Assembly: GCA_017617575.1 (NCBI GenBank)
Contig: JAFZVY010000106.1
Span: forward strand, 1-35,208
DNA length: 35,208 nt
Reading direction: 5' to 3'
Source: Bacteroidaceae bacterium
GTDB taxonomy: Bacteria; Bacteroidota; Bacteroidia; Bacteroidales; Bacteroidaceae
The position numbers were made by a program, and so were the translations under genes. The first letter of the stretch is position 1. Every line of letters begins with the position of its first letter. The notes under the pieces were generated by a model that saw nothing but the letters and a program-made list of their open reading frames with translations, did no database searches and had not been told where the DNA came from. This document shows, piece by piece, positions 1 to 35,208 of this stretch.

Positions 1-71
1 AAATTTACCACATCAAAATTGTCTATCAACACTTCCGGAAGTATAGCACGTAATAATTTGTCTGAATTCAT
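1..71 (-). CDS. Transposase N-terminus (ISAon1-like), cut by window edge
   Basis: Reading leftward from the ATG at 71, the first 23 codons give MNSDKLLRAILPEVLIDNFD followed by VVN, and the frame is still open at the window edge. I recognise this as the short N-terminal region of transposases of Bacteroidota insertion sequences annotated as ISAon1 family; the family match comes from memory of that motif, not from a search. The DDE catalytic part would lie outside the window. A TATCTTTG box lies only five bases upstream of the ATG, so the transcript may have almost no leader. Whether the element is intact cannot be judged here. Confidence 0.55.
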   Translation of the reverse strand, partial: MNSDKLLRAILPEVLIDNFDVVN

Positions 72-75
72 GCTG

Positions 76-83
76 CAAAGATA
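76..83 (-). promoter_or_regulatory. -7 box (TAnnTTTG) of the edge transposase
   Basis: The minus strand reads TATCTTTG, matching the Bacteroidota -7 consensus TAnnTTTG. It lies five bases before the transposase ATG, which would place transcription initiation at or next to the start codon. No clear TTTG box is visible 19-21 bases upstream. Confidence 0.45.
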
Positions 84-275
84 ACACTTTATTCGGATTT
101 CTTGAGGCTTCACCAACAGGGTAAATCCGCTGACCCCGAATAAGGAAGTCAGAAATGACTTTCTTTTTTCTTTTTGGCCCATTCCCAGCCCCCCCAAGGG
201 TAGGAGTCTTGGTTACTTTATCCTTAATATTATTGATTTTTTCTCTGTTTTTTCTCCTTTCAGCAAATTTTTTAC

Positions 276-283
276 TACCTTTG
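276..283 (+). promoter_or_regulatory. -7 box TACCTTTG of the TlpA-like gene
   Basis: TACCTTTG matches TAnnTTTG exactly and lies about 90 bases before the ATG at 375. No clear -33 TTTG is present at the expected distance. It implies an AT-rich leader of roughly 85 bases. Confidence 0.5.
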
Positions 284-374
284 TAATATAGAGATTACAA
301 ATTGTCTATTAACTAACATAGGTTTTACATAATTATGTACCGACGAAAACCACAAAACGTATAAAAAAATAAAG

Positions 375-1967
375 ATGAACACGAAAATAATTATCATCGC
401 CTTGCTCTCCATTGTCGCATTGGCAGGGCAGGCACAGACAAATGAGCCTTTCTTCCGCACGGACTCGGCAGTTATCATTGGAAAAATTGTAGGATTAAAG
501 GCTGAGGCGATGCCCAAACAGGTATCCGTGAATTGGAACAATTCTATATCCAATACCTTCGAGGGTAACAACTTGGTTGATATAGCTGCCGATGGTACTT
601 TTACTTTTCGGATGCAGTTGCATCATCCAATCCTTAATACATTAACATTCTCAGAAAATGAGCAAGTGCAGTATTACCTCATTCCTGGTGAGACGTTACA
701 AATGGAAATTTATAAAAATGCCGATGGACGTTGGAATTGCAAATACAATGCAGGGAGTTCGGCAAAACGAGTTGAGCGTCTGTTAAAAGAAAATCTTGAT
801 TTTACGAACGAATACCGTATTATGCAGGCAGACAGGAGTGATTTGAAACGTCATACTTTCATTTGCGATAGCCTGATTATTTCGACCCTTGATAAACTTA
901 ATGCTTTAGCTGATGCCAAAAAGTTCACTTCTTACGAGCGACAATTGGCTTGCACAATGGCCACAAGCGTGATTTGCACAGGTTTCTTTTCCAGACATAA
1001 CGAATTATTTCGTGGAAACTTCATTCGTGCGCTCAGAGATAGTACATTCAAGGCAGAATTATGCTCTCCAGAATACTATGCTCCAATAAAGTATTTACCA
1101 TTGAACGACCCCATTCTCTTTGTTCCTTACAGTTCTCCACGATTATTGATAAGCTTGTCAGCTACGCCAGTCTGTAGCTTCGTAACCATAGCTTCTTGTT
1201 ATGCTGAAGAATTTCAGAGGTTGCGTCAGGCTATGAACTGCATGATGGGTGACAAGGACAACCTACTGACTCAGATGGCCATAATGCAAAAACTACCCGC
1301 GGGACTCACTTCAGCCAAAGAAGCATACGAGCGCAGGTTGCAAGCCTTGGCAGACACGACGCTGACAGCAGAAACCCGTGCAGAATGGGCAGAATCATAC
1401 GTACCGCTCGATACTGTGTACGAACGTGTTATCAGCGGATTCTCTCAGCCAGAACTTCGCAAGGAGGCTGAACGTCTCTTTTCCGTAACATTCAATGAAT
1501 CGTTCACCTATCCCATTCCCGATGGCGATGGCAAGGCTTTGTTTGAAAGAATCATCAAGCCATATCGTGGTAAGGTGGTGTTGATAGATTTCTGGGCTAT
1601 GTGGTGTGGACCATGCAAAGAAGCAATTGAGAAAAGCTGCGACCTGCGTCGTAGTCTGAAAGACAATCCTGACATCCAACTCGTCTTCATTGCACAAGAG
1701 GACAATCCAGAAACAAACGAGACATACAAACAATACGTTGCGGAAAATCTGCTTGGTGCCGATTGCTATCCTATCAGCAGTAATGAATTAAGCCAACTGT
1801 CAAAACTCCTTCAGTTCAAAGGCATTCCTCAATACGTTACTATCTTGCCAGATGGACAACGCCTACGCAAATCGCTCAATTACTTTTCTAATAATTATGA
1901 TTTGTTCTTGCAGCAGTTGGATGAGATAAAACAGAAATTGTCCATAAACAACGAGACTAAGCAATAA
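375..1967 (+). CDS. Secreted TlpA/ResA-type thioredoxin-like protein
   Basis: The 530-residue product starts with a signal peptide (residues 1 to about 21, ending in GQAQT), so it acts outside the cytoplasm. The C-terminal third is a thioredoxin fold of the TlpA/ResA type: the strand VVLIDFW leads into W410-CGPC, with redox cysteines C411 and C414, and a GIPQY motif further on supplies the expected cis-proline. The first 380 residues are a long Bacteroidota-specific region with the segment PGETLQMEIY followed by a NAGSS motif. Similar segments (PGET and NNGSS) occur in the 670-residue protein at 27279-29291, so the two are paralogues. Family knowledge suggests thiol-disulfide exchange in the periplasm, with an unknown partner. 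The gene stands alone, with its own promoter and a hairpin terminator downstream. Confidence 0.85.
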   Translation: MNTKIIIIALLSIVALAGQAQTNEPFFRTDSAVIIGKIVGLKAEAMPKQVSVNWNNSISNTFEGNNLVDIAADGTFTFRMQLHHPILNTLTFSENEQVQYYLIPGETLQMEIYKNADGRWNCKYNAGSSAKRVERLLKENLDFTNEYRIMQADRSDLKRHTFICDSLIISTLDKLNALADAKKFTSYERQLACTMATSVICTGFFSRHNELFRGNFIRALRDSTFKAELCSPEYYAPIKYLPLNDPILFVPYSSPRLLISLSATPVCSFVTIASCYAEEFQRLRQAMNCMMGDKDNLLTQMAIMQKLPAGLTSAKEAYERRLQALADTTLTAETRAEWAESYVPLDTVYERVISGFSQPELRKEAERLFSVTFNESFTYPIPDGDGKALFERIIKPYRGKVVLIDFWAMWCGPCKEAIEKSCDLRRSLKDNPDIQLVFIAQEDNPETNETYKQYVAENLLGADCYPISSNELSQLSKLLQFKGIPQYVTILPDGQRLRKSLNYFSNNYDLFLQQLDEIKQKLSINNETKQ

Positions 1968-2269
1968 CAAATCATTCATGAATGTCGGCCTTACATAATC
2001 TATAATATGTGCAGTCGAAAGAGCAAATGCACCGTACACATTTCTTGTCTCTCGTACTAATGATAGTTTGCGAATGGACTATTAGTAAGTATTAAAAACA
2101 AAGCAGGATATTTCCGATGTGTGGAAATATCCTGTTTTTTATTATGTTTGTGGGTCGTAAGCATCATACTTAAGACATGGAAACATAATACTTGCTGAGC
2201 ATTTCTATCATACTTGCGGCTGCCTTATGTTCAACACCATGGTGGGATTGAATGTTTCAGCGTATGGAA
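1968..2269. other. Intergenic region between convergent genes
   Basis: This stretch separates the rightward TlpA-like gene from the leftward protease fusion. It contains the terminator at 2104-2140 and a weaker stem around 2057-2093 (ACTAAT with ATTAGT). I see no gene or other signal in the remaining bases to 2269. Confidence 0.6.
2104..2140 (+). terminator. Rho-independent terminator after the TlpA-like gene
   Basis: CAGGATATTTCC (2104-2115) and GGAAATATCCTG (2123-2134) form a perfect 12-bp stem with a 7-base loop, followed by six T. It lies about 140 bases past the stop codon. Confidence 0.85.
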
Positions 2270-5200
2270 CTATTTCAATTCGTCAAGGACGTATTTGGAA
2301 GGGGAGTAGTGCTTGAGTACCCAGAGGATGTAGTCGGATGATACGACGATGTTGCGAAGGTTGTCTGGGTCGGCATGGTAGATGCTGTAGGCGCTGTCGC
2401 CTGTGCGGTCAAAGTTTAAGCCGATAAGCTCACCTTTGGCGTTTACCACGGCACTTCCGCTATTGCCTGATGATGTCTCTGCATTTGTCGTGAAACAAGC
2501 TACAGGAAGTGTCTCGTTGCTTGATTCCAATAGTTTCCTGAATGAAGGACTAATCTCGTAATCCTTGTTGCCCTTCATCTGGTCTATTCGTGCAAGCATA
2601 CCGCCAAGTTGTGTCATGTCTTGTACTCTACCTGGGGCAAGGCGCAGTGTGTGATTGGCATCGTATGCAAGTGCCTCGTCCTTGTGCATCTGGCAATAAG
2701 CTCTCATATATGTGTTGTATAGTCGAGTGTTCTTGCGTCGCAGCGGTGTCTCGTCCTTCATCTGTTTCTGTACACGCATAGTGTATATGTCGATGCACAT
2801 ACGGTAGAGTGGGTCGGTTACAAGTGGTTTCAAGCCGCTGTCGATAGATACGGACAACATCTTGCATAGGCGTTCTCTGTCTGTCAGGATGCTTGTGCGG
2901 AATATGCTGTCAACGTTGAAGTCCTTGTGAAGCACCGCAGGTAGGTATTTCTTTGGCACAGCCTTGAGGTATATTGGCAACAGGATGCTGAGCATCTCAC
3001 GGTCCTCGTCAAGTTTCACCTGTGTGAAATACTCGTCTATGTTGCGTTGTAGTTCCTCTATCTGTTCTTCCATGCTCTCGTTGCGCGATGCCCTCTTTGA
3101 GCGTTCAATGGCTACGAGCTTCTCGAACTTACCAGCGAATGGGATTACAGTAGGTCCTGAACCGATGAACTGGCTGAATGCTTCGTTCATTCTATTATAT
3201 AATGTGAGGCGTGAGTAAACGCTGTCTATGTCTGCTATGAGATGTTCTCCGTACAGTTTACGACGTTCTTCTGATGCGTTAATCCATTCCTGAAGTCTTG
3301 CTTCCTCTCTTCTCTTTCTCTCAACGACGTTATTGTTGCGCACACCGTCTATCTCTCCTCGTGAACGAAGATACACGTTCATAAACTTGCCGATGCGCAC
3401 ATCGTAGGCTGAACGCTCAGATTCAGGTGCGTTGTCACGACATCTTGTGAGGAAGTCAATCTTTGCCTTGAGGAAGTTTACACGCAACTGTGTGTCTGTA
3501 TTTACTATCTTGTCAACAGCCAATGCTGGTATGTGCTTGCGTGTTTGTGATGGATAGCCCATCACCATGGCAAAGTCATTCTCCTTAACTTCTGTATGTG
3601 ACCATCTCAACCATGAATCTGGATGGTAAGGCACGTTCTGTTTAGAGTAGCGTGATGGCTTGTTCTCGTCGGAAGCATATACTCGAAGTAATGCGAAGTC
3701 GCAAGAGTAGCGAGGCCACTTCCAGTTGTCCGTATCACCTCCGAACTTGCCAAGCCACATAGGTGGGCAAGCTACTATACGAACATCATAGAATGTGCGG
3801 TAGCGTACCATGATGAATTGCTTGCCTCCCATCATGCTGTATATCTTACGGAAACAGCCGTATGGCTCTTTCTGTGCCATAAGGTCGCGTGCCTGACGGT
3901 CGATAGCCTGTTCGCGCTTGTCATTATCTGCGATAGTGTCTGTTCCTGCAGTCACCTTGTCTGTAACGTCCTCACATGAAAGCATCTGGTGCATCTCCAT
4001 GTTGAATAGAGGTGCTTCCTGTTCGCGTGACTGTGCCCAGCAACCGTAGCGTGTGTAGTCGTTGTCCTTTGTTGCCAACTTCTGTACGTATGGGCTTACA
4101 CAATGCCAGTTTGTGATTACAAGTCCGTCGGCAGATACGAATGAGGCAGATGCGAAAGGAGATGACAAGCCGTTGTCGCTACTCATGGAGAGTACTGCAC
4201 CTGAGAGACATTTCTTATTTATGGCGTAGATGTCTTTCTTTGACAAAGCAAAGCCGTCCTTGCGAAGAAGGCTGAAAATATCCTTTTCCACAGCTTGGTA
4301 AGGGAACCACATACCAGATGCTCCGTTCTCGCTTAGGTGCAAGTCGTATTTGCTTCTTACTCGCTTGATAAATTCCTTGCGCAAAGAATCCGTGCTGTGT
4401 TGTTGGTCACCAAACACTTTATTGCATTTGCCTGTATATAGGAACTTGTAGCCTTCGTTCAATTCTGACTCTACGTATTTCCTTACGTCACTATTGTCGA
4501 GGCAAGGAACTGTGTGCATGAGAAGCTGGAAATAGTATTTCTGCAAGTCTATTGCCTTTAGCTGACGGAGTGCAGACTCAGGCAAAGCCTTCAGGTTGTT
4601 CACTCCATAGCGAGTGGAAGCTAATGGGTTGTCGCCAAGGTCAGCCTGTTGAACAGTCTCGTCAGTTGGCAAAACAGATACGGTAGCCTTGCGATATAGG
4701 TGGCGAGGATTGCTTTGGTTCTTGTCAATGAACGCCTTGTATTCTGATGGACTGAAATCAGCATATCCTGCCTCTATTGCATATTTGTCATAGTCGCCCA
4801 ATATTGGAGGGAAAACATAGTCAACTTTGTCGCCGCGCTGAGCTACATAGTTGAAACGTGCGTAGTCCATGATGCTTGGCGTAGTACCGTTCCTGCGGCA
4901 GAAGTCCGCATTGCGAAGACTGTCGGTAGGGTAGGAGTATGATGCGCGGAAGTTATGCTCAAGTCCAAGGCAATGTCCAATCTCGTGAGCAACGGAATAG
5001 CGAATCATGCGACTTATTGTAGCATCATTTATTCCGCTTTGTACCTCCTTGTTGTATGCGCCAGTCTGCATCACAATCCAAGACTTGAGGCGTTCAATCA
5101 CGTTTGTGTAGAACTGAACGTCTGCCTGAATAATCTCTCCGCTACGTGGGTCTGTCCAGTGGCTACCCATGGCATTGGCAAAGTCGCTCTCTACTGCATA

Positions 5201-5992
5201 GAAGCAGTTGTTTGTAATGTCGAATGGGTCGAAGCCCTTACCAGCTTCGCTATATGTCATAGCCTTTATTGCATTTGGATGTCCAATGCGTTCAAAAGCG
5301 ATGTTCCAGTCCTCGATACCTTGCTTGATGGCATCCTTCCATAGGGTAGGGAAGTGGTCGTCAACATAGAACACAATCTGCTTGCCATCAATATTGAAAC
5401 GGTCAATGTGTTTATTGTTAAAACTTTTGAAACCAAGACGACGGTCAATAGGCCTTGATTTCATAGGCTTCTCAGACAATAGCAAGAGACTCTTGCGGAT
5501 AGTAATATCGAGTGGAACAGACTTAGTGTCATAGTGGTAGTTGACGCTAACCTCAAGATGTGAGGCATCACCCTTTGCAAGTGAGACTGTAGTCTTTGAT
5601 GCATCAAGTTTGCCTGGCTGTTGCTTGCCAGAAAGGATATCGACGCCCCTTATGATGTCCGTGAAAATGGCATCCATATTGACGTGTAATGTTTCCTTTG
5701 TGGATGACACAACGGGTACGGCATGGCGTAGAGGTCCACGCTTGGCATCTTCGGCAGTCATGACAAGTGAATCATCCTTCAGCGTAAAGCGGACAATCTG
5801 CGGATTATATACTCTCAAACCTGCATATATCTTCATCTTACCGAGTTCCACAGGTTTGCTTATTCTTTCTACACGGGCAGCAATAACATATTCACGTCCA
5901 AGTAATGAACGTGGAATATCAACAGATGTCTTTGTTGCGTTGACAGGTAGAACACTAACAAGTAAAAGATATAACAAATTTAAGAAACGCAT
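2270..5992 (-). CDS. Fusion of metzincin-type zinc metalloprotease and S46 dipeptidyl-peptidase
   Basis: One uninterrupted frame encodes 1240 residues. Residues 1-19 are a signal peptide. Residues about 20-555 resemble the Bacteroidota zinc-dependent metalloproteases with DUF5117/DUF4953 regions: the zinc motif HEIGHCLGLEH has H336, E337, H340 and H346, and SIMDY a little later fits the metzincin Met-turn. From GMW at about 560 to the end is a full-length peptidase S46 domain: NWHC with H630, a GGDTDNWKWPR segment leading to D765, and GNSGSAV with S1178, the expected His-Asp-Ser triad with family-like spacing. R1196 aligns by spacing from the catalytic serine with the arginine that gives DPP11 its preference for Asp/Glu at P1. 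S46 enzymes remove dipeptides from peptide N-termini, usually in the periplasm. Both halves keep their catalytic residues. It lies downstream of the TonB-receptor operon in the same direction, separated by a 220-bp repeat-rich gap. Confidence 0.85.
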   Translation of the reverse strand: MRFLNLLYLLLVSVLPVNATKTSVDIPRSLLGREYVIAARVERISKPVELGKMKIYAGLRVYNPQIVRFTLKDDSLVMTAEDAKRGPLRHAVPVVSSTKETLHVNMDAIFTDIIRGVDILSGKQQPGKLDASKTTVSLAKGDASHLEVSVNYHYDTKSVPLDITIRKSLLLLSEKPMKSRPIDRRLGFKSFNNKHIDRFNIDGKQIVFYVDDHFPTLWKDAIKQGIEDWNIAFERIGHPNAIKAMTYSEAGKGFDPFDITNNCFYAVESDFANAMGSHWTDPRSGEIIQADVQFYTNVIERLKSWIVMQTGAYNKEVQSGINDATISRMIRYSVAHEIGHCLGLEHNFRASYSYPTDSLRNADFCRRNGTTPSIMDYARFNYVAQRGDKVDYVFPPILGDYDKYAIEAGYADFSPSEYKAFIDKNQSNPRHLYRKATVSVLPTDETVQQADLGDNPLASTRYGVNNLKALPESALRQLKAIDLQKYYFQLLMHTVPCLDNSDVRKYVESELNEGYKFLYTGKCNKVFGDQQHSTDSLRKEFIKRVRSKYDLHLSENGASGMWFPYQAVEKDIFSLLRKDGFALSKKDIYAINKKCLSGAVLSMSSDNGLSSPFASASFVSADGLVITNWHCVSPYVQKLATKDNDYTRYGCWAQSREQEAPLFNMEMHQMLSCEDVTDKVTAGTDTIADNDKREQAIDRQARDLMAQKEPYGCFRKIYSMMGGKQFIMVRYRTFYDVRIVACPPMWLGKFGGDTDNWKWPRYSCDFALLRVYASDENKPSRYSKQNVPYHPDSWLRWSHTEVKENDFAMVMGYPSQTRKHIPALAVDKIVNTDTQLRVNFLKAKIDFLTRCRDNAPESERSAYDVRIGKFMNVYLRSRGEIDGVRNNNVVERKRREEARLQEWINASEERRKLYGEHLIADIDSVYSRLTLYNRMNEAFSQFIGSGPTVIPFAGKFEKLVAIERSKRASRNESMEEQIEELQRNIDEYFTQVKLDEDREMLSILLPIYLKAVPKKYLPAVLHKDFNVDSIFRTSILTDRERLCKMLSVSIDSGLKPLVTDPLYRMCIDIYTMRVQKQMKDETPLRRKNTRLYNTYMRAYCQMHKDEALAYDANHTLRLAPGRVQDMTQLGGMLARIDQMKGNKDYEISPSFRKLLESSNETLPVACFTTNAETSSGNSGSAVVNAKGELIGLNFDRTGDSAYSIYHADPDNLRNIVVSSDYILWVLKHYSPSKYVLDELK

Positions 5993-6012
5993 GAAATATA
6001 TTATTATTATGA

Positions 6013-6190
6013 GGAGTAAAAGGGAGTAAAATGGAGTAAAAGGAAGTAAAAAGACGATAGTATAACGTCAAATTTATAATTTCAAATTTTTGCGTCCCGA
6101 TATGTCCCGGAGGCATAAATCATAGATTTGAGATTTCTACATTCGTCTCTTTACTCCTTTTTACTCCTATTTACTCCTCTTTACTTCATT
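6013..6190. repeat. Composite palindromic element with 10-bp phased arms
   Basis: Four units of exactly 10 bp (GGAGTAAAAG, GGAGTAAAAT, GGAGTAAAAG, GAAGTAAAAA) occupy 6013-6052. Their mirror, four 10-bp units beginning TTACTCC or TTACTTC, occupies 6151-6190. A dispersed repeat (6067-6131) sits in the middle. On either strand the arms can fold into a long imperfect hairpin. It fills the gap between the DUF4876-like gene and the protease fusion. Confidence 0.75.
6067..6131 (+). repeat. Dispersed palindromic repeat, copy 1
   Basis: It shares four ordered blocks with 33651-33718: GTCAAATTTATAATTT, TGCGTCCCGA, CCGGAGGCATAAAT and ATAGATTTGA, with different bases and lengths between them. The second and third blocks form an imperfect stem around the loop. 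Two separate intergenic copies suggest a genome-wide repeat family. Confidence 0.7.
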
Positions 6191-6212
6191 CTGAATACTA
6201 TAATTAATTGAT

Positions 6213-7754
6213 TTACTTTACAAGATACTTCTTGCCGCCCTTGATGATTATGTCGGAAGAAACTGTGCCTACCTTCATACCACGAAGGTCATAAACCTTG
6301 TCGTCAGTAGTGGCAGCAGTCTTGTTGATGCTTTCAATGCCTGTTGTAATGAAATCCTTAGGCATGATACCATCCCACTTGATAGAAGTCTCTTCCTCGT
6401 TGAGATAATTGAGGTTGATGTAGAAACGACCCTCACTTGCAACATCAATCTTCAATGTCTGAGGATTGTTGTCAACAGCATCGCGTACAAAACGAGGATT
6501 TTCGCCGTCGTTAACAAACTTCATTGGGTATCTGTTCTTAGTAGTAACAGTAAGCACACCATCAGCATATTTAGTGTCGTCATCTGCTATCCAGTTGTTC
6601 TGGCCAGCAGTAGAGAGGAGACGTTTAGCATCTGTGTACTTTACTGTATGTGTACCAGGAGCTCCAATCAAAAGATATGGTGAGTTGTTGAATACGGTTG
6701 TGTTACCCTGAACACTGTTGCACTTTACAACATTTGAAGAGATTGACACATAGCCAACATAAAGGTCACTTCCACAGAAGAAAGCCTTCTCTGCATTGAA
6801 TGGGAGGAATCCTGATGCAGGGATAGTCACTGTAACATCTGTAGTTCCAGACTCATTATCGTCATACTCCTTGAGACCTATAGTCTTTGATATTGCAAAG
6901 TCACATGAGCTGTTGTTTGTATCATAAAGATACTTGTTGCCATCACAGTTGAGGGCTGTCTTACGATATGCGATGAAACCATCCTTGTTCATCTTCTCTG
7001 TTGCTGGAACATATCCCTTGTCCTGAGTTTCGCTGAAACGCTTACGCTCTGGGTCAACAGAGTAAACTCCATCTGTAGCCTTAGTCTTTAGAATCTCCAC
7101 TACGTCCATAGCGTAATAAGCATTGAATGGGAGATACTTTGAACCAGATGTCTTGCCATTTGCAAATACGTATGTTGACTCATCAGCATAAGTAACCTTT
7201 GAAGCGTTATTCTTCTTAATGATAACAATACCAGCGTCACCACCATTAGTGAGGTTTACTGCCTTAGTATTATCGTTGAATGAGAAAAGAAGATTCAACT
7301 TTGTAACAGACTCGTTGTCACCATTCATTCCACCAAAAGAGAAGTCAGCCTTGCTGAGGTCAGCACCGCCGTTAGTCAAAGTGCTATGATCCATGGCACA
7401 TGCAGCAATAACAACATTTCCCCAAGGCTGAACGATGTAATCCTTATCCTCTGGAATCTGGTACAACTGCTTGAGCTTTATCTCGTAACCAGATTCACGA
7501 TCCTTTGCATAATATGCACCAGTGGTTGATTCGCTCTCGACGAGTCCAATCATCAAACCAGAGATATTACATTCGCTGGCAGAGTTGTTATGAAGCTCAA
7601 TGTATTCCTCTCCACCTGTGTAGTTGGTAGTGGCACCAGCCTTTGTAGTACCAGCATAAAATACCTTACTGATAACCATCTGTGCATCAGCATTAGTGGC
7701 AAGCATGCACATTCCGAGCAATGCTGCACAAATCTTTGTAGTGTTTTTTTTCAT
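6213..7754 (-). CDS. Secreted DUF4876-like protein with lamin-tail-like region
   Basis: The 513-residue product has a signal peptide (1-24, ending ATNADA). Its first half contains VISKVFYAG, then EEYIELHNNS and SGLMIGLVESES, the pattern of lamin-tail-like beta domains and of the Bacteroidota family DUF4876. The same ordered motifs occur in the lipoprotein at 9307-10533 (IGKVYYAG, KYIELYNQS, SGMYIGLTEAES; later YRKT and DTNNSS), so these are paralogues in one operon. The C-terminal half is extra; it ends with VYDLRGMKVG and KGGKKYLVK, resembling C-terminal sorting or anchoring tails of secreted Prevotella proteins. It is the fourth gene of the operon, 12 bases after the barrel gene. Its molecular function is unknown; exported or surface location is an inference from the signal peptide and tail. 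Confidence 0.7.
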   Translation of the reverse strand: MKKNTTKICAALLGMCMLATNADAQMVISKVFYAGTTKAGATTNYTGGEEYIELHNNSASECNISGLMIGLVESESTTGAYYAKDRESGYEIKLKQLYQIPEDKDYIVQPWGNVVIAACAMDHSTLTNGGADLSKADFSFGGMNGDNESVTKLNLLFSFNDNTKAVNLTNGGDAGIVIIKKNNASKVTYADESTYVFANGKTSGSKYLPFNAYYAMDVVEILKTKATDGVYSVDPERKRFSETQDKGYVPATEKMNKDGFIAYRKTALNCDGNKYLYDTNNSSCDFAISKTIGLKEYDDNESGTTDVTVTIPASGFLPFNAEKAFFCGSDLYVGYVSISSNVVKCNSVQGNTTVFNNSPYLLIGAPGTHTVKYTDAKRLLSTAGQNNWIADDDTKYADGVLTVTTKNRYPMKFVNDGENPRFVRDAVDNNPQTLKIDVASEGRFYINLNYLNEEETSIKWDGIMPKDFITTGIESINKTAATTDDKVYDLRGMKVGTVSSDIIIKGGKKYLVK

Positions 7755-7766
7755 AATTATTGTGTT

Positions 7767-9317
7767 TTAAATGAATAAACCCATTGAAAGTCCATACGCA
7801 GAGCCATTAAGCGAGTGCTTAGCTCTTATCGTCTCGCCGTATGCCTTGATGAACCACATATTTCTGTTACCCTTTATGTTCACAGGCATTTGGTACATGA
7901 TGCTAAGTTTGCCACGGAACGCATCCGCATCATAATAGTTCATATCGCCCAAGAGTACCTCACGCGCATAATCAGTATCTGCGTTAGAGAGGCTCAAATT
8001 AGCATTTAGGGAGAAAAGATAACCCACTTCTGCATTTAGCCACAGATGATTATTGAATAATGCCTGTCCATAGTGTGCATTAATAGTCATCGTACGATAC
8101 GCAAACTCTGACGAAGGCAAAAGATGCTTCTGATTGACATCATGTAACTTAACCTCTGCTCCTGCATATCTGGATATCTTGCCATTCCTTGTGAAATGAG
8201 CCCTATAAAGTAACTTGCAGTCAAGCATCTCCATCTGATAACGCTTCTTGTAAGTCATGAGGTTGTCATATCTGTATGAGCTATATCCGCTTACTGAGTC
8301 AATCGTGATTACAAGTTGTGGACGATACTCGTCAGCATAAGCCTGTTCAAATGAAGCAGACAAGTCAAACTGATGGATTACCTTGTTACCGATAATGCGG
8401 TTCTGGGATGAAACGCCATATTTGTATGCTACATATTTTCCTGGCTCACGCTTATACTGTTCGAGGATAGACTCCGTCTCCCTTGCTATGCTAACAGCAT
8501 TAACGGTTCTTACGTGATTAGAACGATAGCCATAGCTGAGTTCACCACAGAAGGCATGATTGACATACTCACGTGCAAATCCGCTATATCCACCAATAGT
8601 ACCAGTTATGGCATCAAGGCCTGACATTTGGTAATAGTAGAGGTTAGGATTGTTCTGTACAGTTGTAAGTGACGGCATCTTTTCCTTGCGACGCTGATAA
8701 TAGCCAGATAATCCGAAGGTGTTGCCTCCTGTTGTATATGACAAAGATGGCATGACCTTATAGTCAAGGAGGCGGTTACGGCTTCGTGGGTCACGAAGAC
8801 GGCTTAGGTCTGCTACAGTATAATCCATACCCATACCAAGTCGCAAGCCATTCATGTCAACAGTACCAACCCTTGCTGTAAGGGTGAAATCCTGATTGTC
8901 ATATCTACCGGGTACAGATGAACCAGAGATAAACGGATTGCTGTTGTATGTACGCATGACATCACTCCATGCCCTGCCTTTGGTACTTCCGTTGTTGAAA
9001 TTGAAACTACCATAGCCATAGAGGGACTTGCCTATTTTCTGGTATCGCTCTGTGAAGAATGACAGTTCATTATGTGATTTACCTTCCTGAACACGATGAT
9101 AGCTACCCTCACCAGCATTATAGCCAAACTGAGCCATGCCGTGAGTGTCAACGCTATCAATACTTATGCACGAAGCATTATTGGTATTGAGCCACAACTG
9201 CATCACATCATCATACATGTATTCGCCCTCATCCATGAGAGGGGCTTTGTCTTGTGAGAATACAGACTGAGACGTCATGCACATGAACATTGCTGATATA
9301 AAATACTTATTCATCAT
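7767..9317 (-). CDS. DUF6850-like outer-membrane beta-barrel protein
   Basis: I choose the ATG at 9317 because it gives a clean signal peptide (MMNKYFISAMFMCMTSQSVF, then SQ) and overlaps the stop of the preceding gene, the usual sign of translational coupling; the open frame itself reaches back to 9395. The mature protein has alternating polar/hydrophobic strands rich in Tyr, Gly and Asn, with repeated G-Y-G and aromatic-ended segments and a C-terminal GLSMGLFI, as expected for an outer-membrane barrel. I assign it to the DUF6850 family found beside DUF4876 genes in Bacteroidota; that name is from memory of family neighbourhoods. No catalytic motif is visible. It probably works with the upstream receptor and lipoprotein. 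Confidence 0.65.
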   Translation of the reverse strand: MMNKYFISAMFMCMTSQSVFSQDKAPLMDEGEYMYDDVMQLWLNTNNASCISIDSVDTHGMAQFGYNAGEGSYHRVQEGKSHNELSFFTERYQKIGKSLYGYGSFNFNNGSTKGRAWSDVMRTYNSNPFISGSSVPGRYDNQDFTLTARVGTVDMNGLRLGMGMDYTVADLSRLRDPRSRNRLLDYKVMPSLSYTTGGNTFGLSGYYQRRKEKMPSLTTVQNNPNLYYYQMSGLDAITGTIGGYSGFAREYVNHAFCGELSYGYRSNHVRTVNAVSIARETESILEQYKREPGKYVAYKYGVSSQNRIIGNKVIHQFDLSASFEQAYADEYRPQLVITIDSVSGYSSYRYDNLMTYKKRYQMEMLDCKLLYRAHFTRNGKISRYAGAEVKLHDVNQKHLLPSSEFAYRTMTINAHYGQALFNNHLWLNAEVGYLFSLNANLSLSNADTDYAREVLLGDMNYYDADAFRGKLSIMYQMPVNIKGNRNMWFIKAYGETIRAKHSLNGSAYGLSMGLFI

Positions 9318-10533
9318 ATTCGCGTGGCTTAATTGATTGTGAAACATTAAAGTCATTACTACTATTGTTTGTGTCGACAAGTATCTTATGACCATCAGCA
9401 GCTCTCTTCATGGTCTTGCGATATACGGTCTCACCATTCCAGCCTGAAGTGGCATTTATATATGTGTAACCTGCATCTATCTTGTCATTCAAACGTTTTG
9501 TCTTAACGTCAATACCTGACGAAGAGTTTCTAAGTGCTTCCATACCATCAAGGATATGGCGTACAGGGCACAATACCCATTGGTTACCTGCGGTCTTGCC
9601 ATAAGGATACACCTTTTGCCAAGATGCCACATCATCATCTGTACGGAAAATGACCACACCCATAGGGCCACTCTGCACAAGATTCATAACAGATGTACCA
9701 TTATAAATCTGGTATATCATTTCCATGGCAGGAGTTGAAGGATTGTTTTGGTACTTACCTGTCACATCCTTTACTTCAAAGTCTGCATCCGTAAGGTCAT
9801 TTTCGTAGTCGTCATTTGTAGTATGGTCAATTGCACTATTGCATATTACCACCGTACCGCCCGGAGCAACCATGTAAGGCGAGCCGGCAGGAATACGATA
9901 TATTTGCTTGAGCAATACAACGGAATCGGCAAAGGCTGTGTGTATATTGTCAAGCGTATATGCTATAGTACTCTCAGCCTCAGTCAAGCCGATATACATA
10001 CCGCTCACGTCTATGGTGTCATCACTTTGGTTGTACAACTCAATATACTTGCCTGCAAGGTAGTTACGATTGTTCTTGTCACGTGAACCAGCATAATAGA
10101 CCTTTCCGATGACAATATCTCTGTTTGCAGACAAGTTAGTTTTCAACTGAATAGTGCCTTCTCCGCTAATAAGGCAAGAGTTGACAGAACCAGCTATCAT
10201 AGCACCACTTACCGCATCCTGATTGTTGGTTGCACTATGATACTCATCTGCAGATATGCTCCATGAAGTGCTTATGTCATACATATCTGGAATAATATTA
10301 TGGAATAAAGCCTTGCCGGAAGCATCTGTCACAACGGATGTCACCTGACCTCCGTTGATAATGCTGACAGTCTTGCCCTCAAGACTTACATCGGAAACGC
10401 AATCCTCAGGTTGCTGCAACTGAACGATGACGCTAACCTCATGTGTGGCATCATCAAAGTTACAGCATCCTGTAAGTGTAAATGCCATTTGGCATGTAAG
10501 GATGGTATGAAATATCTTCTTATTCATTGTCAT
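9307..10533 (-). CDS. DUF4876-like lipoprotein
   Basis: The 408-residue product begins with a lipoprotein signal, lipobox LTGC with acylated C23. The next residues (CNFDD) are acidic and could act as a Bacteroidota surface-export signal, which is an inference. Residues about 30-120 look like a carboxypeptidase-regulatory-type beta domain (VSVIVQLQQPE through KALFHNIIPDMYDI). From about residue 140 the DUF4876/lamin-tail-like pattern starts: IGKVYYAG, KYIELYNQS, SGMYIGLTEAES. It starts two bases after the stop of the TonB receptor, and its own stop overlaps the start of the barrel gene, so the genes form one operon. A role as the receptor's surface partner is plausible but not shown. Confidence 0.7.
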   Translation of the reverse strand: MTMNKKIFHTILTCQMAFTLTGCCNFDDATHEVSVIVQLQQPEDCVSDVSLEGKTVSIINGGQVTSVVTDASGKALFHNIIPDMYDISTSWSISADEYHSATNNQDAVSGAMIAGSVNSCLISGEGTIQLKTNLSANRDIVIGKVYYAGSRDKNNRNYLAGKYIELYNQSDDTIDVSGMYIGLTEAESTIAYTLDNIHTAFADSVVLLKQIYRIPAGSPYMVAPGGTVVICNSAIDHTTNDDYENDLTDADFEVKDVTGKYQNNPSTPAMEMIYQIYNGTSVMNLVQSGPMGVVIFRTDDDVASWQKVYPYGKTAGNQWVLCPVRHILDGMEALRNSSSGIDVKTKRLNDKIDAGYTYINATSGWNGETVYRKTMKRAADGHKILVDTNNSSNDFNVSQSIKPREYDE

Positions 10534-10535
10534 GC

Positions 10536-13364
10536 TTAAAGATTTAGGAACAACTCGGCACCAAAGCTGAATGTGCCAACATTACGCTGTGTCAAGGTTG
10601 TTGTGATATTATTTGTAAGATATGGCTCGTAGTATAGGCAATTATTTACATATACAGACAAACCACCAAGCTTGCCAAGTTCCTTTGTAAGGCGCATGGA
10701 CATGTTCCATGTCACAGGGTTCTTTGTTGGAATGTTATCCGTGTACTTATTTGTAAGATCGCTCACAAGTACACTATACTGACCCTCTGGTTTGTTGGCA
10801 TAATATATACCGTCCATACCTATATAGCCATTCATCATGTCGCTCGTTATGTCATGTGACACAAGATTAGCATCAATCCATCCTATTGGGTTCTTGTCGG
10901 CTACGTAGTTATGATTCCAGTTATACCAGATAGCCTGTGTCGTAAATGATGCCACCATCTTGAGGCGTGGAATGTGTGTCACAATACGAAGAGTGTTTAG
11001 GAAACGCTTGTACATATTGTAGTCCAATCCTGAAGGATAAATAACCTTGAACGGAGTTATCTTATAGCTTGAATAACTTGCTGGAAGCAAAGCACTACGA
11101 ACAGATGAAGTATTAAGGTCTGTGCTCCATGTCTTTGTGTATTGATATGCTCCACTCAAGAAGAAAGTGGTATAAATAGGCTTTATCTCACCAAAGTTGA
11201 TGTCCATCTCAATACCTCTGTTCACGGTTGAGTTCGTATTGCCAATCTTACCTGTAGTCATGACCACAAGGTCACGACGGGAAGGATTGTCATAGTTAAC
11301 GGTGGTTGGCTGACCAGCTACGATGTTAAGTGCACTTTCATCGTACACATTACTATAGTATGTAGTATATTCCGTGGCGTTGCCAAAGCCGTTAGGTGTC
11401 TTGTCCTGATAGAAGAGAAGGCTCACATTACCTCCCCAAGGAAGCTTAGCGTCAAGTCCGCCCTCTATCTTTGTGGTAGTTGCGTTCTTCAGGTCCTTTG
11501 ACATCTTGACATCGTACACCTGTGTGTGATATACGAGCAACTGTGCTGCCGCATCATCCTGTGGCATATAATTGACTGCCACCCTGTCAGAGTATTTCTT
11601 GTCAGGATAGATGTAGTCCAGTCCCGGAGTCTTGCTATTGACTCCTATGCCTGAACGTAAGGTGAGCCATTTTGTCAAAGAGAAAGATGCGTTGAGTCGA
11701 GGACTGAGCGATGAAGTGGAAACCTCAGACCAAGGTTGCATGGATGTGTATCGGAAACCGAGGTTTATCTTCAACTCATTTGTCTTGTTTATTTCCCAGC
11801 AGAAATTGTCCTCTGCATAGGCGTTTATCTGATGAAGTCCAGGAATATCAGAGAAAGCACGTGGACGACCATCGCTATTAGGCTTGTAAGGAAGACTTTC
11901 ATTCTCATTATAGTAGCCACGACCATTATTCCAGTCATAGTGATATTCAAGACCGACCTTGAAATTCTGTCTTGTCTTGTTCTTATAAATACTGAAAGCG
12001 TCATTTACCTTTAGGAACAGATTGCCTGGACGGCACTCTGTTATACCTGTGGCAAGGTATGATGTAGTCATCCATGGAACAGAATAATATCCTGTCTCCA
12101 TAGCTGTAATTATAGGCAACAAACCTGTTGTATTGCTTACGTATGAACTGTTCACGTTGTCTGTATAAGTAAGCGAGAGACCAGCTGTATATGAAAGCGT
12201 CTGCATAAAACGCTTATTGGCAGATATGCGTCCCCTGTGGCTGAAGCTCCAGCTTGTGGTGCTGTTACGACTGTATGTACCGTCGTCTATGGCATCAGGG
12301 TCATTACCTGTCCAGTCAACAGCCTTCATAAACTTAACCTTGGTGTCTGTATGCCATTTCTTTGTTAAGTCATAATCATAGCCAACGCTCACGTTATATC
12401 GGTTGAACGAACGAGTCTTCTGTCTTGGGTCGCCCCATGCCTTGGCATAATCCACGTTAAAGTTGAGTACACCATAGTCTTTCATCCTCAATCCCTTGCC
12501 GAGAGAATAGTTCTGCAACTCAGGCGTAATCTTAGCCTTTGCCTGCCAAGGAGTGACACCAGCCTTGGAATGAACGACAACAAGACCGCTGGTAAGGTCG
12601 CCATACTCTGCGGAAGGGATTCCTCGGATAATCTCCACATTGTCTATGTTGTCTGCACCAATCTGACGGAGGTCTGTGCCTGTGAATGCCGTACTTGAGA
12701 ATGCACCCTGTGACACATTTCCATTATTTGACATAGGGATGCCATCAACAACTACACTTGAACCAAAGGCACTTGTGTTGTTGTTGACAAGTGTACGCAA
12801 CTGAAGATTTGTTTTGGATGTTAAATCAGTATTACCCATTACCTGACCAGGAATGAGCTGCATCACGTCTGCAAGACTTGTTGCCTGAAGGTGGTCGATA
12901 GCCTGACGACCGATAAATGTATTGGAAGAAGCACCAGACTCTTTCTGCTGGGCAGTCACGATAACCTCATTGATGGCAAGTGATGACTGTGCCATGACGA
13001 ATTTCTGGACAATGTCTCCATTTACGTTTATCTTCTTCACCAGAGGCTCCATGCCTACGTATGTTACCTTCAGCGTCCATTCGCCAGCAGGCACATCTGT
13101 AAACACGGCATCACCATTCATGTTGGTGGCAGCAAATACACCAAGTGGTTGCAACTCGCAACGACCGAGAATCAGAGGCTGATTCGTGTCGTCGTCGATG
13201 TGCAATGTTACCCTGAATGTATTGCCTTTCTTTGCAACTGTGTTGCGATGATTAATATTTGCATTTGGCTTTTGCGCCATTCCACTTGTTGCTCCTGTGG
13301 ATAGTAAGAAAGCGAAACAGATGCGAAGCCAATATCTTTGGTTATATGATGCGCTTAGATTCAT
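10536..13364 (-). CDS. TonB-dependent outer-membrane receptor
   Basis: The 942-residue protein has a signal peptide (about 1-30, ending SGMAQ). Residues about 50-130 form a carboxypeptidase-regulatory-like domain (VFTDVPAGEWTLKVTYVGM). The plug follows, with INEVIVTAQQ, LADVMQLIPGQ, VVVDGIPMSN and IEIIRG-like NVEIIRGIPSAEYGDLTSG. The remainder is a 22-strand-type barrel with many aromatic strands, ending FSFGAELFLNL. This is the architecture of Bacteroidota TonB receptors that lack a SusD partner; none is encoded nearby, and DUF4876-like and DUF6850-like genes take that place. The receptor is the first gene of the leftward operon and has its own promoter. The substrate cannot be inferred. Confidence 0.9.
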   Translation of the reverse strand: MNLSASYNQRYWLRICFAFLLSTGATSGMAQKPNANINHRNTVAKKGNTFRVTLHIDDDTNQPLILGRCELQPLGVFAATNMNGDAVFTDVPAGEWTLKVTYVGMEPLVKKINVNGDIVQKFVMAQSSLAINEVIVTAQQKESGASSNTFIGRQAIDHLQATSLADVMQLIPGQVMGNTDLTSKTNLQLRTLVNNNTSAFGSSVVVDGIPMSNNGNVSQGAFSSTAFTGTDLRQIGADNIDNVEIIRGIPSAEYGDLTSGLVVVHSKAGVTPWQAKAKITPELQNYSLGKGLRMKDYGVLNFNVDYAKAWGDPRQKTRSFNRYNVSVGYDYDLTKKWHTDTKVKFMKAVDWTGNDPDAIDDGTYSRNSTTSWSFSHRGRISANKRFMQTLSYTAGLSLTYTDNVNSSYVSNTTGLLPIITAMETGYYSVPWMTTSYLATGITECRPGNLFLKVNDAFSIYKNKTRQNFKVGLEYHYDWNNGRGYYNENESLPYKPNSDGRPRAFSDIPGLHQINAYAEDNFCWEINKTNELKINLGFRYTSMQPWSEVSTSSLSPRLNASFSLTKWLTLRSGIGVNSKTPGLDYIYPDKKYSDRVAVNYMPQDDAAAQLLVYHTQVYDVKMSKDLKNATTTKIEGGLDAKLPWGGNVSLLFYQDKTPNGFGNATEYTTYYSNVYDESALNIVAGQPTTVNYDNPSRRDLVVMTTGKIGNTNSTVNRGIEMDINFGEIKPIYTTFFLSGAYQYTKTWSTDLNTSSVRSALLPASYSSYKITPFKVIYPSGLDYNMYKRFLNTLRIVTHIPRLKMVASFTTQAIWYNWNHNYVADKNPIGWIDANLVSHDITSDMMNGYIGMDGIYYANKPEGQYSVLVSDLTNKYTDNIPTKNPVTWNMSMRLTKELGKLGGLSVYVNNCLYYEPYLTNNITTTLTQRNVGTFSFGAELFLNL

Positions 13365-13430
13365 TCTGTCAAGAATTTTACTTTGTTTGGTTACGATTGG
13401 AACTTTGTATTATTTTTTCTTGTTCCAATG

Positions 13431-13438
13431 CAAAAGTA
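13431..13438 (-). promoter_or_regulatory. -7 box TACTTTTG of the TonB-receptor operon
   Basis: The minus strand reads TACTTTTG, matching TAnnTTTG, 66 bases upstream of the receptor ATG. The upstream flank is A/T-rich with no clear TTTG box, which would suit dependence on an activator or an alternative sigma factor. Confidence 0.5.
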
Positions 13439-14072
13439 CAAAAAAATATTATTTTGCTATCATTTTGCTTACAATTATTCTACGTTCGGTGCAAAAATAC
13501 TTATAAATCATGCCTTCTTGATGGAAAAATGTGCGAAATGTTCATTGTAGAATAATAATAGGTACTTGTATATTCTTATTTTATCATTTCCATATATTAT
13601 ATTATGTGTTTCCTTTTTTTTATTTGTTTTTCCTCTTTTTCCTTAGTACGCATTATTGGTGTGATAAATGGCTGCTTTATCTGTTATCGAAAATAGAATA
13701 GGAACGAGAAGTGTGTTGATGCATTTTTAAAAATACATTATGGTATTTAAAAACTTTTTTTGTTTCCAATTTTGGCATGACATTCGAAAAAATGATGTTT
13801 TTATTGCTTTTTCTGCATTAGTAGGTAGGGGAGTGGTAGGGTGTCATAGTTGATTTAAAACACTTTGAAATGCTGCTTTTTGTTTTCGTTTTGTCGATTA
13901 ATGTGTCTAAAATATCTTAAAAAGTGAGAAAAATGCAATTTTGTTCAAAAAAAGATATGGAAATGCTTGCCAGTTCAGAAAAAGTCCCTACCTTTGCACT
14001 CGCTTTTGAGAACAAGACACCAAGTCTTAGAAAACAAAGCAAGTTTGGTTGATACCAGACAGCAACTCAAAA
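13439..14072. other. AT-rich intergenic region
   Basis: This roughly 630-bp stretch separates the divergent TonB-receptor operon and tRNA-Val. It is strongly AT-rich with homopolymer runs. The only signal I can support is the tRNA promoter at 13967-13996. I find no credible gene, repeat array or structured RNA in it. Confidence 0.5.
13967..13996 (+). promoter_or_regulatory. Promoter of tRNA-Val
   Basis: TTG at 13967-13969 and TACCTTTG at 13989-13996 are separated by 19 bases, the expected -33/-7 arrangement for Bacteroidota. It lies 76 bases before the tRNA. Confidence 0.7.
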
Positions 14073-14147
14073 GGGCGTTTAGCTCAGCTGGTTCAGAGCA
14101 TCTGCCTTACAAGCAGAGGGTCGGCGGTTCGAATCCGTCAACGCCCA
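14073..14147 (+). tRNA. tRNA-Val (anticodon TAC)
   Basis: GGGCGTT pairs with AACGCCC to form the acceptor stem. The D-arm has AGCTCAG, the anticodon stem TCTGC/GCAGA encloses the loop CTTACAA (anticodon TAC), and the T-arm carries GGTTCGAATCC. The discriminator is A. CCA is not encoded. Confidence 0.95.
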
Positions 14148-14173
14148 CTAAATAGCGGATTAGTGGTTTTGAG

Positions 14174-14199
14174 AAAGAGAGGTTTTGCCTCTCTTTTTT
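14174..14199 (+). terminator. Terminator after tRNA-Val
   Basis: AAAGAGAGG (14174-14182) pairs with CCTCTCTTT (14188-14196) over a 5-base loop and runs into a T tract. Confidence 0.8.
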
Positions 14200-14251
14200 G
14201 TTTTGTGATGTCGTAGCGTACCTTTTCTTTTTGTTTTCTTTAACACTAATT

Positions 14252-14280
14252 TGTTTCACGTTTCTTGTTATTGTTCCACG
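14252..14280 (+). promoter_or_regulatory. Two parS-like half-sites at the parA promoter
   Basis: TGTTTCACG (14252-14260) and TGTTCCACG (14272-14280) both match the left half of the parS consensus TGTTNCACGTGAAACA. They are in direct orientation with starts 20 bp apart, just upstream of the parA -7 box. Neither continues into the right half of the palindrome. Confidence 0.4.
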
Positions 14281-14289
14281 GATTTTTCT

Positions 14290-14297
14290 TATCTTTG
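14290..14297 (+). promoter_or_regulatory. -7 box TATCTTTG of parA
   Basis: An exact TAnnTTTG match about 70 bases before the chosen parA start. A TTG at 14271-14273 is 16 bases upstream, shorter than the usual 19-21, and lies inside the second parS-like half-site. Confidence 0.6.
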
Positions 14298-14368
14298 CAA
14301 GCAAAATGAACGTAAGAGAGAGAAACACGCCAATTGTGTTTCTTGCTTGAATGAAAAAGGAATTAAGT

Positions 14369-15130
14369 ATGGGAAAAATCATTGCTTTGGCAAATCAGAA
14401 GGGTGGAGTTGGTAAAACAACGACTGCTATTAACCTTGCAGCATCGCTTGCAACTCTCGAAAAGAAGGTACTTGTTGTTGATGCCGACCCTCAGGCAAAT
14501 GCTTCGTCTGGTCTTGGTGTCGATATCCAGCAGGTTGAGTCGTCAATATACGACTGTATCGTAAATAATGCTGATCCACACGAATCAATATATACAACAG
14601 ATATAGACGGTTTGGATATCATCCCAAGCCACATTGACCTTGTAGGTGCAGAGATAGAAATGCTTAATGTCGAGAAGCGTGAGACTGTTCTCAAGCGTAT
14701 CCTTGACCCTATGCGAGCAGAGTATGACTACATACTCATTGACTGCTCTCCTTCATTAGGTCTTATTACAGTAAACTCTTTGACGGCAGCTGATTCTGTC
14801 ATTATTCCTGTTCAGTGTGAATACTTCGCACTTGAGGGAATCAGCAAGCTCCTCAATACAATCAAGATTATCAAGTCAAAGCTCAATCGTAACCTTGAGA
14901 TTGAAGGTTTCCTCCTTACTATGTTCGATTCACGCTTACGCCTCGCAAATCAGATTTACGATGAGGTTAAGCGCCACTTCCAGGAACTCGTGTTCAAGTC
15001 TGTTATCGAGCGTAACGTCAAGTTGGGTGAAGCACCATCACATGGTATTCCTTGTATCTTGTACGATGCAGAGTCAAAGGGCTCAAAGAACTATGTTTCC
15101 TTGGCTCGTGAGTTGATTGCTCGTGGCTAA
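14369..15130 (+). CDS. parA: Chromosome-partitioning ATPase ParA/Soj
   Basis: The protein starts [18 protein letters not shown], with the deviant Walker A motif KGGVGKTT typical of ParA/MinD ATPases, followed by [10 protein letters not shown] (Walker A') and [10 protein letters not shown] (Walker B). The length from this start, 253 residues, is normal for chromosomal Soj. I prefer the ATG at 14369 over the in-frame ATG at 14351 because the protein then begins directly at the conserved first strand and an AAGGA sequence precedes it. ParA uses ATP-dependent DNA binding to move ParB-parS complexes and segregate origins. parB follows 165 bases downstream. Confidence 0.95.
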
Positions 15131-15295
15131 GTCTTTTTCTGTTTGCATCTCCATTGCTCACTTTGCATAAGTATTATGTTTGTGGAATGTAAATATGGTG
15201 TTTTTGCTTCGTAAACATACGCTTTATGTATAGTATATATGATGTATGTGAAGGTGTGGGCAGATGCTATTAACCGTTAAATAATCGCTATCAAG

Positions 15296-16174
15296 ATGGC
15301 AGTAAAAAAGAAATTCACAGCATTGGGTCGTGGACTTGATGCCCTCATATCTACGGAAGAGGTCCAGCCTGAGGGTTCTTCCACTATAAATGAGATTGCG
15401 CTCGACCTCATTTATGCCAATCCTAACCAGCCTCGTCGTGAGTTTGATGAGGAGGCACTTCAGGAGTTGGCTGATTCTATTTCGGAAATAGGTATTATCC
15501 AGCCTATCACTCTTCGTGAGCAGGAGGATGGCAAATATATGATTATTGCGGGTGAACGTCGATTCCGTGCTTCGCAGAAGGCTGGTCTCCGTTCTATTCC
15601 TGCATATATCCGCAAGGCTTCTGACGAGAACGTGATGGAGATGGCTCTTATCGAGAACATCCAGCGTCAGGACCTTAACTCAATAGAGATTGCGCTTACT
15701 TACCAGCACTTGATTGACCAGTATGGTCTCACTCAGGAGAAACTTGCTGATAGGGTAGGAAAGAAGAGGGCAACTGTTGCCAACTTCCTTCGCCTTCTCA
15801 AGTTGCCAGCACCTGTTCAGGTTGCTTTGCAGAATCATGACATCGACACTGGTCATGCTCGTGCACTCCTTGCACTCGACGACCCTAAGGCTCAGGTCAA
15901 GCTCTTCAAGGAGATTCTTCAGAAGGGTTATTCTGTTCGTAAGGTTGAGGAGATAATCAAGCAGATGAACGAGGGCGGTAATGCTTCGGCTGATGCCAAG
16001 GCTAAGAAGCCTTCTCTTACGCCAGAGTTCGACGGCCTTCGTCAGGAGTTGTCTTCCAAGATTGGCTCTAACGTGAGTGTTTCATGTGCCAAGAATGGTG
16101 CAGGAAAGGTTACTTTCTCTTTCAAGAATGCGGATGACTTGCGTCGTATCGTGGCGATGCTAAGTCATGAATGA
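15296..16174 (+). CDS. parB: Chromosome-partitioning protein ParB/Spo0J
   Basis: The 292-residue product has the ParB layout: an N-terminal lysine-rich start with LGRGLDALIST, the CTP-binding region with GERRFRA at 86-92 and ENIQRQDLN at 120-128, a helix-turn-helix at about 145-168 (LTQEKLADRVGKKRATVANF), and a C-terminal dimerisation domain ending DLRRIVAMLS. ParB is a CTP-dependent DNA clamp that loads at parS sites and works with ParA. It lies downstream of parA and upstream of the DUF5683 gene. Confidence 0.95.
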   Translation: MAVKKKFTALGRGLDALISTEEVQPEGSSTINEIALDLIYANPNQPRREFDEEALQELADSISEIGIIQPITLREQEDGKYMIIAGERRFRASQKAGLRSIPAYIRKASDENVMEMALIENIQRQDLNSIEIALTYQHLIDQYGLTQEKLADRVGKKRATVANFLRLLKLPAPVQVALQNHDIDTGHARALLALDDPKAQVKLFKEILQKGYSVRKVEEIIKQMNEGGNASADAKAKKPSLTPEFDGLRQELSSKIGSNVSVSCAKNGAGKVTFSFKNADDLRRIVAMLSHE

Positions 16175-16216
16175 GAAGTCGGGAACAATTAGGAATGAGA
16201 AATTAGGAGTTAGGAA
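16175..16216. repeat. AATTAGGAAT-type intergenic repeat, short copy
   Basis: Variants of ATTAGGA recur three times directly after the parB stop (AATTAGGAATGAG, AATTAGGAG, TTAGGAATTG). The same motif builds the larger repeat at 18389-18477. Confidence 0.5.
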
Positions 16217-16288
16217 TTGTTTGTTAGGACAAAGATTTTAGCGAACAAGCAAAAAACTAACGATAGGCGAGTATTAACTTGCAATAAG

Positions 16289-17089
16289 GTGCTAATAAAA
16301 CAGTATATACATAGGATTTTCTTTTCGTCGGTAGTGCTGCTTTCACATGGTTATGCGTGTGCGGAGCAGACTTCTGTCGTCATTGGCGATAGCGTCGTGG
16401 CAGATTCCATCGTGACAGATTCTGTGAAGAATGTGCGTGTGGCAGACGAACATGAAGGCTTCTATTCACAGGCAACTGGGGTGGATACCTTGGCAGTCGA
16501 TTCTGCTGTTCACATGATGACAGCCATGCCTGTTGATACGGTTGGCTTTGCCGATGGCCGTGCCTTGGAAAAGAAACGATGGATTCCCGACCCAAAGAAA
16601 TCTATGTGGCTTGCCATCGCCTTTCCTGGTGGCGGTCAGATTTACAATAGGAAGTACTGGAAGCTACCTATTATATATGGTGGCTTTATGGGGTGCTTCT
16701 ATGCCTTGAATTGGAACAACACGATGTACCGCGACTATTCGCAGGCTTACATCGACATTATGGATAGCGATGAGAATACGAAGAGCTTCATGAACTTCAT
16801 TCCTGCCGGGTATAATGTGCAGCAGAACATGTCCCGACTTCAGGAGTTGTTCAAGCGTAAGAAGAATTTCTACCGTCGTTATCGTGACATGAGCTTATTC
16901 TGTATGATTGGCGTTTACTTGGTTTCCATCATCGACGCTTATGTTGATGCGGAGATGTCGAGCTTCGACATCAGCGAGGATTTGTCGCTCAAGTTCTCTC
17001 CGGCCATCATCAATGACAGGGCAAATGCCCGAACTGCTCCCTCACTTGGTGGCTCTTCGTATGGGATAAACTGTAGTTTGAACTTTTAG
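16289..17089 (+). CDS. DUF5683 domain membrane protein
   Basis: The conserved part is DPKKSMWLAIAFPGGGQIYN followed by RKYWKLPIIYGGFMG, the signature of DUF5683, with predicted membrane segments at AIAFPGG, IIYGGFMGCFYAL and CMIGVYLVSIIDAYV. No ATG lies near the front of the frame, which opens with TTG at 16217. I choose GTG at 16289 because it places a good signal peptide (LIKQYIHRIFFSSVVLLSHG, then YACA) at the N-terminus. A low-complexity acidic linker rich in DSV and DTV follows. Function is unknown; the gene is conserved between parB and the lytic transglycosylase in Bacteroidota, which suggests an envelope role. Confidence 0.75.
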   Translation: MLIKQYIHRIFFSSVVLLSHGYACAEQTSVVIGDSVVADSIVTDSVKNVRVADEHEGFYSQATGVDTLAVDSAVHMMTAMPVDTVGFADGRALEKKRWIPDPKKSMWLAIAFPGGGQIYNRKYWKLPIIYGGFMGCFYALNWNNTMYRDYSQAYIDIMDSDENTKSFMNFIPAGYNVQQNMSRLQELFKRKKNFYRRYRDMSLFCMIGVYLVSIIDAYVDAEMSSFDISEDLSLKFSPAIINDRANARTAPSLGGSSYGINCSLNF

Positions 17090-17095
17090 GACAAG

Positions 17096-18379
17096 ATGAA
17101 TGATATGAAAAAATATATAATGCTTTCTTCGTTCATGTTACTTTCATCCTGCATGTTTGCGCAGAATGTGGTGACTACGAACGACGACGACAAGGTTGAG
17201 GACATCGACTTGCCAGAGGGAATGCTTGTTTCCGACGACGAGTTGATGGAGGATTATGTGAACAAGGAGAACCTTCACCTGATAGCCAATCCGAGCATCA
17301 GGGATTTGTCTTACGACGATTCACTTCTCGTGAGCCGTCTGCTCCGCATCCCTACTACTATCGAGATGCCGCTCAATAATGTCACTCGCAAGTTTATCGA
17401 GCAATATTCCAACAAGCGTAAGCGTTCCGTTGCCATCATGCTCGGAAGTGCCAACTTCTATATGCCGATATTTGAGGAAGCGTTGGAGCGTTACGGTCTT
17501 CCGCTTGAGCTGAAGTATCTTCCTGTCATCGAGTCAGGTCTTCGCCCTTCTGCCACTTCACGCGTGGGTGCGGCAGGTCTCTGGCAGTTCATGATTCATA
17601 CTGGTAAGCGTTACGGATTGGAGATTAACACTCTCGTCGATGAGCGTCGTGACCCAGTCAAGTCATCGGATGCTGCCGCTCGCTATCTCAAGGATTTGTA
17701 CGATATGTTTGGCGATTGGGGCTTGGCTATCTCTGCCTACAACTGCGGCGAGGGTAACGTGCAGAAGGCTATCCTTCGTTCGGGCAATACAGAGCATGCT
17801 GATTTCTGGACGGTATATGGTCGTCTGCCACGTGAGACAAGAGGTTACATGCCAGCGTTTATTGCTGCCAACTATATTATGAACTACTACTGCGACCACG
17901 GCATCACGCCTTACGAGGCTCAGCTTCCTGCTGAGAGCGACACCGTGAGGGTGAAGGCAGAACTCAAGCTCTCGCAGATTGCTGCCGTATGCGGATTGTC
18001 CGTTGAGGAGCTTCGTGCGCTCAATCCTCAGTATCGTCGTGACATCGTGCCTATGGGCTATTCGCTTCGCCTTCCTTCGTCAAGTGTGGAGGCTTACATC
18101 ACGCATGAGCTTGAGATTGCTACATCCACTCCTACTGATGGCAATATTCGCCGTCCTGTTGTGGAAGACCCAGAGGACTGGCGTCAGGCTACGGCAAGGA
18201 ACAACAAGAAAGGCAGAAATAGGAATACAACTGGAGCTAAATATCATATGGTAAGGGATGGCGATACACTTGGTGGTATTGCAACCAAATATGGAACGAC
18301 TGTAAGGAAGCTTCAGGCCTTGAATGGCTTGGGTAAGAAAACAGGCATACGTGCAGGACGTAGTATTCGTGTCAAGTAA
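17096..18379 (+). CDS. mltD: Membrane-bound lytic murein transglycosylase (MltD-like) with LysM
   Basis: The 427-residue product starts with a short signal (KKYIMLSSFMLLSSC); LSSC could be a lipobox. The lytic transglycosylase domain spans about 115-270: LPVIESGLRPSA contains the predicted catalytic E146, followed by SRVGAAGLWQFM and AYNCGEGNV. The C-terminal 50 residues are a LysM repeat (MVRDGDTLGGIATKYGTTVR), and a degenerate LysM-like segment lies around 290-335 (LKLSQIAAVCGLSVEELRAL). Such enzymes cleave peptidoglycan with formation of 1,6-anhydromuramic ends. It starts six bases after the DUF5683 stop, so the two are co-transcribed; a second ATG at 17105 is also possible as the start. 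Confidence 0.9.
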   Translation: MNDMKKYIMLSSFMLLSSCMFAQNVVTTNDDDKVEDIDLPEGMLVSDDELMEDYVNKENLHLIANPSIRDLSYDDSLLVSRLLRIPTTIEMPLNNVTRKFIEQYSNKRKRSVAIMLGSANFYMPIFEEALERYGLPLELKYLPVIESGLRPSATSRVGAAGLWQFMIHTGKRYGLEINTLVDERRDPVKSSDAAARYLKDLYDMFGDWGLAISAYNCGEGNVQKAILRSGNTEHADFWTVYGRLPRETRGYMPAFIAANYIMNYYCDHGITPYEAQLPAESDTVRVKAELKLSQIAAVCGLSVEELRALNPQYRRDIVPMGYSLRLPSSSVEAYITHELEIATSTPTDGNIRRPVVEDPEDWRQATARNNKKGRNRNTTGAKYHMVRDGDTLGGIATKYGTTVRKLQALNGLGKKTGIRAGRSIRVK

Positions 18380-18388
18380 TATATATAT

Positions 18389-18477
18389 AATGAGGAATTA
18401 GGAATTATGAATTAGGAATGGTTACTCATTCCGTGCCATCCACTCTGCGATGGACAAACAATTCCTAATTCCTCATT
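18389..18477. repeat. AATTAGGAAT-type inverted repeat
   Basis: A perfect 18-bp inverted repeat: AATGAGGAATTAGGAATT at 18389-18406 and its complement at 18460-18477. The spacer includes a smaller stem, CCATC with GATGG. It lies between mltD and rel and may act as a transcript-processing or termination structure; no T tract follows. Confidence 0.7.
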
Positions 18478-18547
18478 CCTAATTACCAATTTTTTTATTG
18501 GGAAGTAACGAAGTATTAACGAACGGTAAAAAGAATGATTGTCGGTT

Positions 18548-20764
18548 ATGGATGAAGAGAGAATGATTCAAGAGGCTTTCGACCACCTTATCGAGAGTTA
18601 CCTTGCTACGAAGCATCGTAAGAGGGTGGAGAAGATTACCAAGGCTTTCAACTTTGCCAAGCATGCCCATAACGGGGTGCGTCGCCTGTCGGGCGAACCA
18701 TACATCATGCATCCATTGGCTGTGGCTCAGATTGTGTGTTCCGAGATAGGTCTCGGTTCCACTTCCATCTGTGCCGCCTTGCTTCACGACGTGGTTGAGG
18801 ATACCGACTACACGGTTGAGGACATCGAGAATATGTTCGACCCTAAGATAGCGCAAATCGTCGATGGACTCACCAAGATTTCGGGTGGTATCTTCGGCGA
18901 CCAGGCATCTGCACAGGCGGAGAACTTCAAGAAGCTCCTCTTGACCATGAGCGATGATATCCGCGTCATACTTATCAAGATAGCCGACCGTCTTCACAAT
19001 ATGCGCACCCTCGGTTCTCAGCCTGTCAACAAGCAGTACAAGATTGCCGGGGAGACGCTCTACATCTATGCGCCTCTGTCCCATCGTCTTGGACTCAACA
19101 GTATCAAGACTGAACTCGAAGACCTCAGCTTCCGCTACGAGCATCCTGAGGAGTATGCCATGATAGAGAAGAAACTGGAGGCTACGCGTGCCGAGCGTGA
19201 TACCGTGTTCGACGAGTTCACCGCTCCTATCCGCCGCCAGCTTGACTCTCTCGGCTTGAAGTACGAGATAAAACAGCGCATCAAGTCGCCTTACTCCATC
19301 TGGAACAAGATGCAGAACAAGCATGTCACCTTCGAGGAGATATACGACATCCTTGCCGTGCGCATCATCTTCGAGCCTAATGACAAGGCTGCCGAACTTA
19401 ACGAGTGCTTCAACATCTACGTGGGCATCTCGAAGATATACAAGTCACACCCTGACCGCTTGCGCGACTGGGTGTCACGACCTAAGGCCAATGGCTATCA
19501 GGCTCTCCATGTCACGCTCATGTCCAACAAGGGTGAGTGGATTGAGGTGCAGATTCGTTCGCGCCGAATGGACGAGATAGCCGAGAAGGGCTTTGCCGCT
19601 CACTGGAAGTATAAGGATGGCGACAAGGATGAGACCGATGCCGAGAACGAGCTTGACAAGTGGCTCACCACTATCAAGGAGATTCTTGACGACCCTCAGC
19701 CTGATGCCATGGACTTCCTCGATACCATCAAGCTCAACCTCTATGCGTCCGAGATATTCGTCTTCACGCCTAAGGGCGACATTCGTACCATGCCTGCAGG
19801 CTCCACGGTTCTCGACTTCGCCTTCTCCGTCCACACCTTCGTGGGCAGCCACTGCATCGGAGCAAAGGTGAATCACAAGCTTGAGCCTATCACTTACAAG
19901 TTGCAGAGTGGTGACCAGATTGAGGTACTCACATCCAAGACACAGCATCTCACGCGTGAGTGGCTTGACATAGCTACCACGGGTAAGGCTACTACCAAGA
20001 TTCTTGCTGCCCTTCGCAAGGAGGAGCGTGAGGCTCGCCGAGTAGGTGAGGAGAAGTTAGATACCTTCCTTCAGGAGGCTGGCATGGAGAAGAACCAGAC
20101 GGTGCTCGACAAGTTGTGCAAGCTGCATGACGTGACCAAGGCAGACCAACTCTTCATGGCTATTGCCAATGGCAGCGTGACTCTGGGTCATGACGACCTC
20201 GTGAAGCTTCAGGGCAAGGAGTCTGCTGGTTGGCGTCGTCTCTTTGCCTTTGCCAAGAAGAAGCAGAAGGAGGAGGCAGGCAATGCAACGGAGGCTGTTG
20301 GCAGTGTGATAGACAAGAAGAAGATACTTGCCATCTCGGATGAGAACCTGAACCATGGGTACGTGTTGTGCGACTGTTGCCGTCCTATCCCTGGCGATGC
20401 CGTCATGGGTTATGTCGATGAGTCGAACCGCGTGACCATCCATAAGCTCCAGTGTCCTACAGCCCAGCGTCTGAAGGCTAACTATGGCAACCGTATCGTT
20501 GGTGCTCGATGGGAAGTGGGTGCTTCCACTCCGTTCGAGGCTTCCATCTCTCTCCGTGGTATTGACAAGCCGGGAGTGCTTAACCAGATGACGGATGTCA
20601 TCTCTCGTGTACATAACGTGAACATCCACAAGCTTGAGATTGAGTGCAACGACGGTCTCTTTGAGAGCAAGATTAAGTTGTATGTCACAGGCACCAAGGA
20701 GTTGAAGGAGATAATGCAGTCGCTCAAGAAGATTGCAAGCGTGGAAGAAGTAGCAAGAATATAA
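18548..20764 (+). CDS. Bifunctional (p)ppGpp synthetase/hydrolase, RelA/SpoT family
   Basis: From the ATG at 18548 the protein has 738 residues, the normal size for long Rel enzymes. Domains in order: HD hydrolase with HDVVED at 80-85; synthetase with RIKSPYSIW at 244-252, YDILAVRIIF, GYQALHV and EVQIRSRRMDEIAEKGFAAHW; a TGS domain (VFTPKGDIRTMPAGSTVLDF); a zinc-finger-like CDCCRPIPGD; and a C-terminal ACT domain (SLRGIDKPGVLNQMTDVIS). The intact HD and synthetase motifs suggest that it both makes and degrades (p)ppGpp, controlling the stringent response in the cytoplasm. The frame also opens at a TTG at 18539, but the ATG is more likely. It ends the partitioning and cell-wall block and has a strong terminator. 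Confidence 0.93.
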   Translation: MDEERMIQEAFDHLIESYLATKHRKRVEKITKAFNFAKHAHNGVRRLSGEPYIMHPLAVAQIVCSEIGLGSTSICAALLHDVVEDTDYTVEDIENMFDPKIAQIVDGLTKISGGIFGDQASAQAENFKKLLLTMSDDIRVILIKIADRLHNMRTLGSQPVNKQYKIAGETLYIYAPLSHRLGLNSIKTELEDLSFRYEHPEEYAMIEKKLEATRAERDTVFDEFTAPIRRQLDSLGLKYEIKQRIKSPYSIWNKMQNKHVTFEEIYDILAVRIIFEPNDKAAELNECFNIYVGISKIYKSHPDRLRDWVSRPKANGYQALHVTLMSNKGEWIEVQIRSRRMDEIAEKGFAAHWKYKDGDKDETDAENELDKWLTTIKEILDDPQPDAMDFLDTIKLNLYASEIFVFTPKGDIRTMPAGSTVLDFAFSVHTFVGSHCIGAKVNHKLEPITYKLQSGDQIEVLTSKTQHLTREWLDIATTGKATTKILAALRKEEREARRVGEEKLDTFLQEAGMEKNQTVLDKLCKLHDVTKADQLFMAIANGSVTLGHDDLVKLQGKESAGWRRLFAFAKKKQKEEAGNATEAVGSVIDKKKILAISDENLNHGYVLCDCCRPIPGDAVMGYVDESNRVTIHKLQCPTAQRLKANYGNRIVGARWEVGASTPFEASISLRGIDKPGVLNQMTDVISRVHNVNIHKLEIECNDGLFESKIKLYVTGTKELKEIMQSLKKIASVEEVARI

Positions 20765-20794
20765 TTCAGAATTCAAAATTCATAATTCATAATT
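20761..20794. repeat. AATTCATAATT-type short repeat
   Basis: A run of near-repeats (AATTCAG, AATTCAAAATTCATAATTCATAATTAAG) fills the gap between the rel stop and its terminator. It is related in style to the AATTAGGAAT repeats at 16175 and 18389. Confidence 0.45.
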
Positions 20795-20830
20795 AAGCCG
20801 TTCGGACAAAAACGTTCCGAACGGCTTTTT
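20795..20830 (+). terminator. Terminator after rel
   Basis: AAGCCGTTCGGA (20795-20806) and TCCGAACGGCTT (20816-20827) form a perfect 12-bp stem, followed by a T run. It lies 31 bases after the rel stop and just before the end of the convergent restriction gene. Confidence 0.9.
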
Positions 20831-20848
20831 CATACTTAATTGACCAAA

Positions 20849-23629
20849 TTAATTGCCCATAACTTTCGCACTATACATTTCCATCAATCGTGCTACGCAA
20901 TCGCTTTCGGTGAAATCCTTTCCGACCTTGAATCCGTATGCTTCCATCACAGCCTTGTCGTTCATCTGGTGTGCCTTGCGCAGTTCTGGTGGCATTGTTA
21001 CTTCGTCATATAGGTCGGCAAGCGAACTCTCAGGATATAGCGCACGTGCATCGAGTATGGCTTGTGCAGTTGTCTCTATCTTCTTACGCTGGGCATCCGT
21101 AGGTGACGGCCATGGGAAACAATTGTAAACAATTTCTTTTGAATAGCGATAACGCATCTCTAACCTTCCACATACAGCACGCATCCATGCCATGTGTACA
21201 TTGGAAGTCAATACTCCAAAATGATATATTGTAGCATTGGGAATGATAAGAACCAAATTAGTCGGAATTGTATCACCATTCAAAAATCCCAATGGAATAT
21301 AACGCCTATTCTCTGAAGATACAGATGGAACTATAATAAATGTATCTGGGTTGTTTGTTTCTCGGAACACCGATGGTGTGTCTGCCAATTTACGAGTTGC
21401 AGCATCTGGACTTGCCAAACGCATTTCTCGAACACGCTTTATTCTTTCAAGAACTAAAGGCATCTGACGTAATATATTGGGAGATGTACCTTTTAGCCAC
21501 AAACAATATCTTGGAATGTTGTTGATGTATTCTTTTGCACCAACAAGTTTCTTGATATATGGTTTTGCCAAAGGTTCTTTTTCCAGAAATTCCTCTAATT
21601 GGTTTCCTTCTATTATCAGATTTCCTCCATCTGTTGGCTGGTTGCCTTTTCTAATCGGAGGAACGTCACACATTGGTTTGTTTCTACTTTCGACAAAAAC
21701 ATTCGTTCCACCAAGAAGGTATGCATTAATGTTTTTTACTTCTTCTTTTACTCCTAAAGTCGAAAAGATTATTTTCTTTCGTGTCTCCTTTGATTGGCTA
21801 AACGCAACAATAACACAATGGACGCTGGCTTTCTGTGTACTCTCGCTATTCCAACGAAATGTACGATAAGCAAAATCAATATGTATATCGTATTCTTCAA
21901 ACAACGGTTTCCAAAGTAAAGGGACAAGTTCTCCTTGACAAATGCTGTTGGTAGAAACCAATGCACATTTAATGTTTGTATTTTGAATCAGACGAGCGGC
22001 TTTTACATACCAAGCGCACACGTAGTCCATTGTTTTGTTGTGAGGAAAGAATGGCAAGATGTCTTCCCTTTGGATTGGATTCATATTGTTGTTGCCTACA
22101 AACGGAGGATTGCCAATGATATAATTGAGTTCGCTTGCAGGGCAGACCTCGTTCCAGTCCAAGCGGAGCGCATTTGCCTCGTGGATATGGTCGTAATATT
22201 TCAGTGGGAAATATTCGAGTGGAAGGTTAATGATTTTCTCCGTCTCTGCCATTGTCTGCGCCTCTGCAATCCAAAGTGCTGTGGCGGCAACAGTTACGGC
22301 AAAGTCGTTTATCTCTATGCCATAGAACTGGTTGATGTTTACTTTTATCGGATTTATCTCCTCAAAACCGAGAAGACTCTGACCACGTGTCAGTTCGGCA
22401 ATGACCTTGTTCTCAAGACGGCGGAGTGACAGGTATGTCTCCGTAAGGAAGTTACCGCTACCACACGCAGGGTCGAGGAAGCGGAGTGAGGCTATCTTGT
22501 CTTGGAATGTACGCAAGTGTCTGTCACGCACCTTTCCCTGTGCTTCAGCCTTTATGTCTTGAAACTCTGCATTGAGGTCGTTCATGAACAGAGGGTCGAT
22601 GACCTTGTGTATGTTCTCCACACTCGTGTAGTGCATACCGCCCGAACGACGTGTTTCTGGATTAAGTGTAGATTCAAACACTGCGCCAAAGATGGTAGGC
22701 GATATATCGCTCCAGTCGAATCCACTTGATGCTTCCTCAAGCAGGAGATTGGCAATTTCATCCGTGAAGGACGGTATCTGCACGTTCTGTGCACGGAACA
22801 GTCCACCTGCACAATAAGGAAATGCTGCAAGCAGAGGGTCGTCGTCCTTCAGGTATGGGTCACGCTCCTCCACAGGAGTGTTCAAGACTTCAAACAAATT
22901 TATCAAAGCCTTGCGCATCTGCCTTGGTTCATACTGACGCATATAGTCGTAGAAAGCAGAATGGCCACCAGGGAAAAGGTTTGCATCCTCAGCATAGAGA
23001 CAGAACACAAGTCGCACACACAGGATGTTGAGGTTGCGGAGCAGTTCTGGCGATTCGGGTTCTATATATCCTGCGAGAAGTGCCTCATATATCTTTCCTA
23101 CGAGCTGTCCAGCCTTGATAGACACCTCCATCTCTTTCTTCAAGTGTATGTTTCCTTCATCCACGAGAAACGACAGGCGATGATAGTCTTGTGCCAAGTC
23201 TGCAAGCAATACTTCGATTGGCTCATCGTGAGGATGCTCCATGTCGTATATGAGAAATGATTTGAAGTTACAGGCAACTACCCAGCGTGGGCGCATGCTG
23301 TAAGGCAGTTCTGTGCCATATCGCTTAGCCTGCTGTGAAGGGTTTAGCAGTGTTCCGTCACTCTGTTTGATGGGAGCACGCAAGTCTTTGTCGATTGATT
23401 TCTGTTCAATCAGAACCTTTGTCGAATTGATATACGCATCGATGAATGAGGTATGGGATAGCTTAACAGGTACTTCAAACTGAATAATCTGTGTTGGCTG
23501 TTCCACACCCAACACATTCATGAGAAGGTCAATCCAGAAGCTCTGACATTCTCCACGTTCATAGCCACGACCTTCCCATCTCTTAGCAAATTCCTTTGCC
23601 GCTTTTTCCTTTTCGTTTTTAATTGCCAT
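20849..23629 (-). CDS. MmeI-like type IIL restriction-modification enzyme
   Basis: The single 926-residue protein is close in length to MmeI (about 919). Near the N-terminus D64, E75 and K77 in SFIDAYINSTKVLIEQKS form a PD-(D/E)xK nuclease site. The methyltransferase part has motif I LDPACGSGNFL (D386) and motif IV NPPF at 507-510, indicating N6-adenine methylation using S-adenosylmethionine. A specificity (TRD) region and a helical C-terminus follow. In this family one protein both methylates one strand of its site and cuts DNA about two helical turns away, so no separate methylase is expected. No accessory defence gene is adjacent. The region 21120-22100, which covers motif IV onward and the specificity domain, is clearly more AT-rich than the rest of the gene, a sign of exchange. 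It has its own promoter. Confidence 0.85.
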   Translation of the reverse strand: MAIKNEKEKAAKEFAKRWEGRGYERGECQSFWIDLLMNVLGVEQPTQIIQFEVPVKLSHTSFIDAYINSTKVLIEQKSIDKDLRAPIKQSDGTLLNPSQQAKRYGTELPYSMRPRWVVACNFKSFLIYDMEHPHDEPIEVLLADLAQDYHRLSFLVDEGNIHLKKEMEVSIKAGQLVGKIYEALLAGYIEPESPELLRNLNILCVRLVFCLYAEDANLFPGGHSAFYDYMRQYEPRQMRKALINLFEVLNTPVEERDPYLKDDDPLLAAFPYCAGGLFRAQNVQIPSFTDEIANLLLEEASSGFDWSDISPTIFGAVFESTLNPETRRSGGMHYTSVENIHKVIDPLFMNDLNAEFQDIKAEAQGKVRDRHLRTFQDKIASLRFLDPACGSGNFLTETYLSLRRLENKVIAELTRGQSLLGFEEINPIKVNINQFYGIEINDFAVTVAATALWIAEAQTMAETEKIINLPLEYFPLKYYDHIHEANALRLDWNEVCPASELNYIIGNPPFVGNNNMNPIQREDILPFFPHNKTMDYVCAWYVKAARLIQNTNIKCALVSTNSICQGELVPLLWKPLFEEYDIHIDFAYRTFRWNSESTQKASVHCVIVAFSQSKETRKKIIFSTLGVKEEVKNINAYLLGGTNVFVESRNKPMCDVPPIRKGNQPTDGGNLIIEGNQLEEFLEKEPLAKPYIKKLVGAKEYINNIPRYCLWLKGTSPNILRQMPLVLERIKRVREMRLASPDAATRKLADTPSVFRETNNPDTFIIVPSVSSENRRYIPLGFLNGDTIPTNLVLIIPNATIYHFGVLTSNVHMAWMRAVCGRLEMRYRYSKEIVYNCFPWPSPTDAQRKKIETTAQAILDARALYPESSLADLYDEVTMPPELRKAHQMNDKAVMEAYGFKVGKDFTESDCVARLMEMYSAKVMGN

Positions 23630-23652
23630 ACATTAGATTTCGTTAGGTATTA

Positions 23653-23684
23653 CAAATGTAGTGATAAATGACTGAACCACCAAA
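23653..23684 (-). promoter_or_regulatory. Promoter of the MmeI-like gene
   Basis: On the minus strand TTTG (23681-23684) is followed after 20 bases by TACATTTG (23653-23660), a good -33/-7 pair 23 bases before the start codon. Confidence 0.65.
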
Positions 23685-23746
23685 TACATCGTCGTTTAAA
23701 AGCCGTTAAATACCCATTTAACGGGGGTTAAAAGCTCGTGACAACA

Positions 23747-23805
23747 TTTGAGCAGCGTTTGAACAGCGTTCAAGCACTGTTTGATTCTCGTTCAAATGCC
23801 TTTGA
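23747..23805. repeat. 11-bp phased TTTGA/TTCAA array
   Basis: TTTGA or its complement TTCAA starts at 23747, 23758, 23769, 23780 and 23791, exactly 11 bp apart, and once more at 23801 (10 bp). The order is TTTGA, TTTGA, TTCAA, TTTGA, TTCAA, TTTGA. Adjacent opposite units form palindromes such as TTGAACAGCGTTCAA. Confidence 0.75.
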
Positions 23806-23941
23806 CGAAATTAGCGAGCCAATGTTGTTGTCATGCTTTTTCTGCTATGCGAAACCAATCTATACGCATCATTTGAATGGCTGTTGCGCTATATTTTAGA
23901 TGTCATTCTACAACAACTGAGAGTACATCGGCAAAAAACAC

Positions 23942-24018
23942 ATAGTATGTCGGCGATGTACTCTTAGTACATCGGTTTAGTACTCATAGTTTGTCGCCTA
24001 TGTACTCGGAGTACAAAG
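23942..24018. repeat. Two 33-bp direct repeats with internal GTAC palindromes
   Basis: The segments at 23942-23974 and 23986-24018 agree at about 26 of 33 positions and start 44 bp apart. Each contains ATGTACTC, two variable bases and AGTACA, making the palindromes GTACTCTTAGTAC (imperfect) and GTACTCGGAGTAC. Further GTACATCGG and GTACTC copies flank them on both sides. Confidence 0.7.
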
Positions 24019-24091
24019 CGTGTTGATAGTTTCTGTACTCCGCAGCCCCCATTTTTAGGGCAAAAGTGGCTTGAATCAACAGTTAGTAATT

Positions 24092-24134
24092 ATAACAAAG
24101 CGAAGCGGTCTCATTGACCGCTTCGCTTTGTTAT
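24092..24134 (-). terminator. Terminator hairpin after the DUF6078-like gene
   Basis: A perfect 19-bp stem (24092-24110 with 24116-24134) encloses a 5-base loop; the core is AACAAAGCGAAGCGGTC. It begins 20 bases after the leftward gene's stop. There is no long T run on the minus strand, so termination is inferred from stem strength and position. Confidence 0.7.
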
Positions 24135-24153
24135 CAATTAATGAGTTTTGAAT

Positions 24154-24591
24154 TTACTGAATGTCGTCCCACTGCACTTCTTCCTTGAAAGAGTCAAACT
24201 GCACCTCGTACCCATATTTGCTAAATACGGAGGTTATATACTGTTGTTCTTTGGGAGTAATGGCATGCTTGCCGTTTCGTCTCAGATAATATGAACCACG
24301 ACCAAAATAGTTTATAATTGCACGTCTGAGCCTTACAATATGACGTGCCTTCACGTCGTCGTACGAATTGACCATGCCGTAAGCCATGCGTACCGTTTTA
24401 TTCTCACGGAAATATTTGCACTTCTCTCCATGATGGCGTGCTGGATTGACGGCAAAGACCACGCTGTCCTCAAGCACACCCTCCTGTGCCACGATGCGAC
24501 GCAGGCATTTCGTTGCCAACGGACACTCCGTCTGAAAGCATACCGTGTAGTGCTTCGGCATCGTCTTATACATTGATGGATTGTTACTCAT
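24154..24591 (-). CDS. DUF6078-like small protein
   Basis: The 145-residue product has no signal peptide or membrane segment. Its N-terminal part carries four cysteines, C18, C23 and C29 in CFQTECPLATKC and C58 in EKCKYF, plus H53-H54, an arrangement that could bind a metal or an iron-sulfur cluster. The C-terminal part (IVRLRRAIINYFGRGSYYLR, then a segment with ITPKEQQYI) is basic and helical. I believe this is the Bacteroidota family DUF6078, from memory. Function is unknown. It has a good promoter and a strong hairpin behind it, so it is an independent unit. Confidence 0.6.
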   Translation of the reverse strand: MSNNPSMYKTMPKHYTVCFQTECPLATKCLRRIVAQEGVLEDSVVFAVNPARHHGEKCKYFRENKTVRMAYGMVNSYDDVKARHIVRLRRAIINYFGRGSYYLRRNGKHAITPKEQQYITSVFSKYGYEVQFDSFKEEVQWDDIQ

Positions 24592-24624
24592 ACATATTAG
24601 AGCTTAGATAGTTAATTACATTTG

Positions 24625-24656
24625 CAAATATAGCAAAAAGGAAGGCAACAGCCAAA
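24625..24656 (-). promoter_or_regulatory. Promoter of the DUF6078-like gene
   Basis: On the minus strand TTTG (24653-24656) precedes TATATTTG (24625-24632) by 20 bases, a good Bacteroidota -33/-7 pair, 33 bases before the ATG. Confidence 0.65.
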
Positions 24657-24772
24657 AAGTCCTACTATATATCTCGAATTGTATAGCAAATAAAACTACC
24701 CATTAGTCAATAATCTGCAAAGAGATATATTGATTTTCACACTTATTACCTACTTATTTCAAACTTTTTCCG

Positions 24773-24780
24773 TATTTTTG
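24773..24780 (+). promoter_or_regulatory. -7 box TATTTTTG upstream of the first ECF sigma gene
   Basis: TATTTTTG matches TAnnTTTG and lies 110 bases before the sigma ATG. No TTTG box is visible upstream at the right spacing. The remaining 24660-24890 sequence shows no gene. Confidence 0.4.
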
Positions 24781-24890
24781 GTAGCGAAAACAAAACTTCC
24801 GTGTTATTAAGGCAAAATCAATTAACAAACCATGCCTTTTGGTGATGATTCGTCATCACTCGGAGCCTGAAAACAAAACGTTCAACAGAA

Positions 24891-25385
24891 ATGGAATTAC
24901 AAGAGTTTACAGAAAATGCGCAACGACTGCGGATGCAAATGCATCAGCAGGCAATGCACTATCTTGATAGTTCCGACGATTCTGACGACGTGGTGCAGGA
25001 GGCATTCATTAAGTTATGGCTCAAACGAAAGGACATCGACGACTTCACCAAGATGCGCAACCTCGCAAGTGTGGTGGTGAGAAACATTTCACTCAACATG
25101 ATTCGCGACAGAAGGAACACCGACAGCATAGATAATTGCATAGCCATATCCCCACATCCTGATGCACAGCAACGGATGGAGGAACACGAACGGCAACAGC
25201 AGTTGCAACGGGCGATACAAACACTAACCGACAAGCAACGTGCATTGATACGTATGCGAAACGTAGAGAACCTGTCATACACGGAGATTGCAAAGATGCT
25301 CGGCACTTCGGAATCATCGGTGAGGGCAATGATTTGCAAGGCTAAGAGCGCAATAATAAACCAAATGAAAGGAGCAAGAAAATGA
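24891..25385 (+). CDS. ECF RNA polymerase sigma factor (cassette 1)
   Basis: The 164-residue protein has the two ECF sigma domains. Region 2 includes AMHYLDSSDDSDDVVQEAFIKLW, with the conserved DDVVQEAFIKLW core-binding helix, and NMIRDRR. Region 4 is LTDKQRALIRMRNVENLSYT with EIAKMLGTSESSVRAMICKA, the -35-recognising helix-turn-helix. Its last codons overlap the start of the next gene by four bases (ATGA), a strong sign of translational coupling with that membrane protein, which is probably its anti-sigma factor. It should direct polymerase to a small regulon after an envelope signal; the targets are unknown. Confidence 0.9.
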   Translation: MELQEFTENAQRLRMQMHQQAMHYLDSSDDSDDVVQEAFIKLWLKRKDIDDFTKMRNLASVVVRNISLNMIRDRRNTDSIDNCIAISPHPDAQQRMEEHERQQQLQRAIQTLTDKQRALIRMRNVENLSYTEIAKMLGTSESSVRAMICKAKSAIINQMKGARK

Positions 25386-26044
25386 AATATTCATACGACT
25401 ATATACAACAACTTATTCTCCGCTTCGACGAGGGACAGACCACCGAGGCGGAGGAGGATGTTATGAAGGAATACTTCACGCATAGCGAGAGTGTTCCCGA
25501 CGAGTGGTTGCCATATAAGGAACTATTCTGTGGCTTCGACTCAGGTGCGTTCGACTTCACGCAAGAGGAGATAGACGCAATGTTTACTCCTGCGCCAGCA
25601 CCAAGACGGAAGCTGTGGGGATGGGTGGCAGCCGCTTGTGCCGTAGGTGTCATTGCGTTGTTCTTCACACCTCCAAGAGTGAGTGACGAACAAACGACTG
25701 GCGACAATGTACTCGTGGCAAAGGTTGAACCTGCGCAAGAACCTTCAACGGCAAGCGAGCCAGTAACCACCACTCCCGAACCTACGACGGAGAGGGTCGT
25801 AACAGAGAAACCCAAACAACATAAAGCATCATCTCACATACAAGAACCACAACCTATTATTGAGGAGGCAGAGCCAGACGAAGAGCCTGTGGAGATGAGC
25901 GAGGAAACAAGGATAGAGCTTCTACTCGCAAGTCTCATGGAAGAAACTCCAAAGATGGAGGAAATTGACATAGAAGAGGAGATTCGTCAAATCCGCATTC
26001 GTGGCGAAAGAATGGCGAGTATGTATGCAAACAACAAATATTAA
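25382..26044 (+). CDS. Anti-sigma-like single-span membrane protein (cassette 1)
   Basis: The 220-residue protein has a cytosolic N-terminal domain with ILRFDEGQTTEAEEDVMKEY, one membrane span at about 78-96 (KLWGWVAAACAVGVIALFF), then a Pro/Thr/Glu-rich periplasmic stretch and an acidic helical end (EEIRQIRIRGERMASM). The N-terminal pattern recurs in the protein at 33722-34477 (LLDRYMEGESSQEEQKEIER), which also follows an ECF sigma gene. No known anti-sigma zinc motif is visible. The four-base overlap with the sigma gene and the topology support an anti-sigma role, which is an inference. Confidence 0.65.
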   Translation: MKYSYDYIQQLILRFDEGQTTEAEEDVMKEYFTHSESVPDEWLPYKELFCGFDSGAFDFTQEEIDAMFTPAPAPRRKLWGWVAAACAVGVIALFFTPPRVSDEQTTGDNVLVAKVEPAQEPSTASEPVTTTPEPTTERVVTEKPKQHKASSHIQEPQPIIEEAEPDEEPVEMSEETRIELLLASLMEETPKMEEIDIEEEIRQIRIRGERMASMYANNKY

Positions 26045-26050
26045 GACAAT

Positions 26051-27193
26051 ATGAAACGATTATTTCTTTACATTATATTATTGGCAGCGCAACTTACTTG
26101 CCTTGCCCAGACCAATCCAAAGATTGATAGTCTCTATGCAAACCTAAAGGCAAAGGGAATAGCGAAAACATACATTTTGCGCAACAACGAGAAAGGTGGA
26201 CTTAGAAAGGAATTTAACATCTTCCTTCAATTATACGATGACAATCCTTCTCCTATAATGTACCAAGGCAAAACTTTCAACGCAAAATCAGACAGCATGA
26301 TACGTGCAAAGTGGGCAAACGAAAGATACGCTTATAACCTCATTCGCAAAACGCTTGCCGAACTGGCAGATGATGCGGCAGAATACTACAGCTACGAATA
26401 TCATCAGAACGGAGCGGACACTATTATCACAACCATTGCTCTAAAGAACAGGGCAAACAGCGACAGTTCCATACGCAAATACAAGAATCAAGGAAACAAC
26501 ATGAATGTGGTGTTCTTTGCACCAGAATTTGTTTCTTTCAATTATAAGAACACTTCACCAAAAGTTGCCTCAACCAACAGGCAAATACCAATCGGCTATG
26601 GTAACTTTACATATAACGGAATTGTTGATTCCACGCTCTTAGGAACAAAGGACTTCAACGTAAAGAAGTTCATGAAGGATATTTCGCCAATACTAAAAGA
26701 CAAGACCATCAAGAAGCGCACTATGTTCTGTAAGCACGACCCGGATTTTAACCTCAGGACATATTTAGCCACAGTTCCAGCTGAGCGACGGTTCCTTAGT
26801 ACCAGCACTATCGATGGTGCCCCTGGTGGAGAAAGCAACTACACTATATTAAAGTTTACAAGCGAAAGGAAAGCAAGGGAAGTTCTCCGTCAGATAACGG
26901 ATTGCGCTCGTAGGCACATTGCCGAGAATCCGAACGAAACATATTCCATTTGTTCCGAGGACGTATTCTCGCCCTCACACACCACTGTATTTGGTGGCTA
27001 TGACCATTATAACGAGACATCACAATATTCCAAATTTGCCACAGACTGCGTGGAGATTACGACAGAGGTGATTAAGAATAGCTTTTACATTTTTATAAAC
27101 GTATTCAAGGGTGAGAACTATCTCCCATGCGATTTCCTAAAGATTAAGTCATTCATCAACGACAAAATAGAATATTACGACGACGAGTTGTAA
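26051..27193 (+). CDS. Secreted protein of unknown function (cassette 1)
   Basis: I do not recognise a family. The 380-residue product has a signal peptide (MKRLFLYIILLAAQLTCLAQ, 1-20) and no other membrane segment. The mature part is mixed polar with several aromatic residues (DDAAEYYSYEYHQNGAD, EFVSFNYKN) and only a few cysteines (for example CKHD and ITDCARRH). It starts six bases after the anti-sigma-like gene, so it belongs to the operon. The partial gene at 34498 occupies the same position in cassette 2, also starts MKR plus a signal peptide, and may be distantly related (ERYAYN versus ITYALN, then QNGADTI versus KDGTGLDTI). Confidence 0.6.
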   Translation: MKRLFLYIILLAAQLTCLAQTNPKIDSLYANLKAKGIAKTYILRNNEKGGLRKEFNIFLQLYDDNPSPIMYQGKTFNAKSDSMIRAKWANERYAYNLIRKTLAELADDAAEYYSYEYHQNGADTIITTIALKNRANSDSSIRKYKNQGNNMNVVFFAPEFVSFNYKNTSPKVASTNRQIPIGYGNFTYNGIVDSTLLGTKDFNVKKFMKDISPILKDKTIKKRTMFCKHDPDFNLRTYLATVPAERRFLSTSTIDGAPGGESNYTILKFTSERKAREVLRQITDCARRHIAENPNETYSICSEDVFSPSHTTVFGGYDHYNETSQYSKFATDCVEITTEVIKNSFYIFINVFKGENYLPCDFLKIKSFINDKIEYYDDEL

Positions 27194-27278
27194 AAAAAAT
27201 GATGTCGTGATGCAATAAATGCGCTTTGTTGTGCGTATATATAGATATAATCCAAACTTTACTATCGTTTTCTAAATT

Positions 27279-29291
27279 ATGAAAAAACTGATTTTTACCA
27301 TGATTGCTTGTCTCACACTGACGGCACAAGCAAAAGTTATCAAGCGTATCAAGTCGCCAGAGGCATTGCTGTGCCTCGACGTGCATCTTGGTGAGTTGAA
27401 AGCCAACGAAGTAATTATGACCGACACGGCAACAACCGTGAAGTTCACCATGGAGTATCGGAAGGGAGAATTGTTCAGTATTCAGCCATGGGCATGCTTA
27501 GTGGACGAGGATGGCAACCGCTATCCTGTCCGTTCGTCAGAGGGATTGAAGCTGGGCGAATGGATAACGTCACCCGAATCGGAGAATACAGATTTCACCC
27601 TCCACTTTGCGCCTATGCCTAAACACGTGAAGATGTTCGACTTCATCGAGGGTGATGGCAGCAATATGTTTAAGCTCTTGGGTATCCATGACAGCAAGAT
27701 GAAACTGCACGTTCCTACGATGAAGGAACTGACGGACGCTTATCCTTACACATTGCCAGTAGATTGGCTCAAGACGGACACCATTACCGTGAAGGGACGC
27801 ATCGAGGGGTATGACGAGAAGGCGTTTGGCTTCAATTCGATGAAGTTATATAATTATGATGTCATGCAAGAAAAGGATGTCGTCATGGTTATGGATATCA
27901 AAGCAGATGGAACATTTGAGAAGAAATTCTGTTATGGTTCTCCAATCTTTACGGCTTTTCATGCTCCTCAATCATATAATGGCTTCGATGAGATTCCTTT
28001 CTTTGCTCGCCCGGGCGAAACGATTGATATAACTGTCCGTAAGAATAATGGTGGTGGATATGAGTGTGTGTATAATAATGGTAGTAGCAAGGAGGTAAGC
28101 CGATTGCTGAAATCGTACAAGAATTATGAAGGGGTACGTTATGCTTCAAGCTTCAGAGGCAAGTTTGCAGAATTCACTCCTTATGTAGAGCGTAAGCTGA
28201 ATAGTGTGCTTTACTACTTGAATAAGAATATCATTCAGAACAATTACACTCCACTTGAAACCCAGTTGGCGCTGGCTATTGTACAAACCAACCTTGCTGG
28301 TGCTGTTATGGACTATGCCATGATGCATAGGTATGATTTGCAGTATCAGGAAAAGCGTGACGGTGAATATTACACAAGCATTACCGATAGTGCGGAGTAC
28401 GCAACATTGTCAGATGCTAAATCATACTCATTGCTTAAACTCGTGGATTTCAACAATCCATTGCTTTTGAGTACAGGCTCGACATACTATTTCCTTATCA
28501 ATCGTTTATGTTTTTGCAGTTATGTCATGAGCAAGATGGATAGTGAAATATATAACGATGCAAGGAAACGACTGGAGACAAGCTACGCCGCCTTACGCGA
28601 ATTGCTCGGAAGTGGAGAAGAAAACACCTTGACAGCACAGATATGTGCGTTTGATAGCTACAAACGCAACTTCAAGTCTTGGCAAGGCAACGAGAATTTC
28701 ATCAAGTCGTCATCAGTAGAAATAAAGACCAACTATGTTTTGACCAACCGTCTCAGCGTTGCACATCCTTTGTACCTTTCCTCAATTACCCATCCTTACA
28801 TTCATGCCAAGGTGGAGCAGTTTTATGCTGATAAGATGGCGGCAAAGGACTTGACTTGGACGTTGCCAAAGGACAATGCGGCTGCCGACGTGATTCGTTC
28901 CATAGCCGCACGCTACCCTGGACGCTACTTGTACATTGACTTCTGGGGAATGGGCTGCGGTCCGTGCCGTGGCGAGATACAGCAATACAAGGACAAACGT
29001 GCAGAGATAGCCAAGCGTGACGATGTGAAACTTATCTTCATTGCAGGTGAGAGTACGGAAGAAGGAAGCGAGGGGTATCGTAAGTACGTCAAGGAATGGC
29101 TGGATGGCGAAGAGGCTGTTTGTGTTACAGACAAGATGTTCAACAACATGATGGAACTCTTCCGTTTCAGTGCCATTCCTCACAAGGAGATTATAACTCC
29201 CGACGGACGTGTGGTGAGCGATGACATCAGCGTCAGCATGTATGACTTCGACCGCAGCTTTGAGGCTATGAAGGAGAAGGTGGAAAAGTAG
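27279..29291 (+). CDS. Secreted TlpA-like protein with variant GCGPC redox site
   Basis: The 670-residue product has a signal peptide (MKKLIFTMIACLTLTAQA). The C-terminal domain from about residue 535 is a TlpA/ResA-type thioredoxin fold: YLYIDFWGMGCGPC with cysteines C560 and C563, then FSAIPHKEI with the cis-proline. The tryptophan normally just before the first cysteine is replaced by G559. The middle has ARPGETIDITVRKN and VYNNGSS, also present in the TlpA-like protein at 375-1967, so the two share their full plan; this one has an additional N-terminal domain of about 150 residues. It probably handles thiols outside the cytoplasm. It follows the sigma cassette by 85 bases and may be part of the same operon or its target. 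Confidence 0.82.
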   Translation: MKKLIFTMIACLTLTAQAKVIKRIKSPEALLCLDVHLGELKANEVIMTDTATTVKFTMEYRKGELFSIQPWACLVDEDGNRYPVRSSEGLKLGEWITSPESENTDFTLHFAPMPKHVKMFDFIEGDGSNMFKLLGIHDSKMKLHVPTMKELTDAYPYTLPVDWLKTDTITVKGRIEGYDEKAFGFNSMKLYNYDVMQEKDVVMVMDIKADGTFEKKFCYGSPIFTAFHAPQSYNGFDEIPFFARPGETIDITVRKNNGGGYECVYNNGSSKEVSRLLKSYKNYEGVRYASSFRGKFAEFTPYVERKLNSVLYYLNKNIIQNNYTPLETQLALAIVQTNLAGAVMDYAMMHRYDLQYQEKRDGEYYTSITDSAEYATLSDAKSYSLLKLVDFNNPLLLSTGSTYYFLINRLCFCSYVMSKMDSEIYNDARKRLETSYAALRELLGSGEENTLTAQICAFDSYKRNFKSWQGNENFIKSSSVEIKTNYVLTNRLSVAHPLYLSSITHPYIHAKVEQFYADKMAAKDLTWTLPKDNAAADVIRSIAARYPGRYLYIDFWGMGCGPCRGEIQQYKDKRAEIAKRDDVKLIFIAGESTEEGSEGYRKYVKEWLDGEEAVCVTDKMFNNMMELFRFSAIPHKEIITPDGRVVSDDISVSMYDFDRSFEAMKEKVEK

Positions 29292-29310
29292 TTTTGTATG
29301 GGACATTAAT

Positions 29311-29355
29311 TTAGCCACGAATTATCATTAATTATTTATGATAATTCGTGGCTAA
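29311..29355. terminator. Perfect 17-bp hairpin after the TlpA-like gene
   Basis: TTAGCCACGAATTATCA (29311-29327) and its exact complement (29339-29355) enclose an 11-base AT loop, starting 20 bases after the stop. There is no T run, so it may instead be a repeat or transcript-stabilising stem. A related GTTCGTGATAATTTATGG lies 20 bp further on. Confidence 0.6.
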
Positions 29356-29417
29356 TTGGCTACGCCGAGCTAAAGGTTCGTGATAATTTATGGTTAAAAT
29401 ATGGCGACGGGTTCAGT

Positions 29418-29455
29418 AAAACCTGTTTTTATCTGTTTTTTCCTGTTTTTTTCTT
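29418..29455. repeat. CTGTTTTT triplicate
   Basis: Three near-identical T-rich units (CCTGTTTTTAT, CTGTTTTTTC, CTGTTTTTTTC) are tandemly arranged between the TlpA-like gene and the convergent merR-like gene. They may help to terminate rightward transcription. Confidence 0.45.
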
Positions 29456-29531
29456 CGTCCGCACCTCTGGTGCGATAAGCATTAACAACCGTTTAACAAG
29501 TATTAAATACTCGTTTAACATTAATTATGCG

Positions 29532-29879
29532 TCACACCAATCCGTTGAGTTCGCGGTTGAGGCTCTGAAGGTCTTCGCGTAGTTTCTTCAGTTTCTCCAC
29601 CACTTCCAACTGGGAGTTGGACACACCTTTCTTACTGCGGATGGCGTCGCGCGCACCTTGGAGTGTCAAGCCACGTTCCTTTACCAAGTGGTAAACGAGA
29701 CGCACCTGCTCCACGTCCTCCTTGGAGTATTGACGTATTCCACGACCTCCCTTTGCGGGGTGTATGTTCGGAAACTCCTTCTCCCAGTAGCGGAGGAGTG
29801 TCTCGGTTACGCCGAACATCTCGGCTACCTGCTTGATGTTGTAAAACATTCTGAGGTCCTTGTCTTTATTATATGCCAT
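29532..29879 (-). CDS. MerR-family transcriptional regulator
   Basis: The 115-residue protein has a MerR helix-turn-helix from about residue 11: MFYNIKQVAEMFGVTETLLR, then YWEKEF, a wing with GRGIRQYSKEDVEQV, and helices LVYHLVKERGLTLQGARDAI. The end (VVEKLKKLREDLQSLNREL) looks like the dimerisation coiled coil. There is no room for an effector-binding domain and no cysteine set for metal sensing, so it is of the short MerR type common in Bacteroidota. Its targets are unknown. It follows pepD in the same direction with a 160-bp gap containing a perfect inverted repeat. Confidence 0.88.
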   Translation of the reverse strand: MAYNKDKDLRMFYNIKQVAEMFGVTETLLRYWEKEFPNIHPAKGGRGIRQYSKEDVEQVRLVYHLVKERGLTLQGARDAIRSKKGVSNSQLEVVEKLKKLREDLQSLNRELNGLV

Positions 29880-29930
29880 CGCTTTAAGAATTAAATGTTA
29901 GAAATTAAAAGTCAGAAGTGGAGGGTAAAG

Positions 29931-30032
29931 AACGAAAATTTAGAAAATTAAAGAAAATTATTTTCTTAAGTTTAATGGTGTGTGAACCAAACAACATATA
30001 TATAATTTTCAAGAATTTTCTAAATTTTCGTT
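29931..30032. repeat. 19-bp perfect inverted repeat between pepD and merR-like gene
   Basis: AACGAAAATTTAGAAAATT at 29931-29949 is exactly complementary to 30014-30032. The 64-bp spacer begins with a palindrome, AAGAAAATTATTTTCTT (29951-29967). The structure begins 8 bases after the pepD stop in the direction of transcription. Confidence 0.75.
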
Positions 30033-30040
30033 ATAAAACA

Positions 30041-31501
30041 TTATTCTTCTGGAATATTCTTGAGAATCTCAAGCACGAAGTTGTAGAACTTCTCCACGCT
30101 TGGGATGTGGCAACGCTCACTTGGAGTGTGAGGGCTGAGGAGGGTAGGCCCCATGCTCGCCATATCCATGTCTGGATAGTTGACACCGATTATTCCGCAC
30201 TCAAGACCAGCGTGACAAGCCGTTACGACAGGCTTCTTGCCGTACATCTTCTCATATACGTCACTCATCATTGCCACGAGCTTGCTCTTTGGGTTAGGCT
30301 GCCAACCGCTGTAACCACCCTCAAGCTTTACCTGCATGCCTGCCATTGAGAAGCAGCTCACAAGGCTGTTGCAGAGCCAGAGCTTCATGCTGTCCTGTGA
30401 TGAACGTGCGAGGATGGCGATGTCAGCCTTGCCGCCCTCGATGTTGATGATGGCGAGGTTGCTTGATGTCTCCACGAGGTTAGGGATGCTTGGGATGAAG
30501 CGAAGCACTCCGTCGTGTGCAGCCATTACTGCATTTATGATGTTCTCCTGAATGTCCTCTGGCATAGCCTTTGTTGGCATGTCGCAAGGCTCGGCTGTGA
30601 GGAGTATGCCGTCCTTCTCTATCTCGCCGTACTCTGCAGTGAAGATGTTGCGGCTCTTGTCGATGAGTGCGAGGAATTCGCTCTCGTGAGTCTTAGGAAC
30701 GAGTACCACAGCCTCGCCGTCACGTGGGATGGCGTTGCGCATGTTTCCTCCGTGCCATGAGCAGAGCCATGCAATGTTAGTGTTTACGGCAGCAAAGAGG
30801 ATGCGAGCCATGAGCTTGTTGGCGTTGGCACGTCCCTCGTTAATCTCAAGACCTGAGTGACCGCCGAGGAGTCCCTTGATGGCAATCTTGTAAGCCACCA
30901 TGTCGCTTGAGTCAACGTCTATCTCCTGATACTCCATAGAGCATACCACGTCCATACCGCCTGCGCAACCAGTGAGAATCTCGCCCTCAGTCTCAGAGTC
31001 GAGGTTGAGGAGGTACTTAGCCTTGAGTTCGCCAGCCTTGAGGCCGAAAGCACCGTACATGCCAGTCTCCTCATCCTTTGTGATAAGTACCTCGATAGGT
31101 CCGTGCTCCACGTTCTTGTCCTCGATTACAGCCATGGCAGCAGCCACGCCCATACCGTCGTCGGCACCGAGTGTAGTACCGTGAGCCTTCACCCATTCTC
31201 CGTCGATATACACGTCGAGAGGGTCAGTCTCAAAGTTATGGTTGCTCTCCTTTGTCTTCTGAGGCACCATGTCCATGTGTGCCTGAAGCACAACCATAGC
31301 CTTGTTCTCATATCCAGGAGTAGCTCCCTTGCGCATGATTACGTTGCCAGCCTCGTCAATCTCGGCTTCAGCACCATTCTTCTTGGCAAAGTCCACGAGG
31401 AACTGAGCCACCTTTTCCACGTGTCCGCTTGGACGTGGTATCTGTGTCAGGGCGTAGAAGTTTCTCCACACAGCCTGAGGGTTAAGTTCAGAAATGTTCA
31501 T
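30041..31501 (-). CDS. pepD: Aminoacyl-histidine dipeptidase (M20 family, PepD)
   Basis: The 486-residue protein has the usual PepD length. Metal-binding residues are visible: H75 and D77 in VVLQAHMDMVPQK, the Asp of TTLGADDGMG, the double Glu of ITKDEETGMYG, and the C-terminal His in LLSPHTPSER. ACHAGLECGIIG is also typical of the family. It contains the central lid domain around GGHSGLEINEGRANA. These cytosolic zinc enzymes split dipeptides such as carnosine (beta-alanyl-histidine) and other Xaa-His peptides. The gene is read in the same direction as surE, with a 36-bp inverted repeat between them. Confidence 0.94.
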   Translation of the reverse strand: MNISELNPQAVWRNFYALTQIPRPSGHVEKVAQFLVDFAKKNGAEAEIDEAGNVIMRKGATPGYENKAMVVLQAHMDMVPQKTKESNHNFETDPLDVYIDGEWVKAHGTTLGADDGMGVAAAMAVIEDKNVEHGPIEVLITKDEETGMYGAFGLKAGELKAKYLLNLDSETEGEILTGCAGGMDVVCSMEYQEIDVDSSDMVAYKIAIKGLLGGHSGLEINEGRANANKLMARILFAAVNTNIAWLCSWHGGNMRNAIPRDGEAVVLVPKTHESEFLALIDKSRNIFTAEYGEIEKDGILLTAEPCDMPTKAMPEDIQENIINAVMAAHDGVLRFIPSIPNLVETSSNLAIINIEGGKADIAILARSSQDSMKLWLCNSLVSCFSMAGMQVKLEGGYSGWQPNPKSKLVAMMSDVYEKMYGKKPVVTACHAGLECGIIGVNYPDMDMASMGPTLLSPHTPSERCHIPSVEKFYNFVLEILKNIPEE

Positions 31502-31526
31502 ATAAAATTCAGTTTTTAAGTGTTGG

Positions 31527-31671
31527 ACCTTCCCCCAACCCCTTCCTTTCAGGACGGGGAGTGATTACCATGGGGGAAACAAGGTCGGTTATAGATATTG
31601 TTAATTCATGATTCTAAATTAGCGATTGAGTATCTACTCCCCGTCCTGAAAGGAAGGGGTTGGGGGAAGGT
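31527..31671. repeat. 36-bp perfect inverted repeat overlapping the end of surE
   Basis: 31527-31562 and 31636-31671 are exact inverted copies of each other (36 bp), beginning ACCTTCCCCCAACCCCTTCC on the plus strand, separated by 73 bp. The right arm contains the last codons of surE, coding for a PPTPSFQDGE tail. The G/C-rich arms differ from the surrounding composition. Confidence 0.9.
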
Positions 31672-32446
31672 CATCCTCCAGTTCCTTCATCGCATCGTAA
31701 GCCGTGAGGTCGAGCTGTAGAGGTGTGACAGCCACGTACTGGTTCTTGTAAGCCCATGTGTCCGTCTGCTCGTCGTCGCCATCCGAAGGAGCGTAGTAGC
31801 CGGCAATCCAGTAGTATTCCCAGCCGTGAGGATGAATGGACTTCTGCCATTCCTCCTTCCAGTCGCCCATGCCCATGCGACATATCTTGATGCCCTTGAA
31901 CTCCTCGTATGCTCCACAGTTCACGTTGAGGCAAGTACCCTTTGGGAGTCCCTTGGTGAGAGCGTGTTCCACAAGCTTCTCCACCCAAGGAGTCATGCCG
32001 CTGAAGTCAGCATCCGCACTCGTGTAGCCACTTGAGAAGGCTATGGCAGGCACTTGCTTGATGCAAGCCTCAAACGCTATGCTTACCGTACCTGAGTAAT
32101 GAGCGTTCACGGCACAGTTGTCACCGTGGTTGATACCGCCAAGCACGAGGTCTGGTGTACGTGGACACAGGTTCTCGAAAGCCATCTTGACGCAATCGTC
32201 AGGAGTACCGCTGCACGACCATATCGTGAGGCTGCCCTCCGCATCCGAGCCAGCCTCCTCCTTGATGAGTTTATTCCTCACTGGAGTGCTACTGCTTATG
32301 CTCATCGACGCTCCGCTTCTACCGCTGTCAGGTGCCACGACCACTATGTCGCCATACTTCCTGACCATGCCGATGAGCGAGTGCAGCCCCCTTGCCTGAT
32401 AGCCGTCATCGTTGGAAATGAGTATCAGTTTTCTTAGCTTTGTCAT
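31634..32446 (-). CDS. surE: 5'/3'-nucleotidase SurE
   Basis: The 270-residue protein starts MTKLRKLILISNDDGYQARG, with the metal-binding N12-D13-D14 motif of SurE. VVVAPDSGRSGASMSIS and GINHGDNCAVNAHYSGTVSI provide the remaining conserved Ser/Asn residues of the active site. SurE removes phosphate from nucleoside 5'- and 3'-monophosphates and short polyphosphates. The last dozen residues (LPPTPSFQDGE) come from a palindromic repeat arm and are unlikely to belong to the fold. It has its own promoter and is followed by pepD. Confidence 0.93.
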   Translation of the reverse strand: MTKLRKLILISNDDGYQARGLHSLIGMVRKYGDIVVVAPDSGRSGASMSISSSTPVRNKLIKEEAGSDAEGSLTIWSCSGTPDDCVKMAFENLCPRTPDLVLGGINHGDNCAVNAHYSGTVSIAFEACIKQVPAIAFSSGYTSADADFSGMTPWVEKLVEHALTKGLPKGTCLNVNCGAYEEFKGIKICRMGMGDWKEEWQKSIHPHGWEYYWIAGYYAPSDGDDEQTDTWAYKNQYVAVTPLQLDLTAYDAMKELEDDLPPTPSFQDGE

Positions 32447-32468
32447 ATTTTTTCCATTATTTTGCTCG

Positions 32469-32499
32469 CAAAGTTACAAAAAATGCACACTATGACAAA
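32469..32499 (-). promoter_or_regulatory. Promoter of surE
   Basis: On the minus strand TTTG (32496-32499) and TAACTTTG (32469-32476) are separated by exactly 19 bases, a full consensus pair, 22 bases before the ATG. Confidence 0.75.
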
Positions 32500-32516
32500 A
32501 AAAAATCGAAAAATGC

Positions 32517-32547
32517 TTTGCAGGTATTGGAAAAACACCTACCTTTG
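32517..32547 (+). promoter_or_regulatory. Promoter of the tRNA-Gln pair
   Basis: TTTG (32517-32520) and TACCTTTG (32540-32547) are separated by 19 bases. The same TACCTTTGCA -7 region appears in the tRNA-Val promoter. Confidence 0.75.
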
Positions 32548-32598
32548 CACCGCATTTCGGGAGAGACGGTGTCTCAACCACTGCAAATGACATAACAT

Positions 32599-32669
32599 TG
32601 GGCTATAGTATAAGGGTAGTACAACAGATTCTGGTCCTGTTTGTCCTGGTTCGAATCCGGGTAGCCCAA
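32599..32669 (+). tRNA. tRNA-Gln (anticodon CTG), copy 1
   Basis: TGGGCTA pairs with TAGCCCA, the usual U1-A72 acceptor of tRNA-Gln. The anticodon loop is TTCTGGT (anticodon CTG) and the T-arm has GGTTCGAATCC. The anticodon stem has one A-C mismatch next to the loop. CCA follows directly, possibly by chance, since copy 2 lacks it. Confidence 0.92.
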
Positions 32670-32712
32670 CCACCTTAAGCGGTGGTTTTCCTTTCGATTT
32701 TGTTATGCTCAT

Positions 32713-32783
32713 TGGGCTATAGTATAAGGGTAGTACAACAGATTCTGGTCCTGTTTGTCCTGGTTCGAATCCGGGTAGCCCAA
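32713..32783 (+). tRNA. tRNA-Gln (anticodon CTG), copy 2
   Basis: Identical in all 71 bases to copy 1, 43 bp downstream, and evidently in the same transcript. No CCA is encoded. Confidence 0.92.
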
Positions 32784-32788
32784 CTAAG

Positions 32789-32820
32789 AGAGTCTTGAAC
32801 ATCGTTCAAGGCTCTTTTTT
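32789..32820 (+). terminator. Terminator after the tRNA-Gln pair
   Basis: AGAGTCTTGAAC (32789-32800) pairs with GTTCAAGGCTCT (32804-32815), one G-T wobble, followed by T residues. Confidence 0.85.
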
Positions 32821-33132
32821 GTTATTTGAGATTTTAAGTTTGTGAGTTTTTGAGTTCTTAAGTTTTTAAGTTATTGAGGCCTTGGGTTCTTGGAAGCGTA
32901 GGTTTCTATACCCCTTTGCGGCTTTGATTCTTGAGTTCTTAGGCTCATAGCTTAGGGTTTATGCCATGATTTATGCACTTTATACCTTTATTATATAGGG
33001 CATTTTGCATGAAAAAGCATTTTTTTGAAAAAAAACTTGGTTTGGGAGGGAACAATAACCTGCGTTTTGCGTCTTTAGGGTGAATGACCTCGAAAAATGA
33101 AAGACTTTTGGTCATGGATACACATAAAATAA
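32821..33132. other. Low-complexity intergenic region
   Basis: The first 60 bases are degenerate repeats of AGTTTTTGAGTTCTTAAG, with a further GAGTTCTTAGG copy near 32933. The rest holds no gene or clear promoter box. It separates the tRNA unit from the second sigma cassette. Confidence 0.5.
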
Positions 33133-33144
33133 ATGGTAAATACG

Positions 33145-33642
33145 ATGGATAAAGAAACGTTTAACATACTGGCTCATAGGCTTCGGCGTGATATCTATGC
33201 CCAGAGTTTTCGCTTCCTCAAGGATGAGGACGAGGCAGAGGACAATACGCAGGACACGCTCTTGAAGCTATGGGTGATAAGGGAACGACTTTCGCAGTAT
33301 AGGTCTGTGGATGCTCTTGCCATCGCTATTTGCAAGAATTTATGTGTGTCGAAGTTGCGCAAGAGGTCGTTTCTGACCGTGGAACTTGACGAAGAACTGC
33401 AACATGTCTCGAATCGGGATGCACAGATGATGATGGAGGAGGACGAAGACAGAGGATGGCTTGCAGATACCGTCAACGGACTGCCCGCCTCGCAAATGAC
33501 GATACTGAGGATGAGTCAGCAAGACGGACTTGAGAATGCAGACATAGCCGAGATGCTGGGAATAAGTGAGACAACGGTACGAACAACCCTTTGCAAGGCG
33601 AGAAAGAACCTACTTCTTGCACTTAAAAAGAGAGGAAACTAA
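33145..33642 (+). CDS. ECF RNA polymerase sigma factor (cassette 2)
   Basis: From the ATG at 33145 (an in-frame ATG also occurs at 33133) the protein has 165 residues. Region 2 is DIYAQSFRFLKDEDEAEDNT with QDTLLKLW; region 4 is LPASQMTILRMSQQDGLENA with DIAEMLGISETTVRTTLCKA. It is an ordinary ECF sigma of the Bacteroidota type, similar in plan to the one at 24891. In contrast to cassette 1, its stop does not overlap the next gene; a dispersed palindromic repeat of about 80 bp separates them. Confidence 0.9.
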   Translation: MDKETFNILAHRLRRDIYAQSFRFLKDEDEAEDNTQDTLLKLWVIRERLSQYRSVDALAIAICKNLCVSKLRKRSFLTVELDEELQHVSNRDAQMMMEEDEDRGWLADTVNGLPASQMTILRMSQQDGLENADIAEMLGISETTVRTTLCKARKNLLLALKKRGN

Positions 33643-33650
33643 TCTCAAAT

Positions 33651-33718
33651 GTCAAATTTATAATTTATGCGTCCCGAACTAAAGCACCGGAGGCATAAAT
33701 TTGAAATAATAGATTTGA
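33651..33718 (+). repeat. Dispersed palindromic repeat, copy 2
   Basis: It contains the same four ordered blocks as 6067-6131. The inner arms 33662-33676 and 33687-33701 form a 15-bp stem with two mismatches around a 10-base loop. It lies between sigma and anti-sigma-like genes, a place where cassette 1 has a four-base gene overlap. Confidence 0.7.
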
Positions 33719-33721
33719 AAT

Positions 33722-34477
33722 ATGAATACAAACGATATACATATTCTTCTCGACCGATATATGGAAGGCGAGAGCAGTCAGGAGGAGCAGAAGGAGATAG
33801 AACGTTACTTCCGTGAGACGAAAGACATACCTGAGGACTTGGAGGTCTATCGCTCAATGTTTGAGGTTATCGGTCAGGAACCGGACGTTCCAACGCAGGA
33901 AGAACTGGATAGGTTCTGCAAGGCAAATGGTGTGGAACTTCTACCAGCCGTACCTGTAGATAGTGACACTTGTGATGGTGGGGTGAGTGTTCCCCTCAAA
34001 CCAAAGATACGACCAATGTGGTGGAGCATGGCTGGAGTTGCCTCTTCCGTTGTTCTCGTGTTCAGCCTTTACACAATGGGCTTCCTTGGAGGAGGCTTGG
34101 ACGAACATGATATGGTGGCGGAAGAAACCGATACGACATCGAATGTGGTAAGGGATGTGGAACGTATCATTTATGATTTGCCACGTCATGAGATGGCGCA
34201 GACGGAAGTACGGAAGGAAAAGGTGACAACCTTGACGCATGACACCGTGGCAGTTGTTCCAGCCGTGACACATAAGGCAGAAGAGGATGACGAGGAGTAC
34301 GACGACTACTCAGAAGCCGTAAGGGAGATGTACGAGCGCAACTACCAATCCATCCTTCTTGCAGAGATGGAAAAAGAAAGCTTTGAAGAGGTCGTAAAGG
34401 CGATAAGGGCATCGGGCGACGAGTTCTTTGAATCGCTGAAGGAAGACTTCGAGATGGCTGAAACAAAAGGTTATTAA
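33722..34477 (+). CDS. Anti-sigma-like single-span membrane protein (cassette 2)
   Basis: The 251-residue protein has an N-terminal cytosolic domain (LLDRYMEGESSQEEQKEIER, then YF), a membrane span at about 99-121 (MWWSMAGVASSVVLVFSLYT) and an acidic periplasmic tail with EEDDEEYDDYSEAVREMYER. This is the same plan as the protein at 25382-26044, and the N-terminal motifs align (FDEGQTTEAEE versus YMEGESSQEEQ). It probably restrains the upstream ECF sigma; no direct motif proves this. The next gene begins 20 bases later. Confidence 0.62.
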   Translation: MNTNDIHILLDRYMEGESSQEEQKEIERYFRETKDIPEDLEVYRSMFEVIGQEPDVPTQEELDRFCKANGVELLPAVPVDSDTCDGGVSVPLKPKIRPMWWSMAGVASSVVLVFSLYTMGFLGGGLDEHDMVAEETDTTSNVVRDVERIIYDLPRHEMAQTEVRKEKVTTLTHDTVAVVPAVTHKAEEDDEEYDDYSEAVREMYERNYQSILLAEMEKESFEEVVKAIRASGDEFFESLKEDFEMAETKGY

Positions 34478-34497
34478 CTCAAAAAACAAAGATTATT

Positions 34498-35208
34498 ATG
34501 AAACGAATTATATATGTATTGCTGATGATGCTCCCAGTTATGGCATCAGCACAGAAAAGCGAAGACTCAATTCGCCAAGAGTTACGAAATGCCATTGTAA
34601 AGACGTTTAAGGATGTTGCAAAGAAAACGGGCGAAGGAGAATATTGGATAAATGGTAGGGTGGAAAAGTATTCTGCAGATTTGGCAATGTTTAAGAATGG
34701 CAATATATATGGTAGAAAGGAAGATGAAAACCATGCGTTGAAAGACCAAGAGAATATTACATATGCGTTAAATGAGTTTAATCGGATTTACGATGTATAT
34801 TATAAGAATGTTCCTAAGTCATATGGTGTGTTCGTGCGGCAAAAGGATGGAACAGGTCTTGACACTATTCGTGTAGCATTAGGTATTACACCGAGGTCAA
34901 CGTATTTCGCGCTATCTGATGTGCAAAGAACTTTTCGAGAATATTTTACTCTTGATTTCAATAAAACCGAAGAAAAATCTCCTTTCGTGTTTTGTTTATC
35001 AGCAACCTACAAGGCACGTATGGATGGTGATGTGCTGGAGTGCTATGCAACCCCAGACGATATAGTAGAATTAAAATCCATGCTTGTGGATTATTTAAGG
35101 ACGTTGAAAGGCTACAAACAGAAGTCATATAATGTTTCGTATGAATATAATAGAGATTTTAAGCCAAAGGATGAACTTCCAATGCTTTATTATGGACGTA
35201 TTGGAAGT
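34498..35208 (+). CDS. Secreted protein of unknown function, cut by window edge (cassette 2)
   Basis: The frame from ATG at 34498 stays open for 237 codons to the end of the window. It begins with a signal peptide, MKRIIYVLLMMLPVMASAQ, and continues with a charged region (EDSIRQELRNAIVKTFKDVA). No family is recognised. It occupies the same place as the 380-residue protein of cassette 1 and shares the MKR start, the signal peptide and a possible weak motif similarity (ITYALN, KDGTGLDTI). It is downstream of the anti-sigma-like gene and evidently in its operon. Confidence 0.65.
   Translation, partial: MKRIIYVLLMMLPVMASAQKSEDSIRQELRNAIVKTFKDVAKKTGEGEYWINGRVEKYSADLAMFKNGNIYGRKEDENHALKDQENITYALNEFNRIYDVYYKNVPKSYGVFVRQKDGTGLDTIRVALGITPRSTYFALSDVQRTFREYFTLDFNKTEEKSPFVFCLSATYKARMDGDVLECYATPDDIVELKSMLVDYLRTLKGYKQKSYNVSYEYNRDFKPKDELPMLYYGRIGS

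Follow-up and report, generated by a model that had tools for sequence, protein, structure and literature searches.

A metzincin and an S46 dipeptidyl-peptidase fused in one exported protein encoded in a putative TonB-receptor operon of Bacteroidales

In a 35,208-nucleotide contig from a Bacteroidaceae bacterium (JAFZVY010000106.1, hereafter the window), we find one gene that joins two unrelated peptidase families, a metzincin and an S46 dipeptidyl-peptidase, with the catalytic residues kept in both. The fusion occurs in at least six draft genomes of uncultured gut and rumen bacteria, spanning three genera and two families, while a further 12 genomes carry the halves as two neighboring genes. 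The fused gene stands last in a putative operon that runs from a TonB receptor through a DUF4876 lipoprotein, a DUF6850 protein and, in some cases, a second DUF4876 protein to the proteases. We give a probability of about 60% to the reading that the product is a periplasmic endo- and exopeptidase that serves a TonB uptake system of Bacteroidales, akin to protease-associated import.

Results

The fused gene and its two halves

A preliminary description of this DNA had placed two peptidases in a single frame at positions 2270 to 5992, and this was confirmed on the minus strand, reading from 5992 to 2270 (Table 1); in the corresponding frame the plus strand is full of stops. The strand had not been given in that description. 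The catalytic residues it named (H336, E337, H340, H346, H630, D765, and S1178) and the Met-turn all lie at the positions it gave.

Table 1 Features of the fused gene and its upstream neighbors in the window
Feature	Position	Strand	Remarks
Fused metzincin-S46 gene	2270..5992	-	1240 aa, ATG start, TAG stop, no break in frame
Signal peptide, residues 1-19 (MRFLNLLYLLLVSVLPVNA)	5936..5992	-	Without lipobox Cys; called by eye
DUF4953-type metzincin half, residues 20-474	4571..5935	-	Pfam; DUF5117 weak match
Zinc site HEIGHCLGLEH, residues 336-346	4955..4987	-	Kept in 6/6 fused and 12/12 tandem rows
Met-turn IMDY, residues 374-377	4862..4873	-	Motif read as IMDYAR, M375
Shortened metzincin tail and linker, residues 475-558	4319..4570	-	No inner signal peptide visible
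S46 dipeptidyl-peptidase half, residues 559-1240	2273..4318	-	Pfam and solved-structure alignment
Catalytic His630 (PgDPP11 His85)	4103..4105	-	Alignment
Catalytic Asp765 (PgDPP11 Asp227)	3698..3700	-	Alignment
Catalytic Ser1178 (PgDPP11 Ser655)	2459..2461	-	Alignment
Arg1196 (PgDPP11 Arg673), Asp/Glu specificity marker	2405..2407	-	Alignment
Second DUF4876/lamin-tail protein LTD2	6213..7754	-	Next gene upstream of the fusion; by eye, a signal peptide lacking a lipobox
DUF6850 protein	7767..9395	-	Pfam
DUF4876/lamin-tail lipoprotein LTD1	9307..10533	-	Lipobox by eye; only solved match 4q1z
TonB-dependent receptor	10536..13364	-	First gene of putative operon

Residues 321-474 match the Pfam "Met-zincin" profile PF16313 (DUF4953) with 172.5 bits (cut-off 24.2) over profile positions 4-166 of 316, while DUF5117 remains under its cut-off (23.4 of 27) and DUF5118 has no Pfam match in the window protein. 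The assignment to DUF5117/DUF4953-type proteases proposed earlier stands for the intact HExxHxxGxxH site and Met-turn, but for a trimmed form only. All four unfused long relatives scanned (L141, L063, L227, and L072) possess DUF5118, DUF5117, and nearly the whole of DUF4953. With such Bacteroidota zinc proteases the window protein shares the zinc motif, the Met-turn, and 77 of 111 positions with 90% or more conservation among non-fused rows; it differs from them in the loss of the other 34, a deleted conserved segment among them, in about half the DUF4953 profile, the missing DUF5118, and the attached S46. Among solved structures, the metzincin half matches EcxA first (E 0.0017 for the sequence by itself, 8e-5 as a profile), followed by weaker matches to MMPs and adamalysins. 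A single stand-alone metzincin row out of 55 has, as aligned, none of the six residues checked at the zinc site and Met-turn.

The S46 half had been called complete, and PF10459 bears this out, matching profile positions 3-697 of 698 with 481.7 bits (cut-off 22). Its best solved match is the Asp/Glu-specific dipeptidyl-peptidase 5jxf (E 3e-87), with DAP BII behind; the NCBIfam model NF053519 (Dpp7) scores 309.1 bits against a cut-off of 1200, so that this half is not a DPP7 equivalog; for DPP11, to which DPP7 is closely related, the listing held no model. The roles of PgDPP11 residues (triad, amino-terminus binding, and Arg673) were taken from the part of PMC6753110 consulted. In an alignment to 4xzy, read by eye, the amino-terminus-binding Asn218, Trp219, Asn333, and Asp672 correspond to N756, W757, N872, and D1195 of the window protein; exceptions at these positions are L063 (Tyr for Trp) and L190, an S46 without a metzincin (Phe for Trp and Cys for Asp). 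The S46 triad is present in every aligned row, and zinc site and triad are kept in all six fusions and in the tandem-type rows examined (12 metzincin and 12 S46). At the Arg673 position, Arg occupies 6/6 fused rows, 10 of 12 tandem-type S46 rows (the others being Ser in L142 and Gly in L190), and 22 of 57 stand-alone rows, where the remaining 35 have Gly.

R1196 of the window protein matches the Arg (or Ser) that marks the DPP11 subtype at position 673, and from this marker the S46 half is predicted to be of DPP11 type and to release Xaa-Asp/Glu. It shares the full-length profile, the triad, the Asn/Trp/Asn/Asp set, and Arg673 with DPP11 of P. gingivalis and P. endodontalis, the nearest solved structures, but unlike them it lies behind ~550 residues of metzincin, has no signal peptide of its own, and lacks one Cys and one otherwise invariant Trp, both present in 57/57 stand-alone rows. 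We assume that the lost Cys is the one that would form a disulfide with C631. Altogether, this half has lost 43 of 139 positions whose conservation among non-fused rows is 90% or more, and the losses in both halves could alter or weaken activity.

Occurrence of fused and split forms

A search for proteins spanning both halves, proposed in the preliminary description together with a look at their clade spread, yielded the six fusions. Two are in other genomes of the window's own family (sharing 87% and 72% identity with the window protein) and three in another family, one of these cut at a contig start. We rejected a fusion unique to the window genome, given the five other carriers, as well as one universal in its genus, where 2 of 45 genomes have it, the window genome included. 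Among 345 genomes of the wider phylum, no match except the window was found at E ≤ 1e-105. Cut-offs were 1e-70 for the family, 1e-85 for the order (leading matches), and 1e-105 for the phylum, with few candidates scored per genome, so that fusions that score lower or have diverged further may have been missed; the frames inspected were others than long ones like G796:C381 (950 aa). The contig scan, made with a single protein query, reaches close relatives only, and of its 105 confirmed loci the 80 best were used.

Both genes of the tandem pairs carry a signal peptide, called by eye, in 12/12 genomes, and in G800 they lie 3 nt apart and in frame. At G198, G070, L063, L074, G762, G618, and G800, what first looked like long fused frames or spans proved to be separate adjacent ORFs. 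Stand-alone genes are the usual state of both peptidases in our sequence searches, as had been supposed, and we likewise found no description of the metzincin-S46 pairing in the literature searched. On this evidence, the fusion is a joining of two operon neighbors in which the inner signal peptide was dropped. The same two genes standing side by side in 12 further genomes form a Rosetta-stone pattern, which lends support to the coupled processing suggested earlier.

Trees of the metzincin (46 of 73 rows, quick search) and S46 (48 of 75 rows), both with stand-alone rows thinned at even steps, agree on a core group of 12 pairs plus L141, outside which the metzincin tree lacks resolution. Either order of events, one fusion with later fission in six genomes of genus g140 or two fusions, needs two changes on the tree. 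The fusion operons with a second DUF4876 gene (WIN, L061=L003, G519, and G803) cluster with 100/100 in a tree of upstream genes (13 rows, without G802 and G687), which favors a single ancient fusion. Three points nevertheless make that order doubtful. After a fission, the S46 gene would have had to acquire a signal peptide anew; in the six more distant pairs the two genes are separate and each has its signal peptide; and the fused rows as one clade were rejected (p-AU 0.0096 and 0.0058), albeit amid long-branch warnings and for a group picked after the first tree. The joined tree comprised rows other than L142, L190, G602, L074, and all stand-alone rows.

Operon and gene neighborhood

The trio of TonB receptor, DUF4876, and DUF6850 lies within the fetched stretch for 14 of 18 pairs and is absent near the tandem pairs L227 and L228. 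At E ≤ 0.1 the window receptor matched only ferric enterobactin receptors among solved structures (residues 132-271), and DUF6850 matched none; Rfam yielded three tRNAs only in the window. A paralogous trio in the same genome (C117) is accompanied by an M16 protease whose nearest structure is 9ldy, followed by PqqL. Of 40 other DUF6850 loci, counting genes anywhere in the stretch, at least three had an M16, two an S46, 14 a DUF4857, and 11 a HEAT protein, and none a metzincin, all being lower bounds from mostly best-scoring matches and single-protein phmmer companion queries. As proteases are a minority in these loci, proteolysis is an add-on to the trio rather than its core. No Fur-like box was seen upstream of nine operons, the best site in each matching 10-13 of 19 positions of a 19-nt consensus.

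Discussion

The fusion, its residues, the six occurrences, the tandem relatives, and the gene neighborhood are read directly from sequence. The gene product would be a soluble, exported, bifunctional protease, most likely periplasmic, in which an N-terminal metzincin endopeptidase is followed by a short linker and a DPP11-type S46 dipeptidyl-peptidase; it probably arose by in-frame joining of the two genes at the operon's end. We infer that these genes are co-transcribed and both halves active, acting in sequence: the TonB receptor and surface lipoprotein would carry a peptide or small protein through the outer membrane, the metzincin would cleave this cargo and create new amino termini, and the S46 half would sense the free amino group and remove dipeptides, preferring Asp/Glu at P1. 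The purpose is probably nutrient release, perhaps of iron or heme from an imported protein.

Could the gene be an error of assembly or base calling? All six carriers are draft multi-contig assemblies (60-330 contigs), relatives have split forms, including the 3-nt gap in G800, and the pair is split in both single-contig genomes that have it (G198 and G070). An artefact at the junction near residue 555, raised as an objection in the preliminary description, is nonetheless barely credible, because the fusion recurs in six separate genomes, two of them at 87% and 72% identity, and both halves are under purifying selection, with dN/dS of 0.058 (metzincin) and 0.099 (S46) when the window is compared with the relative at 87% identity, at dS ~0.9-1.0, which indicates that they are maintained. 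Further, one indel or one miscalled base would not have removed the inner signal peptide, whereas the joined region has none and the linker is alignable in the three own-family fusions. The same dN/dS values, together with catalytic and amino-terminus-binding residues intact in 6/6 fusions, make it quite improbable that one or both halves are degenerate and the fusion serves in peptide binding or in control of the receptor rather than in digestion, even if the conserved columns lost in both halves, the half-length DUF4953, and the missing Cys partner would fit.

Another reading is general peptide nutrition, in which the operon imports peptides and the fusion simply supplies amino acids, with no part played by iron. 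DPP7 and DPP11 of P. gingivalis yield dipeptides from imported oligopeptides in the periplasm, according to the part of PMC8048996 consulted; the operon S46 is the only one found in each of nine g140 genomes searched (drafts, 77-90% complete) and so would have to serve nutrition there, and an asparaginase is the next ORF after the S46 of L063. We consider this possible, though rather doubtful: a stand-alone S46 gene exists in the window genome in addition to the fusion, the neighbors scanned gave no SusD/RagB family match, the partners being DUF4876 and DUF6850 instead, and published DUF4876-TonB loci are iron-starvation genes in the portion of PMC10434189 used here. There, PG1019-22 of P. gingivalis is up 20.8-214.5-fold and BT3625-33 of B. 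thetaiotaomicron about 37-128-fold in low iron, with no substrate assigned in that portion. These loci and BT1933-39 have a TonB receptor and DUF4876 as in the window, and share HEAT and DUF4857/ABC companions with the DUF6850 loci we surveyed; unlike the window, they show neither a metzincin nor an S46 in the table rows of PMC10434189 consulted.

The import reading draws on the FusA/FusC and YddB/PqqL "protease-associated import systems", which likewise cluster a TonB receptor with an exported zinc protease (PMC6793856, whose survey section covers Proteobacteria). A PqqL-like M16 as in YddB/PqqL is found at the paralogous C117 locus of the window genome; the protease of the window locus is instead the metzincin-S46 fusion, and its partners are DUF4876 and DUF6850. 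The window receptor also differs from the Fus/YddB receptors in having no FusA match at E ≤ 0.1 among the solved structures compared, of which FusA was presumably one.

Conclusions

An endopeptidase fused to a dipeptidyl-peptidase suggests a substrate shared by both, and the presence of split and fused states inside one genus offers a natural experiment. The fusion is also relevant to what DUF4876/DUF6850 TonB loci do, as those that carry proteases, in some lineages, suggest a protein or peptide cargo. A tentative and rather unlikely extension is that Bacteroidales have their own protein import and iron/heme piracy built on TonB-DUF4876-DUF6850 with interchangeable periplasmic proteases, a one-chain endo/exopeptidase replacing M16 in rumen bacteria. 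If so, the Asp/Glu-specific DPP11 half would suit acidic iron proteins such as ferredoxins, and the imported protein would be wholly digested to dipeptides as its metal is released. If the import reading itself is right, protease-associated import would extend to Bacteroidota, with a different protease chemistry.

Fusion gene and its genome

A single frame of the window joins an N-terminal metzincin to a whole C-terminal S46 peptidase, and all of the catalytic residues named in the preliminary description are present. The host genome is a 3.38 Mb draft (162 contigs, 86% complete) in which the fusion is the only DUF4953 gene found, while one further S46 gene, stand-alone, lies on contig C122. 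The spacer directly upstream of the fusion gene contains an inverted repeat with 51-nt arms, built of 10-nt GGAGTAAAA units, and the 220 nt of the spacer fold at -70.8 kcal/mol (z -9.8). With 16 occurrences of the unit pattern in the genome and 0 of the reversed control, the element resembles a dispersed repeat; the same place in L061, the fusion locus of genome G019, holds a different strong fold (z -9.3). Separately, two thioredoxin-like ORFs of the window match one another (phmmer) and have signal-peptide-like starts.

Features of the window and of related loci (contig or locus coordinates where no window position applies)
Feature	Position	Strand	Remark
Fusion gene	5992 to 2270	minus	one frame, 1240 aa
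Signal peptide without lipobox	fusion N-terminus		judged by eye
DUF4953 "Met-zincin" match	residues 321-474 of fusion
S46 match	residues 559-1240 of fusion		whole domain
Spacer upstream of fusion gene	5993-6212		contains inverted repeat
TonB receptor	13364-10536	minus	upstream of fusion, same strand
Thioredoxin-like ORFs	375-1967; 27276-29291	plus
Tandem pairs (genome)	L141 (G198), L142 (G070), L225 (G762), L226 (G618), L246 (G800), L249 (G799), L250 (G801), L251 (G798), L227 (G687), L228 (G602)
Remaining tandem pairs	L063; L074		S46 of L074 cut by contig end
Near-fusion in G800	L246 4957-8670
S46 without metzincin	L190 14861-17086
Paralogous trio locus with M16	L175 (G000 contig 117, 48000-63085)

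The S46 half is probably of DPP11 type

The closest solved structure to the S46 half is an Asp/Glu-specific DPP (5jxf, E 3e-87), followed by other Asp/Glu-specific DPP entries (~1e-63) and DAP BII (~1e-54). In the 4xzy alignment, counted by eye, His85, Asp227, and Ser655 of P. gingivalis DPP11 correspond to H630, D765, and S1178, and Asn218, Trp219, Asn333, Asp672, and Arg673 to N756, W757, N872, D1195, and R1196; roles for these residues are given in excerpts of PMC6753110. Excerpts of PMC8048996 describe an Arg673/Gly rule for S46 specificity and Ser at this position as the Shewanella-type DPP11 residue. Arg occupies the position in 6/6 fused rows and in 10 of the 12 tandem-type S46 rows, the others being Ser in L142 and Gly in L190. 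The window S46 is changed at 43 of 139 highly conserved positions, among them a Cys and a Trp present in 57/57 stand-alone rows. In L190, where the S46 gene lies directly upstream of TonB, Cys also replaces the amino-terminus-binding Asp, and specificity is possibly altered.

Distribution of fused and split forms

Proteins spanning both halves, which the preliminary description proposed to count, were found as fusions in six genomes of two families. Within the window's family, the fusions of G019 (locus taken as JAFYAT010000019.1, sheep rumen) and G091 (likewise JAFZWM010000028.1, water buffalo rumen) are 87% and 72% identical to that of the window, while genus g140 of the second family, f111, holds three (G519, G803, and G802, whose fusion is truncated by the start of its contig). 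Window included, this amounts to 2/45 genomes of its genus and 3/399 of its family (E<=1e-70), with 1/2 in the genus of G091 and 3/15 in f111. A phylum search of 345 genomes (E<=1e-105) returned 1/345, the window itself and no other, and in a search of 393 genomes of the order (E<=1e-85) the window and G519 were the only ones among the matches listed to have both halves covered by a single match.

An assembly artefact is not a likely source of the joined frame. All six carriers are draft assemblies, and both single-contig genomes having the pair show split genes, but the fusion recurs in further genomes of the window's family and three times in f111, and comparison of the window with L061 gives a dN/dS of 0.058 in the metzincin and 0.099 in S46. 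Their linkers can be aligned, though they vary more.

Metzincin and S46 genes also stand adjacent and separate, metzincin first, in 12 genomes, a Rosetta-stone pattern, and both genes of all 12 pairs begin with a signal peptide (by eye). Among the 15 g140 genomes three are fused and six split, and the remaining 6/15 gave no match at E<=1e-100. The G800 pair is a natural near-fusion, in which the metzincin's TAG stop is followed by AAA and the in-frame S46 ATG, leaving one stop and three bases between the genes. No hydrophobic stretch was seen at the junction of the fused proteins, so fusing eliminated both the metzincin stop and the inner signal peptide of S46.

DUF5118, DUF5117, and nearly all of DUF4953 are present in the long unfused metzincins of L141, L063, and L227 and in stand-alone L072. 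In the six short forms scanned, two g140 split (L246, L225) and four fusions (window, L144, L224, L247), the DUF4953 match ends at profile 166-200 of 316 and DUF5117 is weak, passing its cut-off in L144, L246, and L225 and falling short of it in the window, L224, and L247. Fused rows from the window's family have also lost a conserved segment that precedes the catalytic domain. The shortening thus arose before or together with fusion.

Operon context and history

Between the TonB receptor and the fusion lie, on the same strand, genes for a DUF4876 lipoprotein, a DUF6850 protein, and a second DUF4876 protein, and spacing suggests that all five form one transcript. The trio of receptor, lipoprotein, and DUF6850 protein is in the fetched stretch of 14/18 metzincin-S46 pairs (6 fused, 12 tandem). 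L224 reaches the end of its contig with just the second DUF4876 gene shown, and its genome carries a trio at the edge of another contig (L232); no trio was seen in L248, which is cut, or around the pairs of L227 and L228. Gene order varies, the pair preceding TonB in L142, as does the lone S46 in L190, and in L063 and L141 the receptor has an STN domain and genes for an ECF sigma factor and FecR lie upstream, a FecIR-type arrangement. L062, the G091 locus, holds a close relative of the window fusion, lacks the second DUF4876 gene, and has TonB, DUF4876, and DUF6850 genes that do not group with the window's (6213-13364); its operon appears mosaic relative to the window.

In the S46 tree, a 100/100 branch separates the six fused and 11/12 tandem-type rows from 30 stand-alone rows and L190. 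A quick metzincin tree recovered the same core of six fused and six g140 split rows, with L141 adjoining, and gave no resolution for other tandem rows or for order inside the core. The joined metzincin+S46 tree placed g140 fused and split rows together (99/98), while the tree of the three upstream genes grouped the window and L061 (row L003) with g140 fused G803 and G519 (100/100) and placed L062 (row L033) elsewhere (80/87). A single clade of fused rows was rejected on both the joined metzincin+S46 (p-AU 0.0096) and the three upstream genes (p-AU 0.0058); the analysis came with a long-branch warning, and the group to be tested was chosen once the first tree was known. Operon parts therefore seem to have been exchanged, with either two separate fusions or one fusion and one fission; two fusions are favoured, since fission would require a new signal peptide for the S46 gene.

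Companions of the trio and low iron

DUF6850 scored over cut-off in 70/393 order genomes. We surveyed 40 loci, mostly best-scoring hits plus two other window-genome copies, in stretches up to 19.9 kb, and found, anywhere in the stretch, DUF4857 in 14/40, a HEAT-repeat protein in 11/40 (one also with S46 ~8.6 kb away), and an M16 protease in 3/40, while S46 adjoined TonB in 1/40; 11/40 had none of these four in the stretch. The HEAT-type companions (~735 aa; L177, L178, L180-L183, L192, L193, L201, L206, L214) exceeded the HEAT_2 cut-off in 8 of the 10 scanned, in the C-terminal part, and no named N-terminal domain was found in these 10. The same kinds of companions occur at the DUF4876-TonB loci listed in published low-iron transcriptomes (excerpts of PMC10434189), where PG1019-22 was induced 20.8- to 214.5-fold, BT3625-33 (DUF4857, ABC, two DUF4876, TonB) ~37- to 128-fold, and BT1933-39 (HEAT, DUF4876, TonB) 3.5- to 7.4-fold. 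A P. gingivalis DUF4876 gene is listed in a hemin-availability expression table of PMC10470040 (log2 change -5.42).

L175, a paralogous TonB-DUF4876-DUF6850 locus of the window genome, encodes an M16 protease, as do L204 and L207. The L175 protease is nearest to 9ldy (E 6e-205), followed by PqqL 6ofs (4e-66) and 6b03/6brs (~1e-32), which we take to be FusC. Both PqqL and FusC are parts of protease-associated import systems: a protein enters through a TonB receptor and is broken down by a protease in the periplasm, and other proteases may take over digestion in some import clusters (excerpts of PMC6793856). L175 is a candidate protein-import locus in Bacteroidales.

Proposed function

Both halves belong to known families, and our literature search, with most subscription journals and preprints outside its scope, gave no paper on their fusion or pairing S46 with metzincin, DUF4953, DUF5117, or DUF5118, in line with the preliminary description, which knew of no such enzyme; "fusion" and "fused" are absent from the main text of a Prevotella peptidase survey (PMC9045265). 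From the genes, residues, and neighbours observed, and from published work on relatives, which established the specificity of DPP11 and how the amino terminus is recognised (excerpts of PMC8048996 and PMC6753110), we infer the fusion's catalytic activity, place, step order, cargo, and any role of iron. Most likely, the receptor and lipoprotein would bring a peptide or protein into the periplasm, where the metzincin would cut inside the imported chain and S46 would remove dipeptides from the new amino termini, preferring Asp/Glu at P1. Such a preference would suit acidic cargo; ferredoxins are acidic and, as a guess, may be what these bacteria import and digest in this way.
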